Source: Clostridia bacterium (GTDB lineage Bacteria; Bacillota; Clostridia; Christensenellales; Borkfalkiaceae). From it: DNA of 56,713 nucleotides. Shown in pieces: positions 1 through 56,713 of the stretch (the first letter of the stretch is position 1; each line of letters starts with the position of its first letter). The notes beneath the pieces were generated by a model. That model ran no database searches, was not told where the DNA came from, and worked only from the letters and a program-made list of their open reading frames with translations. The stretch spans positions 1 to 56,713 of the forward strand of contig JAGHJS010000025.1 of assembly GCA_017886545.1 (NCBI GenBank), read 5' to 3'. The position numbers were made by a program, and so were the translations under genes.

Positions 1-1466
1 CGGCTACGGTCACGCCCGACAACGCCACCGATAAGACGGTGACGTGGACGAGCAATAAAGAGAGCGTCGCCACGGTCGAAAACGGCGTGGTCACGGCGGT
101 CGGCGAAGGCACTGCCACCATCACGGCTTCGGCGGGCGGCAAGAGCGCGGCCTGCACGGTCACCGTCCTTGACGGCAGCAACGTTGTGAATGTCGATACG
201 GCGCAAGCACTCGTTGCGGCGGTCGCGGACAGCGACAATGCAGGCAAGACCATCGTGCTTGCGGAAGACGAGTACACGCTCACCGAAACGGTGTTCGTCA
301 CGCAGGATATCACGCTCGAAGGCAACAATTCCACGCTGACGGCAGGCTCTACGCCTTGGGCAGACGTCACGAACGGGCGCGCAAGCATTATCACGGTCAC
401 GAACGGCGCGGACGTTACCATCCGCAACCTCACCGTTGCGGGCGCAAAGCAGAGCGGCAGTGTGTACGGGCACGGCGTCAACCTCGCGCAGGCGGGCAGC
501 GTTACGCTTGAAAACGTGACGGCGACGAACAACAGCGGCGTGGGCGTGCTCGTGAACGATACGGTCGCCACGCTCAAAAACGTTACGACAAGCGGCAACG
601 CGTGGGGCGGCGTGAACGTCGACGTGATCGGCAGGGATTGGGATGTGCCCGCTACCGTTCTGACGGTCGACGAGGCTTGCGACTTTGCGGAAGACGCACA
701 GATCTATTGCGACGATGCGGACGAAGAGCTTGCGCTTTCGTGGGAAGGTGTGCTTGTTTTGCCGGATTCCTATCATAAGATCGGAGTGGTCGGGACGGAA
801 ACGATCGTTTGGTCGGATGCTGTCGATACGGATACCACCATTGACACCATCACCATCGGCGGCAAAAACTATACCCTGACCTACGCCACGAACGGAACGG
901 CGTATGAGAGCAATGATACGGACCCCGATTGGTGGGACCCCGGAACAGGCACGGGGGCAACAGGCTTAGTCAATGTTTCAGGCGACTTTGCCATCGTTTA
1001 TAAGTGGGACAAGGTAGCATCGGATTCTTATACAGGCGGAGAATTCAATACCGATGCGGCTGTTGAAGTGATTGACGGAAGTCAATATTATGACGTGCAG
1101 ATCGGTTTCGGCGGCGACACCGGTTGGGGAACGCCTGCTTTGCCGGGTGAGACAGCATATACAGGAACGCTGACGAAAAACGGACAGCCTTGGACGGAGG
1201 AAAATTTCCCCGGGGTGAGCGGTAGTGCAATGGATACCGAAGATTTCAGCTTCTATGGTATATATGAGACAATAGTTGTTCGCGTGGGGTCGCAAATCGT
1301 AGTTCAATCAACATTTGTGCAGTTTGATACGAATGATACGTATACGTATACATATATAGCGACATATAGCACAACGAATAATGTATCTGTTCAAATTGTC
1401 GGGAATCCGTATGGGCTGAGCAACATTACATGTACGCAGGCTACGTTGGCAGAAGTCACGGCGTAA
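1..1466 (+). CDS. Surface protein, 3' part: bacterial Ig-like domain followed by right-handed beta-helix
   Basis: The reading frame is open from base 3, so the gene begins before the window and this is its C-terminal part (about 488 residues). The first ~45 residues form a BIG_2-type Ig-like repeat, recognisable by T-W-x-S-N, S-V-A-T-V, G-x-V-T-A and G-T-A-T-I-T-A. Next comes a parallel beta-helix-like segment (about residues 60-210) with stacked short strands such as D-V-T-I-R-N-L-T-V and S-V-T-L-E-N-V. The last ~150 residues are Thr/Tyr-rich and less GC-rich in codon use than the rest. There is no LPXTG motif or terminal membrane helix at the C-terminus, so attachment must lie in the missing N-terminal part. 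The likely role is an extracellular adhesin or carbohydrate-interacting protein, which is inference. It resembles in style the giant Ig-like protein at 25585. Confidence 0.75.
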   Translation, partial: ATVTPDNATDKTVTWTSNKESVATVENGVVTAVGEGTATITASAGGKSAACTVTVLDGSNVVNVDTAQALVAAVADSDNAGKTIVLAEDEYTLTETVFVTQDITLEGNNSTLTAGSTPWADVTNGRASIITVTNGADVTIRNLTVAGAKQSGSVYGHGVNLAQAGSVTLENVTATNNSGVGVLVNDTVATLKNVTTSGNAWGGVNVDVIGRDWDVPATVLTVDEACDFAEDAQIYCDDADEELALSWEGVLVLPDSYHKIGVVGTETIVWSDAVDTDTTIDTITIGGKNYTLTYATNGTAYESNDTDPDWWDPGTGTGATGLVNVSGDFAIVYKWDKVASDSYTGGEFNTDAAVEVIDGSQYYDVQIGFGGDTGWGTPALPGETAYTGTLTKNGQPWTEENFPGVSGSAMDTEDFSFYGIYETIVVRVGSQIVVQSTFVQFDTNDTYTYTYIATYSTTNNVSVQIVGNPYGLSNITCTQATLAEVTA

Positions 1467-1480
1467 GCAAAACGGCACAA

Positions 1481-1516
1481 AACAAAAAAAGAGCGCGGGC
1501 GGGAAGCCTGCGCTCT
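1481..1516 (-). terminator. Terminator of rqcH (possibly bidirectional)
   Basis: An 11-bp stem with one G-U pair (1490-1500 with 1506-1516) has a GGGAA loop. On the minus strand it is followed by a T7-G-TT run, which makes it a good intrinsic terminator for rqcH ending at 1613. On the plus strand only TT follows, so it is weaker for the surface-protein gene ending at 1466. Confidence 0.75.
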
Positions 1517-1612
1517 TTGCGTTATATTGAGTAGAGGCATGCCCCCTGCGGCAGGGCAATGCCCGAAGCGGTGCGGCGGAGGCTCTGTTCCCGCACGGCA
1601 GGCGCGCCGTTT

Positions 1613-3289
1613 CTATTCCCGCACGGCAAGTTCGGGGTGCGCGTCCGGTTTGGCGGCGACGGTCGTAAAATCGGTGTACAACACGAACCCTGCGCGCGCC
1701 TTGGGCGGCTTTTTCACAAAGCGGCGTTCGCATACGTCCACGGGCACCCGCTCTTCGCTTTGCGCATCCGAATAATACGCGCAGATCTCGGCAGCGGTCT
1801 GCAAAACGGCGTCGGGGAGCTTTTTCCCCTCCGTGCGCACGAGCACATGCGCGCTGTGGTACCGCTGCGCGTGCAGCCACACGTCATGCGGCGACGCCTC
1901 GCGCAGCAGGCGGTCGTTCTGCAGATTGTTCCTGCCCGCGAAGATGCGGAAGCCCGCCGCCTCAAAGGCGCGGAAGGGGCTTTGCCTTGCGGGCGCATTC
2001 TTCTTTTTCTGCGGCGCGGGGAGCACCCCCGCCGCGCGCAGTTCCTCCTCCGTCTCCACAAGGTCGGCGCCTTCCTCGGCGCCCCGCACCTCGAACAGCA
2101 TGCTCAGCGTGTAGGCGCGTTCCTCCTCCGCCTCCGCGATCTGCGGCTCTACGGCGGCGAGGGTGCGCTTCAGTTTGTTGTACTTTTTGTAATACTTCTG
2201 CGCGTTCTGCGAAGGGGTCAGCTGCCTGTCCAGCGGAACGGTGACGGCAGGGGAGCCTTCCTCGTACCAGTTTTGCAGGGTGCAGCTTTCCGCGCCGCGC
2301 GGCACGGCGTACAGGTTCGCGGTGAGCAGTTCGCCGAACAGGCGGCTCTTCTCCATGTCCGCGCAGCCGCGCCTGCGCTCTTCAAGCAGGGCGAGCTTTT
2401 TCTCCTCCTTTTTCAGCCGCGCGTGCAGCGCGCTCTCCAGCCTGCGCTTCGCGTCCGCAAAGCCGCGCTTCTCCTCGCGCTCGGTGTAGTAACTGTCCGC
2501 CGCTTCGAGCACGCTCGCGTACCGTTCGCCGCCATCGAACCGCGCATGGAAGTCGGTCGGTTCGCCGTTCACCCGCTCCACGGCGGGCGCCGTTTCGTCC
2601 GAAAAGATGAGCGCGCGCAGGCTGTCTGCGAGCTCCTCCGCGGGGGCGTCCTGCGGCAGCTTCGGCGCGAACAGGGCACAGGTCGAATACGCCAGCCCCG
2701 CCACGTTGGCAGACAAAAAGCGCGCAAGGTCTCCGCCCGAAAAGGCGGAAAGGCGCGCGGCGAGCGCGGCGCGGTCGGTCGGGTCCGCCTTGTCCTGCGC
2801 GGCGGGCGGGGCGTATTTCACGCCCGGGAAGAGCACGCGTTTAAAATTCTCCTGCAAGGACGAAACTTTGAGCGCGCCTAAAATGACGCCGTTTTCGGTG
2901 AGCACGAGGTTTGAGTACTTGCCCATGATCTCGGCATAGAGCACGCGCTCCGCGCGCGCGAATTCGCCCGTGCAGTCGAAGGCGAACGCGAGGATACGTT
3001 CAAAGCCGAGCTGCGTGACAGAAGTGAGCTGCGCGCCCGTCAGGTGTTTGCGCAGCAGCATGCAGAAGTTGGGCGCGACTTCGGGCGCGGTGCGCGCCTG
3101 CCGCGAGAGCACGGCGCGCGCAAAGGTGGCGTGCGTGTTCAGAAGCAGTTTCTGCGTCTTTCCGCCCGCATAGAGCAGGATATCCACCTCGTCGCGCGAG
3201 GGCTGGATGATCTTATTCACTTTCCCGCCCGAGAGGGCGGCGTTGAGTTCGCGCGCGATGTGGCGCAGCGTATAGGCGTCCTGCGGCAT
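1613..3289 (-). CDS. rqcH: RqcH (NFACT family), ribosome-associated quality-control factor
   Basis: This is a 558-residue NFACT protein (older name FbpA, fibronectin-binding-like). RqcH binds obstructed 50S subunits and recruits tRNA-Ala to add C-terminal Ala tails that mark stalled peptides for degradation (known for the family). The NFACT-N domain starts at residue 1; the charged middle region (about 280-400) should be the coiled coil; the C-terminal NFACT-R (DUF814) domain shows G-R-N-N-L-Q-N-D, D-V-W-L-H and S-A-H-V at about 440-490. The pair at 97-98 is Glu-Arg where the family usually has Asp-Arg. I chose the ATG at 3287-3289 because GAAGGAGG lies just before it; a longer in-frame start 81 bases upstream has no comparable site. 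The gene is divergent from tig. Confidence 0.93.
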   Translation of the reverse strand: MPQDAYTLRHIARELNAALSGGKVNKIIQPSRDEVDILLYAGGKTQKLLLNTHATFARAVLSRQARTAPEVAPNFCMLLRKHLTGAQLTSVTQLGFERILAFAFDCTGEFARAERVLYAEIMGKYSNLVLTENGVILGALKVSSLQENFKRVLFPGVKYAPPAAQDKADPTDRAALAARLSAFSGGDLARFLSANVAGLAYSTCALFAPKLPQDAPAEELADSLRALIFSDETAPAVERVNGEPTDFHARFDGGERYASVLEAADSYYTEREEKRGFADAKRRLESALHARLKKEEKKLALLEERRRGCADMEKSRLFGELLTANLYAVPRGAESCTLQNWYEEGSPAVTVPLDRQLTPSQNAQKYYKKYNKLKRTLAAVEPQIAEAEEERAYTLSMLFEVRGAEEGADLVETEEELRAAGVLPAPQKKKNAPARQSPFRAFEAAGFRIFAGRNNLQNDRLLREASPHDVWLHAQRYHSAHVLVRTEGKKLPDAVLQTAAEICAYYSDAQSEERVPVDVCERRFVKKPPKARAGFVLYTDFTTVAAKPDAHPELAVRE

Positions 3290-3332
3290 GGTCCTCCTTC
3301 GCGCGCCCGCGGGCGGGCGCGCAGTCCCTTCT

Positions 3333-3361
3333 ATTATAAAGCCGCCGCACGAAAAAAGCAA
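3333..3361 (-). promoter_or_regulatory. Promoter of rqcH
   Basis: On the minus strand, -35 TTGCTT (3356-3361) and -10 TATAAT (3333-3338) are 17 bp apart. A GC-rich inverted repeat lies in the untranslated leader (about 3300-3322) before the ribosome binding site. Confidence 0.7.
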
Positions 3362-3398
3362 CTGCCGCACAGAATTTTCCGCAAACGGCGTAAAACGC

Positions 3399-3427
3399 TT
3401 TTCAAATCAGAACGTTTGTGGTAGAAT
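3399..3427 (+). promoter_or_regulatory. Promoter of tig-clpP-clpX
   Basis: -35 TTTTCA (3399-3404) and -10 TAGAAT (3422-3427) are separated by 17 bp, 46 bases upstream of the trigger-factor start. The promoter lies back to back with the rqcH promoter in a 184-base intergenic region. No CIRCE or CtsR-type operator was seen. Confidence 0.55.
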
Positions 3428-3473
3428 GGTATTTCGAAAAAAACTACCAAGCTGAAATGCAGGAGAAAAAACC

Positions 3474-4919
3474 ATGCAGTACAAAACCGAACCTTCCGAA
3501 AAGAGCACCGTCAAGATCACCATGACCTTTGACAAAGCAGAGTGGGACGAGGCGAACCAGAAGGCGTACCTCCGCACGCGCGGCAGGTACACCGTGAACG
3601 GGTTCCGCAAGGGCAAGGCGCCCAAGCACGTCATCGAGCTGAACTACGGCAAGGGCGTGTTCTACGAGGACGCGCTCACCGACCTGTACAACGATCATTT
3701 TGAAGAGATCGTCGAAAAGGAGAAGGACAACTTCACCGTCGTCGGGCAGCCGCAGCTCTCCGTCGACGACATCAGCGACGAGGGCGCGGCGCTCACCGCA
3801 GTCGTTCCCGTCAAACCTGAAGTCAAACTCGGCGCGTACAAGGGTATAAAGGTCAAAAAAGCGGAGTATAATGTAAAAGACGAACAGGTCGAAGCGGAGC
3901 TTACGCGCCTGCAGGAGCGCAATTCGCGCCTGGTGGACGTGGAGGGCCGCGCCGCCGAGAACGGCGACACCGCGACCATCGACTTTTCGGGCAGCGTGAA
4001 CGGGGAGAAGTTCGCGGGCGGCACGGCGGAGAACTACGCGCTCGTGCTGGGCAGCGGCTCCTTTATCCCGGGCTTCGAAGAGCAGGTCGTCGGCATGAAC
4101 GTCGGCGAAAGCAAGGACGTCAACGTGAAGTTCCCCGACGATTACCAGGCGGAGGAACTGAAGGGAAAGGACGCCGTGTTCGCCGTCACGCTGCACAAAT
4201 TGCAGCACAAAGAGCTGCCCGAGCTCAACGACGAATTCATCAAGGACGCGGCGGGCGCGGAGAGCGTTGAAGCGTACAGGAAGGAGACGCGCGAAAAGCT
4301 CGAAAAGCAGGCGAAGGAGCGCGGCGACGCGGAGACGGAGAACAACCTCGTGAAAGCGGTCACCGACAACGCGGAAGTGGAACTGCCCGACGCGATGATC
4401 GAAAGCGAAATGGATAACATGGTGCGCTCGGCGGAGTACCGCCTCGGCATGCAGTACGGCGGCATGAAACTTGCCGACTACCTGCGCTACATGGGCACGG
4501 ACGTCGCGTCCTTCCGCGAAGGCTACCGCGAACAGGCGACGCAGAACGTGAAGAGCCGTCTCGTCGTGGAGGCGATCGTCAAGGCGGAAGGGCTGAAGGC
4601 GGAGGAGAGCGAGATCGACGCCAAGCTCGAAGAGCTCGCCAAAGCCGCGAACAAGACGCTCGAAGAGTATAAAAAGGACGTCACCGACTCGCAGCGCGAA
4701 TACATCGCGGACGATCTGGTCGTGAACAAGCTGTTCGACCTTCTGAAGAAGGAGAACACGCTCGAAGCAGAGGCGGAAGCGCCCGCGGAAGAGAAGCCCG
4801 CCGCAAAGAAAACGGCGAAAAAGCCCGCCGCAAAGAAGGCGGAGGACGGCGCCGAAGGGGCGGAAAAAAAGCCCGCTGCAAAAAAGACGACGAAAAAGAC
4901 GGCTGAAAAAGCGGAGTAA
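3474..4919 (+). CDS. tig: Trigger factor, ribosome-bound chaperone and peptidyl-prolyl isomerase
   Basis: At 481 residues this is slightly longer than usual (430-450). The N-terminal ribosome-binding domain carries the signature G-F-R-K-G-K-A-P (about residues 44-51). The FKBP-type PPIase domain spans about 150-245 (D-T-A-T-I-D-F-S-G, then F-I-P-G-F-E-E-Q), and the helical C-terminal chaperone domain follows to about 430. The last ~50 residues are a low-complexity Ala/Lys/Pro/Glu tail with repeated P-A-A-K-K and K-K-T units, reminiscent of histone-like tails and not part of the standard fold. A GGAG ribosome site precedes the ATG. It is the first gene of an apparent operon with clpP (5-base gap) and clpX, a classic order in Bacillota. 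Confidence 0.96.
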
Positions 4920-4924
4920 TTGCA

Positions 4925-5521
4925 ATGAAGGATATGCAGATGAACCTCATCCCCATGGTCGTGGAACAGTCCAGCCGCGGCGAACGTTCGTACGACATCT
5001 ATTCGCGGCTGCTGGAAGACCGTATCATCTTCCTTTCGGGCGAGATCAACGACGCGATGGCGAACACCATCGTCGCACAGCTGATCTATCTGGAAGCGAA
5101 GGACATGAACAAGGACATCAGCCTGTACATCAACAGCCCCGGCGGCAGCGTTACGGCGGGCCTTGCGATCTACGATACGATGCAGTATATCCGCTGCGAC
5201 GTGTGCACGATCTGCATCGGGCTTGCGGCGAGCATGGGCGCGTTCATTCTTTCCAGCGGCACGAAGGGCAAGCGGTTTGCCCTGCCGAACAGCGAGGTCA
5301 TGATCCATCAGCCGCTCGGCGGCGCGCAGGGGCAGGCGAGCGACATCAAGATCCAGGCGGAACATATCCTCAAGATCAAGGAAAAGATGACGCGCATCCT
5401 TGCCGAAAATACGGGCAGGACCTGCGAAGAGATCGAGCGTGATACCGACCGCGACAATTATCTTTCCGCGGAGGAAGCGCGTGCCTACGGGCTGATCGAC
5501 AAGGTGTATTATAAGAGGTGA
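4925..5521 (+). CDS. clpP: ClpP, ATP-dependent Clp protease proteolytic subunit
   Basis: This 198-residue serine peptidase assembles as a double heptamer with ClpX and hydrolyses unfolded proteins in the cytosol. The catalytic triad is visible as Ser103 (in G-L-A-A-S-M-G-A), His128 (V-M-I-H-Q-P) and Asp177 (T-D-R-D-N-Y-L-S). The propeptide is very short and there is no signal sequence. It follows tig by 5 bases and precedes clpX by 49 bases, so it should form a functional ClpXP pair. The ribosome site is weak (GGAG lies within the end of tig), which suggests translational coupling to tig. Confidence 0.97.
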
Positions 5522-5570
5522 GTTTCCGCTGCATTGCGCGCGGGAACGCGCGCGAAAGGAGGAAGAAACC

Positions 5571-6803
5571 ATGAACGAAGAACAGTATTGTTCCTTCTGC
5601 GGCAAACCCAAAAGCCGCACGAAGGCGCTTATAAGCGGACCGGACGGCGTCGCCATCTGCGACGAGTGCATCGAGCTGTGCAGCGACGAACTGCGTGCCG
5701 TGCTGCTGGAAGAGGAGAAGCCGGAGGAGGCGAAAGACCTCGTCCCCCTCAAAAAGCCCGCCGAGATCAAGGCGGAGCTGGACAAGTATATCGTCGGGCA
5801 GGACAAGGCGAAGCGCGTATTGTCCGTCGCCGTTTACAACCATTACAAGCGCATCAACAGCGAACAGAAAAAGGATGACGACGTAGAGATCGAAAAGAGC
5901 AACATTCTTTTGCTCGGCCCCACGGGCTGCGGCAAAACGCTGCTCGCGCGCACGCTTGCGCGTATCCTCAACGTGCCGTTCGCCACGACGGACGCGACCA
6001 CGCTCACCGAGGCGGGGTACGTCGGCGAGGACGTCGAAAATATCCTGTTAAAGCTCATTCAGAACGCCGATTACGACATCGAAAAGGCGCAGCGCGGCAT
6101 CATTTACATCGACGAGGTGGATAAGATCGCGCGCAAAGGCGAAAACGTGTCCATCACCCGCGACGTGTCGGGCGAGGGCGTGCAGCAGGCGCTTTTGAAG
6201 ATCATCGAAAGCACGATCGCCAGCGTTCCGCCGCAGGGCGGAAGGAAGCACCCGCAGCAGGAGTGCATGCGCATCGACACGACGAACATCCTCTTCATCT
6301 GCGGCGGCGCGTTCGTAGGGCTGGATAAGATCGTGCAGGCGCGCAAGGACGACGCGTCCCTCGGGTTCGGCGGCAACATCAAGAGCGCGCAGGAGACCGA
6401 TTACCGCCTGCTCGAAGAGGTGAAGCCGCAGGATCTTACCAAATTCGGGCTGATCCCCGAGTTCGTCGGGCGTATCCCGATCGTCGTGAGCCTGCACCCG
6501 CTGGACGAAACGGCGCTCGTCAAGATCCTCACCGAGCCGAAGAACGCGCTTTTGAAGCAGTATCAGAAGCTCGTCGGCATGGACGGGGTGAAGCTCTCGT
6601 TCGAGCCGTCCGCGGTGAGCGAGATCGCGAACACCGCCATCAAGCTCAAAACGGGCGCGCGCGGGCTGCGTACCATCATCGAAAACCTGATGACGGACGT
6701 GATGTACGAGATCCCTTCCGACGGCGACATCAGCGAAGTGCGCATCACGCGCGACTGCGTGCTCGGCAATTCCAAGCCCGAAGTCGTCAAAAAGAGCGCG
6801 TGA
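5571..6803 (+). CDS. clpX: ClpX, ATP-binding subunit of ClpXP protease
   Basis: This 410-residue AAA+ unfoldase feeds substrates into ClpP. The N-terminal zinc-binding domain has Cys7, Cys10, Cys30 and Cys33. Walker A is G-P-T-G-C-G-K-T at 116-123, Walker B is I-I-Y-I-D-E-V-D, and the pore motif G-Y-V-G-E-D follows. The sensor-2 region G-A-R-G-L-R is near residue 362. A strong AAGGAGG site lies 7 bases before the ATG. It is the last gene of tig-clpP-clpX and is followed at once by a strong terminator. Confidence 0.97.
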
Positions 6804-6843
6804 CGGGATCAAAGACAGAGAACGGACAGACCGGAATCTTTTG

Positions 6844-6880
6844 CCGCCGCGCGGGAGTTTTCTCCCGCGCGGCGGTTTTT
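6844..6880 (+). terminator. Terminator of tig-clpP-clpX
   Basis: A perfect 14-bp GC-rich stem (6844-6857 with 6862-6875) with a TTTT loop is followed by T5-G-T-G-T4. It ends the operon cleanly before the two-component locus. Confidence 0.92.
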
Positions 6881-6921
6881 GTGTTTTCGGGGCATGCCCG
6901 CCGCCTCGGTCCCGAGCCGTT

Positions 6922-6998
6922 TTTAACAATGCTTTAACAGAGGATTTACGATACGGTAACGACAGCGGAACAAAGCGCAAACAGTTGCGGCGTATACT
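6922..6998 (+). promoter_or_regulatory. Promoter with an 11-bp-period TTTAACA direct-repeat array, upstream of the first small membrane protein
   Basis: Heptamers stand exactly 11 bp apart at 6922 (TTTAACA), 6933 (TTTAACA), 6944 (ATTTACG), 6955 (GGTAACG), 6966 (CGGAACA) and 6977 (GCAAACA). The -10 TATACT lies at 6993-6998, 9 bases after the last heptamer, and no consensus -35 is present. This is the arrangement of PhoB/PhoP/OmpR-family activator sites that replace the -35 element. The response regulator encoded at 7575 is the obvious candidate binder (inference). The outer two repeats are clear; the inner ones are degenerate. Confidence 0.65.
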
Positions 6999-7031
6999 TC
7001 GGGCATACAAACCGAAGGAGGTATTCCGCAT

Positions 7032-7385
7032 ATGTTGACGGAAAAAGAACAGCAAAAAAGGTACGCGGAGCGCATCCTGCGCTCGTATGCGCCGCGCGGG
7101 GAAAGCGCGGCGGACCGCCTGCGCCGCCTTGACAGAAAGGTGCATCTGCCCGCACGGGCGTTCGCCTGGACGTTCGGGGTCGTCGCCGCCCTCGTTCTGG
7201 GCGTGGGCATGTGCCTTGCGATGGGCGTGATCGGCGACCTGTTCGCCTGGGGCATCGTCATCGGGTGCGTCGGCATCGCGATGGCGTGCGTAAATTACCC
7301 GATCTACCGTACGATCCTGCGTTCGCGCAAAAAAAAGTACGGGGAGCAGATCGCGGCGCTCGGCAGCGGCATCCTTGCGGAATAA
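7032..7385 (+). CDS. Small two-helix membrane protein, paralogue of the gene at 10313
   Basis: This 117-residue protein has a basic N-terminal cytoplasmic stretch (1-40), two transmembrane helices (about 45-65 and 68-88) and a basic tail containing R-S-R-K-K-K-Y. I do not recognise a named family. The same plan recurs in the 129-residue protein at 10313: L-D-x-K-V near residue 35, a hydrophobic hairpin, then Y-R and R-x-K-K-K-Y before a short amphipathic end. These two genes bracket a two-component system, and this one has its own promoter with the TTTAACA repeat array. A GAAGGAGG site lies 8 bases before the ATG. Function is unknown; a small membrane partner or target of the kinase is a guess. 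Confidence 0.7.
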   Translation: MLTEKEQQKRYAERILRSYAPRGESAADRLRRLDRKVHLPARAFAWTFGVVAALVLGVGMCLAMGVIGDLFAWGIVIGCVGIAMACVNYPIYRTILRSRKKKYGEQIAALGSGILAE

Positions 7386-7421
7386 GGCAGGGCACCCCCG
7401 CCCGTTTCGGGCGGGGCGCCA

Positions 7422-7481
7422 GACCGCTCTTTCGGGGGAGCCTGACCGCTCTTTCGGGGGCGCCCGACCGTTCTCGGGGCG
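7422..7481. repeat. 22-bp tandem direct repeat, about 2.7 copies
   Basis: Units start at 7422, 7444 and 7466, each beginning GACCGCTCTTTCGGGGG or a shortened version. A GC hairpin (about 7396-7416, CCCCGCCCG/CGGGCGGGG with a TTT loop) precedes them. The block lies between the small membrane protein gene and the response-regulator promoter. Confidence 0.75.
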
Positions 7482-7486
7482 AACGC

Positions 7487-7541
7487 TTTAACAAAATTTT
7501 AACAATTTTTTAACGATCCGATAAACAGGGGCGCGTATAAT
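7487..7541 (+). promoter_or_regulatory. Promoter with 11-bp-period TTTAACA direct repeats, upstream of the two-component operon
   Basis: TTTAACA at 7487, TTTAACA at 7498, TTTAACG at 7509 and a degenerate fourth site at 7520 (GATAAAC) are exactly 11 bp apart. The -10 TATAAT is at 7536-7541, again 9 bases after the last site, the same geometry as the array at 6922-6998. There is no consensus -35. The match suggests that one regulator activates both promoters and that the operon is autoregulated (inference). Confidence 0.72.
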
Positions 7542-7574
7542 GGCGGAGCGAACAAAAAGAGGAGGAGAGGGAGA

Positions 7575-8246
7575 ATGGTCAGGATCCTTGTGGCGGAGGA
7601 CGATGCGAGCCTGAACAAGATCGTGTGCGGGCACCTGAACGCGAACGGATACGAGGCGATCGGGGTGCCGAACGGGCGCGCCGCGCTCGAAAAAATGGAG
7701 GCGGCGCATTTCGATATGCTCATCAGCGACATCATGATGCCCGAAATGGACGGGTTCACATTGGCGGAGGCGGTGCGCGCCGCCGATAAGTCCATGCCGC
7801 TCCTGTTTTTGACCGCGCGGGAGGATATTGCGTCCAAGCAGCGCGGGTACGGCCTCGGGATCGACGAATACATCGTAAAGCCCTTCGACCTCGACGAACT
7901 TTTGCTGCGTGTGAGGGCGGTGCTGCGCCGCGCGCGCATCCGTTCGGACCGCAAGCTGGTCGTGGGGAACCTCGTCATGGACAGCGACGAACACAGCGCT
8001 TACGTGGACGGGGAGGAGCTTGCGCTCACCGTCCGCGAGTTCAATATCCTCTACGGATTGCTCTCCTATCCGAAAAAGACGTTCACGCGCGCACAGCTGA
8101 TGGAACAGTTCTGGGATTACGATTCCTCCGCTACGTCGCGCACGGTGGACGTTTATATGGTCAAACTGCGCGAAAAGACGGCGCATTGCACGGGCTTTGA
8201 GATCGTCACCGTCTACGGGCTGGGCTATAAGGCGGTGCTCAGATGA
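7575..8246 (+). CDS. OmpR/PhoB-family response regulator
   Basis: This 223-residue protein has an N-terminal receiver domain (about 1-120) with acidic residues Glu8-Asp9-Asp10, phospho-acceptor Asp52 (I-S-D-I-M-M-P), Thr80 and Lys102 (V-K-P-F). The C-terminal winged-helix DNA-binding domain (about 128-222) ends with the typical V-Y-G-L-G-Y-K. It should be phosphorylated by the kinase encoded next (ATGA overlap at 8243-8246). Its likely targets are the two direct-repeat promoters at 6922 and 7487; such repeats are classic for this subfamily. A GGAGGAGAGGG site precedes the ATG. A PhoP/PhoB role in phosphate sensing fits the box type, but no phosphate-transport gene is in the window. Confidence 0.93.
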   Translation: MVRILVAEDDASLNKIVCGHLNANGYEAIGVPNGRAALEKMEAAHFDMLISDIMMPEMDGFTLAEAVRAADKSMPLLFLTAREDIASKQRGYGLGIDEYIVKPFDLDELLLRVRAVLRRARIRSDRKLVVGNLVMDSDEHSAYVDGEELALTVREFNILYGLLSYPKKTFTRAQLMEQFWDYDSSATSRTVDVYMVKLREKTAHCTGFEIVTVYGLGYKAVLR

Positions 8247-9295
8247 AGCGCGGCGAAAAAAAACGCGGGGTCGTCGGGCTGACGGAATACGGTTCGCTCG
8301 CCGTTCTCGTGATCGCGGTCGCGGCGGTCGGCGCGGCGGTGTTCGGGATCGTCTGGCGGGTTGCCGGGCGGCTCTCCGTCGCGGTCGGGGTGACGGCGGC
8401 TGCCGTTCCCGTCGTTACGCTCCTGGTATGGCTCGTCTGGCGGCTGTTCAAGCGGCGCAAAGTGGACAGACCCGTCGCGAAGATCCTGAACGTGACCGAA
8501 CATATGGCGCAGGGCGAATTCAACATTGACTTTTCGCTGGCGCACGAATGGGGTGAGTACGACGTGTTCGACCTCATCCTCGAAAACCTCGGCACGACGG
8601 CGGAGGAGCTGAAAAAGGCGGAGGCGCGGCGTTCGGATTTTGTCGCGAACGTTTCGCACGAATTGAAGACCCCGCTCGCGGTCATCCGCAACTGTGCGGA
8701 CGTCCTGCGGCAGGAGGGGCTGCCCGAGGAGCGGCGCAGGGAGTACGCGGAGGTGCTCGGCGCGGCGGCGGGCAGGCTGTCTGACCTCGTGTCGAACGTG
8801 CTCAAACTCGATAAGCTGGAAAACGGCAGCCTGCCGCCCGAAAACAAGCCCTTTGACCTGAGCGAATCGCTCGCGCTGTGCGTGCTGCAATTCGAGGAGG
8901 TCGCGGAGCGCAAAGGCGTGTCTTTCGATTGCGCGATCGAGGAGGGCGTTTCGCTCGTTTCGGACGAAAGCCTGCTTTCGGTCATCTGGACGAACCTTCT
9001 CTCCAACGCCGTGAAATTTACGGAGGCGGGCGGCACCGTCGGCGTGACGCTGCGTGCCGAAGGCGGCGGCGCCGTCGTTTCTGTGCGCGACACGGGCTGC
9101 GGCATGAGCGCGGAGACGGGCGCGCACATCTTCGATAAATTTTACCAGGGGGATACTTCGCACGCACAGGAAGGGAACGGGCTGGGGCTCGCGCTCGTCA
9201 AAAAGGCGATCGACCTGCTGGGCGGCGAGATCTTTGTGGAGAGCAAACCGGGGGAGGGCAGCCGCTTCACGGTGCGGCTGCACGGCGGATCATGA
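8243..9295 (+). CDS. Sensor histidine kinase with minimal extracytoplasmic loop
   Basis: This 350-residue protein overlaps the response regulator by 4 bases. Two transmembrane helices (about 16-38 and 46-68) are joined by only ~8 residues, so there is no external sensor domain. A HAMP-like linker (about 70-125) follows. The HisKA domain has His139 in S-H-E-L-K-T-P. The HATPase_c domain shows the N box (N-L-L-S-N-A-V-K-F), G1 (D-T-G-C-G-M), F box (I-F-D-K-F-Y) and G2 (G-N-G-L-G-L-A-L). Kinases with such short loops usually sense through a membrane partner (family knowledge), and the adjacent membrane proteins at 7032, 9292 and 10313 are candidates (inference). Confidence 0.93.
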   Translation: MKRGEKKRGVVGLTEYGSLAVLVIAVAAVGAAVFGIVWRVAGRLSVAVGVTAAAVPVVTLLVWLVWRLFKRRKVDRPVAKILNVTEHMAQGEFNIDFSLAHEWGEYDVFDLILENLGTTAEELKKAEARRSDFVANVSHELKTPLAVIRNCADVLRQEGLPEERRREYAEVLGAAAGRLSDLVSNVLKLDKLENGSLPPENKPFDLSESLALCVLQFEEVAERKGVSFDCAIEEGVSLVSDESLLSVIWTNLLSNAVKFTEAGGTVGVTLRAEGGGAVVSVRDTGCGMSAETGAHIFDKFYQGDTSHAQEGNGLGLALVKKAIDLLGGEIFVESKPGEGSRFTVRLHGGS

Positions 9296-10323
9296 CGAGG
9301 AAGCGCCGCCTGTGCGACGTGCTGAAAGACCCGTCCGTGCCCGTCCTCATCGTCGTCGGCGTGTTGACGCTGCTGTTCGTAGCGGGCGCGGTAACGGCGG
9401 CCTGTATCGGCTATACGGGCGTCTGGGCATATGTCTTATACGCGGGCGCGGCGGTATTCCTTGCGTATGCCGTGTTCCTTGCGGTGCGGCAGATGCCGCG
9501 CATCAAACAGGCGTTCGCAAGGGCGGCGGAAAAGAAACCTGCTCTGCGCCGCGTTCTGCACGATTACGGCGCGCGCACGGTGGTGTTTGCCTCATTCGCC
9601 TTTGCGGTGAACGTCGGATATGCCGTCTTTCAGGGCGTGATGGGCATTCTGGCGCATTCGGTATGGTTCGGCGTGCTCGCCTGCTACTATATCCTGCTCA
9701 GCGCGCTGCGCGGCGGCATCCTGCTCGGCGAACACAGGTTGCGCAGGCGGGGCGGGGAGCAGATTGAGGGCAAACTGAAACTGTACCGCCTGTGCGGGAT
9801 CAGCCTGATGGTGCTCGACCTTGCGATGTGCGCCGCCGTCACGCAGATGGTGCTGTACGGCAGTCCCGTACAGAACGGCGCCATACAGGTCATCGTTTCG
9901 GCGGCATATACCTTTTATAAAGCGATCCTCGCCGTCGTCAATTTCGTGAAGGCGAAACGGCTGCGCGACCCCGTCGTGCAATCGCTGCGCGGCATCTGCG
10001 CGGTGGACGCGCTGATCTCGGTCGTGGCGCTCGAAACGGCAATGCTCGCGACCTTCGGCGGCGGGGACGATATGCTTGCCCTGCGCGCGGTCACGGGCTT
10101 TGCCGCCTGTGCCGCTGCGATCGCGATCGGCATCACGATGACGGTATTTGCGTGCAGGAGGCTGCGCCTGCTGCGCGCGTCGCCCGCCGCGGAAGGCGCC
10201 GCGGAGGGCACGGACGGGGTGCAGAGGAGCGCGGGGGCGCTGCCCGCGCCCGAAGGACAGCTCCTTGCGGAAACGGAGAGCGGGCGGGAAATTCCCGCGG
10301 AGGGACAGAGCGATGAGCGATGA
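9292..10323 (+). CDS. Polytopic membrane protein of the two-component operon
   Basis: This 343-residue protein overlaps the kinase stop by 4 bases (ATGA), so it is almost certainly co-translated. I see about eight hydrophobic segments (near 16-40, 46-66, 95-117, 120-140, 168-188, 193-214, 233-253 and 260-285). A ~55-residue hydrophilic, Ala/Glu/Gly-rich C-terminal tail follows, probably cytoplasmic. No catalytic motif is recognised. The position suggests either a membrane sensor partner for the loop-less kinase or a regulated output protein. The last 11 bases overlap the next gene. Confidence 0.8.
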   Translation: MTRKRRLCDVLKDPSVPVLIVVGVLTLLFVAGAVTAACIGYTGVWAYVLYAGAAVFLAYAVFLAVRQMPRIKQAFARAAEKKPALRRVLHDYGARTVVFASFAFAVNVGYAVFQGVMGILAHSVWFGVLACYYILLSALRGGILLGEHRLRRRGGEQIEGKLKLYRLCGISLMVLDLAMCAAVTQMVLYGSPVQNGAIQVIVSAAYTFYKAILAVVNFVKAKRLRDPVVQSLRGICAVDALISVVALETAMLATFGGGDDMLALRAVTGFAACAAAIAIGITMTVFACRRLRLLRASPAAEGAAEGTDGVQRSAGALPAPEGQLLAETESGREIPAEGQSDER

Positions 10324-10702
10324 AAAAAAAGAGGGATTCGAATACGGGTATTCCGCCCCGACGGCGGGCGAACGGCGGGAGATCGAAGGGATCCGCAACA
10401 AATATCTGCCCGCGGGCGAACGGCGGAGGAAACTGGAGCGTCTGAAAGCGCTGGATAAAAAGGTCAAGCGCCCCGCCGTCCTGCTTGCCGCAGTGCTCGG
10501 CGTGTGCGGCACGCTCCTGTTCGGGCTGGGGCTGTGCATGGTGCTGGAGTGGGCGATGTATCTGTGGGGCAGTCTTGTTTCGCTTGCAGGCGCCGCGCTC
10601 GCCGCCGTTGCCGCGCCGCTGTACCGCCGCGTGTACGGGCGGCGCAAAAAAAAGTACGCGGAGGAGATCCTGCGGCTTTCGTCGGAGCTTCTGAACGAAT
10701 AG
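10313..10702 (+). CDS. Small two-helix membrane protein, paralogue of the gene at 7032
   Basis: This 129-residue protein has a charged N-terminal half (1-52), two hydrophobic helices (about 57-80 and 83-103) and a basic tail with R-R-K-K-K-Y-A-E-E-I. It shares with the 7032 protein the L-D-K-K-V sequence before helix 1, the Y-R-R region after helix 2 and the R-K-K-K-Y tail. The ATG at 10313 follows a GGAGGGA site and overlaps the preceding gene by 11 bases. It closes the operon before a strong terminator. The function is unknown. Confidence 0.75.
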   Translation: MSDEKKEGFEYGYSAPTAGERREIEGIRNKYLPAGERRRKLERLKALDKKVKRPAVLLAAVLGVCGTLLFGLGLCMVLEWAMYLWGSLVSLAGAALAAVAAPLYRRVYGRRKKKYAEEILRLSSELLNE

Positions 10703-10740
10703 AGCAGGGCGGCTTTCCTGCGGGAAAAGTTGAAAATTTT

Positions 10741-10782
10741 GCCGTTCCCGCCCGCAAAATGCGGGCGGGGCGGCATTTTTTT
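10741..10782 (+). terminator. Terminator of the two-component operon
   Basis: A GC-rich stem (10741-10755 with 10761-10774, small bulge) with an AAAAT loop is followed by A-T7. Confidence 0.88.
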
Positions 10783-10803
10783 GCCCGCGCCGCCGCAAAA
10801 TAC

Positions 10804-10832
10804 TTGAAAAAACGCGCTCCGTCGATTATACT
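10804..10832 (+). promoter_or_regulatory. Promoter of nfnA-nfnB
   Basis: -35 TTGAAA (10804-10809), a 17-bp spacer and -10 TATACT (10827-10832) lie 53 bases before the nfnA ATG. Confidence 0.8.
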
Positions 10833-10885
10833 ATATAAGCTATCGATCGTATCGGAAATTTGTATGCACACAACAGAGGTAGGTC

Positions 10886-11728
10886 ATGTTTGAGATCGTT
10901 AAAAAGAGAGAACTGAACCCGACCGTCACGCTGATGGAGGTGAACGCGCCGTTCATCGCAAGGAAGGCGGAACCGGGGCAATTCATCATCCTGCGCGTGG
11001 ATGAAGAAGGGGAGCGCATCCCGCTCACCGTCGCGGATTACGACAGGGAACGGGGCACCGTCACCATCATTTTCCAGATCGTCGGCGGCACCACGGAGCG
11101 GCTGAACCGCCTGAACGAGGGCGACTGCATCCACGACTTTGTCGGCCCGCTCGGCGAGCCTTCCAAAGTGGAGGGGCTGAAAAAGGTCGCCGTCGTGGGC
11201 GGCGGCGTGGGCTGCGCCATCGCGTACCCCGTCGCGAAAAAGCTGCACGAGCTGGGCGCGGAGGTGCACGGCATCGTCGGCTTCCGCAACAGGGAGCTGG
11301 TCATCCTCGAAGAGGAGTTCCGCGCCGTTTCCGACGTCTTCAAAATGATGACGGACGACGGCAGCTACGGCGAAAAGGGGCTGGTCACCAACGCCCTGCG
11401 CACGCTCATCGAGGCGGGCAACGCCTACGACGAGGTCATCGCCATCGGGCCCGTGCCCATGATGAAGTTCGTATCCCTCCTCACCAAGGAATTCGGCATA
11501 AAAACGACGGTGAGCATGAACCCCATCATGATCGACGGCACGGGCATGTGCGGCTGCTGCCGCCTGACCGTGGCGGGCAAAACGAAATTCGCCTGCGTGG
11601 ACGGGCCCGATTTCGACGGGCACGAAGTGGACTACGACGAGATCATGAAGCGCGCGTCCACTTATAAGGAGTTTGAACGGCGCGAGCGCGAGCTTGCGTG
11701 CAATCTCTTCAAAAAGGAGGTGCGCTGA
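10886..11728 (+). CDS. nfnA: NfnA-type ferredoxin-NADP+ reductase subunit alpha (FNR family)
   Basis: This 280-residue FAD/[2Fe-2S] protein has an N-terminal FAD-binding beta-barrel (about 1-95) with a P-G-Q-F-I motif. The NAD-binding fold follows (K-V-A-V-V-G-G-G-V-G at about 101). A C-terminal cluster-binding region near 214-238 has Asp then Cys residues in D-G-T-G-M-C-G-C-C and a further Cys. In Nfn complexes this subunit pairs with the GltA-like NfnB to couple NADH, NADPH and ferredoxin by electron bifurcation (known for the family). The same architecture occurs in sulfide dehydrogenase SudB and PyrK-like proteins, but the immediate NfnB neighbour (3 bases downstream) favours Nfn. Confidence 0.85.
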   Translation: MFEIVKKRELNPTVTLMEVNAPFIARKAEPGQFIILRVDEEGERIPLTVADYDRERGTVTIIFQIVGGTTERLNRLNEGDCIHDFVGPLGEPSKVEGLKKVAVVGGGVGCAIAYPVAKKLHELGAEVHGIVGFRNRELVILEEEFRAVSDVFKMMTDDGSYGEKGLVTNALRTLIEAGNAYDEVIAIGPVPMMKFVSLLTKEFGIKTTVSMNPIMIDGTGMCGCCRLTVAGKTKFACVDGPDFDGHEVDYDEIMKRASTYKEFERRERELACNLFKKEVR

Positions 11729-11731
11729 ACC

Positions 11732-13123
11732 ATGCCGAACATGCGTCTTACCAAAAACGAAATGCCCGCGCAGGAACCCGAAGAGCGCGCGAAAAACTTT
11801 TTTGAAGTGACCTTCGGTTACACCGCCGAAACGGCGATGGACGAGGCGAAGCGCTGCCTGCACTGCAAAAACAAGCCGTGCGTGGGCGGCTGCCCCGTGC
11901 GCATCCACATCCCCGACTTTATCGCAAAGGTCGCGGAGGGTGCGTTTGAAGAGGCGTATCAGATCATTCAGCAGACGAGCAGCCTGCCCGCCGTGTGCGG
12001 CAGGGTCTGCCCGCAGGAAACGCAGTGCGAACAGCAGTGCGTGCGCGGCAAAAAAGGCGAACCCGTCGCCATCGGGCGGCTGGAGCGTTTCGTCGCGGAC
12101 TGGCACAACGCGAACAGCTGCGACCTGCCCGTCAAGGCGGAGCCGAACGGGCATAAAGTCGCCGTTGTCGGCAGCGGCCCCGCGGGGCTGACCTGCGCGG
12201 GCGACCTTGCCAAGCGCGGGTACGACGTGACGGTGTTCGAGGCGCTGCACCTTGCGGGCGGCGTGCTCTCCTACGGCATCCCCGAATTCCGCCTGCCCAA
12301 GCTGATCGTGCAGAAGGAGATCGACAACTTAAAGGCGCTGGGCGTGAAGGTCGAAACGAACATGGTCGTCGGGCGCGTGCTCTCGGTGGACGAGCTTCTG
12401 GAGAGCGGCTTCGAGGCGGTGTTCGTCGGCAGCGGCGCAGGATTGCCGCGGTTCATGAACATTCCCGGCGAAAACCTGAAGAGCGTCTTTTCCGCGAACG
12501 AGTTTTTAACGCGCGTCAACCTCATGAAGGCGTATAAAGAGGACGCGCGCACCCCCGTGTTCCACGCGAAGAAGGTCGCCGTCGTGGGCGGCGGCAACGT
12601 GGCGATGGACGCCGCGCGCTGCGCGCTGCGCCTGGGGGCGGAAGTACAGATCATTTACCGCCGCAGCGAAGCCGAACTTCCCGCGCGTGCGGAGGAGGTC
12701 GAGCACGCCAAGGAAGAAGGGATCGTGTTCCGCTTCCTCACCAACCCGACGGAGATCCTGGAGGGCGAAGACGGGGGCGTGCGCGGCATCACCTGCGTGC
12801 GCATGGAACTGGGCGAGCCGGACGCTTCCGGCAGGCGCCGCCCCGTCGAAGTCGCCGGGTCGGAATACACCGTCGACTGCGACTGCGTGATCATGGCGCT
12901 GGGCACGTCGCCCAACCCGCTCATCAAAAACACGACGAAGGGGCTGGAAACGCAGAAGTGGGGCGGCATCATCGCGGACGAACACGGGCAGACCTCGCGC
13001 GCGGGCGTGTTCGCGGGCGGCGACGCCGTGACGGGCGCGGCGACCGTCATCCTCGCGATGGGCGCGGGCAAGACCGCCGCCGAAGCGATGGACGCGTACA
13101 TCAGGGAAAAACAAGGGCAATAA
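11732..13123 (+). CDS. nfnB: NfnB-type / GltA-like NADPH-dependent oxidoreductase subunit
   Basis: This 463-residue flavoprotein resembles the glutamate synthase small subunit. The N-terminal iron-sulfur region contains C-L-H-C-K-N-K-P-C, G-G-C-P and C-G-R-V-C-P (about 46-115). An FAD-binding Rossmann motif (V-V-G-S-G-P-A-G, about 147) and a second NAD(P)-binding motif (V-V-G-G-G-N-V-A-M-D, about 287) follow, with a C-terminal A-G-G-D-A-V-T-G-A FAD motif. No glutamate synthase large subunit is nearby, and the adjacent FNR-like gene makes an Nfn transhydrogenase the best call. An AAGGAGG site within the end of nfnA drives it. Nfn fits an anaerobe with ferredoxin-based metabolism. Confidence 0.87.
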   Translation: MPNMRLTKNEMPAQEPEERAKNFFEVTFGYTAETAMDEAKRCLHCKNKPCVGGCPVRIHIPDFIAKVAEGAFEEAYQIIQQTSSLPAVCGRVCPQETQCEQQCVRGKKGEPVAIGRLERFVADWHNANSCDLPVKAEPNGHKVAVVGSGPAGLTCAGDLAKRGYDVTVFEALHLAGGVLSYGIPEFRLPKLIVQKEIDNLKALGVKVETNMVVGRVLSVDELLESGFEAVFVGSGAGLPRFMNIPGENLKSVFSANEFLTRVNLMKAYKEDARTPVFHAKKVAVVGGGNVAMDAARCALRLGAEVQIIYRRSEAELPARAEEVEHAKEEGIVFRFLTNPTEILEGEDGGVRGITCVRMELGEPDASGRRRPVEVAGSEYTVDCDCVIMALGTSPNPLIKNTTKGLETQKWGGIIADEHGQTSRAGVFAGGDAVTGAATVILAMGAGKTAAEAMDAYIREKQGQ

Positions 13124-13137
13124 AGCCCGTACAGCGA

Positions 13138-13173
13138 GGGGCGGGGGCCGTTTTTGCGGCTCCCGCTCTTTTC
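13138..13173 (+). terminator. Terminator of nfnA-nfnB
   Basis: An 11-bp stem with two G-U pairs (13140-13150 with 13157-13167) and a T-rich loop is followed by C-TTTT-C. It is moderate in strength. Confidence 0.55.
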
Positions 13174-13229
13174 GGCTCTGTGATAATTGCATGAGCTTTT
13201 GGAGCTTCGGTGAAAAAATACAAATCGGC

Positions 13230-13258
13230 TTGTAAATGCGGGCGGATTGTGTTATACT
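13230..13258 (+). promoter_or_regulatory. Promoter of lon-engB
   Basis: -35 TTGTAA (13230-13235), a 17-bp spacer and -10 TATACT (13253-13258). The ~70-base leader before lon is GC-rich and can fold (CCCGCGGGG and CCCCGCAGGGG elements), but no known heat-shock operator was seen. Confidence 0.75.
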
Positions 13259-13336
13259 GTATACAAGGCACCCGCGGGGGCCGGTTGCGCCGCAGGGGCG
13301 GCGCCGTTCCCCGCAGGGGTAAGAAAAGAGGCTTTT

Positions 13337-15655
13337 ATGGCAAAACAGAAGGAACTGAAAAATTATCCGCTCGTCGCGCTCCGCGGGAAGGTCGTCTTTC
13401 CCGACGTGACGACGTCGTTCGACGTGGGCAGGCTCATCTCGCTCACCGCCGTTTCGCATGCGTCGGAAAAGGAGCTGGACCTGTTCGTCAGCATGCAGAA
13501 GGACGCCGAAAAAGAGGAGATCGTCCCGTCGGACGTGTACTCCGTCGGCACCGTCGTCAAAATACGGCAGATCGCGAAACTGCCTTCCAACAACCTGCGC
13601 ATCACCGTCAAAGGCGTATACCGCGCCAAGGCGGAGGAGATCTACGAAGAGGACGGGTGCCTGTTCGCGAACGTCGCGGAGCTGCCCGCCGTGCACGGCG
13701 ACCCCGTGCTCGAAGAGGCGTACTTCCGCACCGCGCAGGACGTGCTGCGCGACATCCTGGCGAGCGATCCGCGCTTCCCGAAGGAGGCGGCGTCGTCGCT
13801 GGAAAAGATCGACGATCCCGACATCTACGTCTCCGCCGCGCTCACGCACATGCACATCAAGGAGGAGGTCAAGCAGACCATTCTCGAAACGGTGAAGGTC
13901 GTCGAACGGCTGAAGATCTTCGAACGCTGCTTAAACGACGAGCTGGAGATCGCCAAGCTCGAAAAGAAGATCAGCGCGACCGTGCGCCGCAACATCGACA
14001 AGAACCAGAAGGAGTACTTCCTGCGCGAACAGCTCAAAGCCATCCACACCGAGCTTGGCGACGACGAAGAGGAGCGCGACACGCTCACCGAACAGATCAA
14101 AAACAAGCACATGCCCGCCGAGGTGGAGGAGAAGGCGCTCAAAGAGCTTGCCCGCATGGACAAGATGCCGCCCTCTTCGCCCGAGTGCACGGTCATCCGC
14201 ACCTACCTCGACTGGCTCATCGAACTGCCCTGGACGGAGCAGACGCAGGACACAGAGGACCTTGCCGACGCGCAGAAGGTGCTGGACGAGGACCACTACG
14301 GGCTGGAAAAGGTAAAGACGCGCATCACCGAATACCTCGCCGTGTTGCAGCTCACCAAGAGCATGAACGCGCCCATCCTCTGCTTTGTGGGGCCGCCGGG
14401 CGTGGGCAAAACGTCCATCGCGCGGTCGGTCGCGCGGGCGCTGGGCAGGAAGTTCGTGCGCATGAGCCTGGGCGGCGTCAAGGACGAGGCGGAGATCCGC
14501 GGGCACAGGCGCACCTACGTCGGCGCGATGCCCGGGCGCATTTTGTACGCGATGAAGCAGGTCGGCAGCATCAACCCCGTGTTTTTGCTGGACGAGATCG
14601 ATAAAGTGTCTTCGGATATGCGCGGCGACCCCGCCAGCGCTCTCCTCGAAGTGCTCGACCCCGAACAGAACACGTCCTTCCGTGACCGCTTCCTCGAAGT
14701 GCCGTACGATCTTTCCAAGGTGCTGTTCATCACCACCGCGAACACGGTGGAGACCATTCCCGCGCCCCTTCTGGACCGCATGGAGCTGATCGAGCTGAAC
14801 GGCTACACGCTGGACGAAAAGCGCGAGATCGCGAAGCGCTACCTCGTGCCCAAGCGCGTCAAGGCGAACGGGCTTGCGGAGGGCTTTCTGACCCTCACGG
14901 ACGCGGCGATCGTCGCGATCATCGAGGGGTATACGATGGAGGCGGGCGTGCGCAACCTGGAGCGGCAGATCGACGCGGTGTGCCGCAAGATCGCCGTGCG
15001 CTTTGCGCAGAACAAGGAACTGGGCGCGCAGACGGTGGACGCGGCGGACGTCGAGGAGCTGCTCGGCGTCAAAAAGTACAGCCGCGAGGCGGCGCAGCTC
15101 GAGGGAAACGAGGTCGGCGCGGCGACGGGGCTCGCCTGGACGAGCGTCGGCGGCACTACGCTGACCATCGAAGTTTCCGCCATGCCGGGGAAAGGGGAGA
15201 TCCTGCTCACGGGCAAGCTCGGCGACGTGATGAAGGAATCCGCCCGCGCCGCGATCAGCTACATCCGTGCGCATGCGGACGGGTACGGCATCGAACCCTC
15301 CGCGTTCGGCGATACAGACATCCACGTGCACGTGCCCGAAGGCGCGACCCCGAAGGACGGCCCCAGCGCGGGCATAACGATGGCGACGGCGATCCTCTCC
15401 GCGTTCACGCACAAACCCGTCCGCAGGGACGTCGCCATGACAGGCGAGATCACGCTGCGCGGCAAAGTGCTGCCCATCGGCGGATTGAAGGAAAAAGTGC
15501 TCGCCGCGCACCGCGCGGGCATCAAAAACGTCATCATCCCGACCGAAAACATCAAGGACGAGGAAGACGTGCCCGAAAACGTGCGCAGGGACATCAATTT
15601 CATCCCCGCGTCGGACGTGGATACCGTGTTCCACAGCGCGATCTTAGGGCTGTAA
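13337..15655 (+). CDS. lon: Lon protease (ATP-dependent, La)
   Basis: This 772-residue AAA+ serine protease degrades misfolded and regulatory proteins in the cytosol. The N-terminal substrate-binding domain starts Y-P-L-V-A-L-R-G-K-V-V-F-P. Walker A is G-P-P-G-V-G-K-T at 352-359. The catalytic dyad is Ser677 (D-G-P-S-A-G) and Lys720 (G-L-K-E-K-V). I chose the ATG at 13337 because AGAGG precedes it and the family start aligns there; an upstream in-frame ATG would place 30 unrelated residues across the promoter. engB follows after 43 bases, the classic lon-engB pair of Bacillota. Confidence 0.96.
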   Translation: MAKQKELKNYPLVALRGKVVFPDVTTSFDVGRLISLTAVSHASEKELDLFVSMQKDAEKEEIVPSDVYSVGTVVKIRQIAKLPSNNLRITVKGVYRAKAEEIYEEDGCLFANVAELPAVHGDPVLEEAYFRTAQDVLRDILASDPRFPKEAASSLEKIDDPDIYVSAALTHMHIKEEVKQTILETVKVVERLKIFERCLNDELEIAKLEKKISATVRRNIDKNQKEYFLREQLKAIHTELGDDEEERDTLTEQIKNKHMPAEVEEKALKELARMDKMPPSSPECTVIRTYLDWLIELPWTEQTQDTEDLADAQKVLDEDHYGLEKVKTRITEYLAVLQLTKSMNAPILCFVGPPGVGKTSIARSVARALGRKFVRMSLGGVKDEAEIRGHRRTYVGAMPGRILYAMKQVGSINPVFLLDEIDKVSSDMRGDPASALLEVLDPEQNTSFRDRFLEVPYDLSKVLFITTANTVETIPAPLLDRMELIELNGYTLDEKREIAKRYLVPKRVKANGLAEGFLTLTDAAIVAIIEGYTMEAGVRNLERQIDAVCRKIAVRFAQNKELGAQTVDAADVEELLGVKKYSREAAQLEGNEVGAATGLAWTSVGGTTLTIEVSAMPGKGEILLTGKLGDVMKESARAAISYIRAHADGYGIEPSAFGDTDIHVHVPEGATPKDGPSAGITMATAILSAFTHKPVRRDVAMTGEITLRGKVLPIGGLKEKVLAAHRAGIKNVIIPTENIKDEEDVPENVRRDINFIPASDVDTVFHSAILGL

Positions 15656-15698
15656 ACGTCGGTTCGCGTCCGTAAAAGAAGAAAAGAGGAGGTGCGCC

Positions 15699-16307
15699 GT
15701 GGGTCAGCCGCGTTTTATCACATCCGCAGCCGATAAAAAGGGATTTTTGCAGACGGACAAGCCGGTCATTGCGGTGAGCGGGCGCTCCAACGTGGGCAAA
15801 AGCTCGTTCATCAACATGCTGGCGGGGCAAAAGCGTCTCGCCCGCACTTCGTCCGAGCCGGGGCGGACGCGCCTTGTGAACTACTTCGATTTCGGTACGT
15901 TCATCCTCGCCGACCTGCCCGGGTACGGCTACGCGCGCGTTTCGCAGGGCGAAAAGGAGAAGTGGGCGCGCCTTTTAGACGACTTTTTCGGTACGGGAGA
16001 GGTCGCGCACGTCTTTGCGCTGGTCGATATCCGCCACGCGCCTTCGGCGGACGACGCGCTGATGGTGGACTACCTGTATAAGACGCGCACCCCCTTCACG
16101 CTGATCGCGACCAAGGCGGACAAGCTCGCCAAAACGCGGCGCGTTCCCGCCGCGCGCGCGCTCGCCGCGGCGCTGAAAACGGGGGAGGGGAACATCGTCG
16201 TCACCTCCGCGGAGGAGAACCTCGGCAGGGAACGGGTGCTTGCGCTCGCCGCCGAGATCTGCGCCCGCGCTACCGAAGAGGCGGAAGAAGAGGAGGAAGA
16301 AGAGTGA
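15699..16307 (+). CDS. engB: EngB/YsxC, ribosome-biogenesis GTP-binding protein
   Basis: This 202-residue TrmE-Era-EngA-EngB-type GTPase assists 50S subunit assembly (family knowledge). G1 is G-R-S-N-V-G-K-S at 28-35, the G2 region has G-R-T, G3 is D-L-P-G-Y-G, and G4 is T-K-A-D. The start is GTG, placed by an AGAGGAGG site 6 bases upstream. The last ~13 residues are an acidic Glu-rich tail, not part of the usual fold. It lies downstream of lon and is closed by a terminator. Confidence 0.95.
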   Translation: MGQPRFITSAADKKGFLQTDKPVIAVSGRSNVGKSSFINMLAGQKRLARTSSEPGRTRLVNYFDFGTFILADLPGYGYARVSQGEKEKWARLLDDFFGTGEVAHVFALVDIRHAPSADDALMVDYLYKTRTPFTLIATKADKLAKTRRVPAARALAAALKTGEGNIVVTSAEENLGRERVLALAAEICARATEEAEEEEEEE

Positions 16308-16313
16308 GCTTTG

Positions 16314-16342
16314 CGCCGCCGCTTTTTCGCGGCGGCGTTTTT
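16314..16342 (+). terminator. Terminator of lon-engB
   Basis: A 9-bp GC stem (16314-16322 with 16329-16337) is followed by T5. Additional GC hairpins with T-runs follow up to about 16437. Confidence 0.85.
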
Positions 16343-16446
16343 ACATCGTTCGCGCGGGGCGTTTTGCGCTTTTGCGGCGCTTTCGCGGCGCCCGTGCGCG
16401 GTTTCCGCTTTTTCGCGGCGGCTGCGCGGTTTTTTCTGTGAAAAGG

Positions 16447-16475
16447 TTGTCTTTTCCGCGGGGCTGTGCTATAAT
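16447..16475 (+). promoter_or_regulatory. Promoter of the sugar-transferase homologue
   Basis: -35 TTGTCT (16447-16452), a 17-bp spacer and -10 TATAAT (16470-16475) lie 31 bases before the ATG. Confidence 0.8.
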
Positions 16476-16506
16476 GGGGTATCGTAGCAACTTCTGGAGC
16501 TGAAGT

Positions 16507-17352
16507 ATGGATTTTTCCGAATTTCTCGCAACGGGCTGGGGGATGGCGATCTTCATCATCGTCGACCTCGCCGTGCTCGTGCTCATTCTGGCGCTGAATT
16601 ACAAATGGCTGTTCAAGCGCGTGCTCGACGTGCTCTTTTCCTTTGTCTTTCTCGCCGTGTTCTTTGTGTTTTTCCTCATCGCGCTCTTGGCGGACGCGAT
16701 CTACAACAAGGCGGCGAACGCGTATGCGTCGCTGTTCGTTTCGGAGTATTACTGCGGCAAAAAGGGGAAGGTCATCAAAGTGACGACCTTTGCGACCGAG
16801 CGCATCCGCCACGACGAGGCGGGCAACCTGCTCCCCGAACGCGAACGCAGGACGGGCATGGGCAAATTCCTCGCCGCCTGCGGCATGAAGTATTACCCCT
16901 GCCTCGGCGCAGTGTTTGCGGGCAGGCTGAGTTTTGTCGGCCCCCGTCTGATGACGCTCACGGACGCGGGCGCGCTCAGCGAGGAGGGCATGCAGCGCTT
17001 CAGGGTGCGCCCGGGGCTCGTCAGCTCGCTCGAACGCTACGGCGGCGAGAACCTGACTTATCCCGACCTCTTTGAAGAGGACGCGTTGTACGCCGCGCAC
17101 CCCAACCTGTTCCGCGACATCTCTTTCTTTGCCGCCAAGATCGCGCATCGGCTGCGCGGCGACGATCCCGCGCGCCCGTACGGCGAATGCGCGAAGATCG
17201 GCTATGTGGACTGGCTGGAAGAGAGCGGCGCCGTCACCGCGGAGGAAGCGGAGGAGTACCGCACCGAGGGCAAGGCGCGCCTTACCGGCTACGGCAGGCG
17301 CCGCGACGAGCGCAAAGATTTTGAACGGCGGATGTTCACGAATTTCAAATAA
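16507..17352 (+). CDS. Bacterial sugar transferase (phosphoglycosyl transferase) homologue lacking the catalytic Asp-Glu pair
   Basis: This 281-residue membrane protein has two hydrophobic segments (about 12-30 and 41-64) separated by K-W-L-F-K-R-V-L-D, the usual start of the monotopic PGT core. The diagnostic L-S-F-V-G-P-R motif is at 141-147. In active family members a D-E-L-P-Q-L segment precedes it; aligned back from the G-P-R motif, the Asp-Glu pair falls on Lys128-Tyr129 here (K-Y-Y-P-C-L). The family moves a sugar-1-phosphate from UDP-sugar onto polyprenyl phosphate to start glycan assembly, but this protein probably cannot use that mechanism. It is monocistronic, with its own promoter and terminator, and no glycosyltransferase cluster is adjacent. 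A GGAG site precedes the ATG. Confidence 0.75.
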   Translation: MDFSEFLATGWGMAIFIIVDLAVLVLILALNYKWLFKRVLDVLFSFVFLAVFFVFFLIALLADAIYNKAANAYASLFVSEYYCGKKGKVIKVTTFATERIRHDEAGNLLPERERRTGMGKFLAACGMKYYPCLGAVFAGRLSFVGPRLMTLTDAGALSEEGMQRFRVRPGLVSSLERYGGENLTYPDLFEEDALYAAHPNLFRDISFFAAKIAHRLRGDDPARPYGECAKIGYVDWLEESGAVTAEEAEEYRTEGKARLTGYGRRRDERKDFERRMFTNFK

Positions 17353-17364
17353 CGGCAGCAAAAG

Positions 17365-17391
17365 GCGCCCCTCGCGGAATGCGAGGGGCGC
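17365..17391 (+). terminator. Terminator of the sugar-transferase homologue
   Basis: A perfect 11-bp stem (17365-17375 with 17381-17391, GGAAT loop) is followed by TGTTCGTTT, a weak T tract. Confidence 0.7.
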
Positions 17392-17451
17392 TGTTCGTTT
17401 GCCTGCCGTGCGCAGCCGCCGCTCTGCCGTTCGCGTACGGCGCCCTGTGCT

Positions 17452-17525
17452 GGAGGCTTTTTCTTCTCCGCGCGGCTGCGCTGTGTGAGGGAGGCTTTTT
17501 CTTCTCCGCGCGGCTGCGCCGTGTG
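17452..17525. repeat. 36-bp direct repeat, two copies
   Basis: Copies at 17452-17487 and 17490-17525 differ at one base. Both begin GGAGGCTTTTTCTTCTCCGC. The pair lies in the intergenic space between the convergent genes ending at 17352 and 17550. Confidence 0.9.
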
Positions 17526-17549
17526 CCGGCGGGCGCCGTCTGCGGGAGT

Positions 17550-18392
17550 TTATCCGGCGCGGAAAGCGTCCTCTTTCAGCCTGCCGAGCGTCCAGCCGAC
17601 GGAACCGCCCGCCAAAAGCAGCGCTTTCACCTTTTTTTGCAGCGACGTTGTTTCGGGCAGGTCGGCGATAGGCGTGTTTTTATCGGGGAAGATCCATTCG
17701 AGGGCGGCGTCGGCGTTCGGGTCGTGCCGCAGGACTTCGAAATTGCTCTGAAAGTACAGGATGCGCGACCCCTGCGGCAGCAGCGCGGGGAGCGCAGGGG
17801 AGAGCAGCCACGAAGAGCACAGCATCTCCGCCTCCGCATAGGGCGGGTAAAATTCCGCGAAAAAGGCCTTTGCCCGTTGCAGCGAGGCGGCTAGCTCTGC
17901 CTGCGTGAGCCGCGCGTCCGAGGGGATGTGCAGCGAAAGGCAGCGCCGCCCCGTTTCGTCGTGCGTCATTTCGTATTCGAGCGCGCCGAGGCGGAACTCC
18001 CGCATCGAAAGCTGCCGCCAGAACCACCACCCGTTCAAAAGGCGCGGTCTGCCGTATTTCTGCAGGTTTTCCGCCGTGAAGCGGCTCAGAAAGCGCATCG
18101 TCGCGGCGTAAATATCGTCCGCAATGCCGCGCCGCGCATATGCGCCGTGCACAGCCGCGGCGCAGCGGGCAAGGCAGGCGAGCGTTTTCATGCCGTCCGC
18201 ATCCTCCCCGAGCGCGTTTTGCAGGGCTTTGAAGCCCTCTTCCCCCGTCCCGGCGTCGAACAGCATTTCGCAGGCGGCGCGCACCGCGGCGGGGTCCGTC
18301 CGTGGTTCCGCGATCTCCCGTTCCGCCGCTTCGGCGGCGCTGCGCCCCTGCGGGCACATACCGATCCTGTCCCAGAATTCCTGCAGCTGCAT
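17550..18392 (-). CDS. GNAT-like acyltransferase-domain protein
   Basis: This 280-residue soluble protein has the two-part layout of the NAT_N / GNAT_C 'acyltransferase domain-containing' proteins of Clostridia. An alpha-helical N-terminal part (1-110) is followed by a segment with F-R-L-G-A-L-E-Y-E-M and C-L-S-L-H-I-P (about 133-156). A C-terminal part follows with S-S-W-L-L-S-P and Y-F-Q-S-N-F. The family assignment is from recognition of these motifs; substrate and partner are unknown. It is transcribed alone from a near-consensus promoter, divergent from ogt. Confidence 0.65.
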   Translation of the reverse strand: MQLQEFWDRIGMCPQGRSAAEAAEREIAEPRTDPAAVRAACEMLFDAGTGEEGFKALQNALGEDADGMKTLACLARCAAAVHGAYARRGIADDIYAATMRFLSRFTAENLQKYGRPRLLNGWWFWRQLSMREFRLGALEYEMTHDETGRRCLSLHIPSDARLTQAELAASLQRAKAFFAEFYPPYAEAEMLCSSWLLSPALPALLPQGSRILYFQSNFEVLRHDPNADAALEWIFPDKNTPIADLPETTSLQKKVKALLLAGGSVGWTLGRLKEDAFRAG

Positions 18393-18432
18393 ATCCTGCT
18401 CCGCGCGCCCTGCGGCGCATTTGTATTGGAAT

Positions 18433-18462
18433 ATTATAGCGCGGCGCGGCTGCGTTTGTCAA
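18433..18462 (-). promoter_or_regulatory. Promoter of the GNAT-like gene
   Basis: On the minus strand, consensus -35 TTGACA (18457-18462) and consensus -10 TATAAT (18433-18438) are 18 bp apart. It is back to back with the ogt promoter (18471-18499). Confidence 0.82.
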
Positions 18463-18470
18463 CCGCGGGA

Positions 18471-18499
18471 TTGCCTTTCCGCCGCGGCGGTGGTATAAT
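18471..18499 (+). promoter_or_regulatory. Promoter of ogt
   Basis: -35 TTGCCT (18471-18476), a 17-bp spacer and -10 TATAAT (18494-18499) lie 46 bases before the ogt ATG. Confidence 0.75.
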
Positions 18500-18545
18500 G
18501 AGAAAAAACGCCGCGCCGTGTGCGCGGCGGAGGCGGGAACGGAAA

Positions 18546-19145
18546 ATGGAACGCATTGCACGGTATGCATCGCCGCTCGGCGGCATCACGCTGGCGAGCG
18601 ACGGTACGGCGCTCACGGGGCTTTGGTTCGACGGGCAAAAGTACTTCGGCGCGGGGCTTTCGGGCGGGGCGGCGGGAGGCTCCGCCGCCGTATCCGTCGA
18701 GACGGAGGGCGCGGCGGAAGATGGCTTTGCCGCCGTGTTCGGCGAGGCAAAGCGGTGGCTCGACGCCTATTTTGCGGGACGTGTGCCCGATTTTGTACCG
18801 CCGCTCTCCTTCCGCGGCGCGTCGCCCTTCCGCAGGCGGGTGTGGGAACTGCTCCTGCGCATCCCGTACGGCACGGTCACCACCTACGGCGCGCTTGCCG
18901 AAGCGCTTTCGGCGGGGACAGGGGAGCAGGAGCGCCCGTGCGGAAAGAGCTGCGGGGGCGCCGTCTCCGCGCGCGCGGTCGGCGGGGCGGTCGGGCACAA
19001 TCCCGTGTCGCTGATCGTGCCCTGCCACAGGGTGATCGGCGCGGACGGCAGCCTGACGGGCTACGCGGGCGGGGTGGAGAAAAAGCGGGCGCTGCTGCGG
19101 CTGGAAGGGGCGTCTCTCACGCCGGATCGGCCGCTCTTCCGATAA
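18546..19145 (+). CDS. ogt: Methylated-DNA--protein-cysteine S-methyltransferase
   Basis: This 199-residue suicide DNA-repair protein moves the methyl group from O6-methylguanine to its own cysteine. The active site is Cys160 in I-V-P-C-H-R-V-I-G, followed by G-Y-A-G-G-V-E-K-K. The helix-turn-helix region is F-R-R-R-V-W-E-L-L with I-P-Y-G-T-V-T-T-Y-G. An insertion of about 18 residues with two extra Cys (Cys132 and Cys136) sits between the Tyr-Gly helix and the A-V-G-G-A-V-G-H-N-P segment. The ATG at 18546 fits the family start; the ribosome site is weak. Expression is probably constitutive from the promoter at 18471. Confidence 0.92.
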   Translation: MERIARYASPLGGITLASDGTALTGLWFDGQKYFGAGLSGGAAGGSAAVSVETEGAAEDGFAAVFGEAKRWLDAYFAGRVPDFVPPLSFRGASPFRRRVWELLLRIPYGTVTTYGALAEALSAGTGEQERPCGKSCGGAVSARAVGGAVGHNPVSLIVPCHRVIGADGSLTGYAGGVEKKRALLRLEGASLTPDRPLFR

Positions 19146-19160
19146 AAAATACAAAAGCCC

Positions 19161-19189
19161 TTTTCTTTTGGGGGTGGGTATGGTACAAT
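19161..19189 (+). promoter_or_regulatory. Promoter of the ATP-pyrophosphatase/ferredoxin pair
   Basis: -10 TACAAT (19184-19189) has -35-like TTTTCT (19161-19166) 17 bp upstream; the -35 is weak. Confidence 0.5.
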
Positions 19190-19223
19190 ACAGGCGGCGG
19201 GAGTGCCGCCGAAGGGGGAAGGT

Positions 19224-20621
19224 ATGTATACGTTACAGAGCCGCTGGAAGCTCGAGGGGAAAGCGCTGTATTATTACGGACTGCGCAATCGCGAAAACAT
19301 GTTCCGCAACCGCATCCGCCTCACCGCGAAACAGCATGCGATCGTCAGCGCTCTCCCGAAAGAGCTGACCGAGCATGAAAAGCGCGCGCTCAAAGGGCTG
19401 CTCGGCGAGCAGGTCGTGCCGCAGGATCGGCTGCGCATGGTACCGAAAAGCCTTGCCGAGGCGCGGTTCTGCACGGAGTGCTGCGCCAACGATTTTATCC
19501 TGCCCGGGCTGGAGTTTGACGAAGACGGCCGCTGCCCGCTGTGCCAGACGCGCGATAAAACGGAGAAATTAAGGAGCATCCTGCCCCTCGTCAAGGACAT
19601 CCCGCGCAGCAGAAAGTCGCGCTTCGACGTCGCGCTGTTCTACACGGGCGGGAAAGATTCGACCTTCCTGCTGTATTACCTCTCCGAGGTGAAGGGGCTG
19701 CGCGTTCTGGCGCTCACCTGGGAGATCCCCTTCGCGTCGGAGAGCGCCAAGGCGAGCATGGAGGGCGCGCGCCGCGCCTTCCGCAACGTGGAATTCATCT
19801 CCCGCGCGGTCAGCCGCGCCGACCTTACGCGCGTCTACCGCGCTCTGTACGAGCGCGCGGAGAATACCTGCGCCTGCCCGTCGCTCGCGTACCTGCTGTT
19901 CTACCCCGAACTCGTCGAAAACCGCGTGCCGTATTTTATGGCGGGGAACGAACCCGTGCAGATGCTCGGGCTGTACTACAACCATATCGCGCCCAAGCTC
20001 GCCTACACCTTCGCGACGGGCAGGGCGTTCGCCTTTTTGTACAACGTCGGCAGGGTGCTCACCCTGCACCCGCCGCTCAGACAGGGGCAGATCCAGACCA
20101 TCCTGACCATGAAGCAGCTCGCGTACGGCGACAATTTTTTCAAAAAACACAGCGGCTTCCAGGGCGAGCCCGTTTCGTCCGTGGTGCAGGCGATCCATTC
20201 CGTGCCCGAACTGCTGCCGCCGCTCAGACGCAGCATCCGCCGCTCGCCGTGGCGGGGCACGGTGCCCGCCTTCGTGCATATCGATATGGACGAAGTCTGC
20301 GGCGGCGTGTACGACTGGAACAAGGTCCGGGAGATCCTTGTCGGCAAGTGCGGCTGGGTCCCGCCCGCCGACGATAAAAAGGCGCTGCACACCAGCTGCA
20401 AGATCGAGCGCTGCAAGGACCATTCGCAGTTCGTGCGTTTTTACGAGTGCAGGAGCAAGCTCATTCCGTTCAGCGCGCTGGAAATTTCGCTGGCGAGCCG
20501 CAACTGCGGGCGCTCCCGCGAGGAGACGGTGTACGAAATGGAACACCTCTGCGGCTTTACCCTCGAAGAGCCGCCCGCATGCGCCGTCATGCGCGCCTAT
20601 CTGGAGGGCGGCGATGTGTAA
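19224..20621 (+). CDS. ATP-pyrophosphatase (PP-loop) protein with zinc ribbon, WbpG/thiolase-like
   Basis: This 465-residue protein has an N-terminal helical part (1-80) that I do not recognise. A zinc-ribbon-like set Cys83, Cys86, Cys104 and Cys107 encloses P-G-L-E-F-D-E-D-G. An N-type PP-loop follows at 140-147 (Y-T-G-G-K-D-S-T). The C-terminal region is Cys-rich (S-C-K-I-E-R-C). PP-loop ATPases adenylate a carbonyl or tRNA base before adding N or S; the ribbon-plus-loop order resembles N-acetyl-sugar amidotransferases (WbpG) and some tRNA thiolases. The next gene, overlapping by 8 bases, encodes a ferredoxin-flavodoxin protein, so a redox- or sulfur-linked reaction is plausible (inference). 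GAAGGGGGAAGG precedes the ATG. The substrate cannot be stated from sequence. Confidence 0.75.
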   Translation: MYTLQSRWKLEGKALYYYGLRNRENMFRNRIRLTAKQHAIVSALPKELTEHEKRALKGLLGEQVVPQDRLRMVPKSLAEARFCTECCANDFILPGLEFDEDGRCPLCQTRDKTEKLRSILPLVKDIPRSRKSRFDVALFYTGGKDSTFLLYYLSEVKGLRVLALTWEIPFASESAKASMEGARRAFRNVEFISRAVSRADLTRVYRALYERAENTCACPSLAYLLFYPELVENRVPYFMAGNEPVQMLGLYYNHIAPKLAYTFATGRAFAFLYNVGRVLTLHPPLRQGQIQTILTMKQLAYGDNFFKKHSGFQGEPVSSVVQAIHSVPELLPPLRRSIRRSPWRGTVPAFVHIDMDEVCGGVYDWNKVREILVGKCGWVPPADDKKALHTSCKIERCKDHSQFVRFYECRSKLIPFSALEISLASRNCGRSREETVYEMEHLCGFTLEEPPACAVMRAYLEGGDV

Positions 20622-21312
20622 CGTGTACTGCTTTTCGGGCAGCGGGCACAGCCGCGCGGTCGCGGCGTTTCTGGCGGAAAAGCTCGGCGCCGCCGTGCAG
20701 GATACCGAAGGGGCGGAGCTCTCTTCCGCGGCGCCCTGCGCGGTCGTGTTCCCCGTCTACTGCCAGGGCGTTCCCGCGCCCGTAAAGGCGTTTTTTGCCG
20801 CCCTGCGCGCGGAGCAGGTCGCCCTGGTCGCCGTGCACGGCGGGGTCTCGTACGGCAGGGCGTTGTACGAGGCAAAAAAGATGGTGCGCGGCAGGGTCGT
20901 GGCGGGCGCGTATGTGCGGACAGGGCACACCTACCTGCGGGAGGGGAACGTCTTTGACGGGGCGGCGCTCCTGCCGCTCGTACAGCGGCTGAAGCTGCTG
21001 CGGGAAGGGGACGTACTTGCGGAAGTGCACATCCCCGCCACGCGCAAAAATCCGTTCGCGGCGTTCGCGCCCGCCTGGCGGAGCCGTCTCGGCGTGCGCC
21101 TTCTGCGCGGCGATGCCTGCAACGGCTGCAATGTTTGCGGCGGGGCGTGCCCCGTGCATACGATGCGGCAGGGGAAGGCGGGCGGCGGCTGCATCCGCTG
21201 CCTGCGCTGCGTGCAGGCCTGCCCGCGCGGTGCGCTTTCCTTCCGTCTGCGCCCCGTGTTGCACCGCTACCTTGCCCGCCGCCGCACCGCGCAGACGGTG
21301 CTGTATCTCTGA
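20614..21312 (+). CDS. Ferredoxin-flavodoxin fusion protein (EFR1-like)
   Basis: This 232-residue protein has an N-terminal flavodoxin-like fold with the phosphate loop F-S-G-S-G-H-S (about 7-13). It ends in a double [4Fe-4S] ferredoxin domain with Cys169, 172, 175, 179 and Cys193, 196, 199, 203. Such proteins shuttle electrons between a cofactor-bearing enzyme and iron-sulfur centres. The ATG lies inside the end of the PP-loop gene (8-base overlap, GGAGGG site), so the two should be made together. That coupling suggests it supplies electrons to the PP-loop enzyme or its product (inference). Confidence 0.85.
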   Translation: MCNVYCFSGSGHSRAVAAFLAEKLGAAVQDTEGAELSSAAPCAVVFPVYCQGVPAPVKAFFAALRAEQVALVAVHGGVSYGRALYEAKKMVRGRVVAGAYVRTGHTYLREGNVFDGAALLPLVQRLKLLREGDVLAEVHIPATRKNPFAAFAPAWRSRLGVRLLRGDACNGCNVCGGACPVHTMRQGKAGGGCIRCLRCVQACPRGALSFRLRPVLHRYLARRRTAQTVLYL

Positions 21313-21416
21313 TCGCACCCGTGTCGGCGGACGGTTGCATTCCGCAAGGCTGACCGCCGGGCGGAACTACCCGTACAGGCATCTTTGGTTCTGAGAAAAA
21401 ATAAAGACAAATTGCA

Positions 21417-21460
21417 CAACGGTCTTCGTCCGCTTTCGGTGCGGCGAGGACCGTTGTTTC
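21417..21460 (+). terminator. Terminator after the PP-loop/ferredoxin pair
   Basis: A long stem (21417-21433 with 21441-21456, one bulge) is followed by TTTC. It lies about 100 bases downstream of the stop. No gene is supported between 21313 and 21713; the space holds this terminator, the next promoter and a 24-base palindrome. Confidence 0.75.
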
Positions 21461-21590
21461 ATGCTTTCAACGGATCTGAAAGGAATTGTGGGCAGGGGGC
21501 ATGGCTTTGTGTGGCGCCGTAAAATAAAGGGATACAATATAGAAGTAGTTTGTCATGCGGGAATGTATTGGAAAGTGCATAACAAAGCTC

Positions 21591-21619
21591 TTGAATTATT
21601 GAAGACGCTGTGCTATAAT
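21591..21619 (+). promoter_or_regulatory. Promoter of the lipoprotein gene
   Basis: -35 TTGAAT (21591-21596), a 17-bp spacer and -10 TATAAT (21614-21619). Confidence 0.8.
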
Positions 21620-21646
21620 ATAGTAAAGGATCCGGCGCCGCGGCGC

Positions 21647-21670
21647 CCCCTTTCCCGTACGGGAAAGGGG
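21647..21670. promoter_or_regulatory. Perfect 24-base palindrome in the lipoprotein leader
   Basis: The palindrome (arms CCCCTTTCCCGT and its complement) lies between the promoter and the ribosome site. It could be an operator or an RNA hairpin that limits readthrough; there is no T tract. Confidence 0.6.
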
Positions 21671-21713
21671 AACGTTTGACTGGAACCTTTTGCCGGACAA
21701 TGGGAGGTTATAT

Positions 21714-22850
21714 ATGAAAAAGTGGATCACAGCCGTACTTGCGGCGCTTCTGGCGCTGTCTGTATCGGCAGCCTTTGTGGCTTGCGGAGACGGCGAAACG
21801 CCGGGCGGCGACCCTAATGAAGGCAATAAGGGTACGCGCTACTCTATTCAAGCGCCGAGCGCATCCGAGAATTTTACGATCACCGGTTTGCCGAACGGCG
21901 CATATGAGGGAGATGCTGTGTCTTTCGGCATCACGCTGACGTATCCCGCTGACAGCGTTATCAATTCCGTAGAAATACATGGTTCGGAAACAGGGTATAA
22001 AGAACTCACGGCAGGCGCGGATGGAAATTATTCCTTTACGATGCCGGCAGAACCGATTTCTCTTTCGGTCGATGTGGACTATTATCCTGACAACGAGACG
22101 GATAATTTTTTGAGTTGGGATGAGGAAAATCCCGTTTCTGTTGTAAAGTGGCAGCCCTCTTACGAAGGAGACCAATATTACGACAGCGATGATGTGCAGT
22201 TGGTTTCAACGATCACAAGCCAGCCTTCTCAGTCTGCAGCGAGTATGGCGCTTACGGTACATGAAGAAAGGGCGTTTTCGCTCGATCAGAGTGTGGTTCC
22301 GGATGACGCACTGACGGTGGAGGTCGGCGAGCGGCAGCTGTCAAATGAAGCGATTCAATTTACGGTACAGATCGACACATCCAAAGTCAGTGCGGGAACG
22401 GCAAAGATCGTGCTTGTCGTCGAGAACGGACATAAATTCGGGGATGAGGCTCTTCTTGCATGTACGGTCACTGTGACGGAGCCTGAGCCGCTCGATGAAA
22501 TAGAGATCTGGACGGAAACGGTCATCTTTGATTTGTCGGCAATTATCGATGAGCCGACTACGGAAGATTTGTATTTTTCCTTCGAGGATCTGGATTGGAA
22601 ACCTACCATGTATGCCCAACAGTACCAGACCGTGCTTGATGGTTATTATACCGTTGCAGATGACAATACGGTCACTCTCACATTGAATTATGCGGTCGGG
22701 CATCGGTATAAAATCGAATTGAATTTCCGACCGCCGAACCCGGACGCAACGCCGACAATAGAAGCCGGCAAGAGCGAAAATGCTACTTATTCCAATAATG
22801 AGCTGCGTTTTACGGCTGAAAAAGGCTCGATCACTTTTATCTTATCTTAG
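21714..22850 (+). CDS. Secreted lipoprotein of unknown function
   Basis: This 378-residue protein has a lipoprotein signal peptide: basic K-K, a hydrophobic core (residues 5-20) and a lipobox A-F-V-A-C with Cys24 as the predicted lipidated residue. The mature part starts with a Gly/Asp/Asn-rich linker, then beta-rich sequence resembling Ig-like or carbohydrate-binding modules, but I do not recognise a named domain. Codon use is less GC-rich than in neighbouring housekeeping genes. I chose ATG 21714 because GGGAGG precedes it and the signal peptide then starts correctly. It is transcribed alone between its own promoter and terminator. Confidence 0.85.
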   Translation: MKKWITAVLAALLALSVSAAFVACGDGETPGGDPNEGNKGTRYSIQAPSASENFTITGLPNGAYEGDAVSFGITLTYPADSVINSVEIHGSETGYKELTAGADGNYSFTMPAEPISLSVDVDYYPDNETDNFLSWDEENPVSVVKWQPSYEGDQYYDSDDVQLVSTITSQPSQSAASMALTVHEERAFSLDQSVVPDDALTVEVGERQLSNEAIQFTVQIDTSKVSAGTAKIVLVVENGHKFGDEALLACTVTVTEPEPLDEIEIWTETVIFDLSAIIDEPTTEDLYFSFEDLDWKPTMYAQQYQTVLDGYYTVADDNTVTLTLNYAVGHRYKIELNFRPPNPDATPTIEAGKSENATYSNNELRFTAEKGSITFILS

Positions 22851-22868
22851 AGCAAATGATTGAATACA

Positions 22869-22898
22869 GGGGCGCGCTGGCGGGAGCGCCCCTTTTTG
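22869..22898 (+). terminator. Terminator of the lipoprotein gene
   Basis: A 7-bp GC stem (22869-22875 with 22886-22892) is followed by T5. Between here and 23062 I see no gene or recognisable RNA. Confidence 0.8.
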
Positions 22899-23062
22899 AT
22901 TTTCGCCCTGCCGCGCAAAGCGTTTTTGCCCGTAAAGCGGGGCTGCGGTGCGGCGCAGAAAAGGGCATTTGCTCCCGAAACGGGAGGAGAAGTGCGGGAT
23001 ACGCGCAAAAAAAGGCGCCGTGTGTCAGAATTTGATAATTTTTGAAATCCTGTGTAAAACAG

Positions 23063-23091
23063 TTGACGCGGGGGAGGGTAGTCTTTATAAT
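23063..23091 (+). promoter_or_regulatory. Promoter of the ABC exporter / giant surface protein operon
   Basis: -35 TTGACG (23063-23068), a 17-bp spacer and -10 TATAAT (23086-23091). The -10 is the start of a 17-bp tandem duplication, so a second TATAAT lies 17 bp further on. The leader to the ATPase ATG is about 155 bases. Confidence 0.8.
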
Positions 23092-23119
23092 TGCTTTATC
23101 TATATAATTGCTTTATCTA
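23086..23119. repeat. Perfect 17-bp tandem duplication covering the -10 element
   Basis: TATAATTGCTTTATCTA occurs at 23086-23102 and again at 23103-23119 with no change. Confidence 0.95.
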
Positions 23120-23256
23120 TTTGTGTTAAAATATTATGAATCGCCGTATACCCGTAAAAAAAGAAAACGTTGTTTGCCTTGGCGGCGGTTCACGGGCACG
23201 CGCATGCTGCCGTTTCCGCAACAACGGCAGAAGGCTGCATAAAGAGGATCGCGAAC

Positions 23257-23979
23257 ATGCTGAAAATCGAAAAATATTCAAAAAAATACAGAAACAATGA
23301 CGCCTATTCCGCCAAAGAGATCGATCTTATAGCGGAAGCGGGCGAAGTCTGCGGGCTGGTCGGCAGCAACGGCGCGGGCAAGTCTACGATCATCAAAGCG
23401 GTGACGGGCATCCTGCCCTTCGACGAGGGGACCATTACGCTCGAGGGATATGACATCGTGCGGCAGCCCGAACAGGCAAAGCGGCTCATCGGATATGTGC
23501 CGGACGATCATACCGTCTACGAAAAGCTCACGGGCAGGGAATACGTCAATTACATCGGCAGCCTGTACGGGGCGAGCAAGGAGCAGAAGCGCCGCGCCGT
23601 GGAAGAGCTGGCGGTGACATTCGGCATTGCGCATGCGCTGGACGTACAGATCGCCAATTATTCGCACGGCATGAAGCAGAAGATCTGCATTCTCGGTTCG
23701 CTGGTACACGAGCCGATGCTTTGGGTGCTCGACGAACCGATGGTCGGGCTGGATCCGCAGACCATGATCCTGCTGCGCAATTTTATACGCAAGTACGCGG
23801 ACGACGGGCACATCGTACTCTTTTCTTCGCACAATCTGGACACGGTGCAGAAGGTCTGCGACAAAGTTGCCTTTATCCGTGCGGGCGAATTGATCAGCCT
23901 GACCGATCTGCGCAACGAAAAAGATTTCGATCTCGAAGCGTATTATCTGAAAGCGACCGAGGTGGCGGCAAATGCTTGA
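23257..23979 (+). CDS. ABC transporter ATP-binding protein
   Basis: This 240-residue ATPase has Walker A G-S-N-G-A-G-K-S-T at 36-44. The signature is the non-classical N-Y-S-H-G-M-K-Q-K, common in ABC-2 exporters. Walker B ends in W-V-L-D-E-P, and the H-loop is in S-S-H-N-L-D. The ATG at 23257 is placed by an AGAGGA site; upstream in-frame codons give no family similarity. It overlaps the permease gene by 8 bases. With the permease it should form an exporter, and the giant surface protein follows in the same operon. Confidence 0.93.
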   Translation: MLKIEKYSKKYRNNDAYSAKEIDLIAEAGEVCGLVGSNGAGKSTIIKAVTGILPFDEGTITLEGYDIVRQPEQAKRLIGYVPDDHTVYEKLTGREYVNYIGSLYGASKEQKRRAVEELAVTFGIAHALDVQIANYSHGMKQKICILGSLVHEPMLWVLDEPMVGLDPQTMILLRNFIRKYADDGHIVLFSSHNLDTVQKVCDKVAFIRAGELISLTDLRNEKDFDLEAYYLKATEVAANA

Positions 23980-25570
23980 GTACATACGGCTGCAGATGAA
24001 GCTCGCCCGATCGGGCGGCAGAGGCGCGCGGAAGGGCAGTACGGCGCTGACGTGGGTGTTCGGCATCATCGTCGTGTGCGTGGTGCTGGCGCTCCTGTAT
24101 GTGCTTTCGCTGGTCCTGCACGGCGAACTTTCGGCGTTTTCCGCCCGCGAGCTGTCCGCGCTGTTCTTTACGGTCATCGAGCTCGGGCTGGCGGTCATGG
24201 CGGTCTCGCAGCAGATGAAACGCCTGTACCGCCCCAAAGACATTCAGATCACGGCGCGTTTTCCGCTCAGCCCGTTCAGGCTGTACCTGGCGAACCTTAT
24301 TCTCGTCTACATCAACCTTGCGATCGTGGGGGCGATCCTCACCGTTCCCGTAATGGCGGTATTCTGCGCGGGAACGGGCTCGTTCGTCTGGCAGACCGTT
24401 TTCGGGCTTCTGCTCGCGGCGCTCGCCGCGCCGCTCATGCCGTTTGCGGTTTCGACGATCGTTGCCGTTCCGGTCATGTATCTTCTTACGCTGCTTGAAA
24501 ACCGCAACGTGATTCGCATGGCGATCTTTATCGTGTTCCTTGCCGGGTTTTTTGTCCTGTACAATTATGTGCTGTCCATGCTGACGGAGTATTTCCTGCA
24601 CAGCGGCGTAGGGCAGGAGACCGTATCGGTGTGGGACGGGCTGATCCGTGCGCTCAATTCGCCTTTCAATGTTGCGGCGTATTGCGGGAACCTGCTGTTC
24701 TTTGAAAACTTTTGGGCGGGGCTGGGCATCGTGCTCGGCGTTTTCGCCGTTCTGACGGCGGCGGGGCTGCTCCTTTCCCGCCCCGTGTATGTCCGCGTGC
24801 ACAGAAAAGCGCTGGAAACGGGCGGAAGCGTGTTCCGCCGCCGTAGCCGCGTCGACGGGTACGGACCCGCCGCGGCGATGCTGCGCCACGGATTCAAAGA
24901 GATCCTGCGTACGCGCGCGTATGCATATTTCTATCTCGGGATCGCGATCGCAACGCCCGTCATGGTCTTTTTCTGCAACCGCCTCGTTACCGAGGCGGGA
25001 CAGGCGCAGATCGGTTCGGGGGTCAATTTCGGTGCGTCGGTGCTCGTGCTCACCGTGTTCATGGCGATGATCAGCGCCTTTTCCGCTGCGTCGCTGAGCA
25101 TGGAAGGGAAAACCTTTTACATCACCAAGCTCGTTCCCGTCAGTTACCGCAAACAGCTTCTGATCAAAAGCCTTTTGAACCTGTGCGTATCGGCGGGCGC
25201 GCTTCTGATCAGCTGTACCGTGCTCGGCGTCATGCGTTTCCTCACGCCCGGGCAGACCTGCTTCCTTGCGGGGGCGGAGCTGCTCTGCGCGGCGGGGTTC
25301 GTGCTCAACGGGGTGAACATCAACCTGATCAACCCCAATCTGAAAGTGAAGGCGGACGGCGAAACGGACGAGATCAACATCACGCTGATGATGATCCTCG
25401 GCATCTTCATCGGGGCAGTGCTGGGCGCGGCGGCGATCATCCTTCCCTTCCTTCTGGAAGAGGCGGCGGTTTGGCTGATCCTGCTTGCGGCGGCAGCCGT
25501 CTATTTCGGCGTGAATGCATGTGTGTTTGCTTTTACCGCGAAAAAGCGGTATAACCGGATCGAGATCTGA
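23972..25570 (+). CDS. ABC-2-type permease
   Basis: This 532-residue polytopic protein has about 12 hydrophobic segments in two similar halves, separated by a basic loop near 275-300 (R-R-R-S-R). This is the layout of large single-chain ABC-2 exporter permeases. It has no periplasmic solute-binding partner, consistent with export. Its start overlaps the ATPase stop by 8 bases, and the next gene starts 14 bases after its end. Substrate is unknown. Confidence 0.85.
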   Translation: MLEYIRLQMKLARSGGRGARKGSTALTWVFGIIVVCVVLALLYVLSLVLHGELSAFSARELSALFFTVIELGLAVMAVSQQMKRLYRPKDIQITARFPLSPFRLYLANLILVYINLAIVGAILTVPVMAVFCAGTGSFVWQTVFGLLLAALAAPLMPFAVSTIVAVPVMYLLTLLENRNVIRMAIFIVFLAGFFVLYNYVLSMLTEYFLHSGVGQETVSVWDGLIRALNSPFNVAAYCGNLLFFENFWAGLGIVLGVFAVLTAAGLLLSRPVYVRVHRKALETGGSVFRRRSRVDGYGPAAAMLRHGFKEILRTRAYAYFYLGIAIATPVMVFFCNRLVTEAGQAQIGSGVNFGASVLVLTVFMAMISAFSAASLSMEGKTFYITKLVPVSYRKQLLIKSLLNLCVSAGALLISCTVLGVMRFLTPGQTCFLAGAELLCAAGFVLNGVNINLINPNLKVKADGETDEINITLMMILGIFIGAVLGAAAIILPFLLEEAAVWLILLAAAAVYFGVNACVFAFTAKKRYNRIEI

Positions 25571-25584
25571 AAGAGGATACGGCA

Positions 25585-28500
25585 ATGAAAAAAGTTATGA
25601 TCGCAGCGGTCATTCTGCTGCCGCTGATCATTCTCATGGTCCTGCTGATCAGCGGGACGGTCGTCGGTTCCGTACAGCATATCTATGTGGAATCGATCGA
25701 ATTTACGGAAGAGGGCACGCTGGTGCTCGTCAAGGACTCGGAAGAGCCCCCGCAGGCAACGCTGTCCGTCAACGTCTTTCCGCGCGCCGCAACGAACAAA
25801 GAAGTCGTGTTCAGCAGTTCGGACGAAAGCGTGGTCACCGTCGATGAAAACGGCGTCGTGTACGGCGAAGATTTCGGCGAAGCGTACATATATGCGCAGA
25901 GCGCGGAAAACGGGTCCGCCCGCATCGCCAGGCGCGTGCTCGTGACGGACGATGTGGTACACGAAGTCGTCTTTGAAAATACCGTGCGGCAGCTGTACAC
26001 GGGCAGGAGCGCGCAGCTTACGGTGCGCGTGCGCCCGCAGGAAGCCGCCGACCAGTCCATCGTATGGTCCAGTTCCGACCCGTCCGTCCTTGCGGTCGCG
26101 GCGGACGGCACCGTAACGGCGAAAAAGGCGGGCACGGCGGAGATCACCGCCCGTTCCGCCGTGAATGCGGACGCGTTCGCCGTTTTGCAGATCGAATGCA
26201 AGGCGCCCGTTCAGTCCGTCGATATAGCCGACCGCTCCGCCGTCACGCTCGCGGAGCGCACGGCGGTGTTCCCGCAGGTCCTGTTCACCCCGGCGGAGGC
26301 GGACGAGGCGGTCGCCTATTCCGTTTCCGACGAGGCGGTCGCGTCCGTGGACGGGGAGGGGAACATCCTCTTTAAAAAGGCGGGCAGGGTCACCGTCACC
26401 GCAACGGTGACGGACGGCATCGGGAACACCGCGTCCGTTTCAAAGGAATACACCTGCACGGACGGATACTATGCGGAACTTTCGTTCGGGCAGGATACAT
26501 ATACGTTCGCCTATACGGAGGACGGCGCGGTCGCGCTCTCCTTCGGCGGGCAGCCTTCGGGTGCGTCGAAAGGAGTCGAAGGCGTGACCTTTTCGCAGGA
26601 CGGCGTGCTCGAATACCGCGACGGGGCGTTCTATACCGTCGGCACGAGCAAGAGCGGCGTAAAGGTCACCGTCCGCGCCAAAACATACGACGGGCAGACC
26701 GTTTCCGCGACCTGCACGGTCGTCGTGCTGCGCAGCGCGGAGGAGATCGGGTTCCCGAAAGGGGACGCGCTCTCCGTTTCGACCGCGTCGCTGAACCTTG
26801 CGGAGTATATTTCCGTTTCGCCGCAGGACCATACCGATACCTTCGTGTTTACGGCGGACGACCCGCAGGCGGCTTCCGTCGAAAACGGCATCCTTCTCTT
26901 CAAAAAGGAAGGCAGGGTCATCGTGACCGTGGAAACAAAGAACGCCGACGGCGAAACGACGGCGCAGGGCAGCTTTACCGTCAATTATCAGAAGGCGCAG
27001 GCGGGCGACGTGGTGCTCACGCTGGAGGAGACGGAGGAAGCGTCCGTTACCATGCCCGACCTTGCGTTCGGTTTGCAGAGCGGCGTCATCGACGTGCGGC
27101 TCTCCGACGAATATACGGACGTCACGTTTACCGTTACGGAGGGCGCGGACGTCGTTTCGGTCGACGCGGTCGGCCGCGTCACCCCGCTCAAAGGCGGCAG
27201 CGCCGTCGTGACCGTGCGTGCGGAAAAGGCGGACGGCACCGTCTGGGAGAGGCAGGTGCACATCTACAGCGACCGGGCGGCGGACAGCATAGGGCTTTCG
27301 CTGCAGGACGGGTTCGCCACGAGCGGCAAAGAATACGCGGTCACCGCCACCGTTTCCCCGGCGGACGCGCTTGCGGGCAAGGAGTTCCGCTTTACGGCGG
27401 ACGGCGGCGCGCGCGTCGAATACGGCGAACCGCAGATCTCCGAAAAGGACGGCACGACCGTCTGCACCGTGACGGGCAGGATCGTGTTTGCAGGCGCGGG
27501 GACCGTGAACCTGACGGCGGGCATCTACCGCGGCGGGGAATGGAGCGAAGGGCGCAGCGTCACCCTGCGTTCCACCTACGGCGGATTGGACGAAGGCGGC
27601 TTCACGCTCATGCAGGACGGCAGCCCCGTGGCGGACGGGGCGCAGTATACCGTGGCGAATATCGGCGAAAGCCTGACGTTTGTGCTCGGAACGGACTTTT
27701 CGCCCGCTGATTTCGTCCCCGATGCGGATTCCGTCGCCGTGCATGCCGAGGGCGGCTTCCTCGACGCGGAGGCGGTGCAGGAGAACGGCGTCTGGAAGTT
27801 CGTGCTCACCGCGCGGAAACCGACGGACGGCGCGGCAACGCCCGTCACCGTCACGGTGGGCGGCAGAACGCTCACCCTGAACGTGCGCGCGGACGCGTTT
27901 GCGGAAACGCTGCAGGTGTTTGCCGACGGCAGGGAACCGGCGCTGACCGAAGGGACGCAGTACGATACGCTGCTCCCGTCGCTCACCTTTACCGTGCGCC
28001 TCGGCAGGAGCGACGGCGCCGCCGTCACGCAGCAGAAGGTGCTTTGGGAGTTCGGCGGGCAGTCGGGCGAGGCGGCGTGCACGGGCGGCGAGTGCCGCAT
28101 CACGGTGCCCGTTGCCGAAAACGCGTCGGACAGCCTTGTGTTTACGAGCGGCGACGGCAAAGCGCGCTTTTCCGTGCAGCTGGAAAGGCTTGCGGCGCTG
28201 GAGGACATCGGCGTCGTGTTCCGCTATACCACCGCGCAGGGGATGCAGGCGTCGGCGGGGCAGTTTGAAAGCATCCGCAGCCTGACGGAAACGGAGCTGC
28301 GCTTCCCGAGCGCGATGCAGAACAGCATTTCTCTTCAGATCGTGCTGCCGCTCGACCTGCTCGGCGCCTATTCGGACGAGACGTTCGCTTCGCTGTTCGC
28401 CGTGAGCGTGCCTTCCGGCTGGGGCGTTGCTTACGAAGGGGAGCTGCAGACGGCGATCCTTACGCCTCCGTCAGGGGCGGTTTCCTTCCGCGCGGATGCG

Positions 28501-29679
28501 GTGCTGCGGCACGCGGGCACGCTCGACGTCACGTTCACGCTCGTCCGTTCGGGCATCCGCGGCATTGAGTTCGTCGGTTACGACAGGACGATCGAAAGCG
28601 TGTTCCTCGGCAGCCAGCAGGTGCGCGTGTTCGCAAAACATTCCTATTACGACGGGAAAACGGTCGATTATTATAAGATCCCGCTGACGGTGACCGATGC
28701 GGACGGCTCGGGCAGCGCGATGGATCTTGTGCAGTTTTCGCTCGTTCCTTACAAGGGCGGCGCGGCGGATACGGCGCAGCAGGGCACGGAGCAGAGCGGA
28801 AGGTCAGTCTTTTACGGCGGCAAAACGTACGAGATACAGGCGGACGGCTCGCTCGTCTGCAAAGACGACAGTTCGGTCGCCGTCACGGCGGACGGAAAGA
28901 ACACGGCGGGCGTCCCCTTTGTGGATCCGTATACCGAACAGGGGTATCTCCGCATCTATTTCGGCGGTTTCGGCGGGCTGAACGAGGAGGACGTGCAGAA
29001 CGACGCCTTCGGCGATTTCGGCGAGGAGCTGGACGCGCGCACGGCGGAGAGCGGAACGTTTTTGAAGATCACCGCCTCCGACGGCGCGGAAGGCGGCGTA
29101 TCGGAGAGTTACAATTTCAACGTGATGAACGACCCGAGCGGCGCAACGCTGGTCAACGTCGTGGACGCGGCAGGGTATCTGAACAACAAGTATGTCGTTC
29201 TGCAGACGTCGCTGTACCACGACGCCGAGCTGTCGGAGCCCGAAAAAACGGAGCGGGCGGCGCAGATCCTCACGTCCACGAACAGCGGGCAGCTGAGCAA
29301 AACGCTTACCTACGGCAACGGGTTCTCGGTGAACTTCGGCGCGTACAATGCGTCGGTCGGCGAAAACATTGGTCTTTCGCAGGGAAAAGTTTACAATGCC
29401 GTATTGAAGGGCACAACTGCTTCCGCAGGCGACAGCAAGGAAAATTTCAATATCTATTTCACGGGTACGCGCTTCTATTACTGCGACATCCAGGCATGCC
29501 ATAAGGGGCTGAGCGTTTCGGGGGGGCAACCCTACCTATATCAAAAACTGTGTGTTCCGCTATCACGAGGACTCGTCCATTTACATTTACCAGACGGGCA
29601 CGGCGTACGTCGAAAACGTGTTCATCATCGATGGCGGCGACGTCGCCATGGAATATACGACGGGCACGTTCTATTTTAA
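25585..29679 (+). CDS. Giant membrane-anchored Ig-like surface protein, 5' part before a frameshift
   Basis: This frame gives 1364 residues. An uncleaved N-terminal membrane anchor (about 5-27) is followed by at least five BIG_2-like Ig repeats (near 55-120, 145-205, 228-292, 405-470 and 490-560), marked by W/F-S-S-S-D-x-S-V, G-x-V and G-x-A-x-I-T. Further beta-rich domains extend to about 1310. The last ~51 residues are out of frame: true similarity to beta-helix sequence resumes in frame +2 right after a run of seven Gs at 29520-29526. With six Gs the protein would read on to 30235 (about 1550 residues). The gene is either phase-variable, a recent pseudogene or affected by a base-call error. 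AAGAGGA precedes the ATG; it is co-transcribed with the ABC exporter. Confidence 0.85.
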   Translation: MKKVMIAAVILLPLIILMVLLISGTVVGSVQHIYVESIEFTEEGTLVLVKDSEEPPQATLSVNVFPRAATNKEVVFSSSDESVVTVDENGVVYGEDFGEAYIYAQSAENGSARIARRVLVTDDVVHEVVFENTVRQLYTGRSAQLTVRVRPQEAADQSIVWSSSDPSVLAVAADGTVTAKKAGTAEITARSAVNADAFAVLQIECKAPVQSVDIADRSAVTLAERTAVFPQVLFTPAEADEAVAYSVSDEAVASVDGEGNILFKKAGRVTVTATVTDGIGNTASVSKEYTCTDGYYAELSFGQDTYTFAYTEDGAVALSFGGQPSGASKGVEGVTFSQDGVLEYRDGAFYTVGTSKSGVKVTVRAKTYDGQTVSATCTVVVLRSAEEIGFPKGDALSVSTASLNLAEYISVSPQDHTDTFVFTADDPQAASVENGILLFKKEGRVIVTVETKNADGETTAQGSFTVNYQKAQAGDVVLTLEETEEASVTMPDLAFGLQSGVIDVRLSDEYTDVTFTVTEGADVVSVDAVGRVTPLKGGSAVVTVRAEKADGTVWERQVHIYSDRAADSIGLSLQDGFATSGKEYAVTATVSPADALAGKEFRFTADGGARVEYGEPQISEKDGTTVCTVTGRIVFAGAGTVNLTAGIYRGGEWSEGRSVTLRSTYGGLDEGGFTLMQDGSPVADGAQYTVANIGESLTFVLGTDFSPADFVPDADSVAVHAEGGFLDAEAVQENGVWKFVLTARKPTDGAATPVTVTVGGRTLTLNVRADAFAETLQVFADGREPALTEGTQYDTLLPSLTFTVRLGRSDGAAVTQQKVLWEFGGQSGEAACTGGECRITVPVAENASDSLVFTSGDGKARFSVQLERLAALEDIGVVFRYTTAQGMQASAGQFESIRSLTETELRFPSAMQNSISLQIVLPLDLLGAYSDETFASLFAVSVPSGWGVAYEGELQTAILTPPSGAVSFRADAVLRHAGTLDVTFTLVRSGIRGIEFVGYDRTIESVFLGSQQVRVFAKHSYYDGKTVDYYKIPLTVTDADGSGSAMDLVQFSLVPYKGGAADTAQQGTEQSGRSVFYGGKTYEIQADGSLVCKDDSSVAVTADGKNTAGVPFVDPYTEQGYLRIYFGGFGGLNEEDVQNDAFGDFGEELDARTAESGTFLKITASDGAEGGVSESYNFNVMNDPSGATLVNVVDAAGYLNNKYVVLQTSLYHDAELSEPEKTERAAQILTSTNSGQLSKTLTYGNGFSVNFGAYNASVGENIGLSQGKVYNAVLKGTTASAGDSKENFNIYFTGTRFYYCDIQACHKGLSVSGGQPYLYQKLCVPLSRGLVHLHLPDGHGVRRKRVHHRWRRRRHGIYDGHVLF

Positions 29680-30235
29680 AGGGTTTATTGACGGTATCAA
29701 CTATAAAAACCAAGATGATTTAAAGGGTGTTGTATCGTCACTTCCAAGCTTTTTACAGTCGTTGGCTGTCTCCATGATAACAAGCTTGTTAAAAAACAGC
29801 TATCCTGCATATATTTGGTACGACCAGGATGATGAATTATACATTAATGTTGTCGCCGCAAGTATAATGACTTCGGGTGATGTGGCAGGGGTATATGCTT
29901 ATAATACGCAAAATGCTTCTTATGAACTTCTGTCGCCAAAAAAAGGAGAAGCTGTTAAGGATGAGCAGAGCGGGTTGACGCTTTTGTATGAAGATGTTCT
30001 TTCCCTTGCAAAAATCGGGCTTTTGACCTATGAAAACAAGGGGGAGGATTCCTTCATCGGTTACAACTGCCAGTACAAGGACGTGAACGGTAGCCGTACG
30101 CTGAACACCGACCATATCGCATGGCACGCGCAGCGGGTGCACCGCGACCTTTCGCTCGTGCCGCAGACGGACGGTTCGTACGGGTGGGAACTTGCGGACC
30201 ATACCGAAAAACTGCAGGCGTCGCTGGGCGCATAA
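29552..30235 (+). CDS. 3' part of the giant surface protein (frame +2 after the G7 tract)
   Basis: In this frame the sequence continues the protein begun at 25585: G-N-P-T-Y-I-K-N-C-V-F-R follows directly on the S-V-S-G-G of the other frame. That gives a continuous beta-helix segment with repeated short strands (I-Y-I-Y-Q-T-G-T-A-Y-V, V-F-I-I-D-G-G). The nominal start used here (GTG 29552) has no ribosome site, so it is unlikely to be translated on its own. About 29690-30045 is strikingly AT-rich compared with both sides and encodes a Ser/Leu/Tyr-rich stretch, possibly an inserted segment. The protein ends without a sortase motif or C-terminal helix, so membrane attachment depends on the N-terminal anchor. 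Confidence 0.7.
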   Translation: MFRYHEDSSIYIYQTGTAYVENVFIIDGGDVAMEYTTGTFYFKGFIDGINYKNQDDLKGVVSSLPSFLQSLAVSMITSLLKNSYPAYIWYDQDDELYINVVAASIMTSGDVAGVYAYNTQNASYELLSPKKGEAVKDEQSGLTLLYEDVLSLAKIGLLTYENKGEDSFIGYNCQYKDVNGSRTLNTDHIAWHAQRVHRDLSLVPQTDGSYGWELADHTEKLQASLGA

Positions 30236-30248
30236 CGAAAAGATTGCC

Positions 30249-30287
30249 GCCGCACGGCGCGCCGCAGGCGCGGCCGTGCGGCTTTTC
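30249..30287 (+). terminator. Terminator after the giant surface protein
   Basis: A perfect 10-bp stem (30249-30258 with 30273-30282) with a 14-base self-complementary loop is followed by TTTT. Confidence 0.75.
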
Positions 30288-30301
30288 GCAGAGGAGGGGA
30301 A

Positions 30302-31015
30302 ATGATCTTTACGGGTGAGCATTGGTATTACGGGGTCCTGCAGCTGTTTTTGCTGGGGTTGGATATCCTTGCCGCGCTCGGGGCGATACGGCACCGCAAA
30401 TTCGGGCTTTGCTGGCTCTGGATAACGGCGCTTTTTCTGCTCGGCTATAAGATCTGGGAATACGTTCCCGCCGGCCGTTGGCCGCTCGATTTTTCCGCCA
30501 TGACCTATTTTCTGTTTGCCGTCGCCGTACTTCTGCCCGTCCGTCCGCTGAAAGCGGCGGCGTCGTTCAGCGGCATGCTGGCGGGCGTGTGCTTTATCGT
30601 CACGCTCATCCTGCTGCCCGAAATGCAGTACGATTCGCAGCCGAACGGGCTTTGCCTGATCATGGCGATCCTCAACCATAATCTTCTGTTCACGGGCGGC
30701 ATGATCCTTGCGGGGCGGTATCCGTTCAAAAAGACGGATCTCTTTTGGATCGGCGGCTGGCTCGCTCTCGCGATCGCCTGCATCGAGGTGCTCACGCATT
30801 GTTTCGGCTTCACGCAGAGCAACGCCGTGTTCGCGGATATTCTGGACGGAACGATCGTCTTTCAGCTTACGGGGAACACGTTCGCGCTGCCGTGGTGGTA
30901 TTACGCGCTGTATTATCCGTGCTGCCTGGCGTTGCTGTGCCTGTTGCTGTTTCTCTTTTTCAAGGTGAACAAACTCCTGCAAAAGCAGGCGCCCGCCGTC
31001 GGGGCGCAGCCGTAG
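30302..31015 (+). CDS. Polytopic membrane protein, TMEM164/YwaF-like
   Basis: This 237-residue protein has about seven hydrophobic segments (near 10-28, 35-52, 66-82, 90-106, 120-138, 150-168 and 197-223) and a short basic C-terminus. Conserved-looking polar positions inside membrane segments (His125, His167, Asn124) recall the YwaF/TMEM164 family, but the match is tentative and no function should be assumed. GAGGAGGGGAA lies just before the ATG. It follows the surface-protein terminator by 15 bases and may be reached by readthrough; no separate promoter was found. Confidence 0.6.
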   Translation: MIFTGEHWYYGVLQLFLLGLDILAALGAIRHRKFGLCWLWITALFLLGYKIWEYVPAGRWPLDFSAMTYFLFAVAVLLPVRPLKAAASFSGMLAGVCFIVTLILLPEMQYDSQPNGLCLIMAILNHNLLFTGGMILAGRYPFKKTDLFWIGGWLALAIACIEVLTHCFGFTQSNAVFADILDGTIVFQLTGNTFALPWWYYALYYPCCLALLCLLLFLFFKVNKLLQKQAPAVGAQP

Positions 31016-31084
31016 GGTGAACGGCACGGGGAGGCGCGACCGTTTTTCCCGCCGCGTTTTCGCGCCCGCGCCGCGGCGGATCGT

Positions 31085-31113
31085 TTGACAACGCGCGGGC
31101 AAAAGGGTATACT
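31085..31113 (+). promoter_or_regulatory. Promoter of tyrA
   Basis: Consensus -35 TTGACA (31085-31090), a 17-bp spacer and -10 TATACT (31108-31113); one of the strongest promoters in the window. Confidence 0.88.
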
Positions 31114-31181
31114 TGAACGGAAATTTCCGTGCGGACAGGCGTGCGCACGGCAGAAAGACGGGAAGAACGGAGGATACGGAG

Positions 31182-32006
31182 ATGGAGATCGCGGTTGCGG
31201 GGTTGGGACTGATCGGCGGTTCGGCGGCAAAGGCGCTCGCGCGCGCAGGGTATGCGTGCGACGGGTACGACCTGCCGGAGGTCGTGCGGCGCGCCGTCGG
31301 GGAGGGCGTCGTGCGTGCCCGTGCGGAGAGTTTCGAGGCGTACGACGTGGTCCTGATCGCGCTTCCGCCCGATGCGGCGATGCGCCTGCTCGATACGGGC
31401 GCCTTCAGGCAGGGCGCGGTCGTCGCCGACTTCTGCGGCGTGAAAGGGGCGTTGGAGGCGTGCGTTTGCGCCGCGCCGCGCGCATACCGATACGTCGGCT
31501 GCCACCCCATGGCGGGGCGCGAAGTGTCCGGGCTGGAAAATTCGCTTGCGACCCTCTTCGACGGCGCAAGCATGATCGTCTGCGAAAACGAGAAGACGGA
31601 CGCCGACGCGGTGCGCCTTCTGGAAAAACTGTTCGCGGATATGGGGTTTGTGAACATGCCGCACTGTTCGGCGGCATATCATGACCGTAAGATCGCGTAT
31701 ACGTCGCAGCTGGCGCACATCGTGTCCAACGCGTATGTCAAAAGTGCGGCGGCGGACGGGTTTTCGGGGTTCACGGGCGGCAGCTTTCAGGACATGACGC
31801 GGATCGCGGGCGTGGATGAAACGATCTGGTCGCGCCTGTACATGCTGAACCGCGCCGCGGCGGAGGAAGAGCTTTCCGTGCTCATCGGGCACCTGCAGGC
31901 GTATCTTGCCGCGCTGCGGGAAGGGGACGAGGCGGCGCTGACCGCCCTTCTGAAGGAGGGCAGGCTGCGCAAAGAACATCTTGATCGCGAACGCAGGATC
32001 GTATGA
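31182..32006 (+). CDS. tyrA: Prephenate dehydrogenase
   Basis: This 274-residue enzyme oxidatively decarboxylates prephenate to 4-hydroxyphenylpyruvate on the way to tyrosine. The N-terminal Rossmann motif is G-L-G-L-I-G-G-S (about 7-14). The active-site region is H-P-M-A-G-R-E (His near 110), followed by G-L-E-N-S. The helical C-terminal dimerisation domain has Q-D-M-T-R-I-A. There is no chorismate mutase or ACT domain, so it is the short monofunctional form. I chose the ATG at 31182 (CGGAGGATA upstream); an earlier in-frame ATG overlaps the -10 element. It is monocistronic and stands about 5.7 kb before the aro operon. Confidence 0.92.
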   Translation: MEIAVAGLGLIGGSAAKALARAGYACDGYDLPEVVRRAVGEGVVRARAESFEAYDVVLIALPPDAAMRLLDTGAFRQGAVVADFCGVKGALEACVCAAPRAYRYVGCHPMAGREVSGLENSLATLFDGASMIVCENEKTDADAVRLLEKLFADMGFVNMPHCSAAYHDRKIAYTSQLAHIVSNAYVKSAAADGFSGFTGGSFQDMTRIAGVDETIWSRLYMLNRAAAEEELSVLIGHLQAYLAALREGDEAALTALLKEGRLRKEHLDRERRIV

Positions 32007-32026
32007 ACATTTGCGGATCGTCCGAC

Positions 32027-32085
32027 GCGTCTGCGGCAGGCCTGCGCCATCACGGCGCAAGCTTGCCGCAGACGTTTGTTTTTTG
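32027..32085 (+). terminator. Terminator of tyrA
   Basis: A long bulged stem (32029-32048 with 32054-32074) is followed by TTTGT6. A 19-base piece of its 3' arm and T tract (32065-32084) is repeated at 32107-32125. Confidence 0.9.
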
Positions 32086-32154
32086 CGGGAACCGTGCAGG
32101 GGGCATGCCGCAGACGTTTATTTTTACATGAACGCCGCAAAAGAGAAAAATAAA

Positions 32155-32183
32155 TTTACAAAATTCGCGTTTTGTGGTATACT
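32155..32183 (+). promoter_or_regulatory. Promoter of the DUF1934 / Rho-like / ROK / patatin operon
   Basis: -35 TTTACA (32155-32160), a 17-bp spacer and -10 TATACT (32178-32183) lie 33 bases before the ATG at 32217. Confidence 0.82.
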
Positions 32184-32216
32184 GTACGTCGGAAGACAGA
32201 TTTTGCGGGAGTTCCG

Positions 32217-32645
32217 ATGCGGGAAGAAGAGTGGATCCTTACAACCGAAGACGAGAGCGGCGTCCGCCGCGTGCGCGCGCACGAATATGCACGCGACGGC
32301 GGCATATGCCGTTTCACGGCGGGCGGCGCGTCCTATACCGTGGAAAGGGGAGCCGTTCTGCGCGTCGAGTGCGAAGGGGAACTTTCCTATGCGCTGGAAT
32401 TCGACCTGCTGCGGGCAACGGCGGCGGAACTTGCCACGCCCTACGGCAGCCTGCCCGTGGAGGTCCGTACGCACGCGCTTTCCTTTGCGGAGGAAGGCGG
32501 GTTCGAGGCGGAATATACGCTGTACTTCGGCGGGGAACCTTCCCGCAGAAAGATCGCTTATGCGCCTGCGCGGGCAGGCGGCAGACATAAAAAACGGAAC
32601 GAGAGCGCGCCTGCGGAGGCGGGCGCGGATAAGGAGGGAATATGA
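32217..32645 (+). CDS. DUF1934 (YwiB-like) beta-barrel protein
   Basis: This 142-residue protein carries the DUF1934 hallmark T-P-Y-G-S-L-P-V (about 80-87), preceded by alternating beta strands and followed by E-A-E-Y-T-L-Y. The family is a small calycin-like barrel of unknown function common in Bacillota. The ~25-residue C-terminal extension is basic and Ala-rich. ATG 32217 is set by the GGGAG site. It is the first gene of a chain linked by 4-base overlaps. Confidence 0.82.
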   Translation: MREEEWILTTEDESGVRRVRAHEYARDGGICRFTAGGASYTVERGAVLRVECEGELSYALEFDLLRATAAELATPYGSLPVEVRTHALSFAEEGGFEAEYTLYFGGEPSRRKIAYAPARAGGRHKKRNESAPAEAGADKEGI

Positions 32646-33274
32646 CGGTCGAATATCTCGGGCATTCTTCGTTTCTGCTGACGGCGGCGGACGGCACGCG
32701 CCTCGTGACCGATCCGTATGCGGGGATCGGCTATCCCATGCCGCATGCCGAGGCGGAGTATGTGGTTTGCAGCCACGGGCACGCCGATCACGCGAACGTG
32801 CGCGGCGTAGCGGGGGCAAAGGAAGTTTTGACCGAGTCGGGCAGGCATACGCTCGGCGCGTTCACGGTGACGGGCATTCCTGCCTGGCACGACGAGGTGC
32901 ATGGCGCAAAGCGCGGCAGGAGCATCGTATATCGTATCGAGGCGGACGGGCAGTGCGTGTGCCATATGGGCGACATCGGGCAGCCGCCCGAGAGCGGGCT
33001 GCTTGCGCAGATCGGTTCGCCCGACGTGCTGCTCGTTCCCGTCGGCGGGGTCTATACCGTCGACGACGCGGGCGCGGCGGAATACGTCCGCCTGATCCGT
33101 CCGAAGATCACGGTCCCCATGCACTATCATCTTCCGGGCGGGACGCTCGGGATCGCGCCGCCCGACGCGTTTTTAAAGCGCATGGGCGCGGAAAACTGCG
33201 TCCGGATGCGGAAGCTGTCCCTTCCCTGTCCCGAAGCGGAGGGGAAGACGGTCGTCCTGGAGGTGAAGAGATGA
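32642..33274 (+). CDS. Metallo-beta-lactamase-fold hydrolase (UlaG/YtkL-like)
   Basis: This 210-residue protein has the metal-binding motif H-G-H-A-D-H (about 45-50), a further His in the W-H-D region (about 82), Asp in M-G-D-I-G (about 111) and a late M-H-Y-H. These match the UPF0173/UlaG-type MBL hydrolases. Substrate is unknown; such proteins often act on phosphoesters or lactones. Overlaps its neighbours by ATGA on both sides, so the four genes from 32217 are translationally linked. Confidence 0.88.
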   Translation: MTVEYLGHSSFLLTAADGTRLVTDPYAGIGYPMPHAEAEYVVCSHGHADHANVRGVAGAKEVLTESGRHTLGAFTVTGIPAWHDEVHGAKRGRSIVYRIEADGQCVCHMGDIGQPPESGLLAQIGSPDVLLVPVGGVYTVDDAGAAEYVRLIRPKITVPMHYHLPGGTLGIAPPDAFLKRMGAENCVRMRKLSLPCPEAEGKTVVLEVKR

Positions 33275-34704
33275 CGGATGAAGAATTGCTCGGGCTGTAC
33301 AAGCCCGTCTACGACTATCTTGACGCGTTCGGCATCTTTGAAGTGCGCAATCTGGCGCGCGCGTTCGGCGTGAAGAAGCCTACGTACGGGCGGAAGCACG
33401 ATCTGATCATGCGCCTCATCGGCGTGGCGTGCGGCGACGTGCCCGCAGGGCTGCGGGCGAAGAAGGGCGCGCGCGTTAAGGCGGAGGACGCGCCGGAAGA
33501 GAGCGTTGCGCGGGTGCGCGAACTGGTCGCCGAATGCAACGCGAAACGCAATTACGATTTCAGCGAATCGCCCGTTCCGCAGTATTATTTCCGCGATTCC
33601 GGGAAAGAGGCGCGGCAGTTCGGGTACGGCGATACGCTCTTCCGCGGCGTGCTCGAACCGGGCGACGGCGGAGGATACCTGCGCGCGGAAAACTGCGAGG
33701 CGGGGGAGGACGATCCGGTCGTTCCCGAAAACATGATCAAAAAATTCGGGCTGCGCGTGGGCGACGCGCTCACGGGGTATGCCGAACGCATCGAAGGGGT
33801 GCACATGTTTGTGCAGCTTGAAACGGTGAACGGCGCGGCGAAGAGCAAACTGCAGCGCCCCGCCTTCGGGTCGGTCCCGGCGGTGTATCCGAGCGAACGG
33901 ATCTCCTTCGGCGCGGCGGCGGATCCCGCTCTGCGCGCCGTCGACCTTCTCTGCCCGATCGGCAAAGGGCAGCGCGTGCTGGTGCATGTCCCGTCGGGCG
34001 CGGACGGTTCCGCCTTTTTCAGGGCGGCTGCTGCCGCGGCGGAAGGGATGGAGGTGTGTTACATCGCCGTCGGCTGCGGTCCGGAGGAGGAGACGGACCT
34101 GCGCGAGCGTTTCCCGCAGGCACAGGTCGTCTGTTCGCCCTTCGGAAAACCCGCGTCGCATTGCGTGCGCGTGGTGCGCCTTGCTCTGGAACATGCCAAA
34201 CGGGCAGCGGAGAGCGGCGGCGACGTGCTCGTGCTGCTCGATTCCATGACGGCTCTTGCCCGCTCGTACGGCGGGGTGCTTCCCTCTTCGGGGCGGCGCG
34301 CGGCGGGCGGTACGGATCTGAACGTGCTTGCCGAATGCGAGGCTGTCTTTGCCGTCGCGCGGAAACTGCGGGGCGCGGGCTCCGTCACCATGCTTGCGGC
34401 AGTCGCGTCGGGCGGCGTGGCGGACGAGGACGTGGAGGGCAAGTGCGGGCCTGCTGCGAACGCGCACCTTTGGCTGGCGTCTTCGCCGCTGCGGGCGGGC
34501 GGCGCCGTGCCCGATTTTTCCCGTTCGTATACCCGCAGGGGAGACGAGCTGCTCGGCGAAAAGGAGCGGGCCTGCGCCGGGGCGCTGCGCGCGGCGGCCG
34601 CGTCGGGCGGCGCGGAAAACATTCTTCGCCTGCTGGCGGAAACGGAAAACAACGCGCAGTTTGTTGCGGAAGAAGAACTTTGGAAGAACGGAGGCAGGGA
34701 ATGA
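33271..34704 (+). CDS. Rho transcription-termination-factor homologue with degenerate ATP-binding loop
   Basis: This 477-residue protein aligns along its length with Rho. A helical N-terminal domain with K-H-D-L-I is at about 42-47. The RNA-binding OB-like domain (about 115-190) shows G-x-L-E-P...G-Y-L-R, P-x-N-M-I-K-K-F-G-L-R-x-G-D. The ATPase core begins with Y-P-S-E-R-I and P-I-G-K-G-Q-R (230-235). The Walker A P-P-K-A-G-K-T of normal Rho is P-S-G-A-D-G-S here (241-247), so the catalytic Lys and Thr are lost. Walker B is still recognisable as D-V-L-V-L-L-D-S-M-T (318-327). The arginine-rich S-R-K segment is replaced near 402-409. It probably cannot hydrolyse ATP in the Rho manner; an RNA-binding regulatory role is inference. 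The ATG overlaps the preceding stop by 4 bases with GGAGGTG upstream. Confidence 0.85.
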   Translation: MTDEELLGLYKPVYDYLDAFGIFEVRNLARAFGVKKPTYGRKHDLIMRLIGVACGDVPAGLRAKKGARVKAEDAPEESVARVRELVAECNAKRNYDFSESPVPQYYFRDSGKEARQFGYGDTLFRGVLEPGDGGGYLRAENCEAGEDDPVVPENMIKKFGLRVGDALTGYAERIEGVHMFVQLETVNGAAKSKLQRPAFGSVPAVYPSERISFGAAADPALRAVDLLCPIGKGQRVLVHVPSGADGSAFFRAAAAAAEGMEVCYIAVGCGPEEETDLRERFPQAQVVCSPFGKPASHCVRVVRLALEHAKRAAESGGDVLVLLDSMTALARSYGGVLPSSGRRAAGGTDLNVLAECEAVFAVARKLRGAGSVTMLAAVASGGVADEDVEGKCGPAANAHLWLASSPLRAGGAVPDFSRSYTRRGDELLGEKERACAGALRAAAASGGAENILRLLAETENNAQFVAEEELWKNGGRE

Positions 34705-35651
34705 GCTGTTTTGCGGGCATCGATTTCGGCGGCATGAGCGTGAAAGTCGGGCTGTTCGACGGGCAGGCGCGGCTGCTTTGCAAGCATACGGCGGCAACGT
34801 CGAAGGAGGACGGCTACGCCGAAACGGTGAAAAAGACGGTGCAGGCGGTGCGCGACGCGTGCGCGAAGGCGCAGGTCTCGCCCGTCGCGCTCCGCGCGGC
34901 GGGCGTCGGTACGCCCGGCGTGATCGACGGGGCGAAGGGCGTCGTCGTGCGCTGGAGCAATTACGGCTGGGAGGACAGGCCTTTTGCCGCCGACCTTGCG
35001 GCGGGGCTGGGCGTGCCCGTGGAACTTGCCAACGACGCGAACGCCGCGGCGCTGGGCGAGGCGCGTTTCGGCGCGGGCAAAAAATACAACAGCAGCATCC
35101 TGCTCACGCTGGGCACGGGCATCGGCAGCGGCATCATCCTGGACGGCGAGATCTTCGGCGGGTTTGGCGGCGGAGGCGGCGAAGCGGGGCATATGGTCAT
35201 CGAATCGGGCGGCATTCCCTGCCCGTGCGGGCGGCGCGGCTGCTTCGAACAGTACGCCTCCGCGACGGCGCTCGTCCGCGATACCAAGCGCGCCATGTTC
35301 GAACATAAAAATTCGGCGCTGTGGCGCATCGCGGGCTCGCCCGAAGGGGCGGACGGCAGAACGGCGTTCCTCGCCGCGCGCGAGGGCGACGCCGCCGCGC
35401 GCAAAGTCGTGGATTCCTTCATCCGCTACCTTGCGGACGGCATAGCGAACCTGGTCAACCTGTTCCGCCCCGAAGCGGTGCTCCTCGGCGGCGGGATCTC
35501 GAACGAGGGCGAGGCGCTGCTCGCGCCCCTGCGGCAGCGCGTGGGCGAACGCCTGTACGTGGACGCGGCGCGCATCCCGTTCGCACTCATCCGCGCGGCG
35601 CTCGGCAACGACGCGGGCATGTACGGCGCATATGCGCTGGTATGCGGCTGA
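34701..35651 (+). CDS. ROK-family sugar kinase (glucokinase-like)
   Basis: This 316-residue kinase has the N-terminal phosphate motif D-F-G-G-M-S-V-K (about 8-15). The ROK signature region is L-T-L-G-T-G-I-G-S-G (about 136-145), and the zinc site follows as G-H-M...C-P-C-G-R-R-G-C-F-E (about 165-183). No N-terminal helix-turn-helix is present, so it is an enzyme rather than a ROK repressor. Glucose phosphorylation to glucose-6-phosphate is most likely. The final G in the first phosphate motif is Met, a small deviation. ATG overlaps the Rho-like stop by 4 bases. Confidence 0.9.
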   Translation: MSCFAGIDFGGMSVKVGLFDGQARLLCKHTAATSKEDGYAETVKKTVQAVRDACAKAQVSPVALRAAGVGTPGVIDGAKGVVVRWSNYGWEDRPFAADLAAGLGVPVELANDANAAALGEARFGAGKKYNSSILLTLGTGIGSGIILDGEIFGGFGGGGGEAGHMVIESGGIPCPCGRRGCFEQYASATALVRDTKRAMFEHKNSALWRIAGSPEGADGRTAFLAAREGDAAARKVVDSFIRYLADGIANLVNLFRPEAVLLGGGISNEGEALLAPLRQRVGERLYVDAARIPFALIRAALGNDAGMYGAYALVCG

Positions 35652-35665
35652 CGGAGGAAAGACCC

Positions 35666-36451
35666 GTGGCGTTCCGAAGAAAGAAAAAACTGCTCGGCGC
35701 GGCATTGGGCAGCGGCGGCGCGAAGGGGCTGGCGCACCTCGGTGTTTTGCAGGCGCTGGAGGAGGCGGGTATCCGCTTCGACGTGCTTGCGGGCACGTCC
35801 GCGGGCTCGATCGCCGGCTCGCTGTACGCGAAGGGGTATTCCCCCGCGGACATCGCCGAGCTTCTGGCGCGCGTCGATTACAAGCAGACGGTGCTTTCGC
35901 TCCTGTTGGAGCGGTCGGCGCAGCCTTTGCACCGCCTTCTGGACGGCGTTCTCGGCGAATGCACCTTTGCCGAACTGCAAAAACCCTTTGCCGCCGTCGC
36001 GACCGATACCGCCGACGGCGGGGAGATCGTCCTGCGCGAGGGCAACGTGGCGCGGGCGGTGCTCGCCTCTTCGGCGATGCCTCCCTTTTTCCGCCCCGTG
36101 CAGATCGACGGCAGGGCGCTGGCGGACGGCGCGTTCGCGAACGCCGTTCCCGGCGACGTGGCGCGGCGGCTGGGTGCGGACGTCGTGATCGGCGTCACCC
36201 TCTCGCCCGCGGAAAGTTACAGGGAAGTTTCCTTCACAACCGCGGCGGGCAGGCAGATCGTGCTGCGGCAGGAGGGGATCGCCTCCTGCGACATCCTGCT
36301 CGAACCCGATCTCTCCGCGTACACCGCGACGAGCGTGTTCGATACCGATAAGATCTTCGACGTCGGCTATGCCTGCGCCAAAGAGCGCCTGCCCGAGATC
36401 GTGCGGCTTCTGCGCGCCAACAGGATCGGGGCAGCCGAGCGCGCACTGTGA
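35666..36451 (+). CDS. Patatin-like phospholipase (RssA/YchK type)
   Basis: This 261-residue protein has the oxyanion motif G-S-G-G-A-K-G (about 15-21), nucleophile Ser45 in G-T-S-A-G-S and the catalytic Asp154 in L-A-D-G-A-F. It should be a cytosolic or membrane-associated acyl hydrolase. I prefer the GTG start at 35666, which has GGAGG 8 bases upstream; an in-frame ATG at 35642 inside the ROK gene has no such site. The last bases overlap the next gene (GTGA). Confidence 0.88.
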   Translation: MAFRRKKKLLGAALGSGGAKGLAHLGVLQALEEAGIRFDVLAGTSAGSIAGSLYAKGYSPADIAELLARVDYKQTVLSLLLERSAQPLHRLLDGVLGECTFAELQKPFAAVATDTADGGEIVLREGNVARAVLASSAMPPFFRPVQIDGRALADGAFANAVPGDVARRLGADVVIGVTLSPAESYREVSFTTAAGRQIVLRQEGIASCDILLEPDLSAYTATSVFDTDKIFDVGYACAKERLPEIVRLLRANRIGAAERAL

Positions 36452-37500
36452 ATCCGCTGCCCGCGCGCCGCAAAAAACACGCGCTGCGCCGCTTTTTTCT
36501 GCGGCCGAAGGTGCTGTTGTGCCTCGCGCTGGCGCTGTTTGCGGCGGCGTTCCTCATCGTCGACCAATGCGTGTTCCCCATGCGCTACGCCGCGGCGCTC
36601 ATGCGCTTGCCCGCGATCCCCGCGCGCGAGGAGGGGCAGATGCGCGTTCTGTTTGCGGACGTGGGGCAGGGCGACTGCACGGTCATCCAGTTTCCCGACG
36701 GAACGGCGATGCTGATCGACGGTGGCGACGGGAGCCTTTCCGCCCGTTCGGAGGCGATCGCCTGCTGTTTTGCGCTCGGCGTCGAACGGTTTGACAGCGT
36801 TCTGCTTACGCACCCCGATTCCGACCATGCCGCGGGGCTGGCGGAGCTTATCGCCTGTTTCGGCGCGGATACGGTCTGGCTCCCGCTCTTTGCGGAGGCA
36901 GAGGGCGAGGACGGCGCCGCGTATGCGGCAGTCCTTTCCGCTGTCGAGGAAAGCGGCGCGGAGACCCGTTTTGCGCAGACGTATGCGCATTTCCTGTCCT
37001 CGGAAGAGGAATATTTTTACTACGGCATGTTCCTTTCCCCGTCGGAAGGGGAGAGTTATGCGGATACGAACGACGCCTCCGCCGTCCTCTGGCTGGAATA
37101 CGCGGGGAAGAGCTTCCTGTTTACGGGCGACGCGTCCGGGCGGGTGGAGGATGCGCTCGTGCGGGCGTACGAGCAGACGGACGGCGCCGTTTTTGAACTG
37201 GACGTGCCCGCTTACGGCGGTACGCGGACGCTCGCGCCCGCCCTTTCCGAACTGACCTTTCTCAAAGCGGGGCACCACGGCAGCAATGCCTCGACGGGCG
37301 AAGCGCTGCTTTCGCTGTGTTCGCCTGACGCCGTGTTTTTCAGCGCGGGCAGGGGAAACCTGTACGGGCATCCGAGCGACAGCTGCATTGCGCGCGTGCG
37401 CGAGGCTGTGCCCGATGCGGCGCTGTACCGCACGGACGAGCTGGGCAGCATCCTGCTTACCCTTTCTGCGGACGGAAGCTGCACGGTGCAGGCGGTGTAG
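36448..37500 (+). CDS. Membrane-anchored ComEC/Rec2-like metallo-beta-lactamase hydrolase
   Basis: This 350-residue protein has one N-terminal transmembrane helix (about 22-40) followed by an extracytoplasmic MBL domain. The motif T-H-P-D-S-D-H-A-A-G (about 121-130), F-T-G-D-A (about 228-232) and G-H-H-G-S-N (about 275-280) match the C-terminal domain of ComEC and stand-alone competence-like hydrolases. No ComEC membrane core is present, so it is not a DNA channel. Start is GTG, overlapping the patatin stop by 4 bases. The function is probably extracellular nucleic-acid or phosphoester hydrolysis (inference). Confidence 0.83.
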   Translation: MNPLPARRKKHALRRFFLRPKVLLCLALALFAAAFLIVDQCVFPMRYAAALMRLPAIPAREEGQMRVLFADVGQGDCTVIQFPDGTAMLIDGGDGSLSARSEAIACCFALGVERFDSVLLTHPDSDHAAGLAELIACFGADTVWLPLFAEAEGEDGAAYAAVLSAVEESGAETRFAQTYAHFLSSEEEYFYYGMFLSPSEGESYADTNDASAVLWLEYAGKSFLFTGDASGRVEDALVRAYEQTDGAVFELDVPAYGGTRTLAPALSELTFLKAGHHGSNASTGEALLSLCSPDAVFFSAGRGNLYGHPSDSCIARVREAVPDAALYRTDELGSILLTLSADGSCTVQAV

Positions 37501-37659
37501 CGGCGGAAGAAGAAAAGACCATGCGCAGCGGGCGGCGCCGACAGCCATGGTGCGGGCGGCAAGCCGCTCCCCGCAGGGCGCGCAGCAAATTTTTGTATTT
37601 CCATCGGGGCGGGCGTTCCCGCCGCCGTTCGGATAAAATTTTCAACGGAGCAAAACCAT

Positions 37660-38790
37660 ATGAAACTTACCACAGCGGGCGAATCGCACGGCAAAGCGCT
37701 CATCGCCATCATCGAAGGGCTTCCCGCCAACCTCCCCGTCGACATCGACGAGATCAACGCATACCTTGCCCTGCGGCAGGGCGGGTACGGCAGGGGCGCG
37801 CGGCAGAAGATCGAAAAGGACACCGTGAACATCCTTGCGGGCGTGCGCAACAAGCTGACGCTGGGCAGTCCCGTCTGCCTCGCCGTCGAAAACAAGGACT
37901 ATGTGCACTGGGAGGAGTACATGGCGCCCGAGGGGGCGGACGTATCGCACCGCCGCCTGACCTGCCTGCGCCCCGGGCACGCCGACCTTACGGGCGTGAA
38001 AAAGTTCGACCAGACGGATGCGCGCAACATTCTGGAACGCGCCTCCGCACGCGAGACGGCGGTGCGCGTCGCGGCGGGCACGGTCGCGCGCGGGCTGCTG
38101 CGCGAGCTCGGCATCGAAGTGCGCGGGTATGTGAAGTCCGCCGCGGGGATCACGGATGAGAAGGAATACTCCTTTGAAGAGCTTGCAGACGTCAAAAATT
38201 CGCCGCTGTTCATGCCGGACGAAGCGCTGTGCCGGCAGGCGATGGCGCGCATCGACCGGATCAAGGAAGACAAGGACACGGCGGGCGGCATCGTCGAAGT
38301 GCGCGTAAAGGGCATCAAGAGCGGGTTCGGCAGCTGCATGAGCTACGGGGAAAAGCTGGACGGCGCGCTGGCGGGCGCGGTCATGGGCGTGCAGGCGATC
38401 AAGGGCGTGGAGATCGGCAAGGGGTTCGCCGCCGCGCTCGCGCGCGGGAGCGAGATGCACGACGAGATCTATTACAGCGAGGAGCGCGGCTTCTACCGCA
38501 CCACCAACCGCGCGGGCGGTCTGGAAGGGGGCATGACCAACGGCGAGGAGATCGTCCTCCGCGCGGCGATGAAGCCCATTCCCACCCTCATGCGCGGGCT
38601 GAACACCGTCGACCTCGATACGCTTGCGCCCGCCCGCGCGGCGACCGAGCGCAGCGACGTGTGTTCGGTGTGCGCCTGCGAGATCATCGTGGAGAGCGTC
38701 GTCTGCTTCGTGCTCGCGCAGAAGATCCTTGACCGCCTCGGCGCGGACAACATGCGCGACCTGAAAGAGCGCTACGCAAAACTCGGCTGA
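37660..38790 (+). CDS. aroC: Chorismate synthase
   Basis: This 376-residue enzyme makes chorismate from 5-enolpyruvylshikimate-3-phosphate using reduced FMN. The N-terminus T-T-A-G-E-S-H-G and the R-Q-G-G-Y-G-R-G-x-R loop are typical, and G-L-E-G-G-M-T-N-G (about 287-295) and A-x-x-E are present in the second half. It heads the operon aroC-aroB-aroA-aroE-aroQ-aroK, which holds steps 2-7 of the shikimate pathway; only DAHP synthase (step 1) is absent. CGGAG lies 9 bases before the ATG. The 159-base space upstream (37501-37659) has a TAAAAT at 37634 but no matching -35, so the promoter is unclear. Confidence 0.96.
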   Translation: MKLTTAGESHGKALIAIIEGLPANLPVDIDEINAYLALRQGGYGRGARQKIEKDTVNILAGVRNKLTLGSPVCLAVENKDYVHWEEYMAPEGADVSHRRLTCLRPGHADLTGVKKFDQTDARNILERASARETAVRVAAGTVARGLLRELGIEVRGYVKSAAGITDEKEYSFEELADVKNSPLFMPDEALCRQAMARIDRIKEDKDTAGGIVEVRVKGIKSGFGSCMSYGEKLDGALAGAVMGVQAIKGVEIGKGFAAALARGSEMHDEIYYSEERGFYRTTNRAGGLEGGMTNGEEIVLRAAMKPIPTLMRGLNTVDLDTLAPARAATERSDVCSVCACEIIVESVVCFVLAQKILDRLGADNMRDLKERYAKLG

Positions 38791-38809
38791 AAGGGGCGCG
38801 GAGAACGGT

Positions 38810-39862
38810 ATGGAGATCATCGAAGTCAATACCAAGTCCCGCCCGTCGCGGGTGTACTGCGGCGAAGGCGCGTTTGCAGAACTCGGCGCATGCGTCGGGG
38901 GGAAGGAGGCGTTCGTCGTCACCGATACGAACGTGCAGCGGCTGTACGGGGAACAGATCGCGCGGGCGCTGCCAGGCGCGCCCGTATGCGCCGTGCCCGC
39001 GGGGGAGCGGCATAAGAACGAAAAGACGCTCTTTAAAATTTTCGACGCGATGCTCGCGGCGGGCGTGCACCGCAGCGCCGTGCTCGTCGCGCTGGGCGGC
39101 GGGGTCGTCGGCGACATGGGCGGGCTGGCGGCGGCGCTGTACATGCGCGGGATCCGCGTCGTGCAGGTGCCGACCACCCTTTTGGCGCAGGTCGATTCCT
39201 CCGTCGGCGGCAAAACGGCGATCGATTACGGCGGGGTGAAGAACGTCGTCGGCGCCTTCTGGCAGCCCGATACGGTGCTGTGCGACCCGCTGTTTCTGCA
39301 TACGCTCCCGCCCCGCGAGATCCGCTGCGGGCTGGGCGAAATTCTGAAGACGGGGCTTCTGGACGCCGCCGTCGGCGAAAAGCTGTGGGCAAGCAGGGGG
39401 CGGCTTCATGACCTTGCCTTCCTCTCCGAAATCGCGGCGGACTGCGTGCGCTTCAAAGCGCGCGTCGTCGCGGAGGACGAAACGGAAAAGAGCGGCGTGC
39501 GCAAGTGCCTGAACCTCGGGCACACCACGGGGCACGCGCTCGAGCTTGCGTACGGCCGCCGTTCGCACGGCGAATACGTTCTCATCGGCATGTGGCTGGA
39601 AAGTTTCATCGCCGAGCGCGAAGGGGTGTGTTCCCCCGAACATGCGCAGTACGTGCGCGACACCGTGCGCCTCGCGCTGCCGCGCATCCCCGCGTTCCGC
39701 GGCGCGCGCGACTGCGTGCGCTACGCCCTGCTCGATAAAAAGAACAGCGAAAAGGGCGCCGTGTCCGTCCTGCTTTCGGCGGGGAAGGGCGAATATGCGG
39801 AGCGTATCCTCCCTGCGGCGCGCTATGCGGACTATCTCGGCATTCTGGAGGAACGGGCATGA
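38810..39862 (+). CDS. aroB: 3-dehydroquinate synthase
   Basis: This 350-residue NAD+- and Zn2+-dependent enzyme converts DAHP to 3-dehydroquinate. The conserved D-T-N (about 40) and A-L-G-G-G-V-V-G-D (about 94-102) motifs, P-T-T-L-L-A-Q-V-D-S-S-V-G-G-K (about 122-136) and the metal ligands in G-H-T-x-G-H-A-L-E (about 237-245) are all present. It follows aroC by 19 bases and overlaps aroA by 4 (ATGA). Confidence 0.96.
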   Translation: MEIIEVNTKSRPSRVYCGEGAFAELGACVGGKEAFVVTDTNVQRLYGEQIARALPGAPVCAVPAGERHKNEKTLFKIFDAMLAAGVHRSAVLVALGGGVVGDMGGLAAALYMRGIRVVQVPTTLLAQVDSSVGGKTAIDYGGVKNVVGAFWQPDTVLCDPLFLHTLPPREIRCGLGEILKTGLLDAAVGEKLWASRGRLHDLAFLSEIAADCVRFKARVVAEDETEKSGVRKCLNLGHTTGHALELAYGRRSHGEYVLIGMWLESFIAEREGVCSPEHAQYVRDTVRLALPRIPAFRGARDCVRYALLDKKNSEKGAVSVLLSAGKGEYAERILPAARYADYLGILEERA

Positions 39863-41109
39863 AGATCGCGCCGTGCAATACTTTTGGCGGGGAATTCACC
39901 GTCCCCGGCGATAAATCCATCACCCACCGCGCGGTCATGTTCAACGCCGCGGCGGAGGGCGAGGCGCACATCACGGGCGCGCTGCCCGGCGAAGACTGCC
40001 TCTCCACCGCCGCCTGCATGCGCGCGCTCGGCGCAACGGTCGAATTCGGCGGCACGGAGGTGCGCGTCGTCGGCACGCCGACCTTCCGCGATGCGGACTG
40101 CGACTGCGGCAACAGCGGCACGACCATGCGGCTTCTGACGGGGCTTCTGGCGGGCAGGAAGGTGCATGCCGCGCTCACGGGCGACCCTTCTTTGAGCGCC
40201 CGCCCGATGGAGCGGGTGGCGCGCCCCCTGCGCGAGCTGGGCGCCGCGGTCGGCACGACGGACGGGCACGCGCCCGTCACCGTTTCGCCCGCGCGCCTTC
40301 GCGGCTGCACGGTGCGCACGGGCGTCGCCAGCGCGCAGGTCAAGAGCGCGGTCATCCTCGCCGCCCTCGGCGCGGAGGGGGAGACGGTGGTGGAGGAGCC
40401 CATCCTCACCCGCGACCACACCGAGCGCATGCTCGCCGCGATGGGCGCGGACATCCGCGCGGAGGGGACGCGCGTCACCGTGCGCGGCAGCGCGCTGCAT
40501 GCGGCGGACGTGCATGTGCCGTCGGATATCTCTTCGGCAGCGTATTTCCTCGCGCTGGGCGCGCTGCGCGGCGAAGTGCTGTGCAAAAACGTGGGCGTGA
40601 ACCCCACGCGCACGGGGCTTTTGCGCGTGTTCGACGAAATGGGCGTGCGGTATGCGCTGGAAAACGAGCGCACCGCCTGCGGCGAACCCGTCGCGGACAT
40701 CCGCGTGTTTAAATCGGCGCTGCGCCCGCTGCGCATGGGCGCGGAGCTGGTGCCCTCGCTCGTCGACGAGATCCCCGTTATCGCGGTGCTGTGCGCGTTT
40801 GCGGAAGGGGAGAGCGTCATCGCGGGCGCGCAGGAACTGAAAGTGAAAGAGAGCGACCGCATCGCCTCGACGGCGGCGATGCTGAACGCGCTGGGCGGCG
40901 ACTGTACGCCGACGGCGGACGGCTTTATCATCCGCGGCAAAAAATCGCTTGCGGGCGGCAGGGTCCGCTCGCTGAAAGACCACCGCATCGCCATGAGCGG
41001 CGCGGTCGCGCTCGCCGCGAGCGCGCGGGGCGGGGAGATTGAGGACGCGGACTGCGTCAACATCTCTTTCCCGGGGTTTTATTCCATGCTGGAAGGAAAA
41101 GGAGAGTAA
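39859..41109 (+). CDS. aroA: 3-phosphoshikimate 1-carboxyvinyltransferase (EPSP synthase)
   Basis: This 416-residue enzyme transfers enolpyruvate from PEP to shikimate-3-phosphate. The N-terminal P-G-D-K-S-I-T-H-R motif (about 15-23), N-S-G-T-T-M-R-L-L (about 87-95) and K-E-S-D-R-I (about 330-335) with D-H-R-I-A-M (about 373-378) are intact. N-S-G-T-T-M-R is the substrate-binding loop of the prokaryotic enzyme. The ATG overlaps aroB by 4 bases. Confidence 0.96.
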   Translation: MKIAPCNTFGGEFTVPGDKSITHRAVMFNAAAEGEAHITGALPGEDCLSTAACMRALGATVEFGGTEVRVVGTPTFRDADCDCGNSGTTMRLLTGLLAGRKVHAALTGDPSLSARPMERVARPLRELGAAVGTTDGHAPVTVSPARLRGCTVRTGVASAQVKSAVILAALGAEGETVVEEPILTRDHTERMLAAMGADIRAEGTRVTVRGSALHAADVHVPSDISSAAYFLALGALRGEVLCKNVGVNPTRTGLLRVFDEMGVRYALENERTACGEPVADIRVFKSALRPLRMGAELVPSLVDEIPVIAVLCAFAEGESVIAGAQELKVKESDRIASTAAMLNALGGDCTPTADGFIIRGKKSLAGGRVRSLKDHRIAMSGAVALAASARGGEIEDADCVNISFPGFYSMLEGKGE

Positions 41110-41114
41110 AATTT

Positions 41115-41912
41115 ATGTTCAGACTTGCGGTCATCGGGAAGGACGTTTCCAAATCGGACAGCGCCAAGATGCACACCTTCGATATGCAGGGGCTGGGCAG
41201 CGCCTGCACCTTCGACCTGCTGTCCGTCGCCAAAGAGGACTTTGACGCCGCGGCGAAAAAGCTCATCGCGGAATACGACGGCTTCTGCGTCACCATCCCG
41301 TACAAACTGGATATCATCCCGTATCTCAAACGCGTCGAAGGCGACGCGGAGGTGTTCGGCGCGGTCAACGTCGTAAAGGACAGGGTCGGGTACAACACCG
41401 ACGGCGTGGGGTTCATGCTCATGCTCGAAAACAGCGGCGTCGACCCGAACGGGAAAAAGATCCTCGTGCTCGGCGCGGGCGGCGCGGGCAGGAGCGTCAT
41501 CAAAAAGCTCGCCGACGCGGGCGCGGACGTATACGCCTTCGACCTGCGCAGGGAAAATTTAGACGAGGTGTACAGGGAATTCGGCTGTTTCACCCCGCTG
41601 CATGAACTTGCGCCCGCCGACTACGACGTCATCATCAACGTGACGGGCGTGGGCATGCACAAAACGGAGGGCATATCGCCCGTCGGGGAGGATATCCTCT
41701 CCCGCACGAAGGCGGCGATCGACCTCATCTACTACCCGCGCAAGAGCGAATTTTTACGCCTTGCGGAGAGCTTAGGCAAACCCATCGTCAACGGCGAGGG
41801 CATGCTCTTTTACCAGGCGTACTACGGCGACTGCATCTTTCTGGGCAGGCAGCCGCGCGCCGAAGAGGCGAAAGAGCTGTTTGAAGCGTATAAAAAGGTC
41901 TATACAGACTGA
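41115..41912 (+). CDS. aroE: Shikimate dehydrogenase
   Basis: This 265-residue NADP-dependent enzyme reduces 3-dehydroshikimate. The substrate domain includes a S-K-S-D stretch in place of the usual S-x-S, then V-T-I-P-Y-K with the catalytic Lys (about 59-64) and N-T-D-G (about 94-97). The Rossmann motif is G-A-G-G-A-G-R-S (about 119-126). C-terminal G-E-G-M-L-F-Y-Q matches the family G-x-x-M-L-x-x-Q. The 5-base gap and AAAGGAGA site keep it in the operon. Confidence 0.94.
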   Translation: MFRLAVIGKDVSKSDSAKMHTFDMQGLGSACTFDLLSVAKEDFDAAAKKLIAEYDGFCVTIPYKLDIIPYLKRVEGDAEVFGAVNVVKDRVGYNTDGVGFMLMLENSGVDPNGKKILVLGAGGAGRSVIKKLADAGADVYAFDLRRENLDEVYREFGCFTPLHELAPADYDVIINVTGVGMHKTEGISPVGEDILSRTKAAIDLIYYPRKSEFLRLAESLGKPIVNGEGMLFYQAYYGDCIFLGRQPRAEEAKELFEAYKKVYTD

Positions 41913-41932
41913 GCGGCAAGGAGAAAGGATAT

Positions 41933-42349
41933 ATGAAACTTCTGTTTTTGAACGGCGTCAACCTGAACATGACGGGCAGGCGCGAAAAGGGCGTGTACGG
42001 CACGCAGACGTTGGAGGAGATCAACGCGGAGATCGCCGCGTTCTGCAAGGCGCGCGGCGCGGAGTGCAGCTTTTACCAGACGAACATCGAAGGGGAGCTG
42101 TGCACCGCCATCCAGCAGGCGGACGCGGACGGCATCATCCTGAACGCGGGCGCGTTCACCCATTACAGCTACGCCTTGCGCGACGCGATCGCGTCGGTGG
42201 ATATCCCCGTTGTCGAAGTGCATATGTCGAACGTGCACGCGCGCGAGCCGTTCCGTGAAAAATCGGTCATTTCCGAAGTGTGCAAAGGCACCGTGCTCGG
42301 GTTCGGAAAGAACAGTTATCTTCTCGCCGCGGAGAGCTTTCTGCTGTGA
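41933..42349 (+). CDS. aroQ: 3-dehydroquinate dehydratase, type II
   Basis: This 138-residue enzyme belongs to the dodecameric type II class. The N-terminal L-N-G-V-N-L-N-M-T-G-R-R-E matches the family L-N-G-P-N-L-N-x-L-G-x-R-E. The catalytic loop Tyr is in V-Y-G, the active region N-A-G-A-F-T-H-Y-S is at about 75-83, and E-V-H-M-S-N contains the catalytic His (about 98-103). The ATG follows AAGGAG. The last 4 bases overlap aroK. Confidence 0.95.
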   Translation: MKLLFLNGVNLNMTGRREKGVYGTQTLEEINAEIAAFCKARGAECSFYQTNIEGELCTAIQQADADGIILNAGAFTHYSYALRDAIASVDIPVVEVHMSNVHAREPFREKSVISEVCKGTVLGFGKNSYLLAAESFLL

Positions 42350-42861
42350 ACATCGTTCTGTGCGGGATGATGGGGTGCGGAAAGACGACCACGGGCATCC
42401 GTCTTGCCGAGCGGACGGGCATGCGGTGGTACGATACCGACGAGATGATCACCCGCAAATACGGAAAGATCGCGAACATCTTCGAGTTCTACGGCGAAGA
42501 GCGCTTCCGCCAATATGAAACAGAGATCGTGCGCAGCGTCGCCGATGAGGACAACTGCGTCATTTCGACGGGAGGCGGGTGCGTCCTGCGCCCCGAAAAC
42601 AGCGCCGCGTTCAAACAGGGCGGCGGGAAGATCGTCTTTTTGAAGGTGGACATCGAAGTGCTGTTCGCGCGTACGGGGCACACGGGCGACGAGCGCCCGC
42701 TGCTCAAAAACACGACGATGGAAAAGATGAAGGCGATCCTCGATTACCGCACGCCCATCTACGAGAGCTGCGCCGACTACACCGTCGATACGAACGGAAA
42801 GAGCGTGGAAGAAGTCGCGGACGAGATCATCTCCGTGTTCGCGCTTCCGCGCGTAAAGTAG
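42346..42861 (+). CDS. aroK: Shikimate kinase
   Basis: This 171-residue P-loop kinase has G-M-M-G-C-G-K-T-T at about 7-15. The shikimate-binding D-T-D (about 30-32), G-G-G (about 80-82) and R-P-L-L lid Arg follow. The start is GTG, overlapping aroQ by 4 bases (GTGA) with CGGAGAG upstream. It is the final aro gene of the operon, and the SDR gene follows 7 bases later. Confidence 0.95.
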   Translation: MNIVLCGMMGCGKTTTGIRLAERTGMRWYDTDEMITRKYGKIANIFEFYGEERFRQYETEIVRSVADEDNCVISTGGGCVLRPENSAAFKQGGGKIVFLKVDIEVLFARTGHTGDERPLLKNTTMEKMKAILDYRTPIYESCADYTVDTNGKSVEEVADEIISVFALPRVK

Positions 42862-42868
42862 GGCGCGT

Positions 42869-43582
42869 ATGGGCATGGTGCTGGTCACGGGCGGCTCGCG
42901 CGGCATCGGGCGCGCCTGCTGCGCTGCCTTCGCAAAGGCGGGGTGGGACGTCGCTTTCTGCTACGCGCGCGACGAGGCGGGCGCGGCGGAAACGCGGCGG
43001 CTGATCGAGGCGTGCGGCGCGGGCGCGCTCGCGCTTCGCTGCGACGTGCGCAGCGAAGCGCAGGTAAACGAAATGTTTTCCGCCCTTCCCGGGCTTTCGG
43101 CGCTCGTGAACAACGCGGGCGTTTCGCTCTTTTCGCAGCTGCAGGATACCGCCCTCGCGCAGTGGCGCGAGGTGTTTGCCGTCAACTGCGAGGGCGCGTT
43201 TTTGTGCACGCGCGCGGCGGTGCCGCTGTTTTTGCGGCGGGGCGGCGGCGCGATCGTCAACATCTCTTCCGTCTGGGGGGAGGAGGGCGCCTCCTGCGAG
43301 GCGGCGTATTCGGCGAGCAAAGCCGCGCTCATCGGGTTCACCAAGGCGGCGGCGAAGGAACTTGCGCCGTCGGGCATCCGCGTCAACTGCGTCTCCTGCG
43401 GCATCGTGGACACGCAGATGAACGTCCGCCTCACCGAGGCGGAAAAGCAGGCGTTTTTGCAGGACGTTCCGCTCGGGCGGCAGGGCACGCCCGAAGAGGT
43501 CGCTGCCTGCGCGCTGTTCCTGGCGCGGCATCCCTATATCACGGGCGAAGTGCTGCGGGTGAACGGCGGGCTGTATGTATGA
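42869..43582 (+). CDS. Short-chain dehydrogenase/reductase, FabG-like
   Basis: This 237-residue NAD(P)-dependent oxidoreductase has T-G-G-S-R-G-I-G (about 7-14) for cofactor binding, N-N-A-G (about 76-79), active Ser in I-S-S-V-W-G and Y-S-A-S-K (about 145-149). It is the size of 3-oxoacyl-ACP reductase, but no other fatty-acid gene is here; position behind aroK suggests co-transcription rather than function. A nearby ATG at 42875 is an alternative start. Confidence 0.9.
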   Translation: MGMVLVTGGSRGIGRACCAAFAKAGWDVAFCYARDEAGAAETRRLIEACGAGALALRCDVRSEAQVNEMFSALPGLSALVNNAGVSLFSQLQDTALAQWREVFAVNCEGAFLCTRAAVPLFLRRGGGAIVNISSVWGEEGASCEAAYSASKAALIGFTKAAAKELAPSGIRVNCVSCGIVDTQMNVRLTEAEKQAFLQDVPLGRQGTPEEVAACALFLARHPYITGEVLRVNGGLYV

Positions 43583-43655
43583 ACCGCGTAAAATTTTTGT
43601 AAAAAGAAAAGGGATTTTTGCGCGGGCGGAGAATATATAAGGCGGGGAAAAGAAG

Positions 43656-44684
43656 ATGGAAAGCGAAAGCAAGCGCAGGCGGTACGAAATGGAGGAGATG
43701 TTTCTCTCTCCGTTCGCCTGTAAGTCGAAGGATACGCGCGGGCGGGAGCGCGAAGAGCGCCCCTGCGATATGCGCACGGATTTTCAGCGCGACCGCGACC
43801 GCATCATTTACAGCAAGGCGTTTTTGCGCCTGAAAAACAAGACGCAGGTGTTTTTCTCGCCCGAGGGCGACCACTTCCGCACCCGCATGACGCACACCAT
43901 CGACGTGTCGCAGATCGCGCGCTCCATCGCGCGCTGCCTCGCGCTGAACGAGGACCTTGCCGAGGCGATCGCGCTCGGGCACGATTTAGGGCATACGCCC
44001 TTCGGGCACGCGGGCGAGCGTTCTCTTGCGGCGCTCAGCCCTTGCGGCTTTGCGCACAACGTGCAGTCGCTGCGCGTGGTGGACGTGCTCGAAAACGACG
44101 GAAAGGGGCTGAACCTCACCTTCGAGGTGCGCGACGGCATCCTCAACCACAAAAAGGGCGGGAAGCCCGCCACGCTCGAAGGCTGCGCCGTTTCGCTTGC
44201 CGACCGCATCGCGTACGTCAATCATGACATCGAAGACGCGATCCGCGCGGGGCTTTTGCGGGAGGAGGACCTGCCCGCGCGGGAGATCGCCGTGCTCGGC
44301 GGTACCACGCGCGAGCGCATCAACACGATGATCTCTTCCATCTACGCGAACAGCCACGGGAAAAACACCGTTACGATGGGCGCGCGCGAGGCGGACGCGC
44401 TGGAGAGCCTGCGTTCGTTCATGTTCGAACATGTATACATAACCGAGCAGACCAAAAAAGAGGAGGAGCGCGCAAAGCGCATGCTTGCGGCGATGTACGA
44501 CTACTTCACCGCGCATACGGACAGGCTTCCCGTCTTTTTCCGCTCGCTTGCGGAGCGGTTTTCGCCCGCGCAGGCGGTGTGCGATTATCTCTCGTCCATG
44601 ACGGACAAATTCGCCGTGGCGGTGTTTGAAAATCTGTTCGTGCCGCGCAGCTGGGCGCTGACCGAGCAGGACGTGGAAAATTAA
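43656..44684 (+). CDS. dgt: Deoxyguanosinetriphosphate triphosphohydrolase-like protein (HD domain)
   Basis: This 342-residue HD-superfamily hydrolase has R-T-D-F-Q-R-D-R-D-R-I-I-Y (about 40-52), H-F-R-T-R-M-T-H-T (about 73-81) and the metal site H-D-L-G-H-T-P-F-G-H (about 109-118). It cleaves dNTPs to nucleoside and triphosphate, tuning dNTP pools (family knowledge). It is the first gene of dgt-dnaG-rpoD, a common order in Clostridia. GGCGGGGAAAAGA lies before the ATG. An AT-rich stretch upstream (43590-43640) has a TATATA -10-like element but no clear -35. Confidence 0.92.
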   Translation: MESESKRRRYEMEEMFLSPFACKSKDTRGREREERPCDMRTDFQRDRDRIIYSKAFLRLKNKTQVFFSPEGDHFRTRMTHTIDVSQIARSIARCLALNEDLAEAIALGHDLGHTPFGHAGERSLAALSPCGFAHNVQSLRVVDVLENDGKGLNLTFEVRDGILNHKKGGKPATLEGCAVSLADRIAYVNHDIEDAIRAGLLREEDLPAREIAVLGGTTRERINTMISSIYANSHGKNTVTMGAREADALESLRSFMFEHVYITEQTKKEEERAKRMLAAMYDYFTAHTDRLPVFFRSLAERFSPAQAVCDYLSSMTDKFAVAVFENLFVPRSWALTEQDVEN

Positions 44685-44699
44685 AAGGGGAGGACGGCG

Positions 44700-46478
44700 T
44701 TGAAGGGACCGGATCCGGAATTCATCCGACAACTGAAGAGCAAAAACGATCTGGTCGACGTGATCGGAAGCTACGTGCACCTCGAAAAGAAGGGCGCGAA
44801 CTATTGGGCTTGCTGCCCCTTCCATCATGAAAAGACGCCCTCTTTCGCCGTCAACGCGGCGGACCAGTTCTACCACTGTTTCGGCTGCGGCGCCAGCGGC
44901 GACGTGATCACCTTCGTCCGCGAGATCGAGTCGGTCGACTTCATGGACGCGGTGCGCATCCTCGCCGAGCGCGCCAAACTGCCCGTGCCCGAAACGGAGT
45001 ACGACTCCGAGGAGGCGGCGCGCGCGAAAAAGAAGCGCGACGAAGTGCTGCGCCTGCTGCGCGATACCGCGCACTTTTACCTTAATAACCTCAACGGCGG
45101 GCGTGCGGACAAGCACGTCGACTACATTTTAAAGCGCGGCATCAGCGCCCCCGTCGTGCGGAAATTCGGGCTGGGCGCCTCGCTCAACTTCCGCGACCTG
45201 CCCCGCTTCCTCCGTTCCAAAGGCTATTCGGAGGAGGCAATGCTCGAAAGCGGCGCGGTCACCAAATCCGACCGCGGCGGCGAACTGATCGACTCCCTCG
45301 GCGGGCGGCTGATCTTTCCCATCATCAACGCCTTCGGCGACGTGGTCGCGTTCGGCGGAAGGATGCTCGAAAAGACGGACTTCGCCAAATACAAGAACAC
45401 CAAAGAGACCATCGTCTTCAACAAGAGCAAGAACCTGTACAACATCAACCTTGTCAAAAAGCTGAAAAAGGCGGGCGGGCTTTCGGATGTCATCATCGTC
45501 GAAGGGTATATGGACGCCATTTCGCTGTACCAGGCGGGGTTTGAGAACGTCGTCGCGAGCATGGGCACCGCGCTCACCAAGGAGCAGGCGCGCCTTGCCA
45601 AGCGGTACGCGGACAACGTGCTCATCAGTTACGACGGCGACTTTGCGGGGCAGAAGGGCGCCATCCGCGGGCTGGAGATCCTGCGCGAAGAACAGCTCAA
45701 CGTGCGCGTTGTTTCCCTGCCCGAGGGCCTCGATCCCGACGACGTGATCAAAAAACAGGGCCACGAGGGGTACAGGCGCTGTCTGGACGGGGCGATGCCG
45801 CTGGTCGACTTCAAGCTCGAAGCGCTTTCGCGGCGGTACGATCTCAAAAACACCGAGCAGCGGCGCGAGTATACCGCGCAGGCGCTCCGCGTGATCGCGG
45901 GCGAGGAGAGCGCGAGCGTGCGCGAGGATCTTTTGAAGCAGCTCCGCGACAAGACGGGCACCACCTATGAGTCCCTCCGCCGCGACCTGGAAAACGCGCC
46001 GCGCGAGCCCTCCGCGGCTGAGCCGCAGGAACAAAAGCCGCGCGAGGACAGCGCCGACCGCGTGCGCAAGGCGTGCCGTTTTATCCTCGCCTCCGTGCTG
46101 TTCGGCGCAAAATACGCGAAAAATTTCGATCTTTCGCGTGTCAGCTTCAGCGATCCTGTGCATAATACGATCGCGGAATATATCAGAATGCAGCAGAAAA
46201 ACGGCGAGCGGGTGCGCCCCTCCGCGCTGTTCGAGATCATCGAGGAGAACGACGCGGAACTTGCGGACATCCTCGATTTAAGCCTCGGCGACAGCCTGGA
46301 GGGCGAAAGCGCGGCAAAGACCTTCGAAACGAGCATAAAGACGCTGGAACGCGCGGCGACGGAGGAGGAGCTGAACGCGCTCTCCGCGCGCTTCGACGCC
46401 GAAACGGACGCGGCGGAGCGCAGGAACCTGACCCGCCGCATTCTGGAACTCACACTCAGACTCAAAACACTGAACTAA
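44700..46478 (+). CDS. dnaG: DNA primase
   Basis: This 592-residue RNA polymerase makes primers at the replication fork. The N-terminal CHC2 zinc finger has Cys39, His42, Cys60 and Cys63. The TOPRIM domain has I-V-E-G-Y-M-D (near 265) and the D-G-D metal motif (near 312). The C-terminal ~150 residues should form the helicase-binding region. The start is TTG at 44700, fixed by GGGGAGG 6 bases upstream and by the family N-terminus; no nearer ATG gives the zinc finger spacing. Confidence 0.95.
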
Positions 46479-46498
46479 ATTTACGGGAGCGGAAACAC

Positions 46499-47554
46499 AT
46501 GAGCGTATCTGAACAGAAACTCAACGACATTTTAAAACAGATCATCGGCGAATACCGCCAGAAGGGCTCGATCTCCACAGACACGCTGTGCGACATCCTC
46601 GAAAAGATCGACACCAGCCCCGACCAGATCGACTACATCTACAAGTCCATCGGCGAGGCGGGCATCCAGATCGTGGACGAGGACGAGCGCGACCGCGAGC
46701 TGTTCGAACAGGCGCTCAAAGACATCGGGCTGGACGACCCCGTCAAAATGTACCTCAAAGACATCGGCAGGGTGCCCCTCCTTTCGGTGGATGAAGAGAT
46801 CGAGCTTGCGCAGAAGATGCAGGAAGGGGACGAGGCGGCGAAAAAGCGCCTTTCCGAAGCGAACCTGCGCCTCGTCGTATCCATCGCAAAGCGGTACGTC
46901 GGGCGCGGCATGCTCTTTTTGGACCTCATCCAGGAGGGCAACCTCGGGCTGATGAAGGCGGTGGAAAAGTTCGACTACCGCAAAGGCTTCAAATTTTCGA
47001 CGTACGCGACGTGGTGGATCCGCCAGGCGATCACCCGCGCCATCGCGGACCAGGCGCGCACCATCCGCATCCCCGTGCACATGGTGGAAACGATCAACCG
47101 CCTCACCCGCGCCTCGCGCATCCTCTTGCAGCAGCTGGGCAGGGAACCCACCCCCGAAGAGATCGCGAAGGAGCTGAACATGGACGAGGACCGCGTGCGC
47201 GAGATCCAGAAGATCGCGCAGGACCCCGTCTCTTTGGAAACGCCGATCGGCGAGGAGGAGGATTCGCACCTGGGCGACTTCATCGAGGACGACCGTGCGA
47301 CCACGCCCTCCGATTCCGTCGCGTTCACCATGCTCAAAGAGCAGCTTTTAGGCGTGCTCGATACGCTCACCCCGCGCGAGGAGAAGGTGCTGCGCCTGCG
47401 CTACGGCATCGACGACGGCAAGCCGCGCACCCTCGAAGAGGTGGGCAAGGAGTTCAACGTCACGCGCGAGCGCATCCGCCAGATCGAGGCGAAGGCGCTG
47501 CGCAAGCTGCGCCACCCTTCGCGCAGCAAAAAGCTGAAAGATTTCCTCGACTGA
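46499..47554 (+). CDS. rpoD: RNA polymerase primary sigma factor (SigA/RpoD)
   Basis: This 351-residue sigma-70 factor has an N-terminal sigma 1.1-like part (about 1-75). Region 1.2 begins with [11 protein letters not shown], regions 2.1-2.4 span about 119-190 ([17 protein letters not shown]) and region 3 follows. Region 4.2 has the helix-turn-helix [20 protein letters not shown] (about 311-330). This is the factor expected to read the many TTGACA/TATAAT promoters of the window. A GGGAGCGG site precedes the ATG. Confidence 0.97.
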
Positions 47555-47555
47555 C

Positions 47556-48239
47556 ATGCGCAGGACGAAGCGCATCCGCGCCATCTGCGCCGAGCTTTTG
47601 CCCTGCGGCGTGTTTGCGGACGTGGGGTGCGATCACGGGTACTGCACGCAGTACATGCTGGGAAACGGGCTGTGCCGCCGCGCCGTCCTTTCGGATATCA
47701 GCGCCGCGAGCCTTGCCAAAGCGGAAAAACTTTTGGGCGGCTACATCCGCGCGGGCATTGCCGTAAGCGTCTGCTGCGCGGGGTTGGAACGCGTTCCGCG
47801 CGAAACCGACGAAGTGCTCATCGCGGGCATGGGCGGGGACGAGATCGCGGACATCCTGGAAGGGGGCTTTCTGCCGCCCGTCCTCGTATTGCAGCCCATG
47901 CGCAACGCCCGCCGCGTGCGGGAATTCCTGCTCGCAAACGGCTATGCGCTCACCCGCGACTTTACTTTCCGCGACGGAAAGTTCTACGACCTTCTCCGCG
48001 CCGAGCGCGGCACGGCGACGGAGCGGCAGGGCAGGGAGCGCGCGTACGGCGAAAAAGAACTTGCCTTCGGGTACGACAACCTGCACGCGCCGTCGGCAGA
48101 TTTTGCCGCATGGCTTGCGGAAGAAATAGAAAAATGCGGGCGGCGCATCGCCGCGGCGGAGCGGGACGTGCCCGCGCTGCGCGGGCGGATGCAGCTTCTG
48201 CGCGAGGTGCACGATGAAACTTTGCGAAATTTACGATAA
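47556..48239 (+). CDS. trmK: tRNA (adenine22-N1)-methyltransferase TrmK
   Basis: This 227-residue SAM-dependent methyltransferase has D-V-G-C-D-H-G-Y (about 22-29), then G-M-G-G (about 92-95) and L-Q-P-M-R-N (about 111-116), which match the family's SAM and catalytic motifs. It begins 2 bases after rpoD, with no separate ribosome site, and overlaps nif3 by 26 bases. The trmK-nif3 order after rpoD is conserved in Bacillota. Confidence 0.92.
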   Translation: MRRTKRIRAICAELLPCGVFADVGCDHGYCTQYMLGNGLCRRAVLSDISAASLAKAEKLLGGYIRAGIAVSVCCAGLERVPRETDEVLIAGMGGDEIADILEGGFLPPVLVLQPMRNARRVREFLLANGYALTRDFTFRDGKFYDLLRAERGTATERQGRERAYGEKELAFGYDNLHAPSADFAAWLAEEIEKCGRRIAAAERDVPALRGRMQLLREVHDETLRNLR

Positions 48240-48999
48240 GATCGACGCCGTGGTGCCCAAGCGTCTTTCGGACGAATACATAGCCGCCTACGGCGGGCAC
48301 GACAACAGCGGCATCCTCATCGACTGCGGCAAAGAGATCGCGGGCGCGGTGTTTTCGCTGGATTTTTCGCTCGGCGCGCTCGAATCGGCGCGGCGCTCGG
48401 GGAAGAACCTTATCGTAACGCACCACCCCGCCATCTTTTATCCCGTTGCGAACCTGCGCGTCACCGACCCGCTCGGGCGGCGGCTGCTTCTGGCGGCGGA
48501 GAACGGCATTTCCGTCATCTCCATGCACCTGAACGTGGACTGCGCCGTCGGCGGAACGGACGAACAGCTCGCCCGCGCCATCGGCGGCAGCGGAGAGCTC
48601 CCGCCCGAGGAAAAGGTCTCGGAGGGCGGCTATGGCAGGATCTTTTCGGTGCCCGCGCAGAGCTTTGCGCAGCTGTGCGCGCACATCCGCGCGGAGCTGC
48701 ACACGCAGCGCCTGTTTGCGTACGGCGACGGGGCGGACACGGTGGACAAGGCGGCGTCTTTCTGCGGCGCGGGTGCGGACGCGGCTGCCATCGCGCGGGC
48801 GCGGCAGGCGGGCGCGCAGGTGCTCGTTTCGGCGGACATCAAACATAACATTCTATGCGACGCGCTCGAATGCGGGCTGAAAGTGGTGCAGCTCACGCAC
48901 TACGCGAGCGAAAATTACGGTTTCAAAATTCTCTATAAAAAATTATGCGGCGGGCTCGGTGTTCCGTGCGAATACCACGAGGACGAGTTCCTGCTCTGA
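48214..48999 (+). CDS. Nif3-like dinuclear metal-center protein
   Basis: This 261-residue Nif3/YqfO/YbgI protein carries the metal ligands in V-T-H-H-P (about 68-72) and a late H-Y-A-S-E (about 229-233). It lacks the large PII-like insertion of YqfO. GTP cyclohydrolase I-type 2 and hydrolase roles are only suggested for the family. The ATG follows GAGGTG within the end of trmK. Confidence 0.9.
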   Translation: MKLCEIYDKIDAVVPKRLSDEYIAAYGGHDNSGILIDCGKEIAGAVFSLDFSLGALESARRSGKNLIVTHHPAIFYPVANLRVTDPLGRRLLLAAENGISVISMHLNVDCAVGGTDEQLARAIGGSGELPPEEKVSEGGYGRIFSVPAQSFAQLCAHIRAELHTQRLFAYGDGADTVDKAASFCGAGADAAAIARARQAGAQVLVSADIKHNILCDALECGLKVVQLTHYASENYGFKILYKKLCGGLGVPCEYHEDEFLL

Positions 49000-49011
49000 G
49001 GAGGTAGTAAA

Positions 49012-49719
49012 ATGATAGACGAATTGCTGGAATACCAGGAGGCGGACGGGCGGCTGCGCGCGATCGAGCAGAAGATCTCTGCCACGGACGAGCGTAAAAA
49101 ATATGTGACGGCGCGCAAATTCCTTGAAAAGGCGCCCGAAAAGCTGGACGCGCTGGACGCGCGTGCGGCGGAGTTCAAGCGCCTGTTCACGCGCCTGCAA
49201 AAAAAGAGCGAGGAACTTGCCGAAGCCATCAAGGACTACGAGAACCTCGGCGAAATGATCGGGCAGCAGGGCGGCGAGATCGCTTTCTATAAAAAGAACG
49301 CCTCGCAGATCGCCGATTCTTTGCGCGGGCTGAAGGCGGAGATCGCCCGCCTGCGCCAGAACGTGGAGGAGGCGGCGAAGGAGTACGCCGCCGCCAAAAA
49401 GCAGACCATCGCCATGCAGCGGCAGTACAAGGAGTACAGGGAAAAGTACAACGACATCAAAAAGGAGTACGCCGCCGAGGTCGAAAGCGTGGAGAGCGAG
49501 CTGAAAAAGCTGGGCGAAAAGGTACCGAAGGATACCCTCGCCAAATACACCGCCAAGCGCAAGGAGAAGCTGTACCCCGTCGTCTGTGAAGTGAAGGCAA
49601 AGGACAACCGCTGCCCGCAGTGCGGCATGGAACTTTCCATCGCGGAGCAGTCGAAATTGGAAAGCGGCACTTTTATCGAGTGCGATAGCTGCCGCCGCAT
49701 CCTTTTCCGCAGGAAGTAG
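49012..49719 (+). CDS. Coiled-coil zinc-ribbon protein (DUF164 / CdsZ family)
   Basis: This 235-residue protein is a long helical hairpin (about 1-185, rich in Glu/Lys/Ala with heptad pattern) ending in a C4 zinc ribbon: C-P-Q-C near 201-204 and C-D-S-C near 225-228. This is the C4-type zinc-ribbon (zf-RING_7) family. The usual neighbours trmK and nif3 agree. GAGGAGG lies 8 bases before the ATG. It ends the dgt-dnaG-rpoD-trmK-nif3 run. Confidence 0.9.
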   Translation: MIDELLEYQEADGRLRAIEQKISATDERKKYVTARKFLEKAPEKLDALDARAAEFKRLFTRLQKKSEELAEAIKDYENLGEMIGQQGGEIAFYKKNASQIADSLRGLKAEIARLRQNVEEAAKEYAAAKKQTIAMQRQYKEYREKYNDIKKEYAAEVESVESELKKLGEKVPKDTLAKYTAKRKEKLYPVVCEVKAKDNRCPQCGMELSIAEQSKLESGTFIECDSCRRILFRRK

Positions 49720-49740
49720 CCGCGCGCCCTTCGCGGGCAA

Positions 49741-49835
49741 AAAACGATACGATACATGCGTGCGAACAACACGATACGACGCACGTGCGAAACAACGCGG
49801 TACGACGCGCGTGTAAAAAAGCACGATACAACGCA
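49741..49835. repeat. Degenerate ~26-bp tandem repeat, about 3.6 copies
   Basis: Units begin with CGATACGAT/CGATACGAC/CGGTACGAC/CGATACAAC at about 49745, 49772, 49798 and 49823, each followed by a GCACGTGCG-like centre and an A-rich spacer. It sits between the zinc-ribbon gene and the terminator. Confidence 0.8.
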
Positions 49836-49837
49836 GC

Positions 49838-49880
49838 GCCCCGCGCCGAAGATATTTCTTCGGCGCGGGGCTTCGTTTTT
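49838..49880 (+). terminator. Terminator of the dgt-to-zinc-ribbon operon
   Basis: A perfect 15-bp stem (49838-49852 with 49857-49871, loop TATT) is followed by TTCGT5. The hairpin also stands 13 bases past the end of fucI on the minus strand, but that side lacks a T tract. Confidence 0.88.
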
Positions 49881-49892
49881 GAATATGTAAAC

Positions 49893-51665
49893 TTACCTGT
49901 ACAAAGGCTTATAGTGTGCGCAGGCACGGTAGTCGGCGCTTTCGGGTTCTTTGGTACCGAAACTGCTCCATGCGTGCGGGCGGTAGATCTCATCTTCGGG
50001 CACGTTGTGCAGCGATACGGGGATGCGCAGCATGCTCGCAAGGGTGATGAGCTCTTTGCCGATATGCCCGTAGGTGAACGCGCCGTGGTTCGCGCCCCAG
50101 TTCGCCATCACGCTGTACACGTCCTTGAACGCGTCTTTGCCCGTCAGGCGCGGCACGAACCAGGTCGAAGGCCAAGTGCGGTCGGTGCGGTAGAGCAGGG
50201 TCTTGTTCACTTCGTCGGGCAGCGAAACGGTCTGCCCCTCCGCAATCTGCATCACATACCCGATGCCGTCCACGTTGTTGATGCGCACGAGCGTAACGGG
50301 CATGCCGCCCTCCGTATCGAAGGAGGAGGAGTACCCGCCGCCGCGGAAGTAGCCGCGGTTCGCGCTGCACCACTTCGTCGCGCCGAGCATGGCGTCGATG
50401 TCCTTGTCGGTCACCTCCCACCAGCGTTTCATGACGGGCGCGCCGTTCTCGTCCTTGCAGGCGCCCGTGCCGTCCAGCGCCGCCGCGCCGCTGTTCAGCA
50501 GGTGGATGAACCCGTCCGCCGCCGCGCCCTGCGGCTTCCAGCCCGTGATGCGCTCCACGGAGGCAGGGCTCCAATAGGTGCGTACGTCCGCAAAGACGGA
50601 CGCGCGCCCCGTCAGCAGTTTGCAGAACAGCATCGCCAGCCCGTTGCAGCCGTCGTTCTCCGTCGCGAGGGGGAAGGGCTCTTTTTTGCCCTCCCAACCG
50701 AAGGTGGTGTTGAGCATCGCCTCTGTGAAGTCGCCGTTCGGGAAGTAGTCCGTCCACATGCGCTGCCCCTGGAACCCGCCGAGGATGGCGTTGCGTCCGA
50801 GCGCCTCTTCGTGCCAGCCGATCTTGTCGAGTTCGGGGTTGCCGAGCAGGATGTCGCGCACGATCAGCGTCATTTTCGCGACAAACTCCCACTGTTTTTC
50901 GCGCTCCTGCGGGGTAAAGTCCTTCATGCCGAACGCTTCGCCGTTCCAGTCTTTCCCTTCCTTGCAGCGCGCTTTGATCCATTTCAGCTCTTTTTCGTAT
51001 TCCTTTTTATCGTAGATGCCGAGTTCTATGCGGCGGACGATCTCCGACATATCCACCCATTCCGCGCGGATGCCGAAGTAGCGCTGCATCGCGTTCACGT
51101 CGCAGTAGCTGCCGCCGATGCCCATGGCGACGGAGCCGATGTTCACGTACGCCTTGTTGCGCATCTGCCCGACGGCGAGCGCGCAGCGCGCGAAGCGCAG
51201 GATCTTTTCCTCCACGTCGGGGGTGATGCCGCTCATGTCCGCGTCCTGCACGTCCCGCCCGTAGATGGCGAAGGCGGGCAGCCCGCGCTGTGCGTGCAGC
51301 GCCATGGCGGCGGCGAGGTACACCGCGCCGGGGCGCTCGGTGCCGTTGAATCCCCACACCGCTTTTACGGTGAGCGGGTCGATGTCCATCGTTTCGCTGC
51401 CGTAGCACCAGCAGGGCGTAACGGTCAGCGTGGCGCACACGTTTTCGCCCGCAAATTTATCGGCACAGCGCGCCGCTTCCGCGCCGCCGCCGATGGTCGT
51501 ATCCGCGATGACGACTTCCGCCGGAGAGCCGTCCGTGTAAAAGACGTTGCTTTCAATAAGTTTTTTTGCGCTTTTCGCCATGTTCATGGTCTGTTCTTCC
51601 AGGCTTTCGCGCACGCCGAACCACCGTCCGTCGATGACGGGGCGGATCCCGATCTTCGGTTTCAT
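49893..51665 (-). CDS. fucI: L-fucose isomerase
   Basis: This 590-residue enzyme converts L-fucose to L-fuculose in the cytosol. Length and motifs match FucI: P-K-I-G-I-R-P near the start, G-F-N-G-T-E-R-P-G-A-V-Y-L (about 99-111), E-N-D-G-C-N-G (about 330-336) and R-T-Y-W-S-P (about 353-358). AGGAGG lies 8 bases before the ATG. No fucose kinase, aldolase or permease is in the window, so the remaining pathway lies elsewhere. It is divergent from an AraC-family regulator, probably its activator (inference). Confidence 0.95.
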   Translation of the reverse strand: MKPKIGIRPVIDGRWFGVRESLEEQTMNMAKSAKKLIESNVFYTDGSPAEVVIADTTIGGGAEAARCADKFAGENVCATLTVTPCWCYGSETMDIDPLTVKAVWGFNGTERPGAVYLAAAMALHAQRGLPAFAIYGRDVQDADMSGITPDVEEKILRFARCALAVGQMRNKAYVNIGSVAMGIGGSYCDVNAMQRYFGIRAEWVDMSEIVRRIELGIYDKKEYEKELKWIKARCKEGKDWNGEAFGMKDFTPQEREKQWEFVAKMTLIVRDILLGNPELDKIGWHEEALGRNAILGGFQGQRMWTDYFPNGDFTEAMLNTTFGWEGKKEPFPLATENDGCNGLAMLFCKLLTGRASVFADVRTYWSPASVERITGWKPQGAAADGFIHLLNSGAAALDGTGACKDENGAPVMKRWWEVTDKDIDAMLGATKWCSANRGYFRGGGYSSSFDTEGGMPVTLVRINNVDGIGYVMQIAEGQTVSLPDEVNKTLLYRTDRTWPSTWFVPRLTGKDAFKDVYSVMANWGANHGAFTYGHIGKELITLASMLRIPVSLHNVPEDEIYRPHAWSSFGTKEPESADYRACAHYKPLYR

Positions 51666-51681
51666 ATCTGTTTCCTCCTGT

Positions 51682-51698
51682 TGCGCGCTTTCCGCGCA
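51682..51698. promoter_or_regulatory. Inverted repeat in the fucI leader
   Basis: Six-base arms TGCGCG/CGCGCA around a 5-base spacer lie between the fucI -10 and ribosome site. It may be an operator or an RNA hairpin; evidence is only the symmetry. Confidence 0.4.
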
Positions 51699-51703
51699 TC
51701 TTT

Positions 51704-51732
51704 ATCTTACCGCGGCGCGGCGCCGTTTTCAA
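51704..51732 (-). promoter_or_regulatory. Promoter of fucI
   Basis: On the minus strand, -35 TTGAAA (51727-51732), a 17-bp spacer and -10 TAAGAT (51704-51709). Confidence 0.75.
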
Positions 51733-51808
51733 TGGGCGAACTTGCTTTTTTTTCACAGCAAAATCGGAACATTCCGCGCGCACAGTGGATTTTTTGCGCA
51801 AAATGCGG

Positions 51809-51814
51809 TATAAT
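51809..51814 (+). promoter_or_regulatory. -10 element immediately upstream of the AraC-family gene
   Basis: TATAAT ends 6 bases before the ATG at 51821, so the start of transcription would coincide with the start codon. A -35-like TGGATT is at 51786-51791. Confidence 0.55.
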
Positions 51815-51820
51815 GCGGGC

Positions 51821-52687
51821 ATGAAACATCTCTGCCGCGCCGATTCCGACGTGCGTAAACATCTCATCATCCGCCGCGAAAGCGCAAACACGCTCCGCCC
51901 GAAGCTGCTCTATGCGGGCGAACTCCGCTTTACGAGCCATTGGAGCGAGGAGGCGCATTCGCATCCCTTCTGCGAATTGCTGTACGTTGCCGAAGGCAGC
52001 GGCGAGGTCGTCGCCGACGGTAAGGCATACCCCGTCCGCGCGGGCGACCTCGTGCTGTACAATGCGGGCACGGTGCACGCCGAGCGCACCGAGGAGGGGT
52101 TTGCCTTTCTCTTCCTTGCGGTGAACAACCTGAAATTCAGCCGCGCCGCCGAGGACAGGCCGCTGGACGCGGGCGCGTCGCCCGTGCTCGCCGCGGCAGA
52201 CTATGCGGAAGATTTTGCTTACCTCTTCCGCACTCTTGTGCGCGAGGCGCGCGAGGGGAAGCGCTACGGCGACGAAGCGTGCAAGGGGCTCGCCAACACC
52301 ATCCTCAGCCTGTACCTGCGCCTCTTTTCGGGCGGGGAGGAGAAGTACCTTTCGCCCAACGAAACGTATCTGCGAGCGAAGGAGTACATCGACGCGCATT
52401 ACCTGACCATGGGCAGGTTGGACGAACTGTGCGCGGCGCTGTACGTGAGCCGCTATTATCTGACGCATCTTTTCCGCGAATACGGGGGGATGTCGCCGCT
52501 GCAATACGCGCTGGGCAAGCGCATGGAGCATGCGAAGCGGCTGCTGGCGTCGACCGATCTGCCGGTAGAGGAGGTCGCGGCGCGGGTAGGGTATGCGGAG
52601 GCGGGGTCCTTTATCCGCAGCTTCCGTGCCCGCGAGGGCTGCACGCCCGCCGCCTACCGCCGCGCAAAGCGCGGCGGGAAACTTTAA
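51821..52687 (+). CDS. AraC-family transcriptional regulator with cupin domain
   Basis: This 288-residue regulator has an N-terminal cupin-like ligand domain (about 20-120), with S-H-P-F-C-E-L-L-Y-V (about 47-56) and G-x-V-x-A-D-G-K-A-Y-x-V-R-A-G-D. Two C-terminal helix-turn-helix motifs follow (about 190-285), including L-C-A-A-L-Y-V-S-R-Y-Y-L-T and V-A-A-R-V-G-Y-A-E-A-G-S-F-I-R-S-F-R. This layout fits sugar-responsive activators. It is divergent from fucI and upstream of the gal operon, so either could be its target; fucI is favoured by the shared intergenic region. There is no ribosome site before the ATG and a TATAAT lies 6 bases upstream, so the message may be leaderless. Confidence 0.9.
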   Translation: MKHLCRADSDVRKHLIIRRESANTLRPKLLYAGELRFTSHWSEEAHSHPFCELLYVAEGSGEVVADGKAYPVRAGDLVLYNAGTVHAERTEEGFAFLFLAVNNLKFSRAAEDRPLDAGASPVLAAADYAEDFAYLFRTLVREAREGKRYGDEACKGLANTILSLYLRLFSGGEEKYLSPNETYLRAKEYIDAHYLTMGRLDELCAALYVSRYYLTHLFREYGGMSPLQYALGKRMEHAKRLLASTDLPVEEVAARVGYAEAGSFIRSFRAREGCTPAAYRRAKRGGKL

Positions 52688-52740
52688 AAAAGGATAATTT
52701 TATAAAAGACGGGTAGGCGCATAAAACATCTGCGAAACGC

Positions 52741-52769
52741 TTGCGGAGAGGGGCTCTTTTTGTTATAAT
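52741..52769 (+). promoter_or_regulatory. Promoter of galT-galK-galE
   Basis: -35 TTGCGG (52741-52746), a 17-bp spacer and -10 TATAAT (52764-52769). Confidence 0.75.
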
Positions 52770-52775
52770 AAATAA

Positions 52776-52789
52776 GGTGAACGTTCGCC
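52776..52789. promoter_or_regulatory. Candidate operator at the gal transcription start
   Basis: A 14-base near-perfect palindrome (GGTGAA-CG-TTCGCC, one mismatched pair) begins 7 bases after the -10, where transcription should start. A central CG flanked by GAA/TTC is common in LacI/GalR-type operators. Confidence 0.5.
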
Positions 52790-52815
52790 GCGTCGGCGTT
52801 TGCCAAAGGAGAAGA

Positions 52816-54345
52816 ATGGACGGAAAAATTCTTGCGGAACGGCTGCTCGCTTATGCGCGGGCACGTTTACATATGAGGGCGGAGGACGAAACGTATGCGC
52901 GCAACGCGCTGCTGACTTTTCTGCGCCTTCCTTCGCCCGGCGTGCCCGAGACGGACTATGCGGTGCCCGATTCGCCGGACGAACTTGCGGAACAGCTTTC
53001 GGCGTACGCGCTGGAAAACGGGCTGTGCGCGGAAGGGGAGGAAGAGCGCTTCTGGGTGGATATCTTCGGCGCGCTCACGCCGCTGCCTTCCGTGGTGAAC
53101 GACGAATTTGCACGCATCAGAGAGGAGCGCGGCGCGCAAGCGGCGTGCGATTACCTGTATGACCTGAGCGTCAAAAACGGGTATGTGCGCGCGTCGGCGA
53201 TCGCGCGCAACCTCAAATGGGAGTACGACGACGGTGCGAACGGGTTGGAGATCACCGTCAATCTCTCCAAGCCCGAAAAGAGCAACAAGGACATCGCCAA
53301 ACTTCTGCACGCGCCCAAGGGCGAAAAATATCCCGCCTGCGCGCTGTGCAAGGAGAACGAAGGCTTTGCGGGCACGGCGACGCACCCGCCCCGCCGCAAC
53401 ATCCGTACCGTTAAGATGACGCTGGGCGGCGAACCGTGGTTTTTGCAGTATTCGCCGTACGCCTATTACGACGAACATTGCATCGCGATCAACGAAAATC
53501 ACGTTCCCATGAACGTAAATGTAAGCACTCCGTTCAAACTTTTGGACTTTGTGGACGCTCTGCCCAATTACTTTATCGGGAGCAACGCGTCGCTTCCCAT
53601 CGTGGGAGGCTCCATCCTCAATCACGAGCATTTTCAGGGCGGGCTGCACCTGATGCCCATGCACCATGCGAAGATCCGCAAAGAGTATCGCAGCGACGCC
53701 TTCCCCGGGCTGAAGATCGGCATTCTCGACTGGTACAACAGCGCCGTGCAGTTTTCGGGCGAAAGCCGCGCGGAAGTCGCGGCGTTTGCGGGGAAGATCA
53801 TCGAAGCATGGAAAAACTTCGACTGCCCCGAATGCGATATCCTGAGCCATACGGGCGACACGCCGCACAACGCGAGCTCGCCCATCTGCCGCAAGGTCGG
53901 CGATACCTATCTCTTTACGCTCATCCTGCGCAACAACCGCACGGACGAGCGTTACCCGGACGGCATTTTCCATGTGCACCCCGAATACCTGAACATCAAG
54001 AGCGAGGGCATCGGGCTGATCGAAGCGATGGGGCTGTTCATCCTGCCGCCCCGCCTTAAACGTCAGCTCGGCGAGATCGAGGCGATCCTGTGCGGGGAAG
54101 CTGCCTACGACCCTGCGGCGCTTGAGGATCCTGCAAACGATCTGCACATCCACCGCGCCATGATTGCAAAGCTGGTCGGCGGCGGGTTCACAAAGAGCCG
54201 CGAGGAGGCGGAGGCGCGCGTGCGCGAGTATGTGAACCGCACCTGCGCGGGCATTCTCGGCAATACGGCGGTCTTTAAAGACGACGAAAACGGCAGGGCG
54301 GGGTTTGCGCGCTTTATGGCGCAGCTCGGCCTGGAGGAGGTCTGA
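52816..54345 (+). CDS. galT: UDP-glucose/galactose-1-phosphate uridylyltransferase, class II (GalT2)
   Basis: This 509-residue Leloir enzyme exchanges UMP between UDP-glucose and galactose-1-phosphate. It is the long Bacillota form rather than the ~350-residue E. coli type. The active segment N-H-E-H-F-Q-G-G is at 269-276, and other conserved stretches are A-C-A-L-C-K-E-N-E-G (about 175) and H-T-G-D-T-P-H-N. I chose the ATG at 52816 because AAAGGAGAAG precedes it; an in-frame ATG at 52741 would start inside the promoter. It is first in the operon galT-galK-galE, with 3- and 27-base gaps. Confidence 0.95.
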   Translation: MDGKILAERLLAYARARLHMRAEDETYARNALLTFLRLPSPGVPETDYAVPDSPDELAEQLSAYALENGLCAEGEEERFWVDIFGALTPLPSVVNDEFARIREERGAQAACDYLYDLSVKNGYVRASAIARNLKWEYDDGANGLEITVNLSKPEKSNKDIAKLLHAPKGEKYPACALCKENEGFAGTATHPPRRNIRTVKMTLGGEPWFLQYSPYAYYDEHCIAINENHVPMNVNVSTPFKLLDFVDALPNYFIGSNASLPIVGGSILNHEHFQGGLHLMPMHHAKIRKEYRSDAFPGLKIGILDWYNSAVQFSGESRAEVAAFAGKIIEAWKNFDCPECDILSHTGDTPHNASSPICRKVGDTYLFTLILRNNRTDERYPDGIFHVHPEYLNIKSEGIGLIEAMGLFILPPRLKRQLGEIEAILCGEAAYDPAALEDPANDLHIHRAMIAKLVGGGFTKSREEAEARVREYVNRTCAGILGNTAVFKDDENGRAGFARFMAQLGLEEV

Positions 54346-54348
54346 CCT

Positions 54349-55515
54349 ATGGAAACCATTGAACAGAATCGTACGGAAGGGTTTGAACGCGTGTTCGGCG
54401 CGCAGCCTTCGCTCCGCGTGAGCGCGGCGGGGCGCATCAACCTCATCGGCGAGCATGTGGATTACTGCGGCGGCAAGGTGTTCCCCGCGTCGCTCAACCT
54501 CAACTGCACGGTGTACGCCCGCCCCAACGGGACGGACGTCATCAACGTGTATGCGGATGACCTCGACGAGAATGCGCCGCTCACCATCGGGAAGATCGCG
54601 GACTACAAGCACATCAAGTGGGGCAAGTACCAGGCGGGCGTGGCGTACGTTTTGCAGCAGAAGGGCGTGCCCCTCATCGGCTGCGACCTGTACTATTCCT
54701 GCACCGTGCCCTTCGGGTCGGGGCTTTCGTCCAGCGCGGCGATCGAAGTCGCCACGGCGGTCACCCTCTGCGAGCTGACGGATACGCCGTACGACCTCAA
54801 AGAGCTCGCCGTCCTGTCGCAGAAGGCGGAAAACGAGTACTGCGGCGTCAACTGCGGCATCATGGATCAGTTCGCTTCGGCGATGGGCAAAAAGGATAAG
54901 GCGATCCTGCTCGACTGCAAGACGCTCGACTACGAATACATCCCGTTCGAGCTGGGCGGCTGCGAACTCATCGTCGCCAACTGCAACAAGCCGCACGCGC
55001 TGGTCGAAAGCAAGTACAATGAGCGCCGCGCCGAAGTGGAGGAAGCGCTCAAAAAGCTGCAGACGGTCTGCAAAAACGTGACCTGCCTTGCGGAGATCAC
55101 TCCCGAAATGTTTGAAAACGCGAAGCATGTTTTGAGCGGCAAGATCCGGGACCGCGCGGAGCACGTCGTGTACGAGTGCGCGCGCGTGCAGGAGGCGGCG
55201 AAGGCGCTGAAAGCGGGCGACATCGAACGGCTTGCCTCCCTCATCAACGCCTCGCACGACAGCCTTTCCAAACTGTACGAAGTGACGGGCAGGGAACCTG
55301 ACGCGCTCGCGTACCTCGCGCGGGAGCAGGAGGGCTGCCTCGGCTCGCGCATGATCGGCGCGGGGTTCGGCGGCTGCACCATCAGCATCGTGAAAAAGGA
55401 GTGCGCCGAGGCGTTCAAAGCGAAGGTCGGCGCGGCGTACGAAAAGCAGATCGGCTATGCCGCGAGCTTCTACGATACGAGCATCGAGGACGGCGTGACC
55501 GTCCGCAGACTGTAA
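54349..55515 (+). CDS. galK: Galactokinase
   Basis: This 388-residue GHMP kinase phosphorylates galactose at C1. The signature G-R-I-N-L-I-G-E-H-V-D-Y is at 28-39; the usual Thr before Asp is Val. The ATP loop P-F-G-S-G-L-S-S-S-A-A lies near 121-131, and the C-terminal G-A-G-F-G-G-C motif is present (near 340). GGAGGAGG at the end of galT serves as ribosome site, 3 bases between the genes. Confidence 0.95.
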   Translation: METIEQNRTEGFERVFGAQPSLRVSAAGRINLIGEHVDYCGGKVFPASLNLNCTVYARPNGTDVINVYADDLDENAPLTIGKIADYKHIKWGKYQAGVAYVLQQKGVPLIGCDLYYSCTVPFGSGLSSSAAIEVATAVTLCELTDTPYDLKELAVLSQKAENEYCGVNCGIMDQFASAMGKKDKAILLDCKTLDYEYIPFELGGCELIVANCNKPHALVESKYNERRAEVEEALKKLQTVCKNVTCLAEITPEMFENAKHVLSGKIRDRAEHVVYECARVQEAAKALKAGDIERLASLINASHDSLSKLYEVTGREPDALAYLAREQEGCLGSRMIGAGFGGCTISIVKKECAEAFKAKVGAAYEKQIGYAASFYDTSIEDGVTVRRL

Positions 55516-55542
55516 ACAGATCGGAAAAGGAGGGTTTCGGAT

Positions 55543-56559
55543 ATGCAGAACATTCTTGTTACGGGCGGCGCGGGGTTCATCGGCAGCCACACGCTGGTCG
55601 AACTTCTGGAACGCGGATACGGCGCGGTCGTCGTGGACAACCTGAGCAACGCCTGCGAAGAGGCGCTCGCGCGCGTGGAACGCATCACGGGCAAGCCCGT
55701 AAAGTTTTATAACGCGGACATCCGCGACCGCGCGGCGATGGAGAAGATCTTTTCCGAAAACAAGTTCGACGCGGTCATCCACTTCGCGGGGCTGAAAGCG
55801 GTGGGCGAAAGCTGCGTCAAACCCCTCGAATACTACGACAACAACCTGTACGGCACGCTCGTGCTTCTGGAGACGATGCGCGCGCACAACGTGAAAAAGA
55901 TCGTGTTCTCCTCCTCCGCAACGGTCTACGGCGCGCCCGAGCGGCTGCCGCTCACCGAAAACTGCCGCACGGGCGGAACGACCAACCCGTACGGAACGAG
56001 CAAGTACTTTCAGGAGATCATGCTCACCGACCTGTGGAAGGCGGATAAGGAATGGAACGTCATCCTGCTCCGTTATTTCAACCCCGTCGGCGCGCACGCG
56101 AGCGGGCTGATCGGCGAAGACCCGAAGGGCATCCCGAACAACCTCATGCCCTACGTCGCGCAGGTGGCGAGCGGCAAGCTCAAAAAGATCAACGTGTTCG
56201 GCAACGATTATCCGACCCGCGACGGCACGGGCGTGCGCGACTATATCCACGTCGTCGACCTCGCGCGCGGGCATATCGCCGCCATCGAGGGCTGCAAAGA
56301 GGCGGGCGTGCATGTGTACAACCTCGGCACGGGCGTAGGTTACAGCGTGCTGGACATGATCCATGCCTTTGAAAAGGCGTGCGGCAGAACGCTCCCGTAC
56401 GAGATCTGCCCCCGCAGGCCGGGCGACATCGCCGAATGCTACGCCGATTCTTCCAAGGCGGCGAAGGAGCTTGGCTGGAAGGCGGAGTACGGCATCGAAG
56501 AGATGTGCCGCGACCAGTGGAACTGGCAGAGCAAAAACCCGAACGGCTACGGCGCATAA
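55543..56559 (+). CDS. galE: UDP-glucose 4-epimerase
   Basis: This 338-residue SDR enzyme interconverts UDP-glucose and UDP-galactose with bound NAD+. G-G-A-G-F-I-G-S-H (about 7-15), S-S-S-A-T-V-Y-G (about 124-131) and the catalytic pair Y-G-T-S-K (about 149-153) are present. It is the last gene of the gal operon, has an AAAAGGAGG site, and is followed by a terminator. Confidence 0.96.
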
Positions 56560-56591
56560 AGCGCGGCGCACATAATATATCGGAAAAAACG

Positions 56592-56618
56592 AAAAGTCCG
56601 CTCCGGCGGACTTTTTTT
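56592..56618 (+). terminator. Terminator of the gal operon
   Basis: A perfect 10-bp stem (56592-56601 with 56606-56615, loop TCCG) runs into a T7 tract. Confidence 0.92.
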
Positions 56619-56651
56619 ATGCGTCCGCGCGCGTGGGGGCAGAGCGCGCGG

Positions 56652-56713
56652 GGACGAGCGGGGACGTGCGGGACGAGCGGGGAGGTGCGGGACGAGCGGG
56701 GAGGTGCGGGACG
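56652..56713. repeat. 19-bp tandem repeat, at least 3.2 copies, cut by window end
   Basis: Units at 56652-56670, 56671-56689 and 56690-56708 (GGACGAGCGGGGAGGTGCG, one base different in the first) continue past the end of the window. Confidence 0.92.

Follow-up and report, generated by a model that had tools for sequence, protein, structure and literature searches.

A Rho without a working motor appears, from sequence and phylogeny, to have arisen about a dozen times within one bacterial family, each time by change of the rho orthologue itself and with the gene retained. The case described here lies in a window of 56,713 nucleotides (the whole stretch of DNA that was analysed) from a Borkfalkia-like gut bacterium of the Clostridia. 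Among its named relatives are Candidatus Borkfalkia faecigallinarum and B. faecavium, which NCBI places in the order Christensenellales. Wherever the locus could be checked, the motor seems to have been lost at the usual place of rho. The original prediction for this gene had been a catalytically dead Rho paralogue with an intact RNA-binding region, which might assemble with a true Rho into mixed hexamers. The dead motor is strongly supported by sequence, and the observations on the P-loop and on the overlaps with neighbouring genes stand; the paralogue, the mixed hexamers and the intact RNA-binding region do not, and the observations on the arginine finger, the OB segment and the gene context need revision.

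Motor Residues of the Window Protein

The predicted open reading frame is real, and residues 125–467 of its 477-aa product align with a Rho of solved structure (phmmer, best E 5.8e-42). Pfam matches cover residues 125–189 (Rho_RNA_bind) and 221–379 (ATP-synt_ab), the Rho RNA-binding OB domain PF07497 scoring 40.9 bits and thus passing its cut-off of 27. With the Rho model TIGR00767 the protein reaches 166.3 bits, below the curated cut-off of 509.45; canonical Rhos of the same genus, at 457–500, also fall slightly below this value. Both the tree and the locus establish the protein as Rho by orthologous descent. The gene and the segments that bear on the motor are as follows.

33271–34704, + strand: motorless rho orthologue, 477 aa (open reading frame; Rho profile, phmmer and Pfam matches)
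33952–33975, + strand: CPIGKGQR, residues 228–235
33991–34011, + strand: destroyed P-loop, PSGADGS, residues 241–247
34069–34098, + strand: VGCGPEEETD, residues 267–276, site of the catalytic Glu of DERPEE, Glu replaced by Cys
34225–34245, + strand: Walker B, VLVLLDS, residues 319–325, Asp kept
34285–34311, + strand: Q-loop equivalent, SSGRRAAGG, residues 339–347, glycines kept
34402–34434, + strand: R-loop region, about residues 378–388, basic residue lost
34519–34554, + strand: SRSYTRRGDELL, residues 417–428, finger Arg kept, valve Arg upstream lost

The translation confirms that PSGADGS occupies the place of the P-loop, so that no Walker A GK[T/S] is present. The catalytic Glu is also lost, because the DERPEE segment reads GCGPEE, and the columns of the catalytic Glu, the valve Arg and the R-loop basic residue hold Cys, Ser and Val, respectively. 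Walker B is retained as predicted, with LLDS at residues 322–325 and its Asp present, and so is the Q-loop, which most motor-defective Rhos have lost. The predicted change in the arginine-finger region was correct for the region but not for the finger: the finger Arg is kept (SGTRKEE reads SYTRRGDE here), and it is the preceding 'valve' Arg of LSRxxAE that is gone. The combined loss of P-loop, catalytic Glu, valve Arg and R-loop basic residue strongly supports, at the level of sequence, the designation of this protein as a catalytically dead Rho, in which residues for both ATP hydrolysis and RNA translocation are missing.

Two Classes of Rho and a Single rho Locus

The search for Rho covered 40 genomes from the genus and 151 from the family, with 18 genomes common to both sets. 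The Rho scores split into two classes, and the 156 usable Rhos extracted comprised 78 canonical proteins (78 genomes) and 78 motor-defective proteins (77 genomes), scoring more than 500 bits and 98–417 bits, respectively, against a model of canonical family members. Among loci L001–L162, L002 and L003 (ATP-synthase-like) and L054 (canonical, with a stop splitting the frame) were unused, and the truncated L051, L070 and L141 were excluded from trees and counts; family Rho matches left outside the extracted set include those of G075, G093, G097 and G148 and the second piece of that in G103.

The two classes differ at each motor position, canonical versus motor-defective: Walker A Lys (78/78 versus 44/78), Walker B Asp (78/78 versus 61/78), catalytic Glu (78/78 versus 7/78), R-loop basic residue (78/78 versus 3/78), valve Arg (74/78 versus 12/78) and finger Arg (78/78 versus 15/78). 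Canonical Rhos hold six or seven of seven core residues, motor-defective Rhos from none to six (one with six, two with five). Which parts are lost varies. The window protein and its nearest kin lack the P-loop and have the Q-loop, whereas other motor-defective Rhos have GKT and have lost the Q-loop, the R-loop and the catalytic Glu. The position of this Glu is taken by Gln in 29 of the 78, across four genera, and a P-loop-like GK[S/T] is retained in 39, so some motor-defective Rhos may bind nucleotide. The GQR motif is kept in nearly all of them (Q in 73/78, R in 76/78). The window protein is not a lone mutant among homologues that all carry G-K-T, since its three nearest relatives (64–70% identity) share the loss of the P-loop and motor defects recur across the family.

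In the window genome (2.06 Mb in 91 contigs, 85% complete) a single rho locus was found, in the canonical position. A search of this 85% complete assembly with the Rho model for a second rho, canonical or otherwise, gave none, the two other matches being weak and ATP-synthase-like. No genome in the extracted set holds both a canonical and a motor-defective Rho. A hand count puts 46 of the 77 motor-defective genomes at 90% completeness or more; that a second rho escaped detection in every one is therefore not credible. These results do not fit a paralogue, and they leave mixed hexamers without a known partner. One genome, G005, has two differing motor-defective rho genes (L023 and L069), perhaps through contamination (4%).

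Some family members may lack rho altogether: in G049, G050 and G074 (90–97% complete) the search for Rho gave solely weak, ATP-synthase-like matches. In G026, G031 and G038 rho was not found either, and the hydrolase that adjoins it was also missing from all three; the hydrolase search matched all four rho-bearing congeners used as a control. We did not conclude a true absence of rho in these three genomes, as the joint loss is what an assembly gap would give.

The neighbours of rho in the window are as follows.

31113–32006, + strand: prephenate dehydrogenase, upstream neighbour, also present in many relatives
32172–32645, + strand: DUF1934 protein, upstream neighbour (slightly below the Pfam cut-off)
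32642–33274, + strand: metallo-beta-lactamase-fold hydrolase (Lactamase_B_3), constant neighbour of rho in the genus
34701–35651, + strand: ROK family kinase, downstream neighbour, 4-base overlap

The predicted 4-base overlaps (ATGA) are present at 32642–32645, 33271–33274 and 34701–34704. The setting had been thought unusual for rho, but it is the usual one in the genus, for canonical Rho included. Within the short flanks covered by the counts, the hydrolase adjoins rho at 10/10 canonical and 27/27 motor-defective loci of the genus; the corresponding figures are 10/10 and 24/27 for the ROK kinase, 9/10 and 15/27 for prephenate dehydrogenase, and 4/10 and 22/27 for DUF1934. Because both classes share these neighbours, the neighbourhood is a trait of the rho locus in the genus rather than of a paralogue. 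Across the family, where it adjoins rho in many genera, the hydrolase was found at 52/78 canonical and 75/78 motor-defective rho loci.

Evidence for Repeated Origin

A careful Rho tree and an approximately unbiased (AU) test were based on 58 of the 156 sequences, 29 of them motor-defective. In this tree genera g1, g8, g13, g4 and g10 each have their motor-defective Rhos together with their canonical ones, the motor-defective Rhos of g3 and g5 adjoin g10, and L099 stands apart from the remaining motor-defective Rhos of g8. Only the motor-defective Rhos of g2, g16 and g9 gather across genera, weakly, and this grouping may reflect long-branch attraction. Forcing the 29 motor-defective sequences into one clade lowered the log-likelihood by 193 and was rejected by the AU test (p 1.4e-47), although long branches should favour a single motor-defective clade. 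A single ancient paralogue followed by differential loss was ruled out by the Rho tree and the AU test.

We also placed the two states on a species tree (FastTree) made from 26 ribosomal-operon proteins of 80 genomes, 79 of them with known Rho state, over 3956 columns. With midpoint rooting this tree requires 12 irreversible losses, a number unchanged when branches under 80 are collapsed, and Fitch parsimony gives 11 changes. Proteins from the window genus share as little as 35% identity with the window protein, which indicates that the motor-defective state is old.

Selection on the N-Terminal, OB and ATPase Domains

The regions outside the motor in the window protein are as follows.

33310–33486, + strand: SAP/Rho_N-like N-terminal domain and basic GARVKA linker, about residues 14–72
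33631–33840, + strand: OB fold, about residues 121–190, RNA pocket partly lost

The RNA-binding region, described originally as intact, is altered at two of five pocket positions in the window protein: three are kept, and the equivalents of Phe62 and Tyr80 are Gly and Val. The description fails for most motor-defective Rhos as well, since only 5/78 have all five pocket residues, compared to 73/78 canonical Rhos, and 21/78 have none. The most constrained part of motorless Rho is instead the N-terminal domain, on which the original prediction was silent. Its type appears from sequence to be Rho_N/SAP; Pfam gives a weak match in the window protein (Fan1_SAP, E 0.05) and a Rho_N match in the canonical orthologue L010 (E 8.7e-5). 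Of the positions near-invariant in canonical Rho, motor-defective Rhos keep 4/4 in the N-terminal domain and 16/79 in the ATPase domain. Mean identity in the window genus, among canonical versus among motor-defective proteins, is 0.60 versus 0.56 for the N-terminal domain, 0.70 versus 0.36 for the OB fold and 0.86 versus 0.44 for the second half of the ATPase domain.

Small Rho_N proteins free of a motor occur in at least two genomes of the genus, further short frames also being listed. Genome G018 encodes a stand-alone 69-aa Rho_N protein (L186:9956-10162) alongside the full-length motor-defective Rho L022. Genome G038, in which a full-length Rho was not found, encodes a 137-aa Rho_N protein without an ATPase (L196:1408-1821); it carries part of a Rho-like linker, as judged by eye, and the usual hydrolase does not adjoin it.

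The 78 motor-defective frames, which were chosen as open, span 406–505 aa, and an internal stop was flagged in only one listed motor-defective match of the genus and family searches (G126). Over 20 close motor-defective pairs dN/dS was 0.09–0.33, with dS above 1 in ten. Values were also pooled over nine pairs per class, hand-picked from 325 pairs. The motor-defective pool gave 0.22 overall, 0.13 for the N-terminal domain, 0.22 for the OB fold and 0.24 for the ATPase domain (95% bootstrap 0.21–0.27); the canonical pool gave 0.11, 0.18, 0.08 and 0.07, respectively. Selection on the OB and ATPase domains is thus relaxed about threefold, yet the dead ATPase domain is far from neutral, and constraint on the N-terminal domain is undiminished relative to canonical Rho. 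A pseudogene was rejected, as the frames are open and dN/dS lies well away from 1.

Occurrence Elsewhere in the Order and Phylum

For the order and phylum samples E-values were read by eye, and sequences were read for seven motorless-looking Rho-like proteins found elsewhere in the order: L187–L189 (family f4), L190 and L198 (f28), and L297 and L298 (f32). All seven lack a working P-loop. The OB segment of L187–L189 is near normal, and L297 and L298 are the most degraded of these proteins. A match to the N-terminal domain survives in the very degraded L198, L297 and L298. Among 21 genomes sampled from f28, nine gave no Rho match and ten more gave weak matches only. The notion that f28 and f32 had simply dropped rho proved wrong in part, since two genomes of each carry very degraded motorless Rho-like proteins.

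By hand count, 73 of the family's 77 motor-defective genomes fall in the E-value band from 1e-22 to 1e-100. In a phylum sample of 398 genomes only the window genome had its best E-value within this band, and eight genomes fell between 1e-100 and 1e-160. A search of 80 genomes with the Rho OB model matched 5/7 genomes known to have a motorless Rho, and so misses some; it matched 2/5 genomes of f32 and 1/68 genomes of other orders (G807, 21 bits, below the cut-off). The match in G807 (G807:C3:170514-170651) lies in an 800-aa frame. Because both searches were nearly empty elsewhere, the motorless state looks concentrated in the order of the window genome, with sensitivity limited for very degraded cases.

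Possible Function of a Motorless Rho

We infer that a repeatedly evolved motorless Rho probably persists for a role that does not depend on the ATPase, namely nucleic-acid binding, and that has its centre in the N-terminal domain. The SAP-like N-terminal domain and the basic linker would bind nucleic acid passively, on a scaffold formed by the OB fold and the dead ATPase fold; the target of the protein could be nascent RNA or the transcription machinery. A passive binder is favoured by the Rho_N/SAP type of the domain, the basic linker and the stand-alone Rho_N proteins of the genus. Cells with such a protein would then be without motor-driven Rho termination, and the function of the N-terminal domain would be older than the loss of the motor. 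Repeated retention of this domain suggests that the ancestral Rho of the lineage already had an ATPase-independent function there. More tentatively, and with some doubt on our part, Rho may have an ancient ATPase-independent function in its N-terminal domain, one that was kept on each of a dozen or more occasions when Borkfalkia's family and some related ones discarded the motor.

Published work makes it unlikely that the window protein terminates transcription in the classical way. For E. coli Rho, RNA release is tracked by how fast ATP is hydrolysed, and the pocket mutant Y80C hardly binds the primary-site ligand (PMC1950744). Bacilli without Rho have a weaker purine bias in coding sequence (PMC13323073), and a similar weakening would be expected here if termination were lost. 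In small samples of ribosomal and rho-neighbour genes we found no consistent difference between the classes. For ribosomal genes, motor-defective versus canonical, the bias was 0.550 versus 0.563 in g1 and 0.566 versus 0.566 in g8, other genera being mixed; for rho-neighbour genes it was 0.546 versus 0.548 and 0.542 versus 0.532. This result counts against the step in which termination is lost. Purine bias in this family may not be set by Rho, the losses may be too recent or the samples too small, or the protein may still act.

Slow decay is an unlikely but live rival. Under it there is little dependence on Rho, and the gene erodes domain by domain and will vanish, the constraint being residual or serving to avoid misfolding. 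It draws on OB and ATPase dN/dS values about three times canonical, on the 21/78 motor-defective Rhos that keep no OB pocket residue, on f28, where 9/21 genomes gave no match and ten more only weak ones, and on G049, G050 and G074, which may be without rho. These points must be set against frames open throughout the 78 (though chosen as such) with one flagged stop, dN/dS of at most 0.33 in 20 close pairs, of which half have diverged to a dS above 1, an N-terminal domain as tightly constrained as that of canonical Rho, and an old state, with identity within the genus falling to 35%. It is quite improbable that motorless Rho is a non-hydrolysing switch, a ring that sits on RNA polymerase or on nascent RNA and brings about pausing or anti-termination instead of termination, with about half of the proteins perhaps nucleotide-bound. 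The GK[S/T] P-loop of 39/78, the Gln at the catalytic Glu of 29/78 in four genera and the retained fold-core motifs GQR, PE and GS-T would suit such a switch, as would contacts between Rho and the polymerase in published structures, made on the side of the Rho NTD in E. coli and by the CTD in Thermus (PMC9908020); the window protein, however, lacks a P-loop entirely.

A paralogue or decoy in mixed hexamers with a true Rho, the idea put forward originally, is scarcely credible: homology to Rho is what speaks for it, but no second rho was found in its own genome (85% complete), no canonical-score match was listed for any of the 77 motor-defective genomes (46 of them at least 90% complete by hand count), and the locus is that of canonical rho. 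Hydrolysis of ATP at the altered loop by an unusual mechanism is highly improbable as well, since the P-loop Lys, catalytic Glu, valve Arg and R-loop basic residue are gone together, even though the Walker B Asp, the Q-loop glycines and the finger Arg are present in the window protein.

A passive nucleic-acid binder would run against the view of Rho as a motor, by which there is no function without the ATPase; one family suggests the opposite many times over. Normal and motorless Rho occupy one locus in sister species of a single genus, so a role of Rho beyond ATP-driven termination becomes testable. In these genomes the annotation 'Rho' may raise a false expectation of Rho-dependent termination and of sensitivity to inhibitors of Rho.

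Comparison with Known Systems

A search of the literature for motorless, degenerate or pseudo-Rho listed no such protein, subscription journals being mostly outside its coverage; a phyletic survey of Rho was reportedly made by D'Heygere and colleagues. The Bacilli without Rho (PMC13323073) resemble the present lineages in that both are presumed to be without working Rho termination. There the gene is absent and purine bias is weaker, whereas here the gene stays and our small samples show no drop. The likeness to canonical Rho (TIGR00767; PF07497 with an ATP-synt_ab fold) extends to the orthologous locus, the OB fold, the RecA-type ATPase, the length and the N-terminal domain; the difference lies in the P-loop, catalytic Glu, valve Arg, R-loop basic residue and part of the OB pocket, all missing from the window protein. 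The alpha subunit of F1-ATPase is a non-catalytic ring subunit of the same fold, with a GQR motif. It acts beside catalytic beta subunits, whereas for motorless Rho no catalytic Rho partner was found. Stand-alone Rho_N proteins such as plant RHON1 use the Rho N-terminal domain without the Rho motor, and proteins of this kind occur in the window genus too (L186 and L196). The window protein differs from them in retaining the whole Rho architecture, and it is a variant of Rho rather than a new kind of system.
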